Origin: a virus | IMG/VR virus record: IMGVR_UViG_3300044712_002167 | Coordinates: 1-44,752 of that record | Direction: 5' to 3' (one strand) | Length of the DNA stretch: 44,752 nt | Part shown: piece by piece, positions 1 to 44,752 of the stretch | Layout of the letters: the number at the start of each line of letters is the position of its first letter | Numbering within the stretch: position 1 is the first letter of the stretch | Translations under genes and position numbers: made by a program | Notes under the pieces: generated by a model | The model's database searches: none | What the model saw: only the letters and a program-made list of their open reading frames with translations | What the model was told of the DNA's origin: nothing

Positions 1-127
1 GCGACCGCACCGCCGCCGAGACCGCCCGCGACCAGGCGCAGACCGCCGCCGCCCAGGCGCAGGCGGTAACCCAGACCTATCGGTTCCCGGCGGTCACCGG
101 CAGCGGTGATGCGGTGGTTCTGGCCAC
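1..127. repeat. Exact terminal direct repeat (copy 1 of 2)
   Basis: These 127 bases are identical to positions 44626-44752. Both copies lie in the same tail-fibre reading frame, and joining them makes one uninterrupted gene. The simplest reading is a circular molecule opened at an arbitrary point by a de Bruijn assembler using k=127, not a biological terminal redundancy. The unique length is then 44,625 bp. Confidence 0.95.
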
Positions 128-386
128 CGGCAGCGGGCTCGCCAGCCTGACCGCCGGCACCACCCTGATCTGGCTGGCCGGGGCCGCCAACACCGGGGCG
201 GTGACCGTGGCCGTGGACGGTGTGGCGGCCAAACCGCTCAAATCCGGGGCCGGCGCCGCCCTGACCGCCGGCGCGATCGCCAGCGGCCAGCTCCTGGAGG
301 CGGTCTACACCGGCGCCGAGTTCCGCCTGGTCGGGGCCGCCGCCGCGGTGTCCGGCGACAGCAATTCCTATCTGTTCTCTCTCTGA
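1..386 (+). CDS. Tail fibre / tail-tip protein, C-terminal part (continues from 44253)
   Basis: This is the 3' part of a gene that starts at 44253 and crosses the circle junction; the first full codon here is at 3. The joined protein is 252 residues. The part in this stretch begins with the end of an Ala-rich helical segment and continues as a Gly/Ala/Val-rich, probably beta-structured domain ending in SYLFSL. Such Ala-Ser-Thr repeats are known from lambda Stf-like side fibres and fibre shafts. It is followed after 13 bp by the next tail gene, which has its GAGGAG ribosome site at this gene's stop. The structural role is inferred from position and composition; no receptor-binding fold is recognised. 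Confidence 0.75.
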   Translation, partial: DRTAAETARDQAQTAAAQAQAVTQTYRFPAVTGSGDAVVLATGSGLASLTAGTTLIWLAGAANTGAVTVAVDGVAAKPLKSGAGAALTAGAIASGQLLEAVYTGAEFRLVGAAAAVSGDSNSYLFSL

Positions 387-399
387 GGAGCCCTCCCCC

Positions 400-1092
400 G
401 TGGCCGCAAACCCCCTGCACATCGCCGCCTGGCGCGACCAGATCACCCAGATCGTCCCCAACCACTCGACCCGCGCCCAGGTGCTCTGGACCCCCGGCAG
501 CAGCGGCAGCCGGGTCCACGCGATTGCCGTCGCCAACAGCTACAACGGGGCGCTCACGTTCAATCTGGCGCTCGGCAAGGTGGTTACCAAGGCGGCGACC
601 GCGACCACTGGCGCTATGGCGACGACGAGCGGAACCACGATCACCCGCGCCTCGGGCTCCTGGGTGACCGATTTCACCCCGCCCGCGTTTGGCGGAGCAA
701 ACCCCTCCGGCGTCGGGCTGGTAGCCGGCGAAATGTTGACGCTCCTGGACGCAACCGCGGCGACCAACCGGGGCGTGATGGCCCGACTGTCGAGTTTTAC
801 CGCGACCGCTCTGGTATTTCCGGCGGCCACGTTCGGCACCAACGAGGCAATTCCGGACGGCGCGAGGATCGCGCTGGTCGGGCGGGTTTATTCGGCCTCC
901 CTGGCGGCGCAGGCCGGCTACGTTTCGATTTCTGCCCAGAACCTGCTCTACGCCACGGCGATCAACTGGCTGGCCGATCGTCCGGATACCTCGATCGTGC
1001 TCGACGCCAATACGGTATTGCTGGGTTGGGCCGGCGCCGCCGTAAACGCCGCCAACAGTATCGACGTGACCGTGATCGGGGGGGATTACTGA
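400..1092 (+). CDS. Hypothetical tail-region protein
   Basis: A 230-residue protein starting with GTG at 400 behind a good GAGGAG site. It is rich in Ala, Thr, Val and Gly with no cysteine pairs, signal peptide or membrane segment, as expected of a beta-rich virion protein. The stop overlaps the ATG of the next gene (TGATG), so the two are probably translationally coupled. It lies between the Ala-rich fibre and the putative receptor-binding protein, so a role in the distal tail or fibre is likely. I do not recognise the family. Confidence 0.65.
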   Translation: MAANPLHIAAWRDQITQIVPNHSTRAQVLWTPGSSGSRVHAIAVANSYNGALTFNLALGKVVTKAATATTGAMATTSGTTITRASGSWVTDFTPPAFGGANPSGVGLVAGEMLTLLDATAATNRGVMARLSSFTATALVFPAATFGTNEAIPDGARIALVGRVYSASLAAQAGYVSISAQNLLYATAINWLADRPDTSIVLDANTVLLGWAGAAVNAANSIDVTVIGGDY

Positions 1093-2363
1093 TGTCGCGC
1101 CTCTCCGCAATCCCGCCGCAACACCTCGGCCTCCCGCACGTCCCGGTGATGGCTCGGGCGCAATCCAACCCGCTGATCACCACCTCTGATCCGATCCTCG
1201 GATACATCCCAGTCGATTTCACCGGCTGGTCTGCGGCGAATTGCGGGGGGCTGTCGGCGGTGACGTGGGCGCCGTTGACGGATCGGCTCACGCCGGATGG
1301 GCGGTTGTTCACCACGTCCCCGAGCGGGAAATACTGGGCGACTTACACCGTCGATGGGCTGTCGATGTCATTGGATAAGGATGTTGCAGCGGCAAGCGTC
1401 AGGTCCGGACTTTATACTTGCACGGGTGCATTCTACCATGCCGCCAGCGGGAAGGTTATTTTCAAGGACGTTAATAACGCCACATCTGGGCCTTACTATG
1501 CGGGAACCTACGATCCGTCAACTTGCGGAACTGTTGGCGCAACGGCAGCTTCATTTAACAGCAGTACGGTGATCTACGATAGTGGGTCAGGGCAAACGAA
1601 CACCAACAGAATATTGCCGATGAAGGGCGGAAACTGGATCGTCGCAAATCCAAGAAATTATTACGGGACTGACCCGTACTATTTGCGACCGGAGTATATT
1701 CAGACTAATGATGCTGCTACATCAGAGGTCTCGTATAATTATGTTTCGGTCACAGCGTACGACAACAACGAGTACAACCTATCCCTCATCCGACTGTCGG
1801 AAACAAAGGCTGTTCTGACGTATCCGTATATGAGCGCTACCGGAACTTGGGCAAAGGGTGTTGTATGGGATGATGGCTCTTTCGGAACGACGCAGAGTAA
1901 TTATTATGATTATTTGGTCATGGGCAGCGCCTTTCAATCTTGGAATGGCTCCCTATACTTTGCGATTTCGTCAACATTAATCGGAACGTTCTCTTCGACG
2001 ACGGGAAACTATCTCAGCATCGCTGACGTGAACGGGTCTTCCATCGGGTATCGCTGCTCCCCGACATACACTGCCAGCCCCCTGGGGAATGGCTACACCA
2101 CCATGGGTATTCGCCTGTCTGAAAACACTTTCTTCGCTCTCGCGTGGCCGACAGCAGGAGGAACAGTCTACGGATGTGTGATGACGTTCAACACGTCAAA
2201 CAACACGATTACTACGGGCTCTTGGCAGTCTCTCGGGTCAGTCTCGGCTACAGGCACCACACACGGCTACCCAGTAGCGATCAATCTCCCCGGGAACAAA
2301 GTATTCCTGTGGTTTAAGTGCGCCAATAGCTCGTATTACATCATCCTCAAAGGTGCCGCATGA
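1092..2363 (+). CDS. Putative receptor-binding / tail tip adhesin
   Basis: A 423-residue protein starting at the ATG that overlaps the upstream stop. From about residue 90 it is rich in Tyr, Asn, Ser, Thr and Gly with short repeating beta-strand-like segments and very few charges, typical of phage adhesins. Codon usage changes visibly here: from about 1,380 to 2,300 A/T-ending codons (aat, tat, att) are common, unlike the GC3-rich flanking genes, which suggests recent acquisition. It sits between fibre and fibre-assembly-like genes, the usual place for host-range determinants. Receptor binding is inference from composition and position; I see no diagnostic motif. Confidence 0.6.
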   Translation: MSRLSAIPPQHLGLPHVPVMARAQSNPLITTSDPILGYIPVDFTGWSAANCGGLSAVTWAPLTDRLTPDGRLFTTSPSGKYWATYTVDGLSMSLDKDVAAASVRSGLYTCTGAFYHAASGKVIFKDVNNATSGPYYAGTYDPSTCGTVGATAASFNSSTVIYDSGSGQTNTNRILPMKGGNWIVANPRNYYGTDPYYLRPEYIQTNDAATSEVSYNYVSVTAYDNNEYNLSLIRLSETKAVLTYPYMSATGTWAKGVVWDDGSFGTTQSNYYDYLVMGSAFQSWNGSLYFAISSTLIGTFSSTTGNYLSIADVNGSSIGYRCSPTYTASPLGNGYTTMGIRLSENTFFALAWPTAGGTVYGCVMTFNTSNNTITTGSWQSLGSVSATGTTHGYPVAINLPGNKVFLWFKCANSSYYIILKGAA

Positions 2364-3028
2364 GCCAGTCGATTTGCGCTATTCTTTCTTCTGACGGATC
2401 GGTTCTGGCCTCGCAGCCGAATGCCCCGCTGGAGATCGCGCACGTAGCCCCAGCGGAGTGGGGCGCGGTGTCGTGGCCGGATGGCTATCGTCGGGTTCCG
2501 ATTGTTCGTGAGCCCGAGAGCGCGTTCGACCCACGGACGCAGGAGCTGGTAACCGAGACCGTGGTCGCGGAGGATCAATCGTCGGTCACGATCCGGCGGG
2601 TTCCGGTGCCGCTGTCTGCTGACCAGATTGCGGCAAACCTCGCCAGCGCTCGCAGTGAGGCCCTGACCCGGATCGACGCCGAGGCCGAGAGCTGCCGGGC
2701 GCAGTTCGTCACTCCCGGCAGCGGACAGGCGATGAGCTATCTGCTCAAGGCCAGTCAAGCGAGGGCGGTGCTGGCCGGCGCGACCCAGGCCCCGGTGCTG
2801 GCCGGACTGGTCGGGGTCGAGATCAACCCTGCCACCGGTGCGGTGTGCGCCTCGCTCCAGGAGGTGGCGGCGGTGGTTGCGGCGCAGGCCGACGCCTGGG
2901 AGGCGATCGAGGGGCAGATCGACGCGCTGCGCCGCGGGGGCAAACTGTCCGTGGGGGGCGCGCCCGACGTGGGGGCGGTTGACGCGGTGTTTCCGATCGC
3001 GTGGCCGACAACCACGTCGTCGACCTGA
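2360..3028 (+). CDS. Putative tail fibre assembly-like protein
   Basis: A 222-residue protein that starts at an ATG overlapping the adhesin stop (ATGA). The first 80 residues are beta-rich; residues 90-215 are mostly helical with many Ala and Glu (LASARSEALTRIDAEAES and EAIEGQIDALRRGG). This layout, a small N-terminal domain followed by an Ala-rich helical part directly after an adhesin gene, resembles DUF4376/fibre-assembly proteins of lambdoid phages. The assignment rests on layout only. Its 3' end overlaps the next gene by 28 bp. Confidence 0.45.
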   Translation: MSQSICAILSSDGSVLASQPNAPLEIAHVAPAEWGAVSWPDGYRRVPIVREPESAFDPRTQELVTETVVAEDQSSVTIRRVPVPLSADQIAANLASARSEALTRIDAEAESCRAQFVTPGSGQAMSYLLKASQARAVLAGATQAPVLAGLVGVEINPATGAVCASLQEVAAVVAAQADAWEAIEGQIDALRRGGKLSVGGAPDVGAVDAVFPIAWPTTTSST

Positions 3029-3414
3029 GTCGGCTCTCTCAACAAATTGTCACGATTATATGGAACCCGCACATGAGCCCTGCCCGCCCGACATTTGCGA
3101 CGCTGTTCGACGCGTTGAATCGCCTTTCAGAGCAGGTTGGTGAGGTCTCTGCAAGTCAGGTCGCCATCAAGGATGTTTTGGAACATCACATCACCCAGGA
3201 GGGTGATTCCCTTGAACGGGTGGCGGGAGCCATTACGGAACGTCTCCAAGCCCTTGATGGCCGGATCGACCAAATCGAGCAGGCCCTCGCTTTTGCCCGA
3301 GGCGGCTGGAAGGCCGCCCTGGGGATTGGCGGCGCGGTCGCAACTGTCATCGGCGCAGCGGCGTGGATCGCCGATGCATTGCATATTTCCATCAACTGGC
3401 CGGGAAGGGGATAA
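3001..3414 (+). CDS. Coiled-coil plus C-terminal membrane segment protein (lysis cassette, XhlA-like layout)
   Basis: A 137-residue protein. Residues about 35-95 form a likely coiled coil with regularly spaced Leu/Ile/Val, and residues about 103-125 form one hydrophobic membrane segment, followed by a short tail. This layout resembles XhlA-type and other lysis-associated proteins. The gene sits directly before the endolysin. The GTG at 3001 overlaps the upstream gene; ATG 3073 in the same frame is an alternative start giving 113 residues. The stop TAA is 4 bp before the endolysin ATG. It could be a spanin-like or anchoring protein; function is inferred. Confidence 0.5.
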   Translation: MADNHVVDLSRLSQQIVTIIWNPHMSPARPTFATLFDALNRLSEQVGEVSASQVAIKDVLEHHITQEGDSLERVAGAITERLQALDGRIDQIEQALAFARGGWKAALGIGGAVATVIGAAAWIADALHISINWPGRG

Positions 3415-3418
3415 TGTC

Positions 3419-4048
3419 ATGTTGGACAGTAGCATCACCCTCGATCAGGTTCGCCAGCTGGCGCCACGGGCTCGCGACATTTATTTGCAGGCATTCGCCC
3501 ACGCTGGGGATGCTCTCGCGCCCTATGGCGTGTTGGAGACCGGGCTGCGGGCAGCTCATTTCATGGCTCAGGTGCTGCACGAAACCGGCGGCCTGACTGT
3601 GCTGGTCGAGAACCTGAACTACACCACGCCTGAGCGGCTGATGGCGGTGTGGCCGATACGTTTTCGCAGTATCGGGGCGGCGCAGCCTTACGTTCGTGCC
3701 CCAGAGGCGCTTGCCAACGCCGTCTACGCCAACCGCATGGGCAACGGCTCTCCGGAGAGCGGCGACGGTTGGGCGTATCGGGGGCGAGGGTTGATCCAGC
3801 TCACCGGGCGCGAGAGCTACGCCCGGTTCGGCGCGCACCTGGGGATCGATCTGGTCGAATACCCCGACCTCGCGACCGACCCCCGCTATAGCCTGCGGAT
3901 CGCCGGGGCCGAGTGGGATGCCGGCGGCTGCAACGCCAAGGCGGATGACGACGACGTGAGCGGCATCACCCGCGCGATCAATGGCGGGCTGATCGGGCTC
4001 TCGGAGCGGCGGGAGTGGCTCGCCCGGACCAAGCAAATCTGGTGTTGA
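3419..4048 (+). CDS. Endolysin, glycoside hydrolase family 19 (chitinase-like muramidase)
   Basis: A 209-residue cell-wall hydrolase that should cleave the glycan of peptidoglycan at the end of infection. The GH19 signature is clear: AQVLHETGGL at residues 50-59 with the likely catalytic acid Glu55, a second acidic residue Glu64, and YRGRGLIQLTG at 120-130, which lines the substrate groove in this family. No signal peptide is visible, so release should depend on the holin downstream. The length is normal for a single-domain phage GH19 enzyme without a wall-binding module. The stop overlaps an in-frame start of the holin gene (TGATG). Confidence 0.88.
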   Translation: MLDSSITLDQVRQLAPRARDIYLQAFAHAGDALAPYGVLETGLRAAHFMAQVLHETGGLTVLVENLNYTTPERLMAVWPIRFRSIGAAQPYVRAPEALANAVYANRMGNGSPESGDGWAYRGRGLIQLTGRESYARFGAHLGIDLVEYPDLATDPRYSLRIAGAEWDAGGCNAKADDDDVSGITRAINGGLIGLSERREWLARTKQIWC

Positions 4049-4059
4049 TGGAGGTGAAA

Positions 4060-4461
4060 ATGTTTGCTGCCCTGCTGCCCTTGCTGACCCCGCTGATCGG
4101 CCGCCTGGTCGATTTGATCCCCGACCCGGTTGCCCGGGAGAAGGAGCGGGCCGCCGCGATCGCCCAGTTGACCACGCAACTGATGCAGGCCGACGCCGGC
4201 CAGAGTGAGATCAACCGCGCCGAGGCCGGCCATGCCAGCCTGTTCGTCGCCGGCTGGCGCCCGTTCATCGGCTGGGTCTGCGGAGCCGCCCTGGCCTATC
4301 AATATGTGCTGGTCCCGCTCGGAATGTGGTTCGCGTTCTTGGCCGGCCACCCGCTGCCCAAACCCCCGACCCTCGACGACACCCTGTGGCAGCTCATGTT
4401 CGGGATGTTGGGAATGGGCGCGCTGCGCTCGATCGACAAGGCGGTTGACCGGAGGAAGTGA
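4060..4461 (+). CDS. Holin, three-TM type
   Basis: A 133-residue membrane protein with hydrophobic segments at the N-terminus (FAALLPLLTPLIGRLV), the middle (FIGWVCGAALAYQYVLVPLG) and near the C-terminus (LMFGMLGMGAL). The charged stretch REKERAAAIAQLT lies between the first two. This matches the Holin_3TMs layout (PF11351). I chose ATG 4060 because GGAGG stands 5 bp upstream; ATG 4048 in the same frame adds MEVK and overlaps the endolysin stop. Two starts five codons apart recall the lambda S107/S105 pair. It is the last gene of the late operon before attP. Confidence 0.75.
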   Translation: MFAALLPLLTPLIGRLVDLIPDPVAREKERAAAIAQLTTQLMQADAGQSEINRAEAGHASLFVAGWRPFIGWVCGAALAYQYVLVPLGMWFAFLAGHPLPKPPTLDDTLWQLMFGMLGMGALRSIDKAVDRRK

Positions 4462-4465
4462 AGTT

Positions 4466-4500
4466 GGGGCGGGTTCGGAGGAAGGCCTACGGCCCGCCCC
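4466..4500 (+). terminator. GC-rich hairpin after the late operon
   Basis: Arms GGGGCGGG (4466-4473) and CCCGCCCC (4493-4500) pair perfectly over 8 bp with a 19-nt loop, 4 bp after the holin stop. No U-tract follows, so intrinsic termination is doubtful. It may mark the end of late transcription before attP. Confidence 0.35.
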
Positions 4501-4513
4501 CTGCCCTCTCAAC

Positions 4514-4706
4514 GTCTAGCCTTTGCCTGTAACCCATTGATTTTGCACTCGTGAACGTAACGAGAAACAGGCTAGATGGACGTTGATTTTATTACAAAGT
4601 CATCCTTCTCTTAATCAGCGGGCCGAAGGTTCGAGTCCTTCATCACCCACCATCTTTTCAATGACTTAGCTGTCTCATCCTGAAAAGTCTAGCCTTTGGT
4701 CTAGCC
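4514..4706. repeat. Arm-type repeats GTCTAGCC flanking the attP core
   Basis: The motif GTCTAGCC occurs at 4514-4521, 4687-4694 and 4699-4706. An inverted TCTAGCC (as GGCTAGA) lies at 4570-4576. Two copies continue with CTTTG. They lie on both sides of the tRNA-derived core, as arm-type integrase or accessory-factor binding sites do in lambda-type attP. The function is inferred from arrangement. Confidence 0.6.
4608..4652 (+). other. attP core: 3' half of tRNA-Lys (anticodon CTT)
   Basis: The segment reads as the end of a tRNA: loop CTCTTAA (4608-4614, anticodon CTT), stem TCAGC, a short variable region, T-arm GAAGG-TTCGAGT-CCTTC, acceptor strand ATCACCC, discriminator A and CCA ending at 4652. 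The bases 5' of the loop (TCCTT) cannot pair with TCAGC and there is no D-arm, so this is not a working tRNA gene. It is the shared core through which an integrase recombines with a host tRNA-Lys gene and restores its 3' end. It lies 74 bp from the end of int. Confidence 0.85.
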
Positions 4707-4725
4707 TGGGTGTGGGTTGTTTTGT

Positions 4726-5781
4726 TCACGGTTGTTTCGCGTCGGACTTTTTCGCGACCCGTTTTTGCTGTGCCTCCCTCGCTTCCGTGCTGGACGGCCT
4801 GACGTAAACCCGCAGCACATTTGAGCTGGAGTGGCCGGACATCGCCCTCAATTCTGTGTCGGTTGCGCCGCCGGCCCCCATTTCAGTCAGGGCCGTGCGA
4901 CGCAGGTCGCGGAACTGGAGGGTCTCCGGCAGCTCCGCCAGAGCGCGAATGCGCGCGAATTCGTGGCGGAAAAAATCCGGCTGGTATGGCTTCTGGGTGC
5001 CCCGACAGACGATCACCTGGACTGCGCGACGTTCCATCGCTGACAGGCGAGCCGCCATGGCCGGCGTCAGTGCCGCGTAGACCGACGCTCCGGTTTTGCT
5101 CTGCCGCAGCGTGAACCCCTGGCCGTCGAACTCCGTCCAGGTGAGCCGCAGCACGTCCCCTTGGCGCTGTCCGATATCGTAGGCCAGCTCGACGGCCAGA
5201 CCCAGGGCCGGCTCTCCGTCGGCGTTGGCCGCCTCAACAAATGCCGAGACTTGCTCTGGGCTCCAAACTGCGGTTCGGGCGGCCGTGCCCTTGATCCTCA
5301 TGCCGCGCGCGGGATTGTCGGAGCGCCAACCGCTGTCGTAGGCAAACCCCAGCAGGAGCCGCCAAACCCGCATCATGGACGAGGCCATGCTTTCGCCGTG
5401 CCGCTTCCGCAGCCCGTCATACATATCGACGCACTCGGCCCGAGTGATCAACGCGACGACGGTTTGGCCCGCTTTCTCGCGGAATCTCTCCAGGATATTT
5501 CGGTAGTCCTTTTGAGTTTTAGGGGCTAAATCGATAAAAGACGGGCTGGATAGGTACTTACTTATCAATACTGCGATCGTTGCGACTTCTTCTGTAGGTA
5601 AATTAGCTCGCTTCCGCTCAGCGTCGAGTCGGGTATTTATTTCTTGGGCTTTTCTCGATGCCTCGTTTAAATCCTTCCCAAGAGCCAGAGATTTGAACCC
5701 AAGGGACTTGGCTCCAGCGCTCGGAACCCAATACCACTGTCGCTTTATTTTATGCAAATAGCGAACTTTGAGCGTCACCAT
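4726..5781 (-). CDS. int: Tyrosine site-specific integrase
   Basis: A 351-residue phage integrase that should recombine attP with a host tRNA-Lys gene. An N-terminal arm-binding domain (residues 1-60) is followed by a SAM-like core-binding domain (65-165) and the catalytic domain. Catalytic residues visible are Arg206 (GQRQGDVLRLTW), Lys229 (LRQSKTG), Arg294 (RDLRRT), His317 (SGHSSS) and Tyr326 (RVYVRP). The usual His of HxxR is Arg291 here. I chose ATG 5781, which overlaps the upstream HTH gene by 7 bp; longer in-frame starts only add translated xis antisense. It is the last gene of the leftward operon and points at attP. Confidence 0.93.
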   Translation of the reverse strand: MVTLKVRYLHKIKRQWYWVPSAGAKSLGFKSLALGKDLNEASRKAQEINTRLDAERKRANLPTEEVATIAVLISKYLSSPSFIDLAPKTQKDYRNILERFREKAGQTVVALITRAECVDMYDGLRKRHGESMASSMMRVWRLLLGFAYDSGWRSDNPARGMRIKGTAARTAVWSPEQVSAFVEAANADGEPALGLAVELAYDIGQRQGDVLRLTWTEFDGQGFTLRQSKTGASVYAALTPAMAARLSAMERRAVQVIVCRGTQKPYQPDFFRHEFARIRALAELPETLQFRDLRRTALTEMGAGGATDTELRAMSGHSSSNVLRVYVRPSSTEAREAQQKRVAKKSDAKQP

Positions 5782-6020
5782 TGGACCGATCCCAGACCTG
5801 AATCCTTCGGGGCCGGATTGTGATCGACGATTCCCGACCTGTGGTCGAGCCAGCGCTCGATCGCCGCCGAATCCCACCCCCGCAATATGGGGTCGCGGGA
5901 CGGGAACCCGACCGAGACCAATTCTCCCAGGCGTTTCCCGAACGTGCCGGCGCTCATGCCGAGCCGTCTGGCGACCGCGGCTGCGCTCCATATCCGCGGT
6001 GATATCTCGATTTTATTCAT
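5775..6020 (-). CDS. Small winged-HTH protein, probable excisionase / AlpA-like
   Basis: An 81-residue protein with a helix-turn-helix-like stretch (WSAAAVARRLGMSAGTF, residues 11-27) and a tryptophan-containing segment (LRGWDSAAIERWLDHR). It overlaps the integrase start by 7 bp and the methyltransferase end by 8 bp. Size, fold hints and position directly before int fit a recombination directionality factor or AlpA-type regulator. Excisionases diverge strongly, so the function is inferred from context. Confidence 0.6.
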   Translation of the reverse strand: MNKIEISPRIWSAAAVARRLGMSAGTFGKRLGELVSVGFPSRDPILRGWDSAAIERWLDHRSGIVDHNPAPKDSGLGSVQW

Positions 6021-6921
6021 TGTGCCGACCAGACCTCCGCGCCCCCCTGTGCTGAATCACGCCCTGCTCCGCCATAATCGCCCGGCCGATCAGCTCCGGG
6101 ATTTGCGGGACGACGGCGTTTCCGAGCGCCCGCAATCGGTCCACCCGGCCGGGAAACCCATCAACCACTCGACCCACGTCGGGTTCAGCAGGCCACCGAG
6201 GGTCTCCGAGAGAGGTCTGGAGTTCCGCTCCATCGTGGCTGGCGACGCTCTCCCAGAGCGCCAGTCTCGGCTGGTCGGGGTGGGAAACCGGACGGCCGTT
6301 TGCAAATCCACCCCCCCCTGGCGGGTCTCCGTCTGCGAGGGACCGGAGCCCGCCCGGGCCGTGGGTGTCGGCCAGAGACGAACCGCAGTCGCCAAACCGT
6401 CGCCCGATTTGGCCGTCAGCCCCGCCCGGTTGTGGTTCCCGTTCATGGTCGGGGTAGGCCACAATCCAGACGCGGTCCCGGCGGTGAGGGGCACCAACGG
6501 CGCTCGCCGGAACGCAATGCCATTCCGCGTCATGCCCGATCTCGGCCAGGTCCCCGAGAACCTCTCCCAGCCCCCGTCCAACGAGAGCTGAAACGTTCTC
6601 CAGGAGCGCGTAGGCCGGTCGTACCACGCGAACGGCGTCCACCAGGCGCCGGTAGAGTCCCGAACGGGCGCCGGATAGGCCGGCGCGGAGTCCGGCATTG
6701 GACACGTCCTGGCAGGGGAACCCACCGCACACCACATCCGCTATACCCTCCCGAAGCTGCATCGTGGCGATATCGTCGTGACAGGGGACGTTCGGCCAAT
6801 GCCGCGCCAGCGCCTTCCGGCAGAACGGGTCGATCTCGCAAAACCCGACCGTCCGCAGGCCGGCCCGCTCCAGACCCAGGCTGAATCCGCCGATTCCGGA
6901 AAACAGATCGAGGACCCGCAT
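6013..6921 (-). CDS. DNA (cytosine-5) methyltransferase
   Basis: A 302-residue C5-cytosine methyltransferase. The conserved blocks are in order: motif I LDLFSGIGGFS (residues 4-14, AdoMet binding), motif IV GGFPCQ with catalytic Cys70, motif VI LLENV (107-111), motif VIII with HRRDR, and motif X LRALGNAVVPQ near the C-terminus. The variable region between VIII and X is the target-recognition domain; its sequence specificity cannot be read. I chose the ATG that overlaps the PP-loop gene stop (TAATG). No cognate endonuclease is visible, so an orphan enzyme protecting phage DNA from host restriction is the likely role. Confidence 0.93.
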   Translation of the reverse strand: MRVLDLFSGIGGFSLGLERAGLRTVGFCEIDPFCRKALARHWPNVPCHDDIATMQLREGIADVVCGGFPCQDVSNAGLRAGLSGARSGLYRRLVDAVRVVRPAYALLENVSALVGRGLGEVLGDLAEIGHDAEWHCVPASAVGAPHRRDRVWIVAYPDHEREPQPGGADGQIGRRFGDCGSSLADTHGPGGLRSLADGDPPGGGGFANGRPVSHPDQPRLALWESVASHDGAELQTSLGDPRWPAEPDVGRVVDGFPGRVDRLRALGNAVVPQIPELIGRAIMAEQGVIQHRGARRSGRHNE

Positions 6922-8018
6922 TATTCGCATAGCCCGTAGCTGCTGGAGCACATGGCCGGTTCTGCTGACCGCGATGGATCAAACCCCTTCCTGCCCCGCT
7001 TTGTCTTTGCCCAAAGTGCAGCCGATCTAATATTGCAGGCCTTAAATACTTCTTCAGGAGATGACTCTTTTCCATCTACGTGATGAAAAAACGTAGAGTA
7101 TCCGCGCTTGCTAACAGCGCCTACCCAAAGCTCCCACATCTCCAGCTTATCAATCGCCCACGCCCACCGAAGATCAATGTTGTTTATTCCGTCCTTTGTT
7201 TCATTTATGCACGGCAGGCATCCAACCCGATCCTGCCCGAGGGCATACAGAGGATTTAGAGGAATGCCGCGCGACACAACGAAGTCGATCACCTGTTGGG
7301 CGGTCCACGCCGCAATTGGCCGGACAATCTCCCACCCCTCGGGCGTCCTCTCCCGATCCAGGACATTTGCGCGGCGCAGGCTCTCATCACGTCGCACGCC
7401 CTGCCATGACTCGACATTCCCCCATCCGATCTCAGATTGCAGGTCAAGCATGTATCGATCAAGCGGTCGGCGTTTTAATTCCTGAGTACAAAACTGAGCC
7501 ATGCGCGACGGGAAGCGCCCCTTAATCAGGCAGAGATCAAGGAATGGTATACCTGTCTGACGCATCACTGCGAGCGCCCGCGCTACCCGATCCATAGCCT
7601 TCATTTCTGATAAGGGGTCTATCTCTGGAACCCACTCCCACTTTCCATCTTTAATTGGCCGATATATATTTTCCGGCTTCTGTGGAGAGCATAGGAAGAG
7701 GTCTCCATCTGCTGGCACCCCATCAAAAAACCATCCACCACGGCGGCCAGCCATGAGGTCGCGTGGCCACCGTTTAGCGATATGCCTTCTTCTCCGCTCA
7801 ATATCTTCGGAGAAGTCCGCCCGGACCACATCGATCTTAACACCAAGGCTGTCCTGAAAGGCGCCAAACAGGTATTCCAGCGTCAGCGGATGCTCGTGCC
7901 CGGTGTCCGCAAAGACGAACCGGCAGCGATCGCGGCCATGGCGGTCCAGCGCAAGCAGGGCTGTGGCGGTTGAGTCCTTGCCGCCGGAGACGGAGACGAC
8001 TGCGGTTGGTGGCGTCAT
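6921..8018 (-). CDS. PAPS-reductase-like PP-loop ATPase (possible sulfur chemistry)
   Basis: A 365-residue protein of the phosphoadenosine phosphosulfate reductase/PP-loop family. The ATP-pyrophosphatase loop SGGKDS is at residues 11-16. Four cysteines in two pairs stand out: Cys163 and Cys177 (LCLIKGRFPSRMAQFC) and Cys267/Cys270 (GCLPC). They could hold an iron-sulfur cluster as in DndC-type enzymes. The classical reductase ECGIH motif is absent, so true PAPS reduction is unlikely. The start overlaps the upstream stop (ATGA), and its own stop overlaps the cytosine methyltransferase start. The substrate is unknown; phage members of this family are common but poorly characterised. Confidence 0.8.
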   Translation of the reverse strand: MTPPTAVVSVSGGKDSTATALLALDRHGRDRCRFVFADTGHEHPLTLEYLFGAFQDSLGVKIDVVRADFSEDIERRRRHIAKRWPRDLMAGRRGGWFFDGVPADGDLFLCSPQKPENIYRPIKDGKWEWVPEIDPLSEMKAMDRVARALAVMRQTGIPFLDLCLIKGRFPSRMAQFCTQELKRRPLDRYMLDLQSEIGWGNVESWQGVRRDESLRRANVLDRERTPEGWEIVRPIAAWTAQQVIDFVVSRGIPLNPLYALGQDRVGCLPCINETKDGINNIDLRWAWAIDKLEMWELWVGAVSKRGYSTFFHHVDGKESSPEEVFKACNIRSAALWAKTKRGRKGFDPSRSAEPAMCSSSYGLCE

Positions 8019-8371
8019 GACTTCGCCTCCAGATTCTGGTCTTCGGGGCGCCGAGTTATCCAGATTGCCTCGTCCGGGGTCTGGACTGTCGCCGTAAATT
8101 GGCTCAGGGCATCCATCAACCCATTTGCCAAATCAAGAGCCGTTGACGTTATTTCCGCGGCAGACGCCGGAAAACGAGGGTAATTTATGAGGCCAACAAC
8201 AACTCCGGACTCCAATCCTCCGGTATAAATGAAGTCGGTTCTGTTTATTGTTACGCAAAGACCGATGCTCATGCAATATTTCCTACAGTAACTGCGAGCA
8301 CAATCTATGTCCCCCGCAATAAATATCTGCGCATAAAAACTATTTGTAACTACATTCATCTTCACCCCCAT
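8015..8371 (-). CDS. Hypothetical protein in the leftward operon
   Basis: A 118-residue protein. The start at 8371 overlaps the upstream stop; ATG 8359 is four codons further in and follows a GGGGGTG stretch. Residues 14-50 contain four cysteines (ARSYCRKYCMSIGLC and a preceding DIDC). The C-terminal half is helical (LDLANGLMDALSQF). The coding sequence is more AT-rich than its neighbours. It is coupled to the PP-loop gene by an ATGA overlap. No family recognised. Confidence 0.6.
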   Translation of the reverse strand: MGVKMNVVTNSFYAQIFIAGDIDCARSYCRKYCMSIGLCVTINRTDFIYTGGLESGVVVGLINYPRFPASAAEITSTALDLANGLMDALSQFTATVQTPDEAIWITRRPEDQNLEAKS

Positions 8372-8709
8372 CACACGCACGCCCCGACCCGGTTGTTGGC
8401 CCTGGCCCGCCGCGCGCGGTCGAGGCGTTTGGCGCTCTCGGTCAGGACGCGGTCCGGGCTCGGTGCCGATTTCAGCCGCTGGTGGGGCGGACGGTCGATC
8501 CGGCGCTGGCGCGGGATCGCGAACAGGACGAACCCGCCCTCGGTGCGCCCCTGCGCCAGCTCGACCCGGCCGTCGTTGTATTGCTGCCGGGCGGCCTCAA
8601 CGGAGCGTCCAGGGATCGGCAGCCAGGGGCCGACGGAGAACTGGTCAACCCGCTGAAACCCGACCGCGTGGCGCTGGAGAGACGCCGGGAATTCTCGGAG
8701 GTCGGTCAT
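8371..8709 (-). CDS. Hypothetical basic protein
   Basis: A 112-residue protein with a strongly basic C-terminal third (RLDRARRARANNRVG) and no membrane segment or cysteine pair. Its ATG overlaps the stop of the DUF5131 gene (ATGA) and its stop overlaps the next start (TGATG), so it belongs to the coupled leftward operon. Nucleic-acid binding is possible from charge alone. No family recognised. Confidence 0.6.
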   Translation of the reverse strand: MTDLREFPASLQRHAVGFQRVDQFSVGPWLPIPGRSVEAARQQYNDGRVELAQGRTEGGFVLFAIPRQRRIDRPPHQRLKSAPSPDRVLTESAKRLDRARRARANNRVGACV

Positions 8710-9626
8710 TTCGGCACCTCCAGATGCTCGCGGCCATCAAGGAGGCGGCCAGCCGCGCCGGCACCCATGCGCACCATTCCATCCATGCTTTTCGCACCAG
8801 GAATAAGCTCGCCCCATTCGCCCCACTGCTTGAAGTGGAACGTCACCCCGGCCGCGGCGCACTGATCCCGCAGCGAGCGAGTCCAGTCCGGGTGCATGGG
8901 GCGGGCGTTGGGGCCGGTCTCGCCGCCGACAATGACAAGGTCCAAATATGACAAGTACTTGCTGAGATCAACTGGCCCCAACAGCGGCTCGCAGCTCACA
9001 AACCGAGTCAGCGCCGGAGTTTTGAGCAGAAGTGGAATGCGCTCATCGGCGACTCGTTGATCTTCGACTGATACGCCGATCCAGACCCTATGCAGTGGCC
9101 AAGGGATCGAATAGTCACATTCAAGCCGATACTTGGTGCACAGGGCGTCAACGGTGTCCCAGACAATGTTGCTGCGGCTACGATGGCTGTCGCTATCTTG
9201 GACACCATCGAGGTAATCAAAAATCCGCTCCGCCCGCTTTGTCAGAAGAAAAAATCGATGCCGAGAGCATAGCGCCATGATCGCAAACAATTGGTCGAGC
9301 CATCCATTCGGGACCCATTCCCCGAACGGGTCTGTCATACTGATGAAATACCCCGCCGGCTTGCGGCGCCGCAGTGGGGCGGTCAGAATGCGCTGGTCCA
9401 AAGTCAGCTCGACCCGCAGGCGACTGGCCGCGGTGTACGGGAGCCCGGTCCCGCCGCTGGCGCCCGCTTTGCGGTTCTGCCGCTCGGAGTAGCAGTGATC
9501 ACACCCCGCCGAGACGCGCTCGCAATGCCAGCCGGTGCGTTCCTGGATTGGGTCGTGGGCGCGGATCGGATTCCAGGAGAATCCCTGGACGCCGTTGGGG
9601 CCGCAGACCCAGGAAATTCCGGTCAT
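8706..9626 (-). CDS. DUF5131 / phage Gp37-Gp68 family protein
   Basis: A 306-residue protein with the hallmarks of the Gp37/Gp68 family: SWNPIR (residues 17-22) followed by Cys35, Cys42, Cys45 in the context VSAGCDHCYSER, then FISMTDPFGEWVP, FFLLTKRAER, VWIGVSVEDQRVADERI and VIVGGETGPNARPMHPDW. The cysteine cluster resembles a metal or radical-SAM-like site, but the reaction of the family is not known. I chose ATG 9626, which overlaps the upstream stop (ATGA); the longer frame to 9908 is only antisense of the pentapeptide gene. Confidence 0.88.
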   Translation of the reverse strand: MTGISWVCGPNGVQGFSWNPIRAHDPIQERTGWHCERVSAGCDHCYSERQNRKAGASGGTGLPYTAASRLRVELTLDQRILTAPLRRRKPAGYFISMTDPFGEWVPNGWLDQLFAIMALCSRHRFFLLTKRAERIFDYLDGVQDSDSHRSRSNIVWDTVDALCTKYRLECDYSIPWPLHRVWIGVSVEDQRVADERIPLLLKTPALTRFVSCEPLLGPVDLSKYLSYLDLVIVGGETGPNARPMHPDWTRSLRDQCAAAGVTFHFKQWGEWGELIPGAKSMDGMVRMGAGAAGRLLDGREHLEVPK

Positions 9627-10141
9627 GCGGCCCTCCCGTCCAGCGCGTAATCGGCGCTGGACTCCGTCGCGAACCAGTCGTTTTCGAGCCGGCGGCGATC
9701 CGGGTGGTTGACAACGAACTCGATCACGTGACGGTAGGTCTCTGCGTGGGGATTGTCGCCGTGGGCCTTCGCGACGAGCGCCAGCAACTCGGACGTGGAA
9801 ACGCACTGTTTGCAACCAACCCACCAGCGCAGGCCAAACGTCTCCGACCAGACGACGAACAAACAGTCCCTGCGTGATCCCTGGGGGCCAACAGTTTGCG
9901 TCCACCACAGGCGACCAACCGACACGCCTAATTTAAAACAGGCGCCGCGCAGGTCGGCCTCGCTCAGATTGGCGTGGCTCAGGTCGGCGTAGCGCAGGTC
10001 GGCGTAGCGCAGGTCGGTGTAGCTCAGGTCGGCGTGGCGCAGGTCGGCGTAGCGCAGGTTGGCACGAATACCTCCCTCCTCTCCGCGCAGCCAAGCCGCG
10101 TGTTTGGCGAGTACGGTTTGGATTTGATTGACGCTGTTCAT
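9623..10141 (-). CDS. Pentapeptide-repeat protein
   Basis: A 172-residue protein. After a short helical lead (residues 1-25), about ten A(D/N)Lxx repeats run from about residue 27 to 68 (NLRYADLRHADLSYTDLR and on) and should form a short right-handed beta-helix. Residues 75-165 form a separate domain with WW, CKQC and HVIEFVVNHPD. The DNA shows the repeats as 15-bp units at about 9945-10075. Some pentapeptide proteins mimic DNA and bind gyrase, but ten repeats is short for that. It overlaps genes on both sides by 4 bp. Confidence 0.8.
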   Translation of the reverse strand: MNSVNQIQTVLAKHAAWLRGEEGGIRANLRYADLRHADLSYTDLRYADLRYADLSHANLSEADLRGACFKLGVSVGRLWWTQTVGPQGSRRDCLFVVWSETFGLRWWVGCKQCVSTSELLALVAKAHGDNPHAETYRHVIEFVVNHPDRRRLENDWFATESSADYALDGRAA

Positions 10142-10647
10142 GCGGCCACCTCGCACGGGGCGGGCAAAAAATATCCCTCGGATTCAAAAAAATCCCGGAG
10201 ACGGGCGGCGGCCTTGACGGCGCTGCGCTCCATTCCCTCCAGAACGTCCCAGTGCTCGGCCATGGCCGCCGCCATCACCTCGTAGGCCCGGACGAAATCG
10301 CACTCCCCGGCGGCCATGATGTCGCGGTCGAATAGCTCTTTCAGCCACACCGCCACCGCGAGGTAGATCTTTCCGGTGGCGGCGTCGGGGCGGGTATCGG
10401 TCTGCCAGAACTCGGCCGCCTCGAATGCCCTGCTGGTCAGCGCGCGGCAGCGGATGGCCAGCTTGCGGCGGCGGATGTGGTCGAGACCCTCGCCCGGCTC
10501 GGCAACGGCGCGTTGGAGCGCCGCAACCACCTCGGCCAGGCCCTCGGGCGTTTGCTGGGGGTGCTCGGCCAGGGCGTTCACCGAGGCAAGCAGCATGCCG
10601 GGGACCAGGGCGCGCTCGACGCGCTGTCGGTCGGTCAGGAATTCCAT
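10138..10647 (-). CDS. Hypothetical protein
   Basis: A 169-residue, mostly helical, acidic-to-neutral protein without membrane segments. GGAG lies 7 bp before ATG 10647. Its stop overlaps the pentapeptide gene start (ATGA) and its start overlaps the preceding small gene by 13 bp. Segments such as AEVVAALQRAVAEPGEGLDH and FVRAYEVMAAAMAEHWDVL suggest a helical bundle. No family recognised. Confidence 0.6.
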   Translation of the reverse strand: MEFLTDRQRVERALVPGMLLASVNALAEHPQQTPEGLAEVVAALQRAVAEPGEGLDHIRRRKLAIRCRALTSRAFEAAEFWQTDTRPDAATGKIYLAVAVWLKELFDRDIMAAGECDFVRAYEVMAAAMAEHWDVLEGMERSAVKAAARLRDFFESEGYFLPAPCEVAA

Positions 10648-10844
10648 GGGCGGGCTCCCTGGGGCGGGGGGATACGGTGAGGCCGATCGGGGGCGGATCG
10701 GAGGTTGGGTGCAGGGTCGGCGACGGTGTGGCCCGGGGTGGGACCGGTGGGGGTGCGCGGGGAGCGGATCGGGCTCAGCCCGAGCGCCGGATCGGCCTTG
10801 AGGGCGCGGGCGAGGGCGCGGCTGCGACGCTGGCGACTGGACAT
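10635..10844 (-). CDS. Small basic, Pro/Arg-rich protein
   Basis: A 69-residue protein starting at ATG 10844 with GAGG 6 bp upstream. The first 20 residues are basic (SSRQRRSRALARALKADP); the rest is Pro-rich and probably disordered. It lies 8 bp after the HTH gene stop and overlaps the next gene by 13 bp. Its operon position and ribosome site support it, but composition bias means it could be spurious. Confidence 0.45.
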   Translation of the reverse strand: MSSRQRRSRALARALKADPALGLSPIRSPRTPTGPTPGHTVADPAPNLRSAPDRPHRIPPPQGARPWNS

Positions 10845-10852
10845 GGGCGGCC

Positions 10853-11083
10853 TCAGCACAATGACGAGGCGGAGGGGACGTGGTTTTCCCGGAGCCGCTC
10901 GGATTTCCGCACCTGATCGAGCCACTCCTGGTCCGAGACGCGGGTGATTTCGCCCTGCGCGGCCCGGGCCTGCGCTTTCCAGCGGATGACCTCGTCCCGG
11001 CTGACCCCGTAGCGTCTCGCCACGGCGCGCATTCCCTCGTAGCCGATCTGCCTGAGCAGCTGTTCGTGGCTGGGTCGGCTCAT
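10853..11083 (-). CDS. Small helix-turn-helix protein
   Basis: A 76-residue protein with a clear HTH stretch (LRQIGYEGMRAVARRYGVSR, residues 10-29, continuing DEVIRWKAQ), which resembles resolvase- or transposase-type DNA-binding helices. The start at 11083 overlaps the stop of the 53-residue gene upstream (ATGA). It could regulate the leftward operon. The target is unknown. Confidence 0.6.
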   Translation of the reverse strand: MSRPSHEQLLRQIGYEGMRAVARRYGVSRDEVIRWKAQARAAQGEITRVSDQEWLDQVRKSERLRENHVPSASSLC

Positions 11084-11241
11084 GACCGCCTCCAGAGGCC
11101 GCGGCTGTTGGGCACCGGGTGGAAGCCCCAAATTCTGAGCGCCGCCGCAGCGTCTCCGGCACTCTCAAAGGGGAACGGAGAGCGGTCGGTGCCGAAAAAT
11201 GCGACCAGCCGGCCCCCGGTAAACCGCAAAATCATATCCAT
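11080..11241 (-). CDS. Small hypothetical protein (53 residues)
   Basis: A short gene starting at ATG 11241 with a good GGAGG site 5 bp upstream. The protein reads as a compact alpha/beta unit (MDMILRFTGGRLVAFFGTD, then ALRIWGFHPVPNSRG). The stop overlaps the HTH gene start, so it is coupled. It is the first well-supported gene of the leftward operon; a 26-codon frame from 11312 ends on its ATG and could be a leader peptide. Confidence 0.55.
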   Translation of the reverse strand: MDMILRFTGGRLVAFFGTDRSPFPFESAGDAAAALRIWGFHPVPNSRGLWRRS

Positions 11242-11328
11242 GATGCCCTCCGGCGACGAATGAGTTCGCTGATGACGATTGAGGCCCAGGCGTAGGTTCG
11301 AGTTCTGGTCATGCTGCCCCCGGAAAAG

Positions 11329-11352
11329 CCCCCGAGGCCGAAGCCCCGGGGG
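11329..11352 (-). terminator. UUCG-capped hairpin in the leader of the leftward operon
   Basis: In minus-strand RNA the stem is CCCCCG, G, GGC against GCC, U, CGGGGG: ten pairs including one G-U, closed by a UUCG tetraloop, then CUUUUCC. On the plus strand the G-U becomes an A-C mismatch, so the hairpin suits minus-strand transcription. It lies about 90 bp before the first leftward gene and could act as a terminator or attenuator; the U-run is short. Confidence 0.5.
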
Positions 11353-11525
11353 AAGTAAGGGAGGAAACGCCCGTGGGCGCGCAGGCCGGCAGTCGATCCG
11401 ACCTGCCCTCAGCCGCCGGGAGGGCTGGGGGCATGTCCGGCCAGGAAAATGGGCCGGTGGCTGGTTGTGTTTGGCATAAAAATCTGTCATACTTAGAGAC
11501 GCGTAACGTTATTATTGGATCGAAC
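11353..11525. other. Non-coding gap between divergent transcription units
   Basis: GC-rich up to about 11,460, then AT-rich (TTGTGT, 17 bp, CATACT around 11466-11488 on the + strand), which could be the promoter for the accessory gene at 11526. Hexamers are weak. No ribosome site stronger than GAA is seen before ATG 11526. Confidence 0.3.
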
Positions 11526-11975
11526 ATGGCGAAGAACCGAAAAGCGGAGAATTTCGATATCGTTTTTTCCGGTCCAAATAAGATTGCGAAAGGCTGGGCG
11601 TTCTCTGTTTCGGAGGCATTCACGGATCATCTTGACTTATCGATGAGCGAAATCGGATTTAAATTGTCTTGGGTACAAAAAGACCCGCCCTGCTATCGAT
11701 TTGATGTTGGGGCGATGTTCTTTGATCCGCCCGATGCCCGGTTCATGGTTTGGCAAGATGCGCTGAAGATTATCTCTCGACTGGTCCAGATACAGACCGC
11801 GTCTCCAGATCAATTGACGGATGGCGGCGTCATTGATGGAAGTGTCACATTTCGGCTTTGGCGTGGTGCGGATGCCTTGGGATCGGTCGGAGAACTTGTG
11901 ACGCTCACTCAACGCGAGTTTGTTGAATTCCTGCGATCGGGGAAGCTCTCCGAGCCCGCGGCGGCAACTGGGTGA
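11526..11975 (+). CDS. Accessory (moron-like) hypothetical protein
   Basis: A 149-residue protein read against the direction of the surrounding leftward genes. It contains mixed alpha/beta segments (ENFDIVFSGPNKIAKGWAF, RFMVWQDALKIISRLVQI, TLTQREFVEFLRSGKL). It has relaxed codon use with many A/T third positions, unlike its neighbours, which points to separate acquisition. A second + gene follows after 27 bp with a strong ribosome site, so they form a two-gene cassette. No family recognised. Confidence 0.6.
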   Translation: MAKNRKAENFDIVFSGPNKIAKGWAFSVSEAFTDHLDLSMSEIGFKLSWVQKDPPCYRFDVGAMFFDPPDARFMVWQDALKIISRLVQIQTASPDQLTDGGVIDGSVTFRLWRGADALGSVGELVTLTQREFVEFLRSGKLSEPAAATG

Positions 11976-13481
11976 TTCGAACATCTCAAGGGAGGTTGGG
12001 AGATGACGTGGTTTGACAGTCTGACGCGCCTGTTCCGAAGGACCGAGCGGCATCCGCCCCCATTCCCGGGGGTATTTGTGGCCGAGGGCCTGGATCACGC
12101 CGACGGACCGGATATGGTCGGCGGCAGCAATGCGCCAGATTTGGATCGCTGGCGTAAGAGCCTCGCCCCTGAATCCGACGAGATGGCGGGCACTACATTT
12201 GTGATCGAATACACCGATGCTGGAGGTGTTTCCAGCCGACGCCGGATTACGTTGCAGCGATTGAGTGAGAGCGAATCTGGCGTGACGTATCTCCGATCCT
12301 ACTGCCACGAACGGAAGGCCCCGCGCCTTTTTCGTTTCGACCGGGTGCGGGCGGTTATCGATCTGGACGGAGAATTTCACGATCCGCAGCGGTATTTTTC
12401 CGGCGTCTTGCAGATGGGCGTCAGCCACGGTGCTGTATCGTGGTCTGACCGGGCAGCGGAGCGAGCGCGGCAGGCGGCCGAACAGGCCGGGCTCGAGGCT
12501 GCGCCGCCGCGACCTGGGGCGGCTCAACGAAAGCTGGCTCGCGACGGATTGCGGGTGCTGGCGGCGCTGGCCCGGGCCGATGGAATCATGAACCGGTCCG
12601 AGGTTGCGGTGATCCTCGATTACGTCGTGGGGCGGTCGGAGCGGGCGGGTGTCGTCACCGCCGAGACTGACCGCTCGGCCCTGTCCGCATACATTCGGCG
12701 TCAATACCCGACTAGCGAAATGCTCGACGCATCTCTCACAGCGCTGGAACGCGAGCCTGCCGTGGAAAAGCGGCTTCTGCTCCAGGCCGCAGGGGCTCTC
12801 ATGGACGCCGATGGGGTGCAGGATCCGGCCGAACGCGAAATGCTCAACCGTTTGCGGCAGCAAATGGGGTGACGAGGGTTTCGGGTGGGGCTGCTGGTTT
12901 CCGTCGCCGGCACCAACAAGTTTCGCCGCGCCGGTATCGAGCCAGGCCTGATGCCGCGCAGTATCCTGTTCGTGGTTGAGGGCGGCGGCTTGGAAGGCGC
13001 GCCCCACGCGGTCCGACACCAACGACCAGGCCAAGGAAGCAACGGCCTGCAGCGGGCTGAGGGATGAGTTGTCGTTGCGAATGGCCGCGCGCCAGTCCGC
13101 CAGAAACCAGACGTCGTCATTGACTGCCAAAAACACCAGGGTCTCCTCCGACCAAACCCGTAGGCACACGCCGGGGAGGAAAATGGTCGAAGCGTCGGCC
13201 GGCGCCCCCGGCATCGCGGTGTGATAAGAATTCGCGCGTCTGCCGGGCAGATTCGCGCGTAATGCCGGATCGCGCAATTCCGGGCTCGCGACCAGCGCGG
13301 CGGCTTGCTGCCATAGCCCGCGTTCCGGTTCGTTGGCGCGGTAAACCGCCCCCATCACATCCCGAAAGAGGCCGTGGTGTGGCCCGACACTGAGGGTGGT
13401 TTTCGGCCCCTGCCCCTCCGCCCGCAGCGTCCAGCCGGATGGCGGTAGCGGGCCGATGGTGATGGCGTCGGAGACATTCAT
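11637..13481 (-). CDS. First gene downstream of putative PL; unusually long open frame with doubtful C-terminus
   Basis: The frame opens at ATG 13481, 80 bp below the putative leftward promoter. The first 190-200 residues look like a genuine unknown domain (SDAITIGPLPPSGWTLRAEG; TIFLPGVCLRVWSEETLVFL; FLADWRAAIRN; ALNHEQDTARHQAWLDTG). After about 12,890 the frame is simply the antisense of the + gene 12003-12872 and continues without a stop to 11637, 614 codons in all. Probably the original 3' end was lost when the + strand cassette was acquired, leaving an antisense tail. A frameshift or assembly error near 12,880 is the alternative. Function unknown. Confidence 0.45.
   Translation of the reverse strand: MNVSDAITIGPLPPSGWTLRAEGQGPKTTLSVGPHHGLFRDVMGAVYRANEPERGLWQQAAALVASPELRDPALRANLPGRRANSYHTAMPGAPADASTIFLPGVCLRVWSEETLVFLAVNDDVWFLADWRAAIRNDNSSLSPLQAVASLAWSLVSDRVGRAFQAAALNHEQDTARHQAWLDTGAAKLVGAGDGNQQPHPKPSSPHLLPQTVEHFAFGRILHPIGVHESPCGLEQKPLFHGRLAFQRCERCVEHFASRVLTPNVCGQGRAVSLGGDDTRPLRPPHDVIEDHRNLGPVHDSIGPGQRRQHPQSVASQLSLSRPRSRRRSLEPGLFGRLPRSLRCPVRPRYSTVADAHLQDAGKIPLRIVKFSVQIDNRPHPVETKKARGLPFVAVGSEIRHARFALTQSLQRNPASAGNTSSIGVFDHKCSARHLVGFRGEALTPAIQIWRIAAADHIRSVGVIQALGHKYPREWGRMPLGPSEQARQTVKPRHLPTSLEMFESPSCRRGLGELPRSQEFNKLALSERHKFSDRSQGIRTTPKPKCDTSINDAAIRQLIWRRGLYLDQSRDNLQRILPNHEPGIGRIKEHRPNIKSIAGRVFLYPRQFKSDFAHR
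12003..12872 (+). CDS. Accessory protein with WYL-like and TerB-like domains
   Basis: A 289-residue protein with a strong ribosome site (GGGAGG). Residues 62-120 (TFVIEYTDAGGVSSRRRITL, then YLRSYCHERKAPRLFRFDRV) resemble a WYL-type ligand-binding fold. Residues 175-288 resemble TerB, with ADGIMNRSEVAVILDYV and the second acidic repeat LMDADGVQDPAEREMLNRL. WYL domains often sense nucleotides or nucleic acids in defence and regulatory proteins; TerB binds metal in stress systems. Position as a + strand insert in a leftward region suggests a lysogenic-conversion or defence cargo gene. The role is inference; the domain calls are from pattern recognition. Confidence 0.65.
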   Translation: MTWFDSLTRLFRRTERHPPPFPGVFVAEGLDHADGPDMVGGSNAPDLDRWRKSLAPESDEMAGTTFVIEYTDAGGVSSRRRITLQRLSESESGVTYLRSYCHERKAPRLFRFDRVRAVIDLDGEFHDPQRYFSGVLQMGVSHGAVSWSDRAAERARQAAEQAGLEAAPPRPGAAQRKLARDGLRVLAALARADGIMNRSEVAVILDYVVGRSERAGVVTAETDRSALSAYIRRQYPTSEMLDASLTALEREPAVEKRLLLQAAGALMDADGVQDPAEREMLNRLRQQMG

Positions 13482-13567
13482 GTCGGATTCCCTTGCTGGC
13501 CCTCCCCCCGAGCTTGGACGCTTGCCTTGACGCCGGTTGCGCGGGACATCGGGGGTGGCTGAAAAGA

Positions 13568-13612
13568 ACGGTACAAGATGTTTTGCCCCAAATCAATACA
13601 TTTTGTTTTGCC
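13568..13612 (-). promoter_or_regulatory. Putative leftward promoter/operator (PL), copy of the cro operator
   Basis: Read on the - strand: GGCAAAACAA (13612-13603), -35 TTGATT (13596-13591), GGCAAAACAT (13587-13578), -10 TACCGT (13573-13568), with a 17-bp spacer. The last 20 bases differ at only two positions from 16641-16660 before the cro-like gene, and both the 25-bp repeat spacing and the 9-bp offset of the -35 match. It should be repressed by the same CI/Cro pair and drive the gene starting at 13481. Confidence 0.8.
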
Positions 13613-13800
13613 TGACTGTTTCTCTGGACGACAAAAAGCCAGGCTCAGGGCCGGGCTTGGAGCGGGGGCCGGGGCAGACGGTCGGACACGAAATTCCGCT
13701 CACCGCATTTTTGGAGTTGCCAAGTGCTGCGGAGCGTCCTAATTTTAGGACAGACGAACGGACGGGGGACGGCCCCGCCGAACTGGGCAGGGAGGCCCCG
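13613..13800. other. Control-region gap with palindrome GTCCTAA-TT-TTAGGAC
   Basis: No gene is visible. A palindrome with 7-bp arms and a 2-nt centre lies at 13736-13751, 50 bp before the ATG of the HTH gene at 13801, a position that suits an operator for that gene. A clear sigma70 promoter could not be picked out. Confidence 0.45.
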
Positions 13801-14055
13801 ATGTCATCGAACCCCACCCAGCCAGCCCCTGACAGCCTGCTGGCGCAGACGGGGGTAGCCCTGTGGGGCAGCCGCTGGCAGAGCGATCTGGCGCGGGAGC
13901 TGGGGGTTTCGGATCGCACGGTGCGACGGTGGGTGGCTGGGACTGAGACGCCCAGAGACGGGGTTTACCACGACCTGGCGCGGATCTGCCGTGAGCGCAG
14001 CGGGGCGCTGAGCGAGATCGCGAACCGTCTGATGCAAGCGCACCCTCAACAGTGA
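13801..14055 (+). CDS. Small HTH DNA-binding protein
   Basis: An 84-residue protein starting at ATG 13801 with GGAGG 6 bp upstream. The stretch WQSDLARELGVSDRTVRRWV (residues 24-43) is a textbook helix-turn-helix with a recognition helix VRRWVAG. It heads a four-gene + strand cluster between the two putative operators and may regulate it, perhaps through the palindrome at 13736. The family (XRE-like or resolvase-like) cannot be fixed. Confidence 0.75.
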   Translation: MSSNPTQPAPDSLLAQTGVALWGSRWQSDLARELGVSDRTVRRWVAGTETPRDGVYHDLARICRERSGALSEIANRLMQAHPQQ

Positions 14056-14105
14056 TCAATGGGATGGGCTGTTTCGGCCCCACCCCCAATAAATGGAGAT
14101 CGGCT

Positions 14106-14363
14106 ATGCAATTCGAACTCAGCGATACTTTTGGTGGTGGGATGATTCGCAGCTTCAACGCGCTCGCCCGAAAATTGGCCGGGCGGCGCGGCTACGCCCG
14201 CGTGGTCTACACCCACGACTGTGCCCGATATATGCCCGGGGGCACCATGAAACCAGGCAGGGAGCTGCTGGTGACAATCTGCCGGGCGCCGAGTAAGCGC
14301 GACAGAGAGAACGGGATCACCATAAGCACCGTCGTCAAGGAGGGCTCGGCATGGGCGCGTTGA
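14106..14363 (+). CDS. Hypothetical protein
   Basis: An 85-residue protein (ATG 14106, GGAG upstream) with a mixed fold: LSDTFGGGMIRSFNALARKL, then YARVVYTHDCARYMPGG and ELLVTICRAPSKRD. It overlaps the next gene by 13 bp. No family recognised. Confidence 0.55.
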   Translation: MQFELSDTFGGGMIRSFNALARKLAGRRGYARVVYTHDCARYMPGGTMKPGRELLVTICRAPSKRDRENGITISTVVKEGSAWAR

Positions 14364-14905
14364 GGGAGCTTTTCATCAAGACGTCGATTGCGATCGACGG
14401 TTGGTGGAAAGAGCAGGACCGGCGGAAACTGGACTGGCGGGAGCTGCATCACGTGAAAGACCCAGGGTACGCCTTCCCGTTTTCCTCGGTCCGCGCTCTC
14501 GCCGCAAGCATGCCCAAAGTGGATGACATCTCCGATGAGGACCGGTTTCTTTTGGCGGGGACAGTGGCCATCGTCCTGACCGACGTCCAGCGGTACATCG
14601 CCGATTCTGCGATGGAAATCCTAGGTCGGAAAGCCTTCGGCGAGCGGGAATCCGCCCTGATGGGCGAGTTCAAATTCAGGAGGCTGCTTTCCACGCGTGA
14701 TCACGAAGAAAAGGCAGAGCAATTCCGGCGCATGGTCGCGGGGCTTCCTGGCAGGGCGGTCAATATCGCACACCTCGGAGCCTCAATCTACCTGTGGAAC
14801 GACACCATCAGGGCGGCTTGGGCATTCGATTATTACGGCGCCCATGGGGATGCGCCGTATCTGTTCCCAACCCTGCCGAGACTGCTCCATGATTCAGTGT
14901 CGTGA
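14351..14905 (+). CDS. Hypothetical protein
   Basis: A 184-residue helical protein with a good AAGGAGG site before ATG 14351. Trp and acidic residues are frequent (IDGWWKEQDRRKLDWREL), and the C-terminal third has AAWAFDYYGAHGDAPYLFP. No membrane segment. It overlaps the zinc-finger gene by 17 bp. No family recognised. Confidence 0.6.
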   Translation: MGALRELFIKTSIAIDGWWKEQDRRKLDWRELHHVKDPGYAFPFSSVRALAASMPKVDDISDEDRFLLAGTVAIVLTDVQRYIADSAMEILGRKAFGERESALMGEFKFRRLLSTRDHEEKAEQFRRMVAGLPGRAVNIAHLGASIYLWNDTIRAAWAFDYYGAHGDAPYLFPTLPRLLHDSVS

Positions 14906-15299
14906 CTGCGGTAAATTTTTTGAATTCCTGCCGCCCCATGTTCGACGGGCGCACGGGATGACCGCGGACGAATATCGGGAGCGGTGGGGTATTCCGGCAA
15001 TGGAGCCACTGGCCTCGGCGGAATACGTCGAGGTTGCCCGGAGGCGGATGTTGGGCCTGAGGGCTGCCGGGAAAATCGACAACACCCACCTGCCGGCGGC
15101 GACGACGGCGGCAAGGGCTGCGCCGAAACCGAAGATCGGATCGGCGAAAAAGCGCCATGCTGCGCTGATCGCCGAACTCCGCCCTGGGGATTGGTGCAAA
15201 ATACCTGATGGCGGCAAGCGGAAAGACGGGCGCGACGCCGTCAAGGCCCGGGAAGCGCAGCGCCGACGGCGGGCGGCGCGACGCCAGAGCCGGGATTAA
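14889..15299 (+). CDS. MucR/Ros-like zinc-finger regulator
   Basis: A 136-residue protein. Residues 4-24 give a zinc-finger pattern CRDCGKFFEFLPPHVRRAHG, followed by MTADEYRERWGIP, which is the hallmark of the MucR/Ros family of alphaproteobacteria. The C-terminal part is highly basic (KAREAQRRRRAARRQ). Cellular MucR proteins bind AT-rich DNA as repressors, so a regulatory or nucleoid role is likely. The start is ATG 14889, inside the end of the upstream gene. It ends convergent to the ImmA gene. Confidence 0.75.
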   Translation: MIQCRDCGKFFEFLPPHVRRAHGMTADEYRERWGIPAMEPLASAEYVEVARRRMLGLRAAGKIDNTHLPAATTAARAAPKPKIGSAKKRHAALIAELRPGDWCKIPDGGKRKDGRDAVKAREAQRRRRAARRQSRD

Positions 15300-15330
15300 T
15301 CGGGGGTGGGGACGGAGAGTCGCGGCGGCG

Positions 15331-15858
15331 TCAGGGAGTGACCAGCGGCACCAGGTCCAGCTCTTTCATGCGAATGCGCGCCGCTTCCTGCGATACCTCA
15401 AACGCCTCGGCCATGCCGGAGAGCGAGCAATTTCCGGAATGAAATTGAGCCCTGACCGCTGCGGCGGGCATCAACAGCGAGGCTGCGTACCTATTGGCCT
15501 GTTGTTCCATCACGGCGTCAAGCGACCGCCCGTCTTTCAAGGTGCTGCGATAGAGTCCGTCATCGGTGAGTCCATCCCCAATCAAGTCTCTGTGTAGAAT
15601 ATAATGACCAATCTCGTGAGCAAGAGTAAATCGTTGCCGGCGTGTACTGTGTAACGCATTGACAGTGACGCGGTAACGCACCACTTCTCCTGACTTTCGT
15701 TCGATTTTCCCAGACTCATTATCTGAAAGCGACGCGCTATAGGCCACCTCTATTCCGAGTTCTCGCGCCAAGTCGCCGAGATTTACTGGTGCGTCCTTGG
15801 AGAATGCCAGGACGATCTCACTTGGCGTCAGGTCGAACTGTCTAGCGAGTGTCGTCAC
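15331..15858 (-). CDS. ImmA/IrrE-family metallo-endopeptidase
   Basis: A 175-residue putative zinc protease with HEIGH at residues 81-85 (FTLAHEIGHYILH) and the third ligand Glu118 in MEQQANRYAASLLMP. I chose GTG 15858, preceded by AGAGG, over the TTG at 15876. In ICEBs1 and many temperate phages ImmA cleaves the adjacent immunity repressor and triggers induction. Here it is the third gene of the repressor operon, overlapping the membrane/coiled-coil gene by 17 bp. Cleavage of this particular repressor is inferred. Confidence 0.85.
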   Translation of the reverse strand: MTTLARQFDLTPSEIVLAFSKDAPVNLGDLARELGIEVAYSASLSDNESGKIERKSGEVVRYRVTVNALHSTRRQRFTLAHEIGHYILHRDLIGDGLTDDGLYRSTLKDGRSLDAVMEQQANRYAASLLMPAAAVRAQFHSGNCSLSGMAEAFEVSQEAARIRMKELDLVPLVTP

Positions 15859-16168
15859 GGCTAAATACCTCTGCAATATTTTCGTTGGGCGCCGGCTCTC
15901 TCCCGGATGCCTGTTCCAGCGCGGCCCTGGATTCCCGTGCCGCTACCGAGGTCGCTGTTTCCTTCGCGATTGTGGATGAGGTCTGGCGAGCCATTTCCTC
16001 CGCTGCTCTTCTCGTTGCGTCCCGGATAGTAGCGTACCCCACCACTGCTGCGACCGCCAAAGCAATCGTCAGGGCGTCGGCGATGCCTTCGGCCTGCTCC
16101 TGCGGCATGTGTGCGCTATCACGCAGCTTGCGGGCCAACTTCAAGGTATCGAAGGCGACTGCGCTCAT
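15842..16168 (-). CDS. Membrane/coiled-coil protein in the immunity operon (DUF1640-like N-terminus)
   Basis: A 108-residue protein. The N-terminus VAFDTLKLARKLRDSAHMPQ resembles the start of DUF1640 coiled-coil proteins. A hydrophobic segment (LTIALAVAAVVGYATI) spans residues 33-48, followed by a long Ala/Glu/Arg helix likely to be a coiled coil. AAGGA stands before ATG 16168. Being between repressor and ImmA, it might anchor or control the protease. No such role is documented for it. Confidence 0.6.
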   Translation of the reverse strand: MSAVAFDTLKLARKLRDSAHMPQEQAEGIADALTIALAVAAVVGYATIRDATRRAAEEMARQTSSTIAKETATSVAARESRAALEQASGREPAPNENIAEVFSRDDTR

Positions 16169-16222
16169 GGCGGCTTCCTTGATGCTATAATTATTTCAAT
16201 AATTATATTGAAAAATTAGAAT

Positions 16223-16594
16223 TTAACGTTTTATACCGATCTTTAATACATCATCCCTGATGCCATCTCCAACGGTAGCCAATGCCATCATAATTATTGC
16301 ATTCTGCTGTTCTGGGCTCATCCTCTCATATGCTTCGTGAAGCAGAATTTGACGTTCATCTAGTCTTTTTAAATTTGTCCTGACTCCTGTTTCAAGAAAA
16401 TCAAAGTCCTCATTAAATGCCTTTGCGTACTTTCTCAGGGCTTTTCTGCTTGGCATCCTCTGTCCGTTTTCATTCGATCTATACGTTCCCTCAACCCATC
16501 CAAATGCGCGTGCGGCTGCGGCGGCTGACTCATAGCCTGCCTTAATCCTTGCCTTCTCCAGGCGCATAGCAACGGCTTCTTTCGACGTATCCAT
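16223..16594 (-). CDS. CI-like immunity repressor (HTH only, no peptidase domain)
   Basis: A 123-residue XRE-type repressor. Residues 8-60 contain the DNA-binding five-helix domain (EKARIKAGYESAAAAARAFG, then YRSNENGQRMPSRKALRKYA). The C-terminal part is short and helical; there is no S24/LexA-type self-cleaving domain. It is divergent from the cro-like gene across a 72-bp operator. Lack of a LexA-type domain together with ImmA downstream suggests proteolytic induction by ImmA. The coding sequence is more AT-rich than most of the genome. Confidence 0.85.
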   Translation of the reverse strand: MDTSKEAVAMRLEKARIKAGYESAAAAARAFGWVEGTYRSNENGQRMPSRKALRKYAKAFNEDFDFLETGVRTNLKRLDERQILLHEAYERMSPEQQNAIIMMALATVGDGIRDDVLKIGIKR

Positions 16595-16615
16595 ACCACG
16601 TAACCTACCGCGTTC

Positions 16616-16666
16616 GGCAAAACATCGGGCGTTGACGAATGGCAAAACATTTTGTATCGTTTCGTC
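16616..16666 (+). promoter_or_regulatory. Putative rightward promoter/operator (PR) with two GGCAAAACAT operators
   Basis: GGCAAAACAT occurs at 16616-16625 and 16641-16650, exactly 25 bp apart. -35 TTGACG (16632-16637) and -10 TATCGT (16655-16660) have a 17-bp spacer, and the second repeat fills that spacer. CI or Cro bound there should block RNA polymerase. Transcription should start at about 16667, the first base of the cro-like ATG. The repressor start is at 16594 on the other side. Confidence 0.82.
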
Positions 16667-17071
16667 ATGCTGACCAAGACGATCACCACTATCGCTGAGC
16701 TGGTATCCCATCTCGGGGGCGCGGGGGCGCTCGCTAGGGCCAGGGGAGTGCGGCCGGAGGCCGTACGAAATTGGATTTATCGTGGATCGATCGGTGGGAG
16801 GCACCGAGTGGCATTGAAGGGGATGGCCGACGCGGCCGGCCTTTTGTATTCCGACGCGATTTTTGATCGCGTGATTCAGACAAATCACGTTGCCGCTTCC
16901 CCCACCCATGACGCCCCTCCGCATACGAACGAATGCGGAACCGTGCCACAAACCGTGAACGAACGCAACCTGTTGGGGCCATCTGCGGTTTTCCCTGACT
17001 CCTCAGGTCTCGATCTGAGCACGGCCAATCACGCCGATCATCCCCAACCGAACAACGGGGTTTCTCCATGA
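16667..17071 (+). CDS. Cro-like regulator
   Basis: A 134-residue protein. The N-terminal 55 residues form a YdaS/Cro-type HTH (LVSHLGGAGALARARGVRPE, AVRNWIYRGSIGGRHRVALK). The C-terminal half is Pro/Ser/Asn-rich and probably disordered. It is divergent from the CI-like gene and is the first gene of the early rightward operon. No Shine-Dalgarno is visible and the predicted transcript starts at or next to its ATG, so translation may be leaderless. The last four bases overlap the next start. Confidence 0.82.
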   Translation: MLTKTITTIAELVSHLGGAGALARARGVRPEAVRNWIYRGSIGGRHRVALKGMADAAGLLYSDAIFDRVIQTNHVAASPTHDAPPHTNECGTVPQTVNERNLLGPSAVFPDSSGLDLSTANHADHPQPNNGVSP

Positions 17072-17550
17072 CGCTGTATCGGGCGCCAGGAAGCATTGAT
17101 GCCATCCTGATCCAGACTATCGGCCTGCTCAGCCCGGACGAGGTTCGGCGGGCGACTGGCAAAGACCAGTCTCATTTCTACAAAATCGCCAACCCGGGCA
17201 ACCGCTGGGACCTGCATTTTCGCGACGCCATTGCCCTGGATGCGGCGTTGCTGGCCCGCGGCCAGGCGGCGGCCTTCGGTCCGCTGTTGGCCGAACAGGT
17301 GCAGGAGGTGCAGCAGCGACTGGGTGTCGCACCCCGTCGGCCGGCGCTCGCGCCCGAGACCGCGGTGCGGCGGCTGATGATGGAGCTGGGGCAGTTGGCC
17401 GAGGCGGTGGACCGGGCCATGGCCGACGGCACGGTCACCGCCGCCGAGCGGCGGGATATCTCCCGCGAGGCGCAGGAGATTATCGAGACTGCCCGGGCGC
17501 TGCGGGATTCGGTCGAGCCTGCCCCGGCCTTGCGGTCGGTGGGGGCGTGA
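17068..17550 (+). CDS. Putative early regulatory protein
   Basis: A 160-residue protein directly behind cro, the position of cII in lambdoid phages. Residues 15-50 (IGLLSPDEVRRATGKDQSHF, YKIANPGNRWDLHFRDAIAL) look like a DNA-binding unit. Residues 105-150 are helical (LMMELGQLAEAVDRAMADG, ERRDISREAQEIIETARAL). The ATG overlaps the cro stop. Regulation is inferred from position and the HTH-like part. Confidence 0.6.
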   Translation: MTLYRAPGSIDAILIQTIGLLSPDEVRRATGKDQSHFYKIANPGNRWDLHFRDAIALDAALLARGQAAAFGPLLAEQVQEVQQRLGVAPRRPALAPETAVRRLMMELGQLAEAVDRAMADGTVTAAERRDISREAQEIIETARALRDSVEPAPALRSVGA

Positions 17551-17726
17551 TGGCCCGGTTTGGCCTGCGCCTGGTGGTGTGCCTCCTGCTGGGCGGGCTG
17601 GTCGGCCGGGGGGTTGCGGGCCTGACCCGGGCCGTACCGGTGACCGAGCCTGAGATCGAGGCGATCGACGACGACTATCTGCCGCCGGCCGAAGAGGCCG
17701 ACGATGGACCGGGACGGGAGTGTTGA
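17550..17726 (+). CDS. Small single-TM protein (58 residues)
   Basis: The ATG at 17550 overlaps the upstream stop (TGATG). The protein has one hydrophobic segment (GLRLVVCLLLGGLVGRGVAG, residues 5-24) followed by a strongly acidic tail (EIEAIDDDYLPPAEEADD). It ends 3 bp before the next start. Coupling and the sharp membrane/acidic layout support it as real; function unknown. Confidence 0.5.
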   Translation: MARFGLRLVVCLLLGGLVGRGVAGLTRAVPVTEPEIEAIDDDYLPPAEEADDGPGREC

Positions 17727-17729
17727 GCC

Positions 17730-17948
17730 ATGCCTGACGGTCTGGTCCCCGCCCTCCCCTCGCCCGCCCCCGACTGCCGGCTCTGCAACCCGTTTACCCG
17801 CCTGCACTGCGACGGCGGCGACGGGCTCTGGGGGCGGCCCTGCCAATCCAGCCCGCGGACCGCGGTGCGCTCAGACGACGGCACTGTGCAGATTTTGCAC
17901 AGTGCCCCGATCCTGACCGGAGGAGTTTCTGATGACGCCGACCTCTGA
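17730..17948 (+). CDS. Small cysteine-containing protein
   Basis: A 72-residue protein with ATG 17730 behind GGGAG. Cys and His are arranged as CRLCNPFTRLHC (residues 16-27) with another Cys at about 38, a possible metal site. The 3' part of the gene carries a long DNA palindrome (17880-17906) and overlaps the next gene by 17 bp, so the C-terminal residues may be accidental. No family recognised. Confidence 0.45.
   Translation: MPDGLVPALPSPAPDCRLCNPFTRLHCDGGDGLWGRPCQSSPRTAVRSDDGTVQILHSAPILTGGVSDDADL
17880..17906. promoter_or_regulatory. Perfect palindrome, 11-bp arms
   Basis: GGCACTGTGCA (17880-17890) and TGCACAGTGCC (17896-17906) flank the 5-nt centre GATTT. The hairpin lies 26 bp before the ATG of the small TM gene at 17932 and is followed by no U-run. 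A protein binding site or an RNA control element in the early transcript is more likely than a terminator. Confidence 0.6.
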
Positions 17949-18093
17949 ACCGATTGCTCGCGAACCGTTTGCCGATGCGCCGCTCACCCTGCGGGAGATG
18001 GTCGGCCTCGCCGTCGTTGCCGGGGCCGCACTGGGCGTTGCGCTGGCGGCGGTGGCGATCCTCGGCGCCATGGCGGTGGCGGTGCTGTCATGA
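17932..18093 (+). CDS. Small membrane protein (53 residues)
   Basis: ATG 17932 follows a strong GGAGGAG site. The protein has a polar first 20 residues and then one long hydrophobic segment (MVGLAVVAGAALGVALAAVA and on to VLS, residues 23-53), i.e. one or two tight membrane helices ending the protein. Its stop overlaps the next start (ATGA). Function unknown. Confidence 0.6.
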   Translation: MTPTSEPIAREPFADAPLTLREMVGLAVVAGAALGVALAAVAILGAMAVAVLS

Positions 18094-18293
18094 CGATCGC
18101 GCTCGATCGGCTGCGGGCCAAGGTTGCCGACAGCTGCGCCCGCCACTGTCCGGCCTACGATTTCAACGACGAGGTTTTGTGCCGCCGCTGCCTGGACGAG
18201 GTCGCGTTCGAGGCGGTGCGCGAGCTGGCGGGCCACCGGCCTCCGGCCAGCCGATCTGTTTCCGTTTCACCCACCGGAGAGTTCCATGGCTGA
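18090..18293 (+). CDS. Small putative zinc-binding protein
   Basis: A 67-residue protein with cysteines and a histidine in a finger-like order (DSCARHCPAY, then LCRRCLDEVAF, residues 15-39). The start overlaps the upstream stop and its end overlaps the following gene by 8 bp. It could be a small regulator or an anti-host factor. No family recognised. Confidence 0.55.
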   Translation: MTIALDRLRAKVADSCARHCPAYDFNDEVLCRRCLDEVAFEAVRELAGHRPPASRSVSVSPTGEFHG

Positions 18294-18642
18294 CAGCACT
18301 GCCTACGAGTATCAGACCGTCGATCGCCTGATCGCGGTGCTCAACAACGGCGACGATGGCGCGGCGATTACCGACGACTATCGCACCCTGGTCAAGAAGC
18401 TGGGCGACCCCGCCTTTGGCGAGAAGCGCAAGGGCAAGTTGACGATCGAGATCGAGTTCACCGCCGACGCCCGGGCGGTGGACGTGGTGATCACGTCCAA
18501 GGTCAAGGAGCCGCAACGGCCCAAAATCAAGGACCGGCTGTTCCACTCCTCCCGCGGCGACACCCTGACCGCCCGCGATCCCGGCCGCGACACGATGTTT
18601 GCCGGCCAGGACCTGGGGCGGGCGGGCATGCGCGCGGTCTGA
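18286..18642 (+). CDS. Hypothetical early protein
   Basis: A 118-residue protein. Residues 10-80 are alpha/beta (VDRLIAVLNNGDDGAAITDD, KLTIEIEFTADARAVDVVIT); the basic tail ends LTARDPGRDTMFAGQDLGRA. It lies directly before DUF2303 and recurs in that setting in other alphaproteobacterial phages as far as I recall, which is unverified. Function unknown. Confidence 0.6.
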   Translation: MADSTAYEYQTVDRLIAVLNNGDDGAAITDDYRTLVKKLGDPAFGEKRKGKLTIEIEFTADARAVDVVITSKVKEPQRPKIKDRLFHSSRGDTLTARDPGRDTMFAGQDLGRAGMRAV

Positions 18643-18652
18643 CCGGTTCTCG

Positions 18653-18696
18653 CCCCCCTTTCCTTTCCCTTCCCTTCCCTTCCCTTCCCCTCCCTC
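18653..18696 (+). repeat. Homopyrimidine tract with (TTCCC)5
   Basis: Forty-four consecutive C/T bases, including five perfect TTCCC units at 18665-18689, lie between two early genes, ending 17 bp before GTG 18714. The complementary strand is purely purine. Confidence 0.9.
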
Positions 18697-18713
18697 GAAC
18701 GATGAGGTTTTTC

Positions 18714-19817
18714 GTGACTGACGCTGATATCAACAAATTTTCCCACGCCGATATGGCGGCGCTGCTCGACCGGCATGCCGAGCTGATTGCTGCGGGCGAG
18801 ATGTTGGACATGGTCCGGCTGCCGACCGTGGACGGTCTGCCGACCCCGGACAACCTGTTCGCCATGGTGATTCCCAAGGGCAAGGAGCTGAAGTCGGTCA
18901 AGCCCTTGTTGCGGGAGTATATGACCCGGCCGGAGCGGATTACCAATGCCGCCACCCTGACCTCGATGGAGTCGTTCCGCGACTATCTGCTGCGGTTCCT
19001 GCGGCCGGAAACCGCGGTGTTCGTCACCGTGGGCGAGAGCCCCGCCCTCACCGCGATCTTCGATTATCACGGCCTGGGGGCCGAGGCCGAGCCTTCGTTC
19101 TGCACCCACACCGCGAGCTATCGGTTTCCGCTGTCGGAGCCGTTCCGGGCCTGGCTGGCGGCCGGCAAGGGGCTGATGGACCAGGGCGCGTTCGCGACGT
19201 TCCTCCAGGAGCGTGAATACGATATCGAGGCGCCGCCGGTGGATTGGCGGCTGATCCCCGGCGACGAATTGCAGGCGGTGCTCGACCTGCTCAATATCCG
19301 CCCGGACCCGGGTGCCGCGGATGCGCGCGACCCGGCGATGCTGCCGGCGGTTGGGAGCGTGGTGGTCGGGGAGGAGCAGGAGCGGCCGCGCACGGCGCTG
19401 GAAAAACTCTGCGCCCTGCGTTTCGGCCGGCTGCGCGACCTCAATGCCCTGGCGCGGGGGGTTGAGATCACCGTCGGCCAGAAATTCACCCAGGGCTCGG
19501 ATCCGCGCACCGGTGCGCGGACGCTGACCTTCGCCGAGGAGCATGGCGGGGCCACCGACCGGGCGGGGGTCAAATTGACGATCCCCGAGCTGTTCCTGAT
19601 CTACGTGCCGGTGTTCGACGGCGGGCCGCGCCAGCTGCTGCCGGTGCGGCTGTTCTATCGCGCCAAGGGCGGGGGGTTGCTGTGGGGGGTGCAGATCATC
19701 GACCCGCTGCGGATGATCCGCCGCGCCGTCGATGCGGGGGCGGAGTCCCTGCGCCACCTCGCCGAGGGGGTTTCGGTGCCGGTGCTCTACGGCGATCCCG
19801 GCCGGGCCGCGGCCTGA
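18714..19817 (+). CDS. DUF2303 (YfdQ-like) protein
   Basis: A 367-residue protein of the DUF2303 family, known from replication/recombination regions of many temperate phages; E. coli YfdQ is a member. Visible family segments are an N-terminal DADINKFSHADMAALL, ETAVFVTVGESPALTAIFDY, FRAWLAAGKGLMDQGAFATF, IELFLIYVPVFDGGP-like (here IPELFLIYVPVFDGGPRQLL) and LWGVQIIDPLRM. I chose GTG 18714 with GAGG 6 bp upstream over ATG 18702, which has only the pyrimidine tract before it. The molecular role of the family is not established. Confidence 0.85.
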   Translation: MTDADINKFSHADMAALLDRHAELIAAGEMLDMVRLPTVDGLPTPDNLFAMVIPKGKELKSVKPLLREYMTRPERITNAATLTSMESFRDYLLRFLRPETAVFVTVGESPALTAIFDYHGLGAEAEPSFCTHTASYRFPLSEPFRAWLAAGKGLMDQGAFATFLQEREYDIEAPPVDWRLIPGDELQAVLDLLNIRPDPGAADARDPAMLPAVGSVVVGEEQERPRTALEKLCALRFGRLRDLNALARGVEITVGQKFTQGSDPRTGARTLTFAEEHGGATDRAGVKLTIPELFLIYVPVFDGGPRQLLPVRLFYRAKGGGLLWGVQIIDPLRMIRRAVDAGAESLRHLAEGVSVPVLYGDPGRAAA

Positions 19818-19824
19818 TGACCCT

Positions 19825-19848
19825 GGGGGCCGGGTTGCTCCGGCCCCC
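19825..19848 (+). terminator. GC-rich hairpin, possible weak terminator
   Basis: GGGGGCCGG (19825-19833) pairs with CCGGCCCCC (19840-19848), loop GTTGCT, followed by TCTTTACT. It lies 8 bp after the DUF2303 stop within the early operon. The U-run is interrupted, so it may only attenuate transcription. Confidence 0.5.
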
Positions 19849-19874
19849 TCTTTACTCCCAGCAGGACGCGTTTG

Positions 19875-20090
19875 ATGGCCGATGACACTGACTTTGCCGC
19901 GTGGTCCGAGCAGCAGTTCCGAGAGCGGGCGCTGGCTGCCGTGCGGACGGCGCGGGGAAAACGGGTGGTCTCCGAGACCTGCCTCGATTGCGGTGAGCCG
20001 GTGGAGCTGGCCCGGCGGGCGGCGGTGGCGACCTGTCTGTGCGCCGAGTGCGCCGCGGAGACCGAATTGCGCCGGAGGGTGCGGCGATGA
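19875..20090 (+). CDS. TraR/DksA-type zinc-finger protein
   Basis: A 71-residue protein with the four-cysteine finger CLDCGEPVELARRAAVATCL followed by CAEC (residues 36-59), the hallmark of TraR/DksA-type proteins. The N-terminal helix is acidic (DDTDFAAWSEQQFRERALAA). TraR-like phage proteins bind RNA polymerase in the secondary channel and alter promoter choice. The start is ATG 19875 with AGGA upstream; the stop overlaps the next start. Confidence 0.82.
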   Translation: MADDTDFAAWSEQQFRERALAAVRTARGKRVVSETCLDCGEPVELARRAAVATCLCAECAAETELRRRVRR

Positions 20091-20419
20091 CCCGAGGCCG
20101 CAAGGATGACGAGGGCAAGGACCGGTGGGACCTGATGCCGTTCGATGCGCTGCGCGGCATCGTCCGGGTTCTGGGGTTCGGAGCGCGCAAATACCAGGAG
20201 CGGAACTGGGAACAGGGCATGGCCTGGAGCCGCTGTTATAGCGCTGCCCTGCGGCACCTGACCGCCTGGTGGGAGGGCGAGGCCGCGGACCCCGAGACCG
20301 GGTTTTCCCACCTCTGGCACGCCGGCTGCTGCCTGTTGTTTTTGATTGCCTATGAGCGTCGCGGGGTCGGCACCGACGATCGGCCGGGGGTGGTGCCGAT
20401 CGAGGGGGGCGGCGCATGA
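20087..20419 (+). CDS. dATP/dGTP diphosphohydrolase-like protein (DUF5664)
   Basis: A 110-residue protein matching the pattern of PF18909: DDEGKDRWDLMPFDALRGIV, then FGARKYQERNWEQGMAWSR, LRHLTAWWEGEAADPETGFS and HLWHAGCCLLFLIAYE. The family is related to MazG-type nucleotide pyrophosphohydrolases and is thought to hydrolyse dATP and dGTP. In the early operon just before the replication genes it could adjust nucleotide pools. No PurZ- or DatZ-like partner is present in the genome, so a Z-DNA pathway is not supported. Confidence 0.82.
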   Translation: MTRGRKDDEGKDRWDLMPFDALRGIVRVLGFGARKYQERNWEQGMAWSRCYSAALRHLTAWWEGEAADPETGFSHLWHAGCCLLFLIAYERRGVGTDDRPGVVPIEGGGA

Positions 20420-20616
20420 GCGCGCCGCGGGGAACGGAATACCTCGCCGTGGTGAGCTATACCGCGTCCGGAATCCGGTCCGGGATCGCCTACGGCTACG
20501 GGGGGAGCCCGGAGCAGGCGGTATCGGCGCTTCAGGACCGGTGCGAGCGCCGGGGCTATGAGCTGGTCGGCGAGATCAGCGTGCGGCCGGTTGGGGAGCT
20601 GGAGGGCGGCCCTTGA
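20416..20616 (+). CDS. Small hypothetical protein
   Basis: A 66-residue protein whose ATG overlaps the upstream stop (ATGA). It reads as a small alpha/beta unit (EYLAVVSYTASGIRSGIAYG, EQAVSALQDRCERRGYELVG). Coupling to the operon supports it. No family recognised. Confidence 0.55.
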   Translation: MSAPRGTEYLAVVSYTASGIRSGIAYGYGGSPEQAVSALQDRCERRGYELVGEISVRPVGELEGGP

Positions 20617-20813
20617 GCGCCATTTGCCGGCGGCCGTACCGATTCCCGCCAGAATCCGCCGGGGTGCGCGCCATGGCGTTGGGGATCGCTGCGGATCTCG
20701 ACTACCTGGCGCTGCGGGGAGCGAGACCGGACCAGATCAATCAGGTCGCTCGGCGCGCGGAAGCGCTGGCCGAGAAACTGACAGACGAACCAACGCGGGG
20801 GAATGAGTCATGA
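20613..20813 (+). CDS. Small hypothetical protein
   Basis: A 66-residue frame opening with TTG 20613, which overlaps the upstream stop; ATG 20673 in frame is an alternative start giving 46 residues. The second half is helical (ALGIAADLDYLALRGARPDQ). The stop overlaps the ATG of the DUF1376 gene. No family recognised. Confidence 0.45.
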   Translation: MSAICRRPYRFPPESAGVRAMALGIAADLDYLALRGARPDQINQVARRAEALAEKLTDEPTRGNES

Positions 20814-21667
20814 GCACGAGCAATGGCCTATTCATTGATTATTGCGCCAAGGATTTCCTCGACGGCACTCAGACGCTGCAACCGTGGGAGGAGCTGGCCT
20901 ACCGCCGCATTTGCGACCTGATCTACGCCACCAATGACGCGCTGGCCGACGATGACCGAAAATTGGCGTGGCAGACCAAAACCGGAAATCGCTGGCTGAG
21001 GATCAAGGCAGAGCTGATTGCCCAGGGAAAAATCCTGGTCGAGGACGGCAAAATTACGAACCGCCGGTGCCAAAAAACGTTGGAAAAATCCTCGCGACGG
21101 ATCGCTCAGAGGGTGGCGGCGGCAAACTCGTCAAACGCATCGCGTAAGACCCTGAAAAACAATAATTCAGTTGGCGCGGACGCGCATACGGACGTGATAG
21201 CGGTCGCTGCCGCGGACGCGGTCACTACCCAAGAACCCAAGAACCCAAGAACCCAAGAACCTAAAAAAAAGAAAGAAACCCCCCAAAGCCCCCCGTCTCC
21301 GACGACGGGCGACGAGGTCGCGGAGCCGGATGGCAACCAGGAGGGCAACCAGGGGGGCGACGGGGTCCGGGGAGGCGGGGACGGCCGATACGCGTTCTGT
21401 GGCCGTGTCATCAGGCTGTCTGAAGACGATCTCAGGACGTGGGCAAAAACATTTCACGCTGTTCCGGACATTGTTGCCGAGCTTTCAAGTATTGATGCCT
21501 GGATGTCTGGGCAGGCTGAGGCAAAAAGAAAATCTTGGTATCATTTGACCGCGGGATGTCTTAATCGAAAGCACCAGGAGTTTCTGAAAAGAAATCCAAT
21601 TCCCGTGGTTCAGCCCCGCAGGCCAACAACGAAAGACTATCATCCTGAGTTGGATTTCATTCGATGA
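20810..21667 (+). CDS. DUF1376-type replication initiator-like protein (lambda O position)
   Basis: A 285-residue protein. The N-terminal domain (residues 1-85) is DUF1376: FIDYCAKDFLDGTQTLQPWE, YRRICDLIYATNDALADDDR, and TKTGNRWLRIKAELIAQGKI, a winged-helix domain typical of phage replication proteins. A charged, Pro/Lys-rich linker (residues 110-190) is encoded by tandem repeats and an A-tract, the candidate origin. The C-terminal domain (195-285) is helical. The start overlaps the upstream stop and its stop overlaps the DnaB gene, the O-P order of lambdoid phages. Confidence 0.83.
   Translation: MSTSNGLFIDYCAKDFLDGTQTLQPWEELAYRRICDLIYATNDALADDDRKLAWQTKTGNRWLRIKAELIAQGKILVEDGKITNRRCQKTLEKSSRRIAQRVAAANSSNASRKTLKNNNSVGADAHTDVIAVAAADAVTTQEPKNPRTQEPKKKKETPQSPPSPTTGDEVAEPDGNQEGNQGGDGVRGGGDGRYAFCGRVIRLSEDDLRTWAKTFHAVPDIVAELSSIDAWMSGQAEAKRKSWYHLTAGCLNRKHQEFLKRNPIPVVQPRRPTTKDYHPELDFIR
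21227..21270. repeat. Four 8-bp iterons plus A-tract, candidate replication origin
   Basis: ACCCAAGA is repeated four times without gaps at 21227-21258, followed by ACCT and a run of eight A (21263-21270), then GAAAGAAA. It lies in the linker of the DUF1376 gene, as the lambda ori iterons and AT-rich element lie within gene O. Origin function is inferred from this arrangement. Confidence 0.6.
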
Positions 21668-22980
21668 TGGATAAATTCGATAAATTCATCAATGCGATGG
21701 CGGAGTCGTTGAAAAACGATGAGGCGGAACAGGCGCTGATCGGAACAGTTCTGCTGGGAGGTCCCGAGGGTGCTTTGGCGTGGGGAAAAGCCGCCGGCAG
21801 GGTTTCTGCTGAGGATTTCTCGATTCCGGTTCATGGGCTGCTCTGGTCAGCGATTGCGGCCAGGATGGAGCGGGCCGAGCGGGTGGACGCGTTGGTGCTG
21901 GGGGATTTGGCCGATGATCTGGCCGATCTGCGCCCCTTGGGCGGGAGAGCGTATCTGGCCGGCCTGGTCGCCAGCGTTTTGGGGCCGTCGGGGGCGGCGG
22001 ATTACGCCGACACGGTCCGGGACCTGGCCCGGCGCCGGTCTGGGCTGGCGGTGGCGGCGGAGTTTTCCCGTCGCGCCCTGGATCATGCCGCGCCGCTGGA
22101 CGAAACGGTATCGCAGCTGTCCACCGAGGCCAACGGGCTGCTCAGCGGCGGCCGGTCTCGGTCGCGGTCGGAGGTATTGGCGGCGGTGATCGCCGAGATG
22201 CGCTGCCCGCCGCCCTGCTACAGCACCGGCCTGCCGGCCCTCGATCACGCGATGGGGGGCGGGTTGTTCGCGGGTCGGGTCTATGGGGTTGCCGGGCTGG
22301 GAAAGTCCGGCAAGAGCATGCTCGCCGGGACGATCTCGGAAAACCTCAACGCCGGAGGGGTTCGACACGCCTACCTCGCGCTGGAAATGGGATCGCGGGA
22401 GATCGAGCGGCGGAAGCTGGCGCGCCGGCTGGCGGTTCCGGCGCTGTCCATGGTGGGGGCGGTGCGGCCTGATCTGCTGGACCGGGTTGGGGCCTATGTC
22501 GCCACAGCGCCAGATTACACGGTTTACGCCGATATTCCAGGGGCGACGTTCGATGAGCTGAGGTCTGAGGTGCTGGCGGCGAGGCACCGGCATCGGGTGA
22601 CTGGAATAATCGTGGACTATTGGCAATTGGTCACCGGGCGAGAACGTGGGGTGACCGAGGAGGAGCACCTGAGACGCGTGGCGCAGTGGTTGGCGGCGGC
22701 GGCATCGCGACTTGGGGTTTGGGTTTTGGTCCTGGCTCAGCTCGCGGACGACGGTGAGGCGACTGCGGTTTCCAGGACCGGGCTCAACCGGGCCTCCGAT
22801 CAGTTGTATTTTCTGCGGCGGGAGCATGGATCCCCGTGGGCGTGGATGGAACAGCGATTCTCGCGCTACACACCGCCGGCCGATGTCGGCTCGAAAGAGG
22901 AGCCGGCGCTGCGGCTACGGATGCCGGGTCCGTGGTTTTCCGACGTGAGCCTGCCCTCAGACGAGGAGGTGGCGGCGTGA
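21664..22980 (+). CDS. DnaB-like replicative helicase
   Basis: A 438-residue hexameric-type helicase. An N-terminal DnaB domain (residues 18-120, AEQALIGTVLLGGPEGALAW) is followed by a RecA-like core with Walker A GLGKSGKS (211-218) and Walker B GIIVDYWQLV (314-323). SDQLYFLRREHG near 380 corresponds to a late helicase motif. It should unwind DNA at the fork and load from the initiator encoded upstream. The ATG at 21664 overlaps the initiator stop. The length is near the usual 450 residues. Confidence 0.9.
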   Translation: MMDKFDKFINAMAESLKNDEAEQALIGTVLLGGPEGALAWGKAAGRVSAEDFSIPVHGLLWSAIAARMERAERVDALVLGDLADDLADLRPLGGRAYLAGLVASVLGPSGAADYADTVRDLARRRSGLAVAAEFSRRALDHAAPLDETVSQLSTEANGLLSGGRSRSRSEVLAAVIAEMRCPPPCYSTGLPALDHAMGGGLFAGRVYGVAGLGKSGKSMLAGTISENLNAGGVRHAYLALEMGSREIERRKLARRLAVPALSMVGAVRPDLLDRVGAYVATAPDYTVYADIPGATFDELRSEVLAARHRHRVTGIIVDYWQLVTGRERGVTEEEHLRRVAQWLAAAASRLGVWVLVLAQLADDGEATAVSRTGLNRASDQLYFLRREHGSPWAWMEQRFSRYTPPADVGSKEEPALRLRMPGPWFSDVSLPSDEEVAA

Positions 22981-23225
22981 TCTCCAACCTGATGCGGGAG
23001 CAGGTGCTGTGTTGGACCGACCGTGTGCCGCCGCCCCGGGTGCCGTGGGCCTGGGACCAGGCTGTTGCCTGCGCCAATGCCGCGACGCCTGAGGACTGGG
23101 AACGGACGTTGGCTCACACCCCGGCCTGCCTCGGGTGCGCTCGGGCGGAGCGGGCACTGGAGATTCACCGAGGGAGAATTGATCAGCACCAGAGCGTTGG
23201 GGATAGACGGAAGACAGGAGCGTGA
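22977..23225 (+). CDS. Small hypothetical protein with Cys pair
   Basis: An 82-residue protein starting with GTG 22977, which overlaps the helicase stop (GTGA). It contains LCWTDRVPPPRVPWAWDQAV and ACLGCARAERALEIHRG, the latter with a CxxC pair. A role in replication is possible by position only. No family recognised. Confidence 0.5.
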   Translation: MISNLMREQVLCWTDRVPPPRVPWAWDQAVACANAATPEDWERTLAHTPACLGCARAERALEIHRGRIDQHQSVGDRRKTGA

Positions 23226-23226
23226 T

Positions 23227-23418
23227 ATGGAATGCCAAGAGATGGACGTGTTGCTGATGAGAGCCGGCAGGGCTGTATCTGACGTTGATGCGGCGATATC
23301 GGCAGGAAAGCGAGCGGTGTGGCGCGCTCGTGACCTTGAACTGGCTTTGGAGAGTGCTCCTCAATACTACTCAACAATTCATGCGGCGCATGATCTTGGC
23401 ATGAGCTGGTCGAACTGA
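23227..23418 (+). CDS. Small hypothetical protein
   Basis: A 63-residue helical protein starting at ATG 23227, two bases after the previous gene, with GACAGGAG upstream. It reads LMRAGRAVSDVDAAISAGKR, then ARDLELALESAPQYYS. The last base of its stop is shared with the next ATG. No family recognised. Confidence 0.5.
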   Translation: MECQEMDVLLMRAGRAVSDVDAAISAGKRAVWRARDLELALESAPQYYSTIHAAHDLGMSWSN

Positions 23419-24014
23419 TGGAGGCGGGAATGGGGGAGTTGCTGACAGCCGCGTTCGGACCCAGGGAGAGAGCCATGGCCGCGGTGACGACGTTGCGGAC
23501 GGGATCGGCAGAGGATCGGAAGCCAGCACGCGGCGGGCGGCCAAGCGGCGGCGGAGGGTGGATTTTCTGTGTGGACAGCGACCAGGCCTGGGCGGCGGCG
23601 GACCTGACGCGGGCGGTGGCTGAGCTGGAGGTTTCGGCGGGTGGGATGCTGTCGGTGGCGGTTGGATTGCGGGCGGTCGATCCGGAGAGGATCAAGGTGG
23701 ATGGCGGCCGGGGGCCGTCGACGTGCCTCGGGGGGCGTGTCTCGCTGTCGGACGCGGTGGGGAGATGGCGGGCGTACGTTGCCGAGGTGCGGACGCGCGA
23801 TCTCAAGACGCGGGTGGTGCGCGGCCGGCGCCAGTCGCTGTTCGTCGACGTCCTGCTGCGTCGTGTGATTTGCGAGGGGACTGCGGCGTCCCTCCTGGAT
23901 CGGGAGCTGGGGGTTCGGGAGGGGCGGTGTCAGCAAACAGTGCTGCGGGAGCTGTCTGGATATGCTGCTGCCCACAGGATAAAAAAACCCCTTGACAGGG
24001 CCGGGCGGTTTTAG
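23418..24014 (+). CDS. Putative late-gene regulator (lambda Q position)
   Basis: A 198-residue protein that is the last gene of the early operon. The C-terminal third (RRQSLFVDVLLRRVICEGTA, then SLLDRELGVREGRCQQTVLR) resembles a sigma-region-4 or HTH-type DNA-binding unit; the middle is beta-rich. Its stop lies between a TTGACA hexamer and a strong intrinsic terminator, then the late genes begin. Size and arrangement match lambda Q-pR'-tR', so a late antiterminator or activator is the best inference. ATG 23433 is an alternative start. No sequence family recognised. Confidence 0.55.
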   Translation: MEAGMGELLTAAFGPRERAMAAVTTLRTGSAEDRKPARGGRPSGGGGWIFCVDSDQAWAAADLTRAVAELEVSAGGMLSVAVGLRAVDPERIKVDGGRGPSTCLGGRVSLSDAVGRWRAYVAEVRTRDLKTRVVRGRRQSLFVDVLLRRVICEGTAASLLDRELGVREGRCQQTVLRELSGYAAAHRIKKPLDRAGRF

Positions 24015-24020
24015 GCAATC
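23992..24020 (+). promoter_or_regulatory. Possible late promoter (pR'-like)
   Basis: A perfect -35 TTGACA at 23992-23997 lies inside the end of the upstream gene. The downstream sequence offers only weak -10 hexamers (GCAATC at 24015-24020 with a 17-bp spacer, or TAGGCA closer in). The terminator follows 25 bp later, as in pR'-tR'. Confidence 0.4.
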
Positions 24021-24044
24021 CTTCGTTCCAATCTGCACACGTGC

Positions 24045-24078
24045 GCCCGGCGGGAGTTCCTGCCGGGCGTTTTCTTTT
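24045..24078 (+). terminator. Strong intrinsic terminator between early and late regions
   Basis: GCCCGGCGGG (24045-24054) pairs with CCTGCCGGGC (24059-24068) over ten base pairs including one G-U, loop AGTT, followed by GTTTTCTTTT. It separates the early operon from terS and would have to be bypassed or followed by a new promoter for late expression. Confidence 0.85.
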
Positions 24079-24163
24079 GCCTAGGTCGATGACCACCGTC
24101 GCCTAACCCCCACCATCCGGACGCATCCGGTATCACCCCATCGAGGCCGGACTAACCAATGTA

Positions 24164-24383
24164 CGCAATAACATTGCGCACAACACGCGGATGGTGGCAA
24201 TAATATTGCGAAACCCCATAAAAGCCTGGCTGGACACGACAGAAATAATGTTGCTACATATACGCCGATTTGAGCAACAATATTGCGCGAGTGTCTGGGT
24301 CCTTCCCCCCACCCAGGCTATACGGGCGGCAAAGGCGTTTTGGTTTTCCAGTCAACAGGTTGCGAATTTGCCGCAACGTTGCG
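24164..24383. repeat. Array of palindromic sites before terS (candidate cosB/pac or late operator)
   Basis: Five sites share (C/A/G)GCAA(T/C)-3 bp-(A/G)TTGCG: CGCAAT-AAC-ATTGCG (24164-24178), GGCAAT-AAT-ATTGCG (24196-24210), the degenerate AGAAAT-AAT-GTTGCT (24241-24255), AGCAAC-AAT-ATTGCG (24273-24287) and the spacerless CGCAACGTTGCG (24372-24383). Starts 1-2 and 3-4 are each 32 bp apart, three helical turns. The 383-bp gap before terS holds no gene. Confidence 0.75.
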
Positions 24384-24396
24384 CAACCGTCGGGAC

Positions 24397-24951
24397 ATGA
24401 CCGAAACCACTGAGACTCCCGTCAATCTGTCGCAGGCCGGCGCCTCAGTCGGGCGCCACAAGGCAACTGTCAGCCGGTACGTGTCGTCGGGGTCGCTGCA
24501 AAACTATGGAACCTCGACGTCCCCGCTGGTCCTGGTCTCTGAGCTGCGCGCCCTGATTGATGGTGGGCTCGACATCGCAAAACGGCGTAAGGCGGTCTCG
24601 GAATCCGAGGCTCGCCCCGAGATCCCGGCCGGCATGGAGACCTCGCTGGCGGCAGAGCGCATTGCGAAAACCCGCGCCGAGCGACTGCGGGTGGAGCGAG
24701 AGAATGCGGAGCATGAGCGGGAATTGGTCGAGCGGCGTGCGGTAGAGGATGCCGGGGTCGAGATCGGCGTCGAGCTGCGCACGCTCATGGACCAGCGCCG
24801 TGCGGCCCTGGCTCAGACTCTGGCTGGGGGGCTGGGATTTCGTCCGACTTTAGCCGCCATCGAGCAGGCGGACGCCGACCTCTTGACCCAATTCGAACGT
24901 CTGCTCACCGAAAAGCTGCGAGATCATGGCGCCGGCAACGCCGCTGCGTGA
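24397..24951 (+). CDS. Terminase small subunit (Nu1-like)
   Basis: A 184-residue protein, close to lambda Nu1 (181). The N-terminal winged HTH is visible (VNLSQAGASVGRHKATVSRY, residues 8-27); the middle is a long charged helix (AAERIAKTRAERLRVERENA and on), and the C-terminus should bind the large subunit. It recognises the packaging site, probably in the palindrome array just upstream. I chose ATG 24397; the longer frame to 24283 would translate the repeat array. It overlaps terL by 26 bp. Confidence 0.85.
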   Translation: MTETTETPVNLSQAGASVGRHKATVSRYVSSGSLQNYGTSTSPLVLVSELRALIDGGLDIAKRRKAVSESEARPEIPAGMETSLAAERIAKTRAERLRVERENAEHERELVERRAVEDAGVEIGVELRTLMDQRRAALAQTLAGGLGFRPTLAAIEQADADLLTQFERLLTEKLRDHGAGNAAA

Positions 24952-27073
24952 CCGATTTCCGTCTCTCGGAGACGGCCGGGTTGCGCTACTGGCGGGGTTC
25001 GCCCGCGGCGTCCGCCCCCCGCCGCGCCTGACTGTCACCGAGTGGGCTGACCGGTACCGATTCATCGGCGCCGAAAGCGGCAGTCCATTCGCCGGCCCAT
25101 GGCAGACCGCCCGCGTGCCGTACCTGGCCGAACTGATGGACACCCTCAGTTTGTCAGACCCCTCGACCGAGGTGGTAGCAAAGAAAAGCGCTCAGGTCGG
25201 TTTCACCGAGGCCGGAATCAACCTGATCGGCAGCGTCATTTGTGGCGACCCGTCGCCGATCCTGGTGCTGCTGCCCACTACCAACGAGGTCGAGAAATAC
25301 GCCAAGTTGAAATTCGGAACGGCTATAGAAGCTTCGCCCGAGCTGGCAAGCAGAATTCGCCCACAGAGATCACGGGATTCGGAAAGCTCTACTCAGGGAA
25401 TGCTGCGATTTCCTGGCGGTTACGCGATCATCGGCCACGCCTCATCTTCGGCCCCATTGCAAATGATGTCGTATCGTGTGGTAGTAATGGAGGAGGTTTC
25501 CGAATATCCATTCGATGTCGATGGACGTGGCGATCCTGTTGACCAAGCATTCGTCAGAACCAATGCTTGGCGAGAAACCAGGGGAGCCAAGCTGTTTTAC
25601 AATTCCACCCCAGCAAATGAGGCAACATGCCGAATCACTCTGAAATTCGAGACCTCTGACCAGCGCCGCTTTTATGTTCCCTGCCCCCATTGTGGAGCCT
25701 ATCAGGTCCTGTTGTGGGATAACCTGAAGTTCAACTCCGAGGCGCCCTATGAGGCCCGCTTTCAATGCCTGGCGGCAGACTGCGGCAGCCTGATCGAGCA
25801 CCGCCACAAGGCGCGAATGTTGGCCTCTGGGGTATGGCTTAGCACCTATCCCGGCGACGAGGCCAATCCGGCCCCGCCACAGGTGATCGCGCCGAAATCC
25901 CTGGCGACTTGGCGGGGGCGGCCGTCATCCGGCCGGCAGCCGGGCTTTGCGATCTGGCAGGCCTATTCCCCGTTCGTTTCATGGGACGGAATTGCAATCG
26001 AATGGGAAAAGGCCAAGGCCAAAGGACCTGCCGGGATGAAAGTATTCACCATGCAGGTGCTGGGTGAACCGTGGCGCGAAAAAGCCGATGCGCCGGATGC
26101 GGAACGACTGCTGGAGCGGCGCTTGAACTATCCTTCCCGCGTCCTGCCACCCGGGGCGCTGGTGATCACCGGCTTTTGCGACGTCCAGAGTGACCGATTG
26201 CGTTGGGGCGTCTACGCCTGGGGCGATGGGGTGGCCGGCCAGCCCACCGGGTGGCGCCTGGATGGCGGAACCATTCCCGGTGATCCGGAAGACGATCTGG
26301 TCTGGCGCAAGCTGGAATTGCTGCTTTTTCGCCGGTATCCGGACGCCCGGGGCGCCACCTGGCCGATTGAGGCATTCGGTGTGGACACGGGGTATCTGTC
26401 GCACCGGGTCTATCTGTTCTGCCGGCGTCGAGCCGGCGTGTTCGCCTGCGACGGACGCGGCGGCGTCGGCGGAAAAGCGTGGCTCATGCCACCGGTGGGC
26501 AGTCCGGTCAAGGTCGATATCGATTGGCGGGGTCAGCGCATCAAAAGTGGCTGTCTGTTGTGGCCGATCGGAACCTGGCCGCTCAAATCGGCCCATTATG
26601 CCGGGCTGCGGCGCATGCTGCGCGGCCCCGCTGAAACCGGACCAGTGCGCTCGGGCGGGCTGTATTTCAACGAGGATGCCGACTTGACCCTGCTCAAGGA
26701 GGCAACCGCGGAATCGCTGCGCAAGGGCATGCGCCAGGGCCGACCCTACCAATATTGGGAGCAGCACGGCGCGAACGAGGAGCTGGATATCGCGGTGGGT
26801 GCCAGGGCGCTGGCTTATCACCTGGGCTGCGACAGCATGACCGCCGAGCAATGGCGGGAACTCGCCGCCCAGAGGGCGGCAGCCCCAGTCGGCCAGAGGA
26901 CATTGTTTGAGTTACCGCTGGCTACGCTCCCGGCATCGGTGCCGCGGCCTTCCTGTGCCACGCCGCATCCGGACCCCGATCCTGACGCTGATCCGCTCCC
27001 ATCCCATGCGCTGCCGCCGCCTGTCGTGGCCTCCGAGCGTCGGCGGGTGCGATCGGCCGGTCTGCGATTCTGA
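24926..27073 (+). CDS. Terminase large subunit (GpA family)
   Basis: A 715-residue lambda gpA-type packaging motor. The ATPase domain has the deviant Walker A VAKKSAQVGFTEAG (residues 84-97) and Walker B VVVMEEVSEYP (185-195). A zinc knuckle CPHC (253-256) with Cys281 and Cys286 follows. The nuclease domain begins around GFCDVQSDRLRWGVYAWG (about 415). The last 70 residues are Pro/Asp-rich and variable. It cuts concatemers and pumps DNA into the prohead. The GpA family suggests cos-type packaging. Confidence 0.95.
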   Translation: MAPATPLRDRFPSLGDGRVALLAGFARGVRPPPRLTVTEWADRYRFIGAESGSPFAGPWQTARVPYLAELMDTLSLSDPSTEVVAKKSAQVGFTEAGINLIGSVICGDPSPILVLLPTTNEVEKYAKLKFGTAIEASPELASRIRPQRSRDSESSTQGMLRFPGGYAIIGHASSSAPLQMMSYRVVVMEEVSEYPFDVDGRGDPVDQAFVRTNAWRETRGAKLFYNSTPANEATCRITLKFETSDQRRFYVPCPHCGAYQVLLWDNLKFNSEAPYEARFQCLAADCGSLIEHRHKARMLASGVWLSTYPGDEANPAPPQVIAPKSLATWRGRPSSGRQPGFAIWQAYSPFVSWDGIAIEWEKAKAKGPAGMKVFTMQVLGEPWREKADAPDAERLLERRLNYPSRVLPPGALVITGFCDVQSDRLRWGVYAWGDGVAGQPTGWRLDGGTIPGDPEDDLVWRKLELLLFRRYPDARGATWPIEAFGVDTGYLSHRVYLFCRRRAGVFACDGRGGVGGKAWLMPPVGSPVKVDIDWRGQRIKSGCLLWPIGTWPLKSAHYAGLRRMLRGPAETGPVRSGGLYFNEDADLTLLKEATAESLRKGMRQGRPYQYWEQHGANEELDIAVGARALAYHLGCDSMTAEQWRELAAQRAAAPVGQRTLFELPLATLPASVPRPSCATPHPDPDPDADPLPSHALPPPVVASERRRVRSAGLRF

Positions 27074-27083
27074 AAGACGTTTC

Positions 27084-27290
27084 ATGCCCATCGAAACCAA
27101 AACGGCACAGCTTGAGCGGGTCCAAAGGGCAATCGCGGCCATCGAGGAGGGTGGGCAGGACGTCTCCTACGATGGCAAGCGGGTCACTTTTGCCGACCTT
27201 CAGGCGTTGTACCGCCGCGAAGAAAAGCTCCGCTTGGATGTCGCGCGAGACGCCCGGGGCGGTATCCGCGTGCGTTTCGGAGTGCCGTGA
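27084..27290 (+). CDS. W: Head-tail joining protein gpW
   Basis: A 68-residue protein, exactly the length of lambda gpW, with the same layout: two helices (TAQLERVQRAIAAIEEGG and FADLQALYRREEKLRLDVAR) around a short beta-hairpin (VSYDGKRVTF). It sits between terL and portal as in lambda. It stabilises packaged DNA and completes the connector. The start is ATG 27084; its stop overlaps the portal start. Confidence 0.9.
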   Translation: MPIETKTAQLERVQRAIAAIEEGGQDVSYDGKRVTFADLQALYRREEKLRLDVARDARGGIRVRFGVP

Positions 27291-28903
27291 TGCGCAAGCC
27301 TCAGCTCCCCCCCGCCAATCTGCTGGATCGCCTCGTGTCCTGGATCGACCCGGTTGCCGGCGCCCGCAGGGCATCGGCGCGGGCGGTCATGGCCGCCTAT
27401 GGCGGCCCCGGCGGCTTTGTCGGCGCTCGACGCGACCGTCGGCAGAGCCTGACCATGGGCGGAGCCTCGGCCTCTGCGGATGCGGATCTTCTGCCGGGCC
27501 TTCCGGCCTTGCGCGAACGCTCTCGCGACCTCTACATGAACGCCCCTTTGGCCCGCGGTGCGGTCAATACCGTGGTCACCAATGTGGTCGGAGCGGGTCT
27601 GACCGTTCGACCGCAAATCGACCGCACCGCGCTCGGGCTGACGGATGACGAGGCCGAGGCCTGGGAAGCGAACGCGGACCGCCTTTGGCGGGCCTGGTCG
27701 GGTTCCAAGAACGCCGACCTTGCCAGAACCCACAGTTTCCTGGCCCAGCAGGACATCTGTTTTCGCGGCAGCCTGCTGAACGGCGACGCGTTTGTCTTGA
27801 TTCGATTTGTCGAGCGGCCCGGATGGCCGTTCGGGACGTGCCTGCAATTGATCGAGGGCGATCGGGTGATGAACCCGGGGGCGCTGGTCGACGGTAGCAG
27901 CACAGCCGACGGGATCACGCTACTCGGGGGGGTGGAGGTCGATCGCGATGGGGCGCCGCGGGCCTATCAGGTGGCGGATTCGCATCCGGTTGATTTGACC
28001 CTGCGCGCGCCGAGCTGCACCCGGGTCGAGGCGTTTTTTCCCTCCGGCCGCCGGCGGGTGTTGCACCTGCTGGCTCCGGACCGGGCCGGGGCCACCCGGG
28101 GCGTGCCGTATCTGGCAACGGTGATCGAGAGCCTCAACCTGCTCGACAAATACCGCGACGCCGAACAGATGGCGGCGGCGGTCTCTGCCCTGTTCACCGT
28201 GTTCGTCAAATCCTCAGCCGATTCGGCCGCCACCCCCCTAACCGCCCAGATTGCCGGCTCTGCCCCGGCGCCGGCCGGAAAAGATTCGGATTTTCGGCTC
28301 GGCGGCGGCGCCATTCTCGACCTGGAGGATGGCGAGGACGTGACGTTTGCCAACCCGTCCCGGCCCAATGCCGCATTCGACCCCTTTGTACTGGCAATCC
28401 TGCGCCAAATCGGGGTCGCGCTCGAATTGCCCTATGAAATTCTCATCAAACATTTCACCGCCAGCTACTCGGCAGCCCGGGCGGCCATTCTTGAGGCGTG
28501 GAAATTTTTCCGCAAGCGCCGCGCCTGGCTGGCCGCGGATCTGGTCGAGCCGGTCTACGTCGAGGTGATCGCGGAATGCGTGGCGCGCGGCTGGCTGGCC
28601 GCTCCCGGCTTTTTCGATGACCCGCTCGTCCGCGCCGCGTGGTGTGGCTGCGAAATCTTCGGTCCATCACAGGGCCAGATCGACCCCGGAAAAGAGGCCG
28701 ACGCCAACGCCACCATGGTCGATCGTGGCTGGAAAACCAATGCCGAGGTCACTGCCGAAATGACCGGTGGCGACTGGGAAAAGAAGCTCCGGCAGCGGGC
28801 AAAAGAGTTGCGCCTCGCGCAGGCGGCGGGGGTTCCGTTTGCCGAGCCGGCCGTAAAAGCGCCCACGCCGCCGCCGCCGGTCGACCAGGAGTCCCAACCG
28901 TGA
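27287..28903 (+). CDS. Portal protein, lambda gpB family
   Basis: A 538-residue phage portal of the lambda type. Characteristic segments are RSRDLYMNAPLARGAVNTVV, VVGAGLTVRPQID, the receptor-like FVLIRFVERP, a central LLDKYRDAEQMAAAVSALFT, and LPYEILIKHFTASYSAARAA near residue 390. Twelve copies form the DNA channel and the nucleus of prohead assembly. The length matches gpB (533). It is coupled to gpW (ATGA) and to the protease (GTGA). Confidence 0.95.
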   Translation: MMRKPQLPPANLLDRLVSWIDPVAGARRASARAVMAAYGGPGGFVGARRDRRQSLTMGGASASADADLLPGLPALRERSRDLYMNAPLARGAVNTVVTNVVGAGLTVRPQIDRTALGLTDDEAEAWEANADRLWRAWSGSKNADLARTHSFLAQQDICFRGSLLNGDAFVLIRFVERPGWPFGTCLQLIEGDRVMNPGALVDGSSTADGITLLGGVEVDRDGAPRAYQVADSHPVDLTLRAPSCTRVEAFFPSGRRRVLHLLAPDRAGATRGVPYLATVIESLNLLDKYRDAEQMAAAVSALFTVFVKSSADSAATPLTAQIAGSAPAPAGKDSDFRLGGGAILDLEDGEDVTFANPSRPNAAFDPFVLAILRQIGVALELPYEILIKHFTASYSAARAAILEAWKFFRKRRAWLAADLVEPVYVEVIAECVARGWLAAPGFFDDPLVRAAWCGCEIFGPSQGQIDPGKEADANATMVDRGWKTNAEVTAEMTGGDWEKKLRQRAKELRLAQAAGVPFAEPAVKAPTPPPPVDQESQP

Positions 28904-30312
28904 TCGAACTCAGCGAAATCCCGTGGGCCATCCATGAGCCGGCCTTGCGGACGATTGTCGAGATTTCAGAGCGGCGTTCGCCCGATCCCGAGCTGTTGGC
29001 CCAATGGAAGGGTCATGCCGGGGCATCGGACCCGGATCTTGCCGCATTGGCTTTGCGCGGCGGGAGCCGGCTGGAGGGAACCGGGTCGGTGACCCTCCGC
29101 GACGGGGTCGCGGTGCTGCCGGTGGTCGGGCCGATCTTCCGCCACGCCAACTTGATGACCGATATCTCGGGGGCAACCTCGCTCTCGCGGCTGGCAACGG
29201 ATTTTGCCGTGGCTGTGGCCTCGGATCAGGTTTCGGCAATCGTGCTCGAACTCAACACCCCGGGCGGCGAAATCACCGGTCTGGCCGAATTTGCCGCCGC
29301 AGTCCGGGCGGCAACCGCCGTCAAACCGGTGGTCGCATTCGTCGACGGCTTGGCGGCGTCGGCCGGATACTGGATTGCCGCCGCCGCCGGGGAAATCGCG
29401 GTGGCTACCTCGGCCCTGCTCGGCTCCATCGGCGTGGTGGCAACGTATCGCGACGCCCGGCAACGAGACGCCAAAGCGGGGGTGACCACGCACGAGGTGG
29501 TTTCGTCGCAGAGCCCGCACAAACGCAGTGATGTCGCAACCGACGAGGGACGCGCCCGCGCGCAGGCTCTGGTCGACCGTCTCGCCGCGGATTTCGTGGC
29601 GGCCGTGGCCGACTACCGGGGGGTTTCGGGCCAGGACGTCACCGGAAAATTCGGCGCTGGCGCCCTGCTGGTGGGCGCCGATGCCGTGGCCGCCGGCATG
29701 GCCGAGCGCGTCTCCAGCCTGGAAACGGAAATTTCTCGCCTCGCAACCTCGCACAGAAAAGGAAATCCGATGACTGGAACCCCCGCCACTGGAACCCCCG
29801 CCGCGGCCGGGACTGCCGCCACTTTGTCTGCGGCCGAGCTGGCGCAACAATACCCGGAAGCGGTCGCCGCACTCCGGGAAGAGGCGCGGCTTTCCGGCCT
29901 CGCCGCAGGCCTTGCCGAGGGCAAGGCGGCTGGTGCCGAATCCGAGCGGGCGCGCATCCTGGGCATCGAGGCGCAGACGCTCGCCGGACACGAGGCTCTG
30001 ATCGCCAAATTCAAGGCCGACGGCAGCACCACGCCGGAACAGGCGGCGGTTCAGGTCCTGGCTGCCGAAAAGGCCAAGCACACCGCCCAACTTTCGCTGC
30101 GACGCTCCGACGAGACCGCCACCCCGCCGGTCGGACCGGGCGCGTTGGTCGGCCAGACCGCCACCGGCGCCGCCAACGATCCGCTCCGGGACGATGGCCG
30201 GCCGCTGGAGACGCGCGCCCAGGCCTCCTGGGACGCCAACGCCGATCTGCGGCGGGAATTTGGCGCCTTCGGCGGTTACCTCGCCTTTCTCAAGACCCAG
30301 ATCGGCCGATAA
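28900..30312 (+). CDS. S49-family prohead protease fused to scaffold (gpC-like)
   Basis: A 470-residue protein starting with GTG 28900, which overlaps the portal stop. Residues 65-270 form an SppA/S49 serine peptidase with nucleophile Ser154 (LAASAGYWIAAA) and likely general base Lys208 (SQSPHKRSD). Residues from about 290 form a scaffold domain with an Ala-rich coiled coil (YPEAVAALREEARLSGLAAG). In lambda gpC the same fusion cleaves prohead proteins and itself. An internal start at Met291 produces the scaffold alone. Confidence 0.93.
   Translation: MIELSEIPWAIHEPALRTIVEISERRSPDPELLAQWKGHAGASDPDLAALALRGGSRLEGTGSVTLRDGVAVLPVVGPIFRHANLMTDISGATSLSRLATDFAVAVASDQVSAIVLELNTPGGEITGLAEFAAAVRAATAVKPVVAFVDGLAASAGYWIAAAAGEIAVATSALLGSIGVVATYRDARQRDAKAGVTTHEVVSSQSPHKRSDVATDEGRARAQALVDRLAADFVAAVADYRGVSGQDVTGKFGAGALLVGADAVAAGMAERVSSLETEISRLATSHRKGNPMTGTPATGTPAAAGTAATLSAAELAQQYPEAVAALREEARLSGLAAGLAEGKAAGAESERARILGIEAQTLAGHEALIAKFKADGSTTPEQAAVQVLAAEKAKHTAQLSLRRSDETATPPVGPGALVGQTATGAANDPLRDDGRPLETRAQASWDANADLRREFGAFGGYLAFLKTQIGR
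29770..30312 (+). CDS. Nested capsid scaffold (Nu3-like) from an internal start
   Basis: Codon 291 of the protease gene is an ATG preceded by AAAAGGA with 6 bp spacing, giving a separate 180-residue protein: a short TGTPATGTPAAAGTAAT linker, a helical coiled-coil centre and the C-terminus FGAFGGYLAFLKTQIGR, which would contact the capsid protein. The layout is that of lambda Nu3 within gene C. Expression is inferred from the ribosome site. Confidence 0.75.
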   Translation: MTGTPATGTPAAAGTAATLSAAELAQQYPEAVAALREEARLSGLAAGLAEGKAAGAESERARILGIEAQTLAGHEALIAKFKADGSTTPEQAAVQVLAAEKAKHTAQLSLRRSDETATPPVGPGALVGQTATGAANDPLRDDGRPLETRAQASWDANADLRREFGAFGGYLAFLKTQIGR

Positions 30313-30324
30313 GGAGACTTGATC

Positions 30325-31086
30325 ATGACGACGTTGTCGGCGGACGCCCTCCGCACCTATTTTCAGGGCGATTTTCACGATGTTCCGGCGGTGGCGGGAG
30401 ACATCATCTATGGCGGGGCCGCGGTGGGCGACAACGGCGCCGGCTATGGCCGCCCGCTGGTCAGCGGCGATGCCTTCCTCGGCTTTGCCGATTACCGGTG
30501 CGACAACGCCGCCGGGACGGCGGGAGCCGTGACGATCCGCACCCGCACCCAGGGCGTGATCGAACTGCCGCTGCCCGGCCTCGCCATTACCGATATCGGC
30601 CGCCCGGTCTATGCCAGTGATGACGCGGGCTTCAACATCACCGGGATCGGCAGCTACATCGGCCGGGTCTGCGGATATGTATCGTCGGCCGTTGGCATGG
30701 TGCGGTTCGACGCGGCCGAGCCGGAACATTTGGTGTCTCTCGCCATCCCGATCGCGCTGGCCGGGGTCAGTGCGGCCGACGTGGTGACCGATTTCACGCC
30801 GGGGTTCGCGGGCCGGATCAAGAAGCTGTCCTTCACGGTCACGACGCCGGTCACCACCGGCGCCAAGGCCGCCACCCTGAACGCCGAAGTGGGGTCGACC
30901 AACCTCACCGGCGGCGTCATTCCCCTGACCTCGGCCAACTGCACCCCGCTCGGTGCGGTCATCAACGCCAGCGCAATCACCGCCGGGGCGGCGTTCACCG
31001 CCACCGACGCGATTTCCATCGAGGCATCGTCGGTCACCGCCTTCGCCGAGGGCGCCGGGGTGCTGACCATCGTTCTGGGCCAGTAA
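30325..31086 (+). CDS. Head decoration-like protein, two-domain
   Basis: A 253-residue protein with AAGGAG 8 bp before ATG 30325, in the position of lambda gpD. The first 130 residues (DVPAVAGDIIYGGAAVGDNG; LPGLAITDIGRPVYASDDAG; IGRVCGYVSSAVGMVRFDA) resemble the DUF2190 capsid-cement fold. The C-terminal 115 residues (SFTVTTPVTTGAKAATLNAE and on) are Thr/Ala-rich beta sequence, an added domain that may be displayed on the capsid surface. gpD itself has only 110 residues. The decoration role is inferred. Confidence 0.72.
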   Translation: MTTLSADALRTYFQGDFHDVPAVAGDIIYGGAAVGDNGAGYGRPLVSGDAFLGFADYRCDNAAGTAGAVTIRTRTQGVIELPLPGLAITDIGRPVYASDDAGFNITGIGSYIGRVCGYVSSAVGMVRFDAAEPEHLVSLAIPIALAGVSAADVVTDFTPGFAGRIKKLSFTVTTPVTTGAKAATLNAEVGSTNLTGGVIPLTSANCTPLGAVINASAITAGAAFTATDAISIEASSVTAFAEGAGVLTIVLGQ

Positions 31087-31098
31087 GGAGACGATCCC

Positions 31099-32085
31099 AT
31101 GCCCAACCCGATTATTACCGAGCGTTCCGTCGTCGGAATGTTTTTCAACCGCCTGGCCCAGTCCACCGGGTCCGGCTGGGTCGACGCGATTTGCTCGGCC
31201 CCGTTCAGTTCCGACCAGGACAGCGAACAATACGGCTGGCTGGGCATGGTGCCGCAGCTGGCGCCCCGCAAAGGGGAAAAGCGGTATCAGGAACTCGGAA
31301 CCTACGACTGGACGATCCGGAATGCCGAGTACCAGAACGGCATTCGCATCCCCAAGAAGCACCTGCTCTACGATAAGACCGATCAGGTGCAGGTTCGAGT
31401 CAACGACCTGGCAGACCGCGCCCGCGCCCACTGGGCAGCACTGGTTGCGCCGCTGTTGCTGTCCGCGGCGAGCACGGCCTGTTATGACGGCCAGTATTTC
31501 TTCGATACCGATCATTCCGAAGGGGCTTCCGGGGCGCAGTCGAACAGCATCAGCGTCGACATCTCAGCCCTGGCGGCGTCGGTTCACGGCTCGGTCACGG
31601 CCCCCTCGGCCGCGGAAATGGTCGGCGCGATCATGGCCGGCATCGAGCAGATGCTCGGGTTCAGGGACGATCAGGGGGAATACGTCAATGAAAACCTGAC
31701 CGAATTCCTGATCCTCACCGGCCATACCCTGACCGCCGAGGCGCTGACCGCGTTGCGGGCGCGCTCGATCGATGGCAGCAACACCAACATCCTGGTCGAG
31801 CAGGACGCGTTCCGGTTGCGTGTGATGACCTCTCCGCGCCTGGCATCCTGGACCGACAAATTCGCGCTTTTCGCCCCGGCCGGCAACTTCCCTGCCTTTT
31901 TGCGCCAACAGCGCAAGCCGAACAATGGCGGCGGCGGCTACTCGTCCGAGGGGCTGCTGGTGCAAACCCTGTGGCTGGACAGCGAACACTGCAAAAAAAA
32001 CGACGAGGTGCTGGTCTCGGTGGAAACCGAGCGTGCGGTCGGGTACGGCGACTGGCGCAAGGCCTGCCTGGTCACCATGGTCTGA
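31099..32085 (+). CDS. Major capsid protein, Mu gpT type
   Basis: A 328-residue protein with AAGGAG upstream of ATG 31099. It carries the Mu-like gpT signature: RYQELGTYDWTIRNAEYQNG, IRIPKKHLLYDKTDQVQVRV, LLLSAASTACYDGQYFFDTD, and near the C-terminus GLLVQTLWLDSEHCKKNDEV. It should form the HK97-fold shell. Lambda's capsid protein gpE is of a different family, so head genes here combine a lambda portal/protease with a Mu-type shell protein. Confidence 0.9.
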   Translation: MPNPIITERSVVGMFFNRLAQSTGSGWVDAICSAPFSSDQDSEQYGWLGMVPQLAPRKGEKRYQELGTYDWTIRNAEYQNGIRIPKKHLLYDKTDQVQVRVNDLADRARAHWAALVAPLLLSAASTACYDGQYFFDTDHSEGASGAQSNSISVDISALAASVHGSVTAPSAAEMVGAIMAGIEQMLGFRDDQGEYVNENLTEFLILTGHTLTAEALTALRARSIDGSNTNILVEQDAFRLRVMTSPRLASWTDKFALFAPAGNFPAFLRQQRKPNNGGGGYSSEGLLVQTLWLDSEHCKKNDEVLVSVETERAVGYGDWRKACLVTMV

Positions 32086-32093
32086 GACCGGCC

Positions 32094-32414
32094 ATGTCCG
32101 CCCCCGTCGCCATTGCCAACGCCCTGAATGCCGTTTTTGCGAGATTCGGGGTGTCGGCGCTCTACACCCCCCCCGGCCGGAGCCCCCCGGCCGGGGGGGC
32201 TCTCACGGTCAGTTTGCTGTGGTGCCGGCAGGATGACCGTCCCTGGTCCGGGGTATCGGCGGCCGGCCTCGTGGCCGAACTGCGCGTGTCCGAGGTCTCC
32301 TCGATTGAGGAAGGGGGGGTGGTGTCGGTGACGGGGGCGGCGTACCGGGTCCAATCCGCAACGCAGTCAGACCACGACCGCCGGCTATGGCGGATCGAGG
32401 TCGAGCAGGAGTGA
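32094..32414 (+). CDS. Head-tail connector (gpFII-like position)
   Basis: A 106-residue protein starting at ATG 32094, near the 117 of lambda FII. The C-terminal half is beta-rich (GGVVSVTGAAYRVQSATQSD, RRLWRIEVEQE), the pattern of small head-tail joining proteins. It lies between the capsid protein and the tail terminator. The call is mainly from size, pattern and order. Confidence 0.65.
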   Translation: MSAPVAIANALNAVFARFGVSALYTPPGRSPPAGGALTVSLLWCRQDDRPWSGVSAAGLVAELRVSEVSSIEEGGVVSVTGAAYRVQSATQSDHDRRLWRIEVEQE

Positions 32415-32418
32415 GATA

Positions 32419-32877
32419 ATGGTATCCGTTCGGGAATCCGTGATCGCGGCACTGATGTCGACGCTGGATGACGTTGCCTTCCCCAATGTCCCCGGCACGG
32501 TCACGCTGTATCGCGCCCGTCGTAAGGCGGTGCCGGAGGCTCAGTTGCCGGCGCTCGTCCTGCGGGCGGAGCTGGAATCCTCCGAACAACTCAGCGCCTG
32601 CCACACCCGCCACATCGACTCCGTGACGATCACTGCAATGGTCAAGGCAGTCGGAGACCTGGAGTTGGACCAAGCCTTGATCGATGCCGGGGCGGCGATC
32701 ATGGCGGCGGTCGGCGCCGATGTAACCCTTGGCGGGCTGGCGGTCGACGTAACCATGACCGGAGCCGGTCAGTCCGTCGCCGACGATGAGGGGATCGGCG
32801 GCGTCGGAACGGCGTGGGTTTCCTATGCCGTCGAGTATTGGACCCGTTCGGGTAATCCCTACGCCCCTGCCCTCTGA
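32419..32877 (+). CDS. Tail terminator / minor tail protein U-like
   Basis: A 152-residue protein with GAG upstream. It has the alpha/beta features of gpU-type tail terminators: an N-terminal helix VRESVIAALMSTLDD, LPALVLRAELE, ITAMVKAVGDLELDQALIDA and the C-terminal VSYAVEYWTRSGNPYAPAL. Such proteins form the ring that ends tail polymerisation and meets the head. Position between connector and tail tube agrees. Confidence 0.72.
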   Translation: MVSVRESVIAALMSTLDDVAFPNVPGTVTLYRARRKAVPEAQLPALVLRAELESSEQLSACHTRHIDSVTITAMVKAVGDLELDQALIDAGAAIMAAVGADVTLGGLAVDVTMTGAGQSVADDEGIGGVGTAWVSYAVEYWTRSGNPYAPAL

Positions 32878-32948
32878 CGTTCTGACTCGACAGCGACCGG
32901 GCCATCCTGGCTCGGGCGCAATCCCACTGCCCGCACAGGAGAGGAAGT

Positions 32949-34106
32949 ATGCCGTTACGTTCGCGCAATCAGGCCCTGCTGGCCAAAATCGAGGGATCCG
33001 AAGGCGTGGATGCCGCGCCGGTTCCTGCCTCCGATGCGATTTTGATCGAAAACCTCCAGGTCTCCTATGACCCCAAGGTGGAGCAGACCAACGAGCACAC
33101 CGGATCGCTCGATAGTCGCGGGCCGATCCCGGGGGGAATGGCGGTCAAACTGTCGTTCGACGTCTATCTCAAGGGGTCCGGGAGCGCCGGGGTCGCTCCG
33201 GAGTGGGGCGTTCTGATGCAGGCCTGCGGCTGGTCCGAGACCCTCACGGCCGCTGCGGTGCCGGTGGCCGCAGAGGCTGCCGCTGCCGGGAGCGCCCATA
33301 GCCTCACCCTGGGGACGGGGGCGGCGGCGACGGCCCAGCTCTATCGCGGCATGCCGTTGGTTCTCGCCGGCAATCCGGCTGCCGGTGAGACCAGTTATAT
33401 CGCCGATTACACCGCGAGCCGGGTTGCTCAGTTGGCCTCCGAGTTCTCCCCGGCCCTCGATACCAGCACCACCTACCAGATTCCGGCCAATGTGCTCTAC
33501 CGGCCGGTCTCGACCGGAATTCCCAGCTTGACATTCTACGCGTACCGCGATGGCAAGCTGCTCAAGGTGATCGGCTCGCGTGGTACGGGTTCGCTGCAAC
33601 TCAACTCTGGCAAGGCCGGGCGAATCAAATTCCAGTTTACCGGCATGTTCCTGTCGCAGAGCGATGCGCCGGTCCCGGCCTCGACACTGGTGTTCGACAG
33701 CACCCGGCCGCCGATCTGGAAACAGGGGCGGGCTCTGGTTGCGCGTATCCGCGCCTCCATGGCGTCGTTGACGTTGGATTTTGGCAACCAGATGACCAAT
33801 CCCGACGATCCCAACGCCGATGAGGGGTTCAACCCGGCCATCATCACCGCCCGGACCATGACCGGATCCTGTGATCCGCTGGAGGAGCTGGTGGGGACCC
33901 GCGATGCCATGAGCGCTCTGCGATCCGGGACGAGCCAGATCATCCACGGCAGCTATGGTTCCGCGACCGGAAATCGGATCGGCGTCACCATCCCGGCCGC
34001 CACCCATTCGAATATCCAGCCGGGCGATCGCAGCGGATTGTTGGTGGAGGGGCTTCAGTTCTCGTGCGTCGGCGAGGATGCTGGCGCATTCATTGCCATC
34101 CACTGA
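32949..34106 (+). CDS. Phage tail tube protein
   Basis: A 385-residue protein with GAGAGGAAG before ATG 32949. The N-terminus (RSRNQALLAKIEGSEGVDAA, ILIENLQVSYDPKVEQTNEH) is the pattern of siphophage tail tube proteins annotated in alphaproteobacterial phages. The remainder is Gly/Ala/Ser/Thr-rich beta sequence. The polymer forms the tail tube. At 385 residues it is larger than lambda gpV (246), mostly from an Ala-rich insert around residues 95-130. Confidence 0.8.
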   Translation: MPLRSRNQALLAKIEGSEGVDAAPVPASDAILIENLQVSYDPKVEQTNEHTGSLDSRGPIPGGMAVKLSFDVYLKGSGSAGVAPEWGVLMQACGWSETLTAAAVPVAAEAAAAGSAHSLTLGTGAAATAQLYRGMPLVLAGNPAAGETSYIADYTASRVAQLASEFSPALDTSTTYQIPANVLYRPVSTGIPSLTFYAYRDGKLLKVIGSRGTGSLQLNSGKAGRIKFQFTGMFLSQSDAPVPASTLVFDSTRPPIWKQGRALVARIRASMASLTLDFGNQMTNPDDPNADEGFNPAIITARTMTGSCDPLEELVGTRDAMSALRSGTSQIIHGSYGSATGNRIGVTIPAATHSNIQPGDRSGLLVEGLQFSCVGEDAGAFIAIH

Positions 34107-34131
34107 ACGAAATTCCAATTTAGGAGAAAAA

Positions 34132-34902
34132 ATGCTTCCCATCAGCACCCAAACTCTGGTGCGGTTCTCGCCGCTACAGGAGCGCCTCGACCAGTTGCGA
34201 CAGCCGATCGAGGCCGAGGATGAGACGGCGGCGGCGGAGCGGCGGCGAGCCGCCGCCGCCTTGGCCGATCAAATCGCGGTGGAACCTCAGCCGGTGTATT
34301 TGCTGGCCGTTCCCAGCCATTTCCAGCGCGCCGCGTTCCGTCGTGACCTGCGTTCGGCCGGCGCAACCTATCCCGGCGACGGGGAGTTGTATCGCGCGCT
34401 CAGGGCAGACCTTGCCGCCGTCGCTCCCGCCAATCTCGAAGATCTGTTGGCCCTGGTCGACGAGGTCGAGGCGAGCGCCCCCGGTGAGGTTGACCTGGAG
34501 GCGGTTCAAAAACTGGGGGACATTGTCCGCCTCGCCCGTGTTCTCGGCCAACGATACGCGGCCCTGGAGGGGGACCGGGAGTATTGGATTGCGGTCACGC
34601 CTCTGATCGCCTGTCGCCACTTTCTGCACGGCTGGGAGGGTGTTGATCGCCCCTTCGTCCGCACCGGAACCCTGACCAGCGACGAGACCCTGTCGGTGCT
34701 CGACGACGGGGATTTGTCCGCAATCGGTTGGAAAATCATGTCCTTGATGCGGGTCTCGAAGGCGCAGGAAAAAAACTCCGGCTCGTCGTCGCGGTCTCCG
34801 CTCGGCCCCAGGCCTACCCCGACGACGCAGAGTACGCCCCCGACGGTTCCGAGTGGGAACTGTTTGGGGTCAGGTACCCCAGAAACCCCCGTCGTCTCCT
34901 GA
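34132..34902 (+). CDS. Tail assembly chaperone, short form (gpG-like)
   Basis: A 256-residue protein starting at ATG 34132 with AGGAG upstream. Residues 1-215 are helical and acidic (LQERLDQLRQPIEAEDETAA, LEDLLALVDEVEASAPGEVD). After the slippery site the zero frame encodes a Ser/Pro/Thr-rich tail (SGSSSRSPLGPRPTPTTQS) that looks non-natural and is antisynonymous with the T frame. It precedes the tape measure gene, as gpG does, and should bind tape measure during tail assembly. Confidence 0.75.
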   Translation: MLPISTQTLVRFSPLQERLDQLRQPIEAEDETAAAERRRAAAALADQIAVEPQPVYLLAVPSHFQRAAFRRDLRSAGATYPGDGELYRALRADLAAVAPANLEDLLALVDEVEASAPGEVDLEAVQKLGDIVRLARVLGQRYAALEGDREYWIAVTPLIACRHFLHGWEGVDRPFVRTGTLTSDETLSVLDDGDLSAIGWKIMSLMRVSKAQEKNSGSSSRSPLGPRPTPTTQSTPPTVPSGNCLGSGTPETPVVS

Positions 34903-35105
34903 CCGAGGACGATTACGACATGCTCCGTTTGTGGCGGGCCTATTGTCCGGCGCCCGGCCGGATCGGGGGGGCAGCGGCCGGATTGGTCCCGGTTTCCGGC
35001 CACCTGCCCGAACGCGGCGGGTCAGGCGACCAGGCCGCCATCATGCTCGATGCGTTCGCGATCATGTCGGCGGCGGAGGTAGACCTGATGGACGGAGACG
35101 TCTGA
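34132..35105 (+). CDS. Tail assembly chaperone, -1 frameshift fusion (gpGT-like)
   Basis: Translation of the gpG-like frame to the heptamer A_AAA_AAC (34770-34776), slippage by -1, then reading LRLVVAVSARPQAYPDDAEY to the stop at 35105 gives a 324-residue fusion. The T part (PDGSEWELFGVRYPRNPRRL, DDYDMLRLWRAYCPAPGRIG) looks like a real protein and has no good start of its own. This is the conserved G/GT arrangement of long-tailed phages. The T stop overlaps the next ATG (TGATG). Efficiency cannot be read from sequence. Confidence 0.8.
34770..34776 (+). other. Slippery heptamer A_AAA_AAC for -1 frameshifting
   Basis: In the zero frame (gaa aaa aac) the heptamer fits X_XXY_YYZ exactly. It stands where the gpG-like and T-like frames meet. 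The GC-rich sequence downstream could form a stimulatory stem, not resolved here. Confidence 0.85.
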
Positions 35106-35848
35106 TGTTGGTAATCATCGCCAACAGCGATCTGGAACGCTGGGTTGGAGAATGCAGGGCGGTCGCGGCGCAGGCGGTGACCGCCGCGACCAAGGCGGCG
35201 GCAGACGGGCTGCGCAATGATTTACGCCAGCAACTCAGTAATGCCGGTTTCAAGCCAACTCTCGGAAATATGATCGGCAGCGCAGGATTTCCGCGTGGAA
35301 AACACAGCATCGGAGCCGCTGCAACCGTCTATGCCCGCGGCGAAATGGCGGATATGTTGTTGTCGGCGTTTTCCGACGGCGTAGTCATTACCGCGAACAA
35401 CGCGCGGTATCTCTGCTTCCCTACCGGCTTCAATGCCATGAACGGCTGGCGCGGCCGGGGGGCGGGTGAAAAGTCCCTGCGAGTGACTCCAGATCAGATG
35501 AAGGCTTCCGGCCGGGCCTTCGTGGTCCGGACGAAACGCGGCAACGGTCTACTGTGGTGCCTGCCGGTGGCGGATCAGCCGAAAGAGGTTGGCTCGAGGC
35601 GTCGGCGCTTCTTGCGAGCCGGTGGCATCGCCGACGTCGCAACGGGACATACCAGCAATCGCCGGCTCCCGGTCAAGCAAACTCGCACACAGTGGCTGAA
35701 TGCTCTGCTCGCGCAGGGGTTCGTCCCGATGTTCTTTTTGATGCGCTCGGTCAACATCAGCCAGTCGATGACCCCTGACGAATTGGCCCGCTCTTGGGGC
35801 GAGCGGATTCCAATCCTGATAGAACGCGCCCTGCCGGAGTTGCGTTGA
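35105..35848 (+). CDS. DUF6441-like minor tail protein
   Basis: A 247-residue protein between the chaperone and the tape measure. Features are an N-terminal helix (ECRAVAAQAVTAATKAAADG), LRNDLRQQLSNAGFKPTLGN, YARGEMADMLLSAFSDGVVI, YLCFPTGFNAMNG and a C-terminal VPMFFLMRSVNISQSMTPDE. I associate this with DUF6441, often found next to tape measure genes; that is from memory. It may be a tail-completion (gp10- or Z-like) protein. Starts overlap on both sides (TGATG). Confidence 0.65.
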   Translation: MLVIIANSDLERWVGECRAVAAQAVTAATKAAADGLRNDLRQQLSNAGFKPTLGNMIGSAGFPRGKHSIGAAATVYARGEMADMLLSAFSDGVVITANNARYLCFPTGFNAMNGWRGRGAGEKSLRVTPDQMKASGRAFVVRTKRGNGLLWCLPVADQPKEVGSRRRRFLRAGGIADVATGHTSNRRLPVKQTRTQWLNALLAQGFVPMFFLMRSVNISQSMTPDELARSWGERIPILIERALPELR

Positions 35849-38800
35849 TGTCCTCGCGTGGATTCACATTCCGCTTCTCCTCTGACGGCTATCAGGAGAT
35901 CAAGAAACAACTGGAATCGATCGGCCCGCTCGGTAAGGCGGCGCTCGACCAGCTCAATCAGGCCTGCCCGGCGCTGCGGGACAACTTCAGGGCCGCCTCC
36001 GAGGCTATGGACGTGACCCGGAAAAAAATGGAGTCCGTGGGAGGAGGGGGGCGGCTGGCCGCCCACGAGATCACCAACCTCTCCTATCAGGTTCAGGATG
36101 CGGCAACCCAGCTCGCCGGCGGGCAGAGCCCGTTCCTGATCCTGGCCCAGCAGGGGCCGCAGGCGGTGAGCGCGGTGGGTGGGGTTGGGCGGGCGCTGGC
36201 GCTGCTGACGTCACCGGCCGGGCTGGCGGTGAGCGCGGTGGCCGCGATCGGGGCCGGTTTTGCGCTCTGGGGCCGCCACGTCGAATCGGTGCGCGCGGTG
36301 GAGGTCGCTCTGCGCACCATGGGGAATTCCCTGGGGGCGACTGGCGACCAAATGGAGGCTATGGCCGTCAGTGCCGCGGATGCGGGCAAGGTCGGCGTCT
36401 CCTCCGCCCGCTCGATGCAGGTGGAGTTTGTTGCGACGGGCAAGATCGGCGCCGCGACCATGAACGGGCTGATCGCGCTCACGCGTGATTACGCTCACGT
36501 CACCGGCCAGGATCTGGCGACGGCGGCCAAGGAATTGGGCGGCCTCATGCGCGACCCTGCCAAAGGGGCTGCCGAGCTGGCAGAGCGGTTCAATCTGTTG
36601 AGTGGCGCCGAACTGTCGCATATCCGCCGCCTGGCCGATATGGGCGATCGTACCCAGGCCCAGACGGCCCTCACCGCGGCGCTGGGCAGCCGGATCAAGG
36701 AGGCCGCCGAGCAAACCGGATTCTGGGGCCGAAACTGGAATGGGCTCAAAAATGCCGCCGACAATGCGTTGGACGCGGTCGGAAAAAAACTCGACGAGGC
36801 AATCAACGGAAAGAGTGTTCCTGATCAGATTGTCAATTTGCGTGAGGCGATCGCGAAGGCCGAGAAGGGGGGGTTCAGTCTATTCGGAGGCTCCGTCTCT
36901 CCTGGCATGAAAGCGCAGATTGAGGATTGGCAGGGCGCAATTGAGGTATTGCAGGAGCTGCGCCGGGAGCAAAGCCGTGGCGGGGCCTATAGTCAGGCCA
37001 CCGCTGAAATGCGCGAGCAAAGCCGGGTGTCCGACGAGATCACCGTCAAATACAGCACTCTGGGTGAGGCGATCAAAAACGCTGAGGCCGAAATCTCCAA
37101 ACTATCCAGGGGGCTCGGTACCGGACTCACCACCGATGCCGCAGCCGGAAGCCTGGCGCTGGAGGGGCTCAAAAATCAACTCGCCGACCTGCGTCAAATC
37201 CCGGCCGGCCAGACCCTGGACGGCTACCGGGCCAAGTTGATCTCCGACGCCGAGCAGCGCGCCGCGACCCTGGTCGGGCCGGCGCGTGAACGCGCCCTGG
37301 CGGTCGAACGCCAGCGGGCCGAATTGTTCGGAACCGCCACCTCTGCCGCTCAGCGCCAACTGGCGACCGAAACCGCCCTGGCCGGTGTCGACGCCAGCCT
37401 GACCCAGGTGCTGGCGCGCCAGAACGCCGAGACCTCGCTCCAGGTTCAGGGGGCGTTGGCGGTTGCCGACGCCTATCGCCAGTCCGCCGCCGCCGGGGTC
37501 GTTGCCGAGGAGCGGACCCGGGCTTTGGCCGACGCGCTCAGCACTGGTGTCAACGTCGAGGAGCGCACGCGGCAACTGGTCACCGAACGGGCCGCCAGTC
37601 AGGCCGCCAGCACGGCCCAGGCGATCCAACAGATGGAGCGGGAAACCGGCTGGCAGCAACAAATCACCGCCGCCACCACGCAGGGTGCCGCCGCCCGCGC
37701 CGAGGCCGAACGGGCGATGCAGAGCCAACGCGACACCAGCGTCCTGGTGACCCTGGCCCAGGCGGCCGAGACCGAGGGTGCCGTTGCCCTAGCCGCCCAA
37801 TTGCGGGCATTGGTTCCGGCCTATGAAGCCGCCAGCCGCAAGGCCTCTGAGGCCAAGGAAGGTGACTGGCTGGCACAGAAGAGGCTCGAACAGACCACCG
37901 CGCTGGAGCTGGCGCGTAAAGAGCAGGGGTTGATTCTGGCGGCCCCCGGCCTGCGCGAGCGCGAACTGGTCAAGCTGCGCGCCCGTCAGGAGCTGCAATC
38001 GCACAACATCAGTCTCGAATCCCAGGCCGCCCAAGACTACCTCGCCGCCATCGATACCTTGACCGTGGTCAACCAGGAACTGGAGCGCCAGAAACAGGCG
38101 TGGGCCGCGGTCACCGACAGCCTGGAGCATGGGTTCGACCGGGTGGGCGACGCCATCGTCCAGGCGTTTGTGCAGGGCGAGGGGCAGGCGGTGGATTTCA
38201 AGGGGGTGGTCAAGGGGATTTTCGCCTCGATCGCCTCCGACCTCGCCAAGCTGGCACTCGCCAATCCGATCAAAAACGCCGTCTTCAATACCGGCGCCCC
38301 GACACTGTCCGACCTGCTGAGCGGGTCCGGACGATCTGCCAGCCAGAATGCGCTGCCGATCACGGTCGGCGGGCAGGCCTACGTTCCGGCTAATAGTGGT
38401 GGTGGATTCAGTATTTCTAATATTCCAAACATTCCTGGGGCGTCAAATTTTTCGAGCGGGATTCTATCCGGGGTTGATCAGTGGGGGTATTCGGCTCTGG
38501 GGATTGGCGAGATGGCGGCTCCCGCGACTGCCAGCGAATTCGGCGCCATGATCGCTGCTAATCCGGTGGGAACATCCTCCCTGCCGATCACCGGCGGACT
38601 CGGGGCCGGTCTGTCCGCCGGATTCGGCGGAGGCTCCCTCGGGGGGCTGGCTGGAGGCCTGATCGGGACCGCCAGCAACAGTAAAGCCCTTGGCGGATTA
38701 TCTGGGGCAGCCCTGGGGGCTGGCGGCGCTTTGGCTATGGGCGCGATGATGGGCGCCCCCGCGGGGCCATTCGGAATCGCTGCCGGCGCGATCATCGGCG

Positions 38801-41379
38801 GCCTCATGGGGATGATGGGCAGCTCAAAAAAGAGCGTCGGCCCCAATTGGGGCGTGTCCACCAACACCGAGGGCGGGCGCTTCGCGATCGGCGGCGCCGG
38901 AGGCGACAATGGCGGCGACGCATCGCAGGGGGTGCAGCAGGTCAATGCCCTGTTTGGGTCGCTCAATACCCTGGTCGATTCGTTCGGGCTCAGGGTCAAC
39001 CAGTGGTGGGGCGGGCTCGACGACGGGCACGGCGGCGGCGAAACCTCGATCGAGGGGCTGTTCCGAAAAATCCTGCGCGACGGCGTGCTGTCCTCGGCCT
39101 CGCCGGACGTTCAGACCGCCCTCGGCAACAGCAAGGCCACCCAGCCCGATCAGCTGGCCGCCGACCTGACGTTCGCCAAGGGGTTCCGCACGCAGCTCGA
39201 TGCGCTCAACCGCAGTCTCGATCCAACCGCCAACCAATTGAAAACAATAACAGAACAAGCCTCTGCGTTCGGCACCCAGGTCAAAACCGCAATCACCGAT
39301 TGGCGACAGACGGCGCTCGACCTCGGCCTCGCCACCGACGAGACCCTGGTTCCGGCCCTGCGCCGTGGGGTCGAAACCCTGTTCGGGTTGGCCGACGCGA
39401 CGCAGGCCGCTCCGCTCAGGGGCATCGAAGTCGCCACCGAAACCGTCAAAGCCCAGTTCGAGGCAGTGCGGCCGGCGCTGGAGGCCCTCGGCTACACTGC
39501 CGCCGAACAGGCCGATCTGCTCAACCGGGCAACACGGCAGGCGGTCGAGGCCTATAACAAATCGGTGTTCCTGGCCGACGCCAAGAGCCGGATTCAGCTC
39601 CAGGCCGATCTCTACGGCGGGGTCCGGGCCAGCGCCGCCGATACCCTGATTGGGGCCGGGTTCGATCTCACCCAGCAGGGCGGCGCCCAGATGCTGGCGA
39701 TCGCCCGCGCGGTGCTGGGCACCGCCGGCACCGAGTTTCTCGACAACCGGTTCCTGCCGGCCGCCTCGGCGCTCGATGACGCGACCGCCGCCCTCGCGGG
39801 CCAGTTCGCAGCCGCAACCACCGACGCCGAACGGCTCCAGGTTGCCCAGGGCCAGCTCTCGCGCCTGATGCAGGACGGATATCTCAGCGCCGACCAATAC
39901 ACCGGCGCCCTCAAGCTGTTGACCGACCAGATGCACAGTGCGGCCGCGGTCTCCGACGCCCAACGCCGCGGCCAGAACACCATTGCCAAAACCCTGGACA
40001 GTGCGTTCCGCGAGAGCGGGATCGACCAGGTCAAAGATTTGGGGATCAACCCGACGTTGTTCCCCAACCTCTCGGCCGGCCTCGCCACCGTGTTCGATGC
40101 GGCCACCGCCGGTACGGTCACCGCCGATCAGATGCGCACCGCCCTGGCCCGGCTCGATACCAACCTCGGCAACGGCCGGCTGACCGTCGAGGCCTACAAC
40201 GGGGCGGTCTCGGCACTGGCCGCCGCGTATCAGACCAGCGCCCAGGCTGCCGAAACCCAGGCCCGCGCGGTGGTCGAGGCTGAAACCGCAATTCTGCGCG
40301 AACGGCTCTCCGCACTGGAGACCGAAAAGCAAAAGGTCGGTCAGGCCAAAGAGGCGTGGTCGCGGTTGGCCGAGAGCTTGGGGGGCTACGCCAAATCCCT
40401 GCTGCTGTCCGAATGGTCGGATCTGGATCCGGGGGGCAAGGTCGCCGCGGCTAAATCCCAATGGCGGGCGACACTGGCTCAGGCCCTGGCTGGAGATCAG
40501 ACCGCGGCGGGTCAGACGCAGGACATCGCCGACGCCTATCTCAGGGCCAGCGAGGAATATTGGGGCTCCGCCAATCCGGCCGCGTTCCAGGAGGTCCAGG
40601 CTGGGGTCGATCGGGTTTCCCGATCCGCTCTCAGCCAACTCGGCGTTGCCGACCGCCAGCTCTCCGAGCTGCAATCGCACACCGGCCTGCTGCAACAACA
40701 GCTCGACCGGCTCAATGCGCAGAAAACGCCGGACGAGCAGGCGAAAGCCACGATCCGGGCGATCCTGGATAGCCCGGCCTTTTCGGTCGGAGTGGATAAT
40801 CTCGGGCGCGATCTCAGTCAGGCGCAGAGCAACCACCCCCTGCTCTCAATGGGCGAATACCAGGCGCTCGGCCGTTTGGCCGGCTATGCGGGCGATTGGG
40901 GGTTGGGCGGCAATAACGCCTGGCGGGCGGCCAACGCTGCGGGGGCCGCGACCCAGGATAAATACATCGCCTGGGCGGAGCTGGCCGCCCGGGGGTTGGC
41001 GTTCGCCAATGGCGGGATTATGACCGCCGGCGGGCCGCTGCCGCTGCACGCCTATGCGGCCGGCGGGGTCGCCGACCACCCTCAGCTCGCCCTGTTCGGC
41101 GAGGGGCGGGTGCCCGAGGCCTACGTGCCGCTGCCTGACGGGCGGACGATTCCGGTCAGTTTCCGCCTGCCCTCCCTCCCGGCCAACGATCGGGGAGCCC
41201 CGGCCTCGGCCGAAGTGGTGCAGGAGCTGCGGCAGCAAAACCGGCTGCTGACCGCCCTGCTGTCGGCCACTGCCAGCGGTGCCCGTCTGGTCGAGGGGGC
41301 GGTGCGGGAGGGGAACCTCGCCCAGGTCGATACCGCCCAGGCTGCCCGCCGGCAGGCCGCGAGCCGCCGTTCCGCCTGA
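35848..41379 (+). CDS. Tail length tape measure protein
   Basis: A 1843-residue protein starting at the ATG overlapping the upstream stop. An N-terminal helical region contains a hydrophobic segment (LALLTSPAGLAVSAVAAIGA, about residues 117-136). Long Gln/Ala/Glu helices follow, then a Gly-rich hydrophobic centre (about 910-990), and the C-terminus has NGGIMTAGGPLPLHAYAAGG and LALFGEGRVPEAYVPLPDGR, typical of phage tape measures. By the usual 0.15 nm per residue the tail would be about 0.27 micrometre long. It sets tail length and probably helps DNA cross the membrane. Confidence 0.95.
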   Translation: MSSRGFTFRFSSDGYQEIKKQLESIGPLGKAALDQLNQACPALRDNFRAASEAMDVTRKKMESVGGGGRLAAHEITNLSYQVQDAATQLAGGQSPFLILAQQGPQAVSAVGGVGRALALLTSPAGLAVSAVAAIGAGFALWGRHVESVRAVEVALRTMGNSLGATGDQMEAMAVSAADAGKVGVSSARSMQVEFVATGKIGAATMNGLIALTRDYAHVTGQDLATAAKELGGLMRDPAKGAAELAERFNLLSGAELSHIRRLADMGDRTQAQTALTAALGSRIKEAAEQTGFWGRNWNGLKNAADNALDAVGKKLDEAINGKSVPDQIVNLREAIAKAEKGGFSLFGGSVSPGMKAQIEDWQGAIEVLQELRREQSRGGAYSQATAEMREQSRVSDEITVKYSTLGEAIKNAEAEISKLSRGLGTGLTTDAAAGSLALEGLKNQLADLRQIPAGQTLDGYRAKLISDAEQRAATLVGPARERALAVERQRAELFGTATSAAQRQLATETALAGVDASLTQVLARQNAETSLQVQGALAVADAYRQSAAAGVVAEERTRALADALSTGVNVEERTRQLVTERAASQAASTAQAIQQMERETGWQQQITAATTQGAAARAEAERAMQSQRDTSVLVTLAQAAETEGAVALAAQLRALVPAYEAASRKASEAKEGDWLAQKRLEQTTALELARKEQGLILAAPGLRERELVKLRARQELQSHNISLESQAAQDYLAAIDTLTVVNQELERQKQAWAAVTDSLEHGFDRVGDAIVQAFVQGEGQAVDFKGVVKGIFASIASDLAKLALANPIKNAVFNTGAPTLSDLLSGSGRSASQNALPITVGGQAYVPANSGGGFSISNIPNIPGASNFSSGILSGVDQWGYSALGIGEMAAPATASEFGAMIAANPVGTSSLPITGGLGAGLSAGFGGGSLGGLAGGLIGTASNSKALGGLSGAALGAGGALAMGAMMGAPAGPFGIAAGAIIGGLMGMMGSSKKSVGPNWGVSTNTEGGRFAIGGAGGDNGGDASQGVQQVNALFGSLNTLVDSFGLRVNQWWGGLDDGHGGGETSIEGLFRKILRDGVLSSASPDVQTALGNSKATQPDQLAADLTFAKGFRTQLDALNRSLDPTANQLKTITEQASAFGTQVKTAITDWRQTALDLGLATDETLVPALRRGVETLFGLADATQAAPLRGIEVATETVKAQFEAVRPALEALGYTAAEQADLLNRATRQAVEAYNKSVFLADAKSRIQLQADLYGGVRASAADTLIGAGFDLTQQGGAQMLAIARAVLGTAGTEFLDNRFLPAASALDDATAALAGQFAAATTDAERLQVAQGQLSRLMQDGYLSADQYTGALKLLTDQMHSAAAVSDAQRRGQNTIAKTLDSAFRESGIDQVKDLGINPTLFPNLSAGLATVFDAATAGTVTADQMRTALARLDTNLGNGRLTVEAYNGAVSALAAAYQTSAQAAETQARAVVEAETAILRERLSALETEKQKVGQAKEAWSRLAESLGGYAKSLLLSEWSDLDPGGKVAAAKSQWRATLAQALAGDQTAAGQTQDIADAYLRASEEYWGSANPAAFQEVQAGVDRVSRSALSQLGVADRQLSELQSHTGLLQQQLDRLNAQKTPDEQAKATIRAILDSPAFSVGVDNLGRDLSQAQSNHPLLSMGEYQALGRLAGYAGDWGLGGNNAWRAANAAGAATQDKYIAWAELAARGLAFANGGIMTAGGPLPLHAYAAGGVADHPQLALFGEGRVPEAYVPLPDGRTIPVSFRLPSLPANDRGAPASAEVVQELRQQNRLLTALLSATASGARLVEGAVREGNLAQVDTAQAARRQAASRRSA

Positions 41380-42941
41380 TGCCGATTTTGGTCAATGTGG
41401 ACGGGCTGACCCCCGAGGGGAACGGGGCGGTGCTGCGCTGGTCGACCGGCGGCGGCTTCCTGTCGGGTCCGACCGACGCCCCGGCAAATACCGTCTGGGA
41501 GCCGCGGATCATCCAGGCCGGCAACTACGAGCGGCACCTGTTCACCCCCGGCGCGACGTTTGGGTCGGCCTCGATCGGCCAGGGCGAGATCGTGATCAAC
41601 GATGCCGACGGCGCGCTCGACGGCCTGCTCGATTGGGCGCTCGACGGCCGCCGGGTCGAAATCCGCCGCGGCCCCCGGCGCGGGCGCTATCCGGAGGATT
41701 TCCCGCTGGTGCAGGTCGGGACGCTGGAGGGGCTGGAGTCCCAGGGACGCAACCGCTGGCTGCTACGGCTGCGCGACCGCCGGGCCGAGATCGCCGACGT
41801 TCTGCTCAACCCGGAGACGTTCGCCGGCACCAACTCCGGCCCAACCGGCCTGGAGGCAACCGAGTCCGCCGGGGGTGGGACCAACAAGCCCCGGCCCTAC
41901 GGCGTGGTGCGCAACGCGACCTTGCCGTGGGCCAATACCAGTCTGGTCGTTGCCCAGGCCGCGGCGGCCGCGCCGCGACCGGTTTCGGTGACCGCGGTCT
42001 ACGACCGAGGGGTTTCGCCGGTCAGTGGTGCCGGAGCGCCCTATTCCAGCCTCTCCGATCTGACCCAGACCTCAGCGCCGGCACCGGGAACCTGGCGGGT
42101 CTACCCCGGATCCGCTACCGAGGGCACCTACGTTCGCGACTACACCACCCCCGGCGGCGAGTTGACCGCGGATCTGATCGAGGGGGCCTCCGCCGCCGAT
42201 CGCTACGCGGCCCGGCTGGCGGCGCGCATCCTCAGTGAGGCCGGGGTCGCGACGGCGGATATTCTCGGGGCGGCGGAGCTGGACGCGGTCACTCCGTGGA
42301 GTGCTGGCTGGTGGACCGGCACCAGCCCGGCCCGGGCCGGCGACGCATTGGACCGTCTGACCGCCTCGATTCATGGCGCGTGGCTGCCGGATCGGCAGGG
42401 GCGGTTTCAAATCGTCCGCCTCGCCGCCCCGGCCCCGCCGGCCGCTCTGATTATCGAGCCCTGGATGATCCTCAAGGGCGACGGAGCGCTGTCCCGCACG
42501 GTTAATGCGTTGGAGGGGTTGCCGGTCTGGCGAGTAACGGTCAGGTACCAGCGCAACTGGACGCCCCAGGACGCCAATACCGTGCTGCCGGCGGCGCTGG
42601 ACCGCAAGGCGTGGGCGGCGCTGGACTATCGGACGATCGTGCTCAGCGACGAGGCGGTCAAACGGCGCCATCCGCTCGCTCGGGAGATCGTCCTCGATAC
42701 GGCGCTCGACGCGCCAGACGACGCCCGCAGCCTCGCCGAATTCCTGCTCCAGACCTATTGCGTGCGCCGCGACCTCTACACCGTCGACCTGCCGAGCGAC
42801 CAGGCTCTCGGCGCGGATCTCGGTGTCAGCGTCGAGCTGCGGGTGCCGCGGTTCGACCTGCGGGCGGGAAAATTGTTCCGGGCTATCGGCCTGGTCGAGG
42901 ACCTGACGCGCAACCGCACCACTCTGACCCTGTGGGGATGA
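41379..42941 (+). CDS. Tail tip / baseplate protein (distal tail-like)
   Basis: A 520-residue protein directly after the tape measure (TGATG overlap). N-terminal residues 1-110 are beta-rich (GNYERHLFTPGATFGSASIG; GEIVINDADGALDGLLDWAL). The middle contains VGTLEGLESQGRNRWLLRLR, and the C-terminal part ends SVELRVPRFDLRAGKLFRAI with a final LVEDLTRNRTTLTLWG. Position is that of distal-tail or hub proteins. I know similar proteins only as uncharacterised tail proteins of alphaproteobacterial phages. Confidence 0.7.
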   Translation: MPILVNVDGLTPEGNGAVLRWSTGGGFLSGPTDAPANTVWEPRIIQAGNYERHLFTPGATFGSASIGQGEIVINDADGALDGLLDWALDGRRVEIRRGPRRGRYPEDFPLVQVGTLEGLESQGRNRWLLRLRDRRAEIADVLLNPETFAGTNSGPTGLEATESAGGGTNKPRPYGVVRNATLPWANTSLVVAQAAAAAPRPVSVTAVYDRGVSPVSGAGAPYSSLSDLTQTSAPAPGTWRVYPGSATEGTYVRDYTTPGGELTADLIEGASAADRYAARLAARILSEAGVATADILGAAELDAVTPWSAGWWTGTSPARAGDALDRLTASIHGAWLPDRQGRFQIVRLAAPAPPAALIIEPWMILKGDGALSRTVNALEGLPVWRVTVRYQRNWTPQDANTVLPAALDRKAWAALDYRTIVLSDEAVKRRHPLAREIVLDTALDAPDDARSLAEFLLQTYCVRRDLYTVDLPSDQALGADLGVSVELRVPRFDLRAGKLFRAIGLVEDLTRNRTTLTLWG

Positions 42942-42942
42942 T

Positions 42943-43344
42943 ATGACCCAATTGGCAGCCCTCCAGATCACCACCGCCACGACGGCGGCGGTGACGTCTC
43001 CGGTCTCCGGTCTCGGCAAACCTCAGGCGGCGAGCATCACCGCCCGGCTCGCCTATGTGGCGTCGGCCGCGACCAGCATCACCGCCCGGGTTCAGACCTC
43101 GATCGACGGTGGCGCCACTTGGTGGGATGTTGCCGCGTTTCAGTTCACCACCGCCAGCGCCTCGTCCTACGTCAATATTTCCGGTCTCAAGGAGGCGAAC
43201 GTCCCGGTGGCGCTCTCCGACGGCACGCTCGCGGCCAACAGCAGCCTCAACGGCCTGCTCGGCGACCGCTACCGGCTCAAATATGACTCGGTCGGCACCT
43301 ACGGCGCCGGCACCACTTTGATCGTCGATATCGAGACCCGGTGA
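42943..43344 (+). CDS. Hypothetical tail protein
   Basis: A 133-residue protein with a jelly-roll-like beta pattern (ASITARLAYVASAATSITAR, VQTSIDGGATWWDVAAFQF, LGDRYRLKYDSVGTYGAGTT, LIVDIETR). This resembles small carbohydrate-binding or collar domains. It starts one base after the previous stop and its stop overlaps GTG 43341. Function inferred only as virion structural. Confidence 0.65.
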   Translation: MTQLAALQITTATTAAVTSPVSGLGKPQAASITARLAYVASAATSITARVQTSIDGGATWWDVAAFQFTTASASSYVNISGLKEANVPVALSDGTLAANSSLNGLLGDRYRLKYDSVGTYGAGTTLIVDIETR

Positions 43345-44246
43345 CCGTCATGGTTCGGCCGAGCAACGCGATTCTGGCCGCCCGCAATTATCTCGACGCC
43401 GATCCGGCCTACGCTCGGGTGGGGTTCGAGGGCGGGCGCTGGCGGACGCCGGACGGGTTGGGGCTCTCGGCCCTGGCTGATCCGTTGCTGGTCCGGGTTG
43501 CGCGCTCCTACGACGTGGCGTTGGACTCGACCCGGTTCTGGGTTGATCTCGGGCGTCTGCGCGACCTCCGCCTGGTGGCGATCCCCCGCATCCTCGCCAG
43601 CCGCGGGGCCAGGCTCCGGGCACGGGTGTTCGAGGCCATGAACGAGTCCGGGGCGGCGCTCGGCGACAGCGGGTGGTCAGACCTCTATCCGGCGGTTTAC
43701 CCCTGGGGCTCGCTGCCGGTCTGGCACCCGTCGTTCGTCGATGGCCGGCTCGATGCGGAGCAGGCCGGGCTGTTCCCGATGCCCTGGTTCCACCTGTTCG
43801 AGGCGGCGGTGTTCGGCCGGTGGCTGTTGATCGAGATCGACGATACCGAGAGTGAGATTGGCTACGTCGATATTCCTCGCCTGTTCGTTTCCCCGGGCTG
43901 GCAACCGAGCCTCAATATCGTCTACGGCGCCGGCATGGCATTGGAGCCGCGGACCGAGGTGGTTGAGAGCTACGGCGGAGCCGAATTTTTTGAGGTTCTT
44001 GACGGTCGGAGAGTATTCACCATCGGCTTCGATTATCTGCCGGAGGATGAAGCGGTTTCTGTGGTTGGTGATATGCAGCGGTTGCTTGGAATTCATGGGC
44101 AGCTTTTCTTCATTTATAACCCGCTCGACGCCATCCATCGCCACCGCCGCTCGATGCTATGTCGCATGCGCAGGCTCTCTCCGATTGAGGCGGCGAGCTA
44201 CGGTCGATCTCGAACCACCGTTGAACTCGCAGAAGTCATCGCGTGA
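43341..44246 (+). CDS. Hypothetical tail-tip protein
   Basis: A 301-residue protein starting with GTG 43341 (overlap GTGA) or ATG 43350. It contains a beta-rich N-terminal part (VARSYDVALDSTRFWVDLGR), aromatic segments (VYPWGSLPVWHPSFVDGRLD; FPMPWFHLFEAAVFGRWLLI) and IGYVDIPRLFVSPGWQPSLN. The pattern is known to me from uncharacterised tail proteins next to fibres. The last 80 codons are more AT-rich than the rest. Confidence 0.65.
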   Translation: MTVMVRPSNAILAARNYLDADPAYARVGFEGGRWRTPDGLGLSALADPLLVRVARSYDVALDSTRFWVDLGRLRDLRLVAIPRILASRGARLRARVFEAMNESGAALGDSGWSDLYPAVYPWGSLPVWHPSFVDGRLDAEQAGLFPMPWFHLFEAAVFGRWLLIEIDDTESEIGYVDIPRLFVSPGWQPSLNIVYGAGMALEPRTEVVESYGGAEFFEVLDGRRVFTIGFDYLPEDEAVSVVGDMQRLLGIHGQLFFIYNPLDAIHRHRRSMLCRMRRLSPIEAASYGRSRTTVELAEVIA

Positions 44247-44252
44247 GGTCCC

Positions 44253-44752
44253 ATGAGTAATGACATTGTCCAGGGCGTCGAGATCGATCTCGACGCCATG
44301 AATGAGCCCTATCGCTGGTATAACGACAAACTAACCGTCGGCGGTCGGACCTATCCGAGATTCATCGCCTATTTGGTCGCCTATTGCCTGGAGGTCGCTG
44401 CAAAGGTGGGGGTTGTCGCGGGCGATGCCAGCGCCGCCGCCACCAGCGCCACCAGCGCTGCCGGCTCGGCCAGCGCCGCCGCGACCAGCGCCACCGCCGC
44501 CGCCGGCTCGGCCACCGCGGCCGGCAGCGCCCGCACCGGGGCCGAGGCTGCCCGTGACGCCGCCCAGGCGGCGGCGGGCTCGGCGGCCAGCACCGCGGCG
44601 GCGGCGGTGGCGGCGGCGGTGGCCGGCGACCGCACCGCCGCCGAGACCGCCCGCGACCAGGCGCAGACCGCCGCCGCCCAGGCGCAGGCGGTAACCCAGA
44701 CCTATCGGTTCCCGGCGGTCACCGGCAGCGGTGATGCGGTGGTTCTGGCCAC
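44253..44752 (+). CDS. Tail fibre / tail-tip protein, N-terminal part (continues at 1)
   Basis: Starts at ATG 44253 with GAGG upstream and runs off the window; on the circle it continues to 386. Residues 1-50 (VQGVEIDLDAMNEPYRWYND and on to VAYCLEVAAKVG) should attach to the tail. Residues 55-145 are a run of Ala/Ser/Thr/Gly repeats such as ASAAATSATSAAGSASAAAT, the trimeric shaft repeat common in phage fibres. The whole protein is 252 residues, short for a full side fibre, so it may be a connector for the adhesin downstream. Confidence 0.75.
   Translation, partial: MSNDIVQGVEIDLDAMNEPYRWYNDKLTVGGRTYPRFIAYLVAYCLEVAAKVGVVAGDASAAATSATSAAGSASAAATSATAAAGSATAAGSARTGAEAARDAAQAAAGSAASTAAAAVAAAVAGDRTAAETARDQAQTAAAQAQAVTQTYRFPAVTGSGDAVVLA
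44626..44752. repeat. Exact terminal direct repeat (copy 2 of 2)
   Basis: Identical to positions 1-127; see copy 1. It marks the circle junction inside the fibre gene. Confidence 0.95.

Follow-up and report, generated by a model that had tools for sequence, protein, structure and literature searches.

A predicted lambda-like immunity region with twin pairs of 17-bp operators and an adjoining ImmA-type protease gene

The DNA analysed here, an IMG/VR virus record of 44,752 nt (44.75 kb; hereafter the window), carries a 127-bp terminal repeat shared by its two ends, and is therefore considered a circle. Between 13.57 and 16.67 kb it holds a repressor gene flanked by two clusters of short repeats, one inverted with respect to the other. 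An earlier note had read this arrangement as a lambda-like two-promoter immunity circuit with direct-repeat operators. The locus thus raises two questions: whether one repressor acts on two outward promoters, and which DNA element that repressor would recognise.

Repeat clusters and predicted promoters

The earlier note had named many equally good matches elsewhere as evidence that would count against its reading. When such matches were looked for, the 9-mer GGCAAAACA was found exactly four times in the whole window, always within the two clusters, whose coordinates bear out two inverted pairs with a spacing of 25 bp:

16616-16625 and 16641-16650, plus strand: repeat copies of the right cluster, 25 bp apart
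13578-13587 and 13603-13612, minus strand: repeat copies of the left cluster, 25 bp apart

Three copies read GGCAAAACAT, and the left outer copy is GGCAAAACAA, with a final A instead of T. Each cluster accompanies a predicted promoter:

16632..16660, plus strand: PR, TTGACG-17-TATCGT (TTGACG at 16632-16637, 17 nt, TATCGT at 16655-16660)
13568..13596, minus strand: PL, leftward, TTGATT-17-TACCGT (TTGATT at 13596-13591, 17 nt, TACCGT at 13573-13568)

The layout of PR is GGCAAAACAT CGGGCG TTGACG AAT GGCAAAACAT TTTG TATCGT, and that of PL, read on the minus strand, is GGCAAAACAA AATGTA TTGATT TGG GGCAAAACAT CTTG TACCGT. The offset of the -35 and -10 elements relative to the repeats is the same in both. 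From the inner repeat through the -10 element, 18 of 20 bases are identical (GGCAAAACATTTTGTATCGT and GGCAAAACATCTTGTACCGT). The earlier claims of 18/20 identity with TTGA at a matching offset, and of agreement in spacing, phase and promoter position, are thus confirmed. A generic promoter scan of positions 13400-16800 returned PR as the sole sigma-70-like site (about one is expected by chance) and did not flag PL. Aside from the trivial terminal repeat, no other 9-mer in the window is repeated with equal spacing at two places, and in third-order Markov simulations no tandem 9-mer ever appeared at two places with equal spacing.

The repressor gene sits between these two outward-facing predicted early promoters, and a cro-like gene is the first to be reached from PR:

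16223..16594, minus strand: repressor, 123 aa, HTH_3 (Pfam/PHROGs), recognition helix 35-42 (AlphaFold2)
16667..17071, plus strand: Cro-like protein (YdaS/P22_Cro HTH), with weak Pfam E-values (1.1e-5 and 8.2e-5)

The cro ATG begins 7 nt past the PR -10 element, and the cro mRNA is therefore probably leaderless.

The operator element

A protein search with the repressor led to phages sharing its helix-turn-helix (HTH), and an alignment of four HTHs led to 21 bacterial loci and 30 viral contigs. These 51 loci, together with four annotated phages that have a related repressor HTH, made up the motif set, from which the window was excluded. Palindromic expectation maximisation on 43 non-redundant upstream regions, with the model constrained to be symmetric, yielded the 17-bp motif C[GA]ATAC-N5-GTAT[CT]G, with a log-likelihood of 248 compared with 38-51 for shuffled regions. 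A width of 17 fitted far better than 15, 16 or 18, while widths of 19 and 21 added flanks only.

When the window was scanned with this motif, learned on relatives alone, the predicted operators ranked 1, 2, 4 and 11 among 44,736 positions:

16643..16659, plus strand: OR inner, predicted operator CAAAACATTTTGTATCG, in the PR spacer and covering the -10 (rank 2)
16618..16634, plus strand: OR outer, predicted operator CAAAACATCGGGCGTTG, whose end supplies the TTG of the -35 (rank 11)
13594..13610, minus strand: OL outer, predicted operator CAAAACAAAATGTATTG, whose end supplies the TTG of the -35 (rank 1)
13569..13585, minus strand: OL inner, predicted operator CAAAACATCTTGTACCG, covering the -10 (rank 4)

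Matrices built from near sites only and from far sites only agree on this order (OL outer 1, OR inner 2, OL inner 3-4, OR outer 12-13). The weakest of the four is OR outer, a weak dyad. Only the PL and PR pairs reach a summed score of at least 18 in the window, and no pair in simulated windows scored as high as the weaker of them. A further site at 14123-14139 (score 13.1) is single and lies inside a gene, and was set aside as probably due to chance.

The held-out scan identifies GGCAAAACA as the promoter-distal half of a 17-bp operator. The other half carries the TTG of the -35 in outer sites and the TAT or TAC of the -10 in inner sites. The predicted operators are, by sequence, imperfect 17-bp palindromes arranged in tandem, not direct repeats. 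The part of the earlier note that spoke of direct-repeat operators has to be abandoned, as each repeat is the left half of such a palindrome. A 12-bp dyad, CAAAA-N2-TTTTG, was likewise dropped as a window-local reading of the 17-bp motif. True direct repeats, in which a protein reads GGCAAAACA in tandem as monomers or head-to-tail dimers, would agree with the conservation of GGCAAAACA, which exceeds that of any other element in the four sites. However, relatives conserve the 17-bp dyad, the second half of this dyad is also recognisable in the right half-sites of the window (GTATCG, GTATTG, GTACCG), and HTH_3 repressors of this fold are generally known to bind dyads as dimers. We thus consider direct-repeat recognition improbable and retain the 17-bp dyad. 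The left half-sites in the window are all CAAAAC, compared with CGATAC in the family, and operator specificity may therefore have drifted.

No close relatives came up in the viral contigs when the repressor, Cro, CII-like and left-gene proteins served as full-length queries. The exact operator pattern matched three viral contigs, two of the matches being one and the same stretch; all lie within coding sequence of unrelated phages and were discarded as chance. The exact double-operator pattern was absent from a genome collection of 84,980 species. The helicase relative L005 has a different, LexA-like immunity region without the repeats, and was also rejected.

Twin operator pairs and repressor specificity across relatives

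Among the 43 non-redundant relatives, 31 have a near pair of sites beside the repressor start, and 33 have a second pair downstream of the repressor, 0.3-3.6 kb off and facing outward like PL. An equal span on the opposite side of the repressor held no pair in any relative (0/43), and column-permuted matrices found 0-1. Most pairs have a centre-to-centre spacing of 24-25 bp, and a second class lies at 30-35 bp. In 28/31 near pairs and 31/33 far pairs, the outer site has TTGA or TTGC at its outward end, which indicates that the two promoters of the relatives face in opposite, outward directions. Past the inner near operator, an ATG is first reached within 1-13 nt; hence, cro is probably leaderless across the family. 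The window Cro-like protein resembles ORFs at the equivalent place in relatives. Most loci from a later whole-genome search also carry operator-type sites; L067 coincides with L025 and was not counted as new.

The 5' leaders on the PL side of L009, L013, L027, L035, L042 and others often open with a short hairpin (for example, CCCATCACCCCGATGGGAG), located just past the far operators and overlapping the Shine-Dalgarno sequence right before the first gene. The PL leader of the window folds too.

The AlphaFold2 model of the repressor (pLDDT 90, 28 sequences) places the recognition helix at residues 35-42. When the half-site bases from both operator pairs of the relatives are pooled, they covary with repressor residues, with phylogeny-uncorrected z values of 8.7 (residue 39), 6.6 (residue 40), 5.3 (residue 47) and 4.5 (residue 36); residues 36, 39 and 40 fall within the predicted helix. 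Residues of the Cro-like protein covary with operator bases as well (also phylogeny-uncorrected), which fits an operator shared by repressor and Cro. The operators, their geometry, the conserved twin arrangement and the covariation between repressor and operator emerge directly from sequence and comparison.

An alternative is that the left site might be a duplicated promoter serving a host or Cro-only regulator instead of a repressor-controlled PL. The left interval does contain extra rightward genes unseen in relatives, but outward downstream pairs recur in those 33 of 43 relatives and the covarying bases come from both pairs, and this alternative seems to us even slightly less probable than direct repeats. 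Chance likeness between AT-rich promoter stretches of a GC-rich genome deserves practically no credence: both sites are AT-rich islands and sigma-70 hexamers force part of the match, but the empty simulations and the held-out ranks contradict it. The same predicted switch design, with its recognition sequence, is found again in dozens of unrelated phages, most of them from alphaproteobacteria.

Proposed circuit and comparison with known systems

The remaining genes that bear on the circuit are the following:

17068..17550, plus strand: CII-like activator (Phage_CP76; Pfam 4.3e-9, above cut-off; PHROG 101, 5.8e-9)
15842..16168, minus strand: 108-aa ORF between repressor and immA
15331..15876, minus strand: ImmA-like M78 metalloprotease with a HEIGH motif (PF06114, E 8.5e-21; PHROG metallo-protease, 1e-23)
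14889-15299, plus strand: Ros/MucR-type zinc-finger regulator in the immunity interval
14351-14905, plus strand: Cse2-like protein, 184 aa (Pfam CRISPR_Cse2, E 2.5e-8, above cut-off)
12873..13481, minus strand: first gene from PL, with a good Shine-Dalgarno and a codon-usage signal (no family)
4726..5991, minus strand: tyrosine integrase, with which the mostly leftward block ends (Pfam PF00589, 2.8e-15)

Rightward past cro and cII lie replication genes, including a DnaB-like helicase, and then terminase. The genes leftward from PL, mostly on the minus strand, include DUF5131, a PAPS-reductase-like gene, a cytosine methylase and the integrase; two plus-strand genes, at about 11.4-12.9 kb, interrupt this block between PL and the integrase.

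Very probably, the region 13.57-16.67 kb is a temperate-phage immunity region organised like that of lambda, with one repressor acting on PR and PL. The held-out ranks, the twin pairs of relatives, the recognition-helix covariation and the presence of Cro, CII and integrase lend strong support to this part of the earlier note. The repressor would repress both PR (cro, cII and replication) and PL (the leftward block to the integrase). At each promoter there would be two pseudo-palindromic operators of 17 bp, spaced by 25 bp, of which the outer overlaps the -35 and the inner covers the spacer and the -10, and bound repressor dimers would thereby keep RNA polymerase out. During lytic growth, Cro, encoded by the first gene from PR, is probably a competitor for these operators. 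Binding by repressor and Cro, repression, Cro competition and cleavage by ImmA are what we infer from this layout.

Pfam and PHROGs detect HTH families only in the 123-aa repressor, with no S24 peptidase domain, and its AlphaFold2 model is all-helical past the HTH. Its nearest folds in Foldseek are XRE domains, including ImmR, DdrO, P22 c2, 434 Cro and lambda CI, all with weak E-values, as expected for such a small domain. A short XRE repressor adjoining an M78 protease with HEXXH, as found in the window, is a feature of the ImmR/ImmA type. This combination suggests derepression by ImmA-type cleavage and not by RecA-stimulated self-cleavage; by analogy, the adjoining ImmA-like protease probably inactivates the repressor on induction. 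Most relatives have repressors with a longer C-terminal region that the window repressor lacks, and no M78/ImmA protease was detected in their flanks by a single-sequence search, which could miss divergent ones. In L032, the closest HTH relative, the repressor is split over two frames, HTH then S24-like (3992-4658); it looks like a frameshifted S24 repressor and was not counted as a second S24-less case.

Several genes in the region merit separate mention:

(i). Four rightward genes lie inside the immunity interval (13801-15299), including the Cse2-like and Ros/MucR-like genes. The Cse2-like protein gave no PDB sequence match. Further cas genes were not noticed, and a Cse2-like gene standing alone in a phage immunity region is an anti-CRISPR candidate.

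(ii). The reading frame of the first PL gene (12873-13481) continues without a stop to 11637 and runs antisense across a plus-strand WYL/TerB gene (12003-12872), a possible sign of a frameshift or a sequence error.

(iii). The PAPS-reductase-like gene overlaps the cytosine-5 methylase (6013-8018, minus strand), and the two possibly form a DNA-modification pair. The leftward block also encodes a pentapeptide-repeat-like protein (NLRYADLRHADLSYTDL; 9623-10156, minus strand).

It is fairly likely, in our opinion, that a family of temperate phages, mainly alphaproteobacterial and some cyanobacterial, shares one operator architecture (two outward promoters, paired 17-bp dyads with built-in -35 and -10, and a leaderless cro), with specificity readable from residues 36, 39 and 40 and a swappable induction module, which relatives have as S24-like domains and the window phage as a separate ImmA protease. 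The combination, in the window, of lambda-like twin operators and a repressor of the ImmA type suggests independent exchange of DNA-binding modules and induction modules. The literature searched contains little on the operators of alphaproteobacterial temperate phages, and no description of the family C[GA]ATAC-N5-GTAT[CT]G was found. With a motif able to locate PL and PR by sequence, and with the covariation set, immunity groups, meaning which phages are immune to which others, become predictable and testable across many prophages.

Related repressor HTHs occur in Ruegeria phage 45A6, Synechococcus phages Yong-M3-232 and Ssp-JY40, and Microcystis phage Mwe-JY08. Operators of the same 17-bp class lie near and downstream of the repressor in 45A6, Yong-M3-232 and Mwe-JY08. 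In this group the half-sites differ from those of the window (for example, CGATAC or CTGTAC), the repressors have a longer C-terminal region, S24-like in several, and no ImmA was found in the flanks. The window, in contrast, has a short S24-less repressor beside an ImmA-type protease, and cargo that includes the Cse2-like gene inside the immunity region. In Rhizobium phage 16-3, an alphaproteobacterial temperate phage, the C repressor acts at two operator regions, OL and OR, with 434-like operators (ACAA...TTGT). ImmR/ImmA of ICEBs1 and DdrO/IrrE likewise have a short XRE repressor without a self-cleavage domain beside an M78 protease, whereas the window adds twin outward promoters and a Cro/CII circuit.

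In lambda, the repressor gene lies between two outward promoters, the PL side leads towards int, and cro and then cII are expressed from PR; each promoter has three operators, tandem 17-bp pseudo-palindromes about 24-25 bp apart that overlap the -35 and -10. The window appears lambda-like in the position of its repressor gene, in the order cro then cII from PR, and in its predicted tandem 17-bp dyads of one sequence class, which overlap the -35 and -10 at both promoters. It differs in that two operators are recognised per promoter, with a different sequence; the repressor lacks the S24/LexA-type self-cleaving domain of CI; Cro is of the YdaS/P22 type and CII of the CP76 (186) type; no N-like antiterminator was noticed; extra rightward cargo genes occupy the interval; and plus-strand genes break the leftward block. 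The predicted circuit is known in kind, and what is new is the operator family and its pairing with an ImmA-type repressor.
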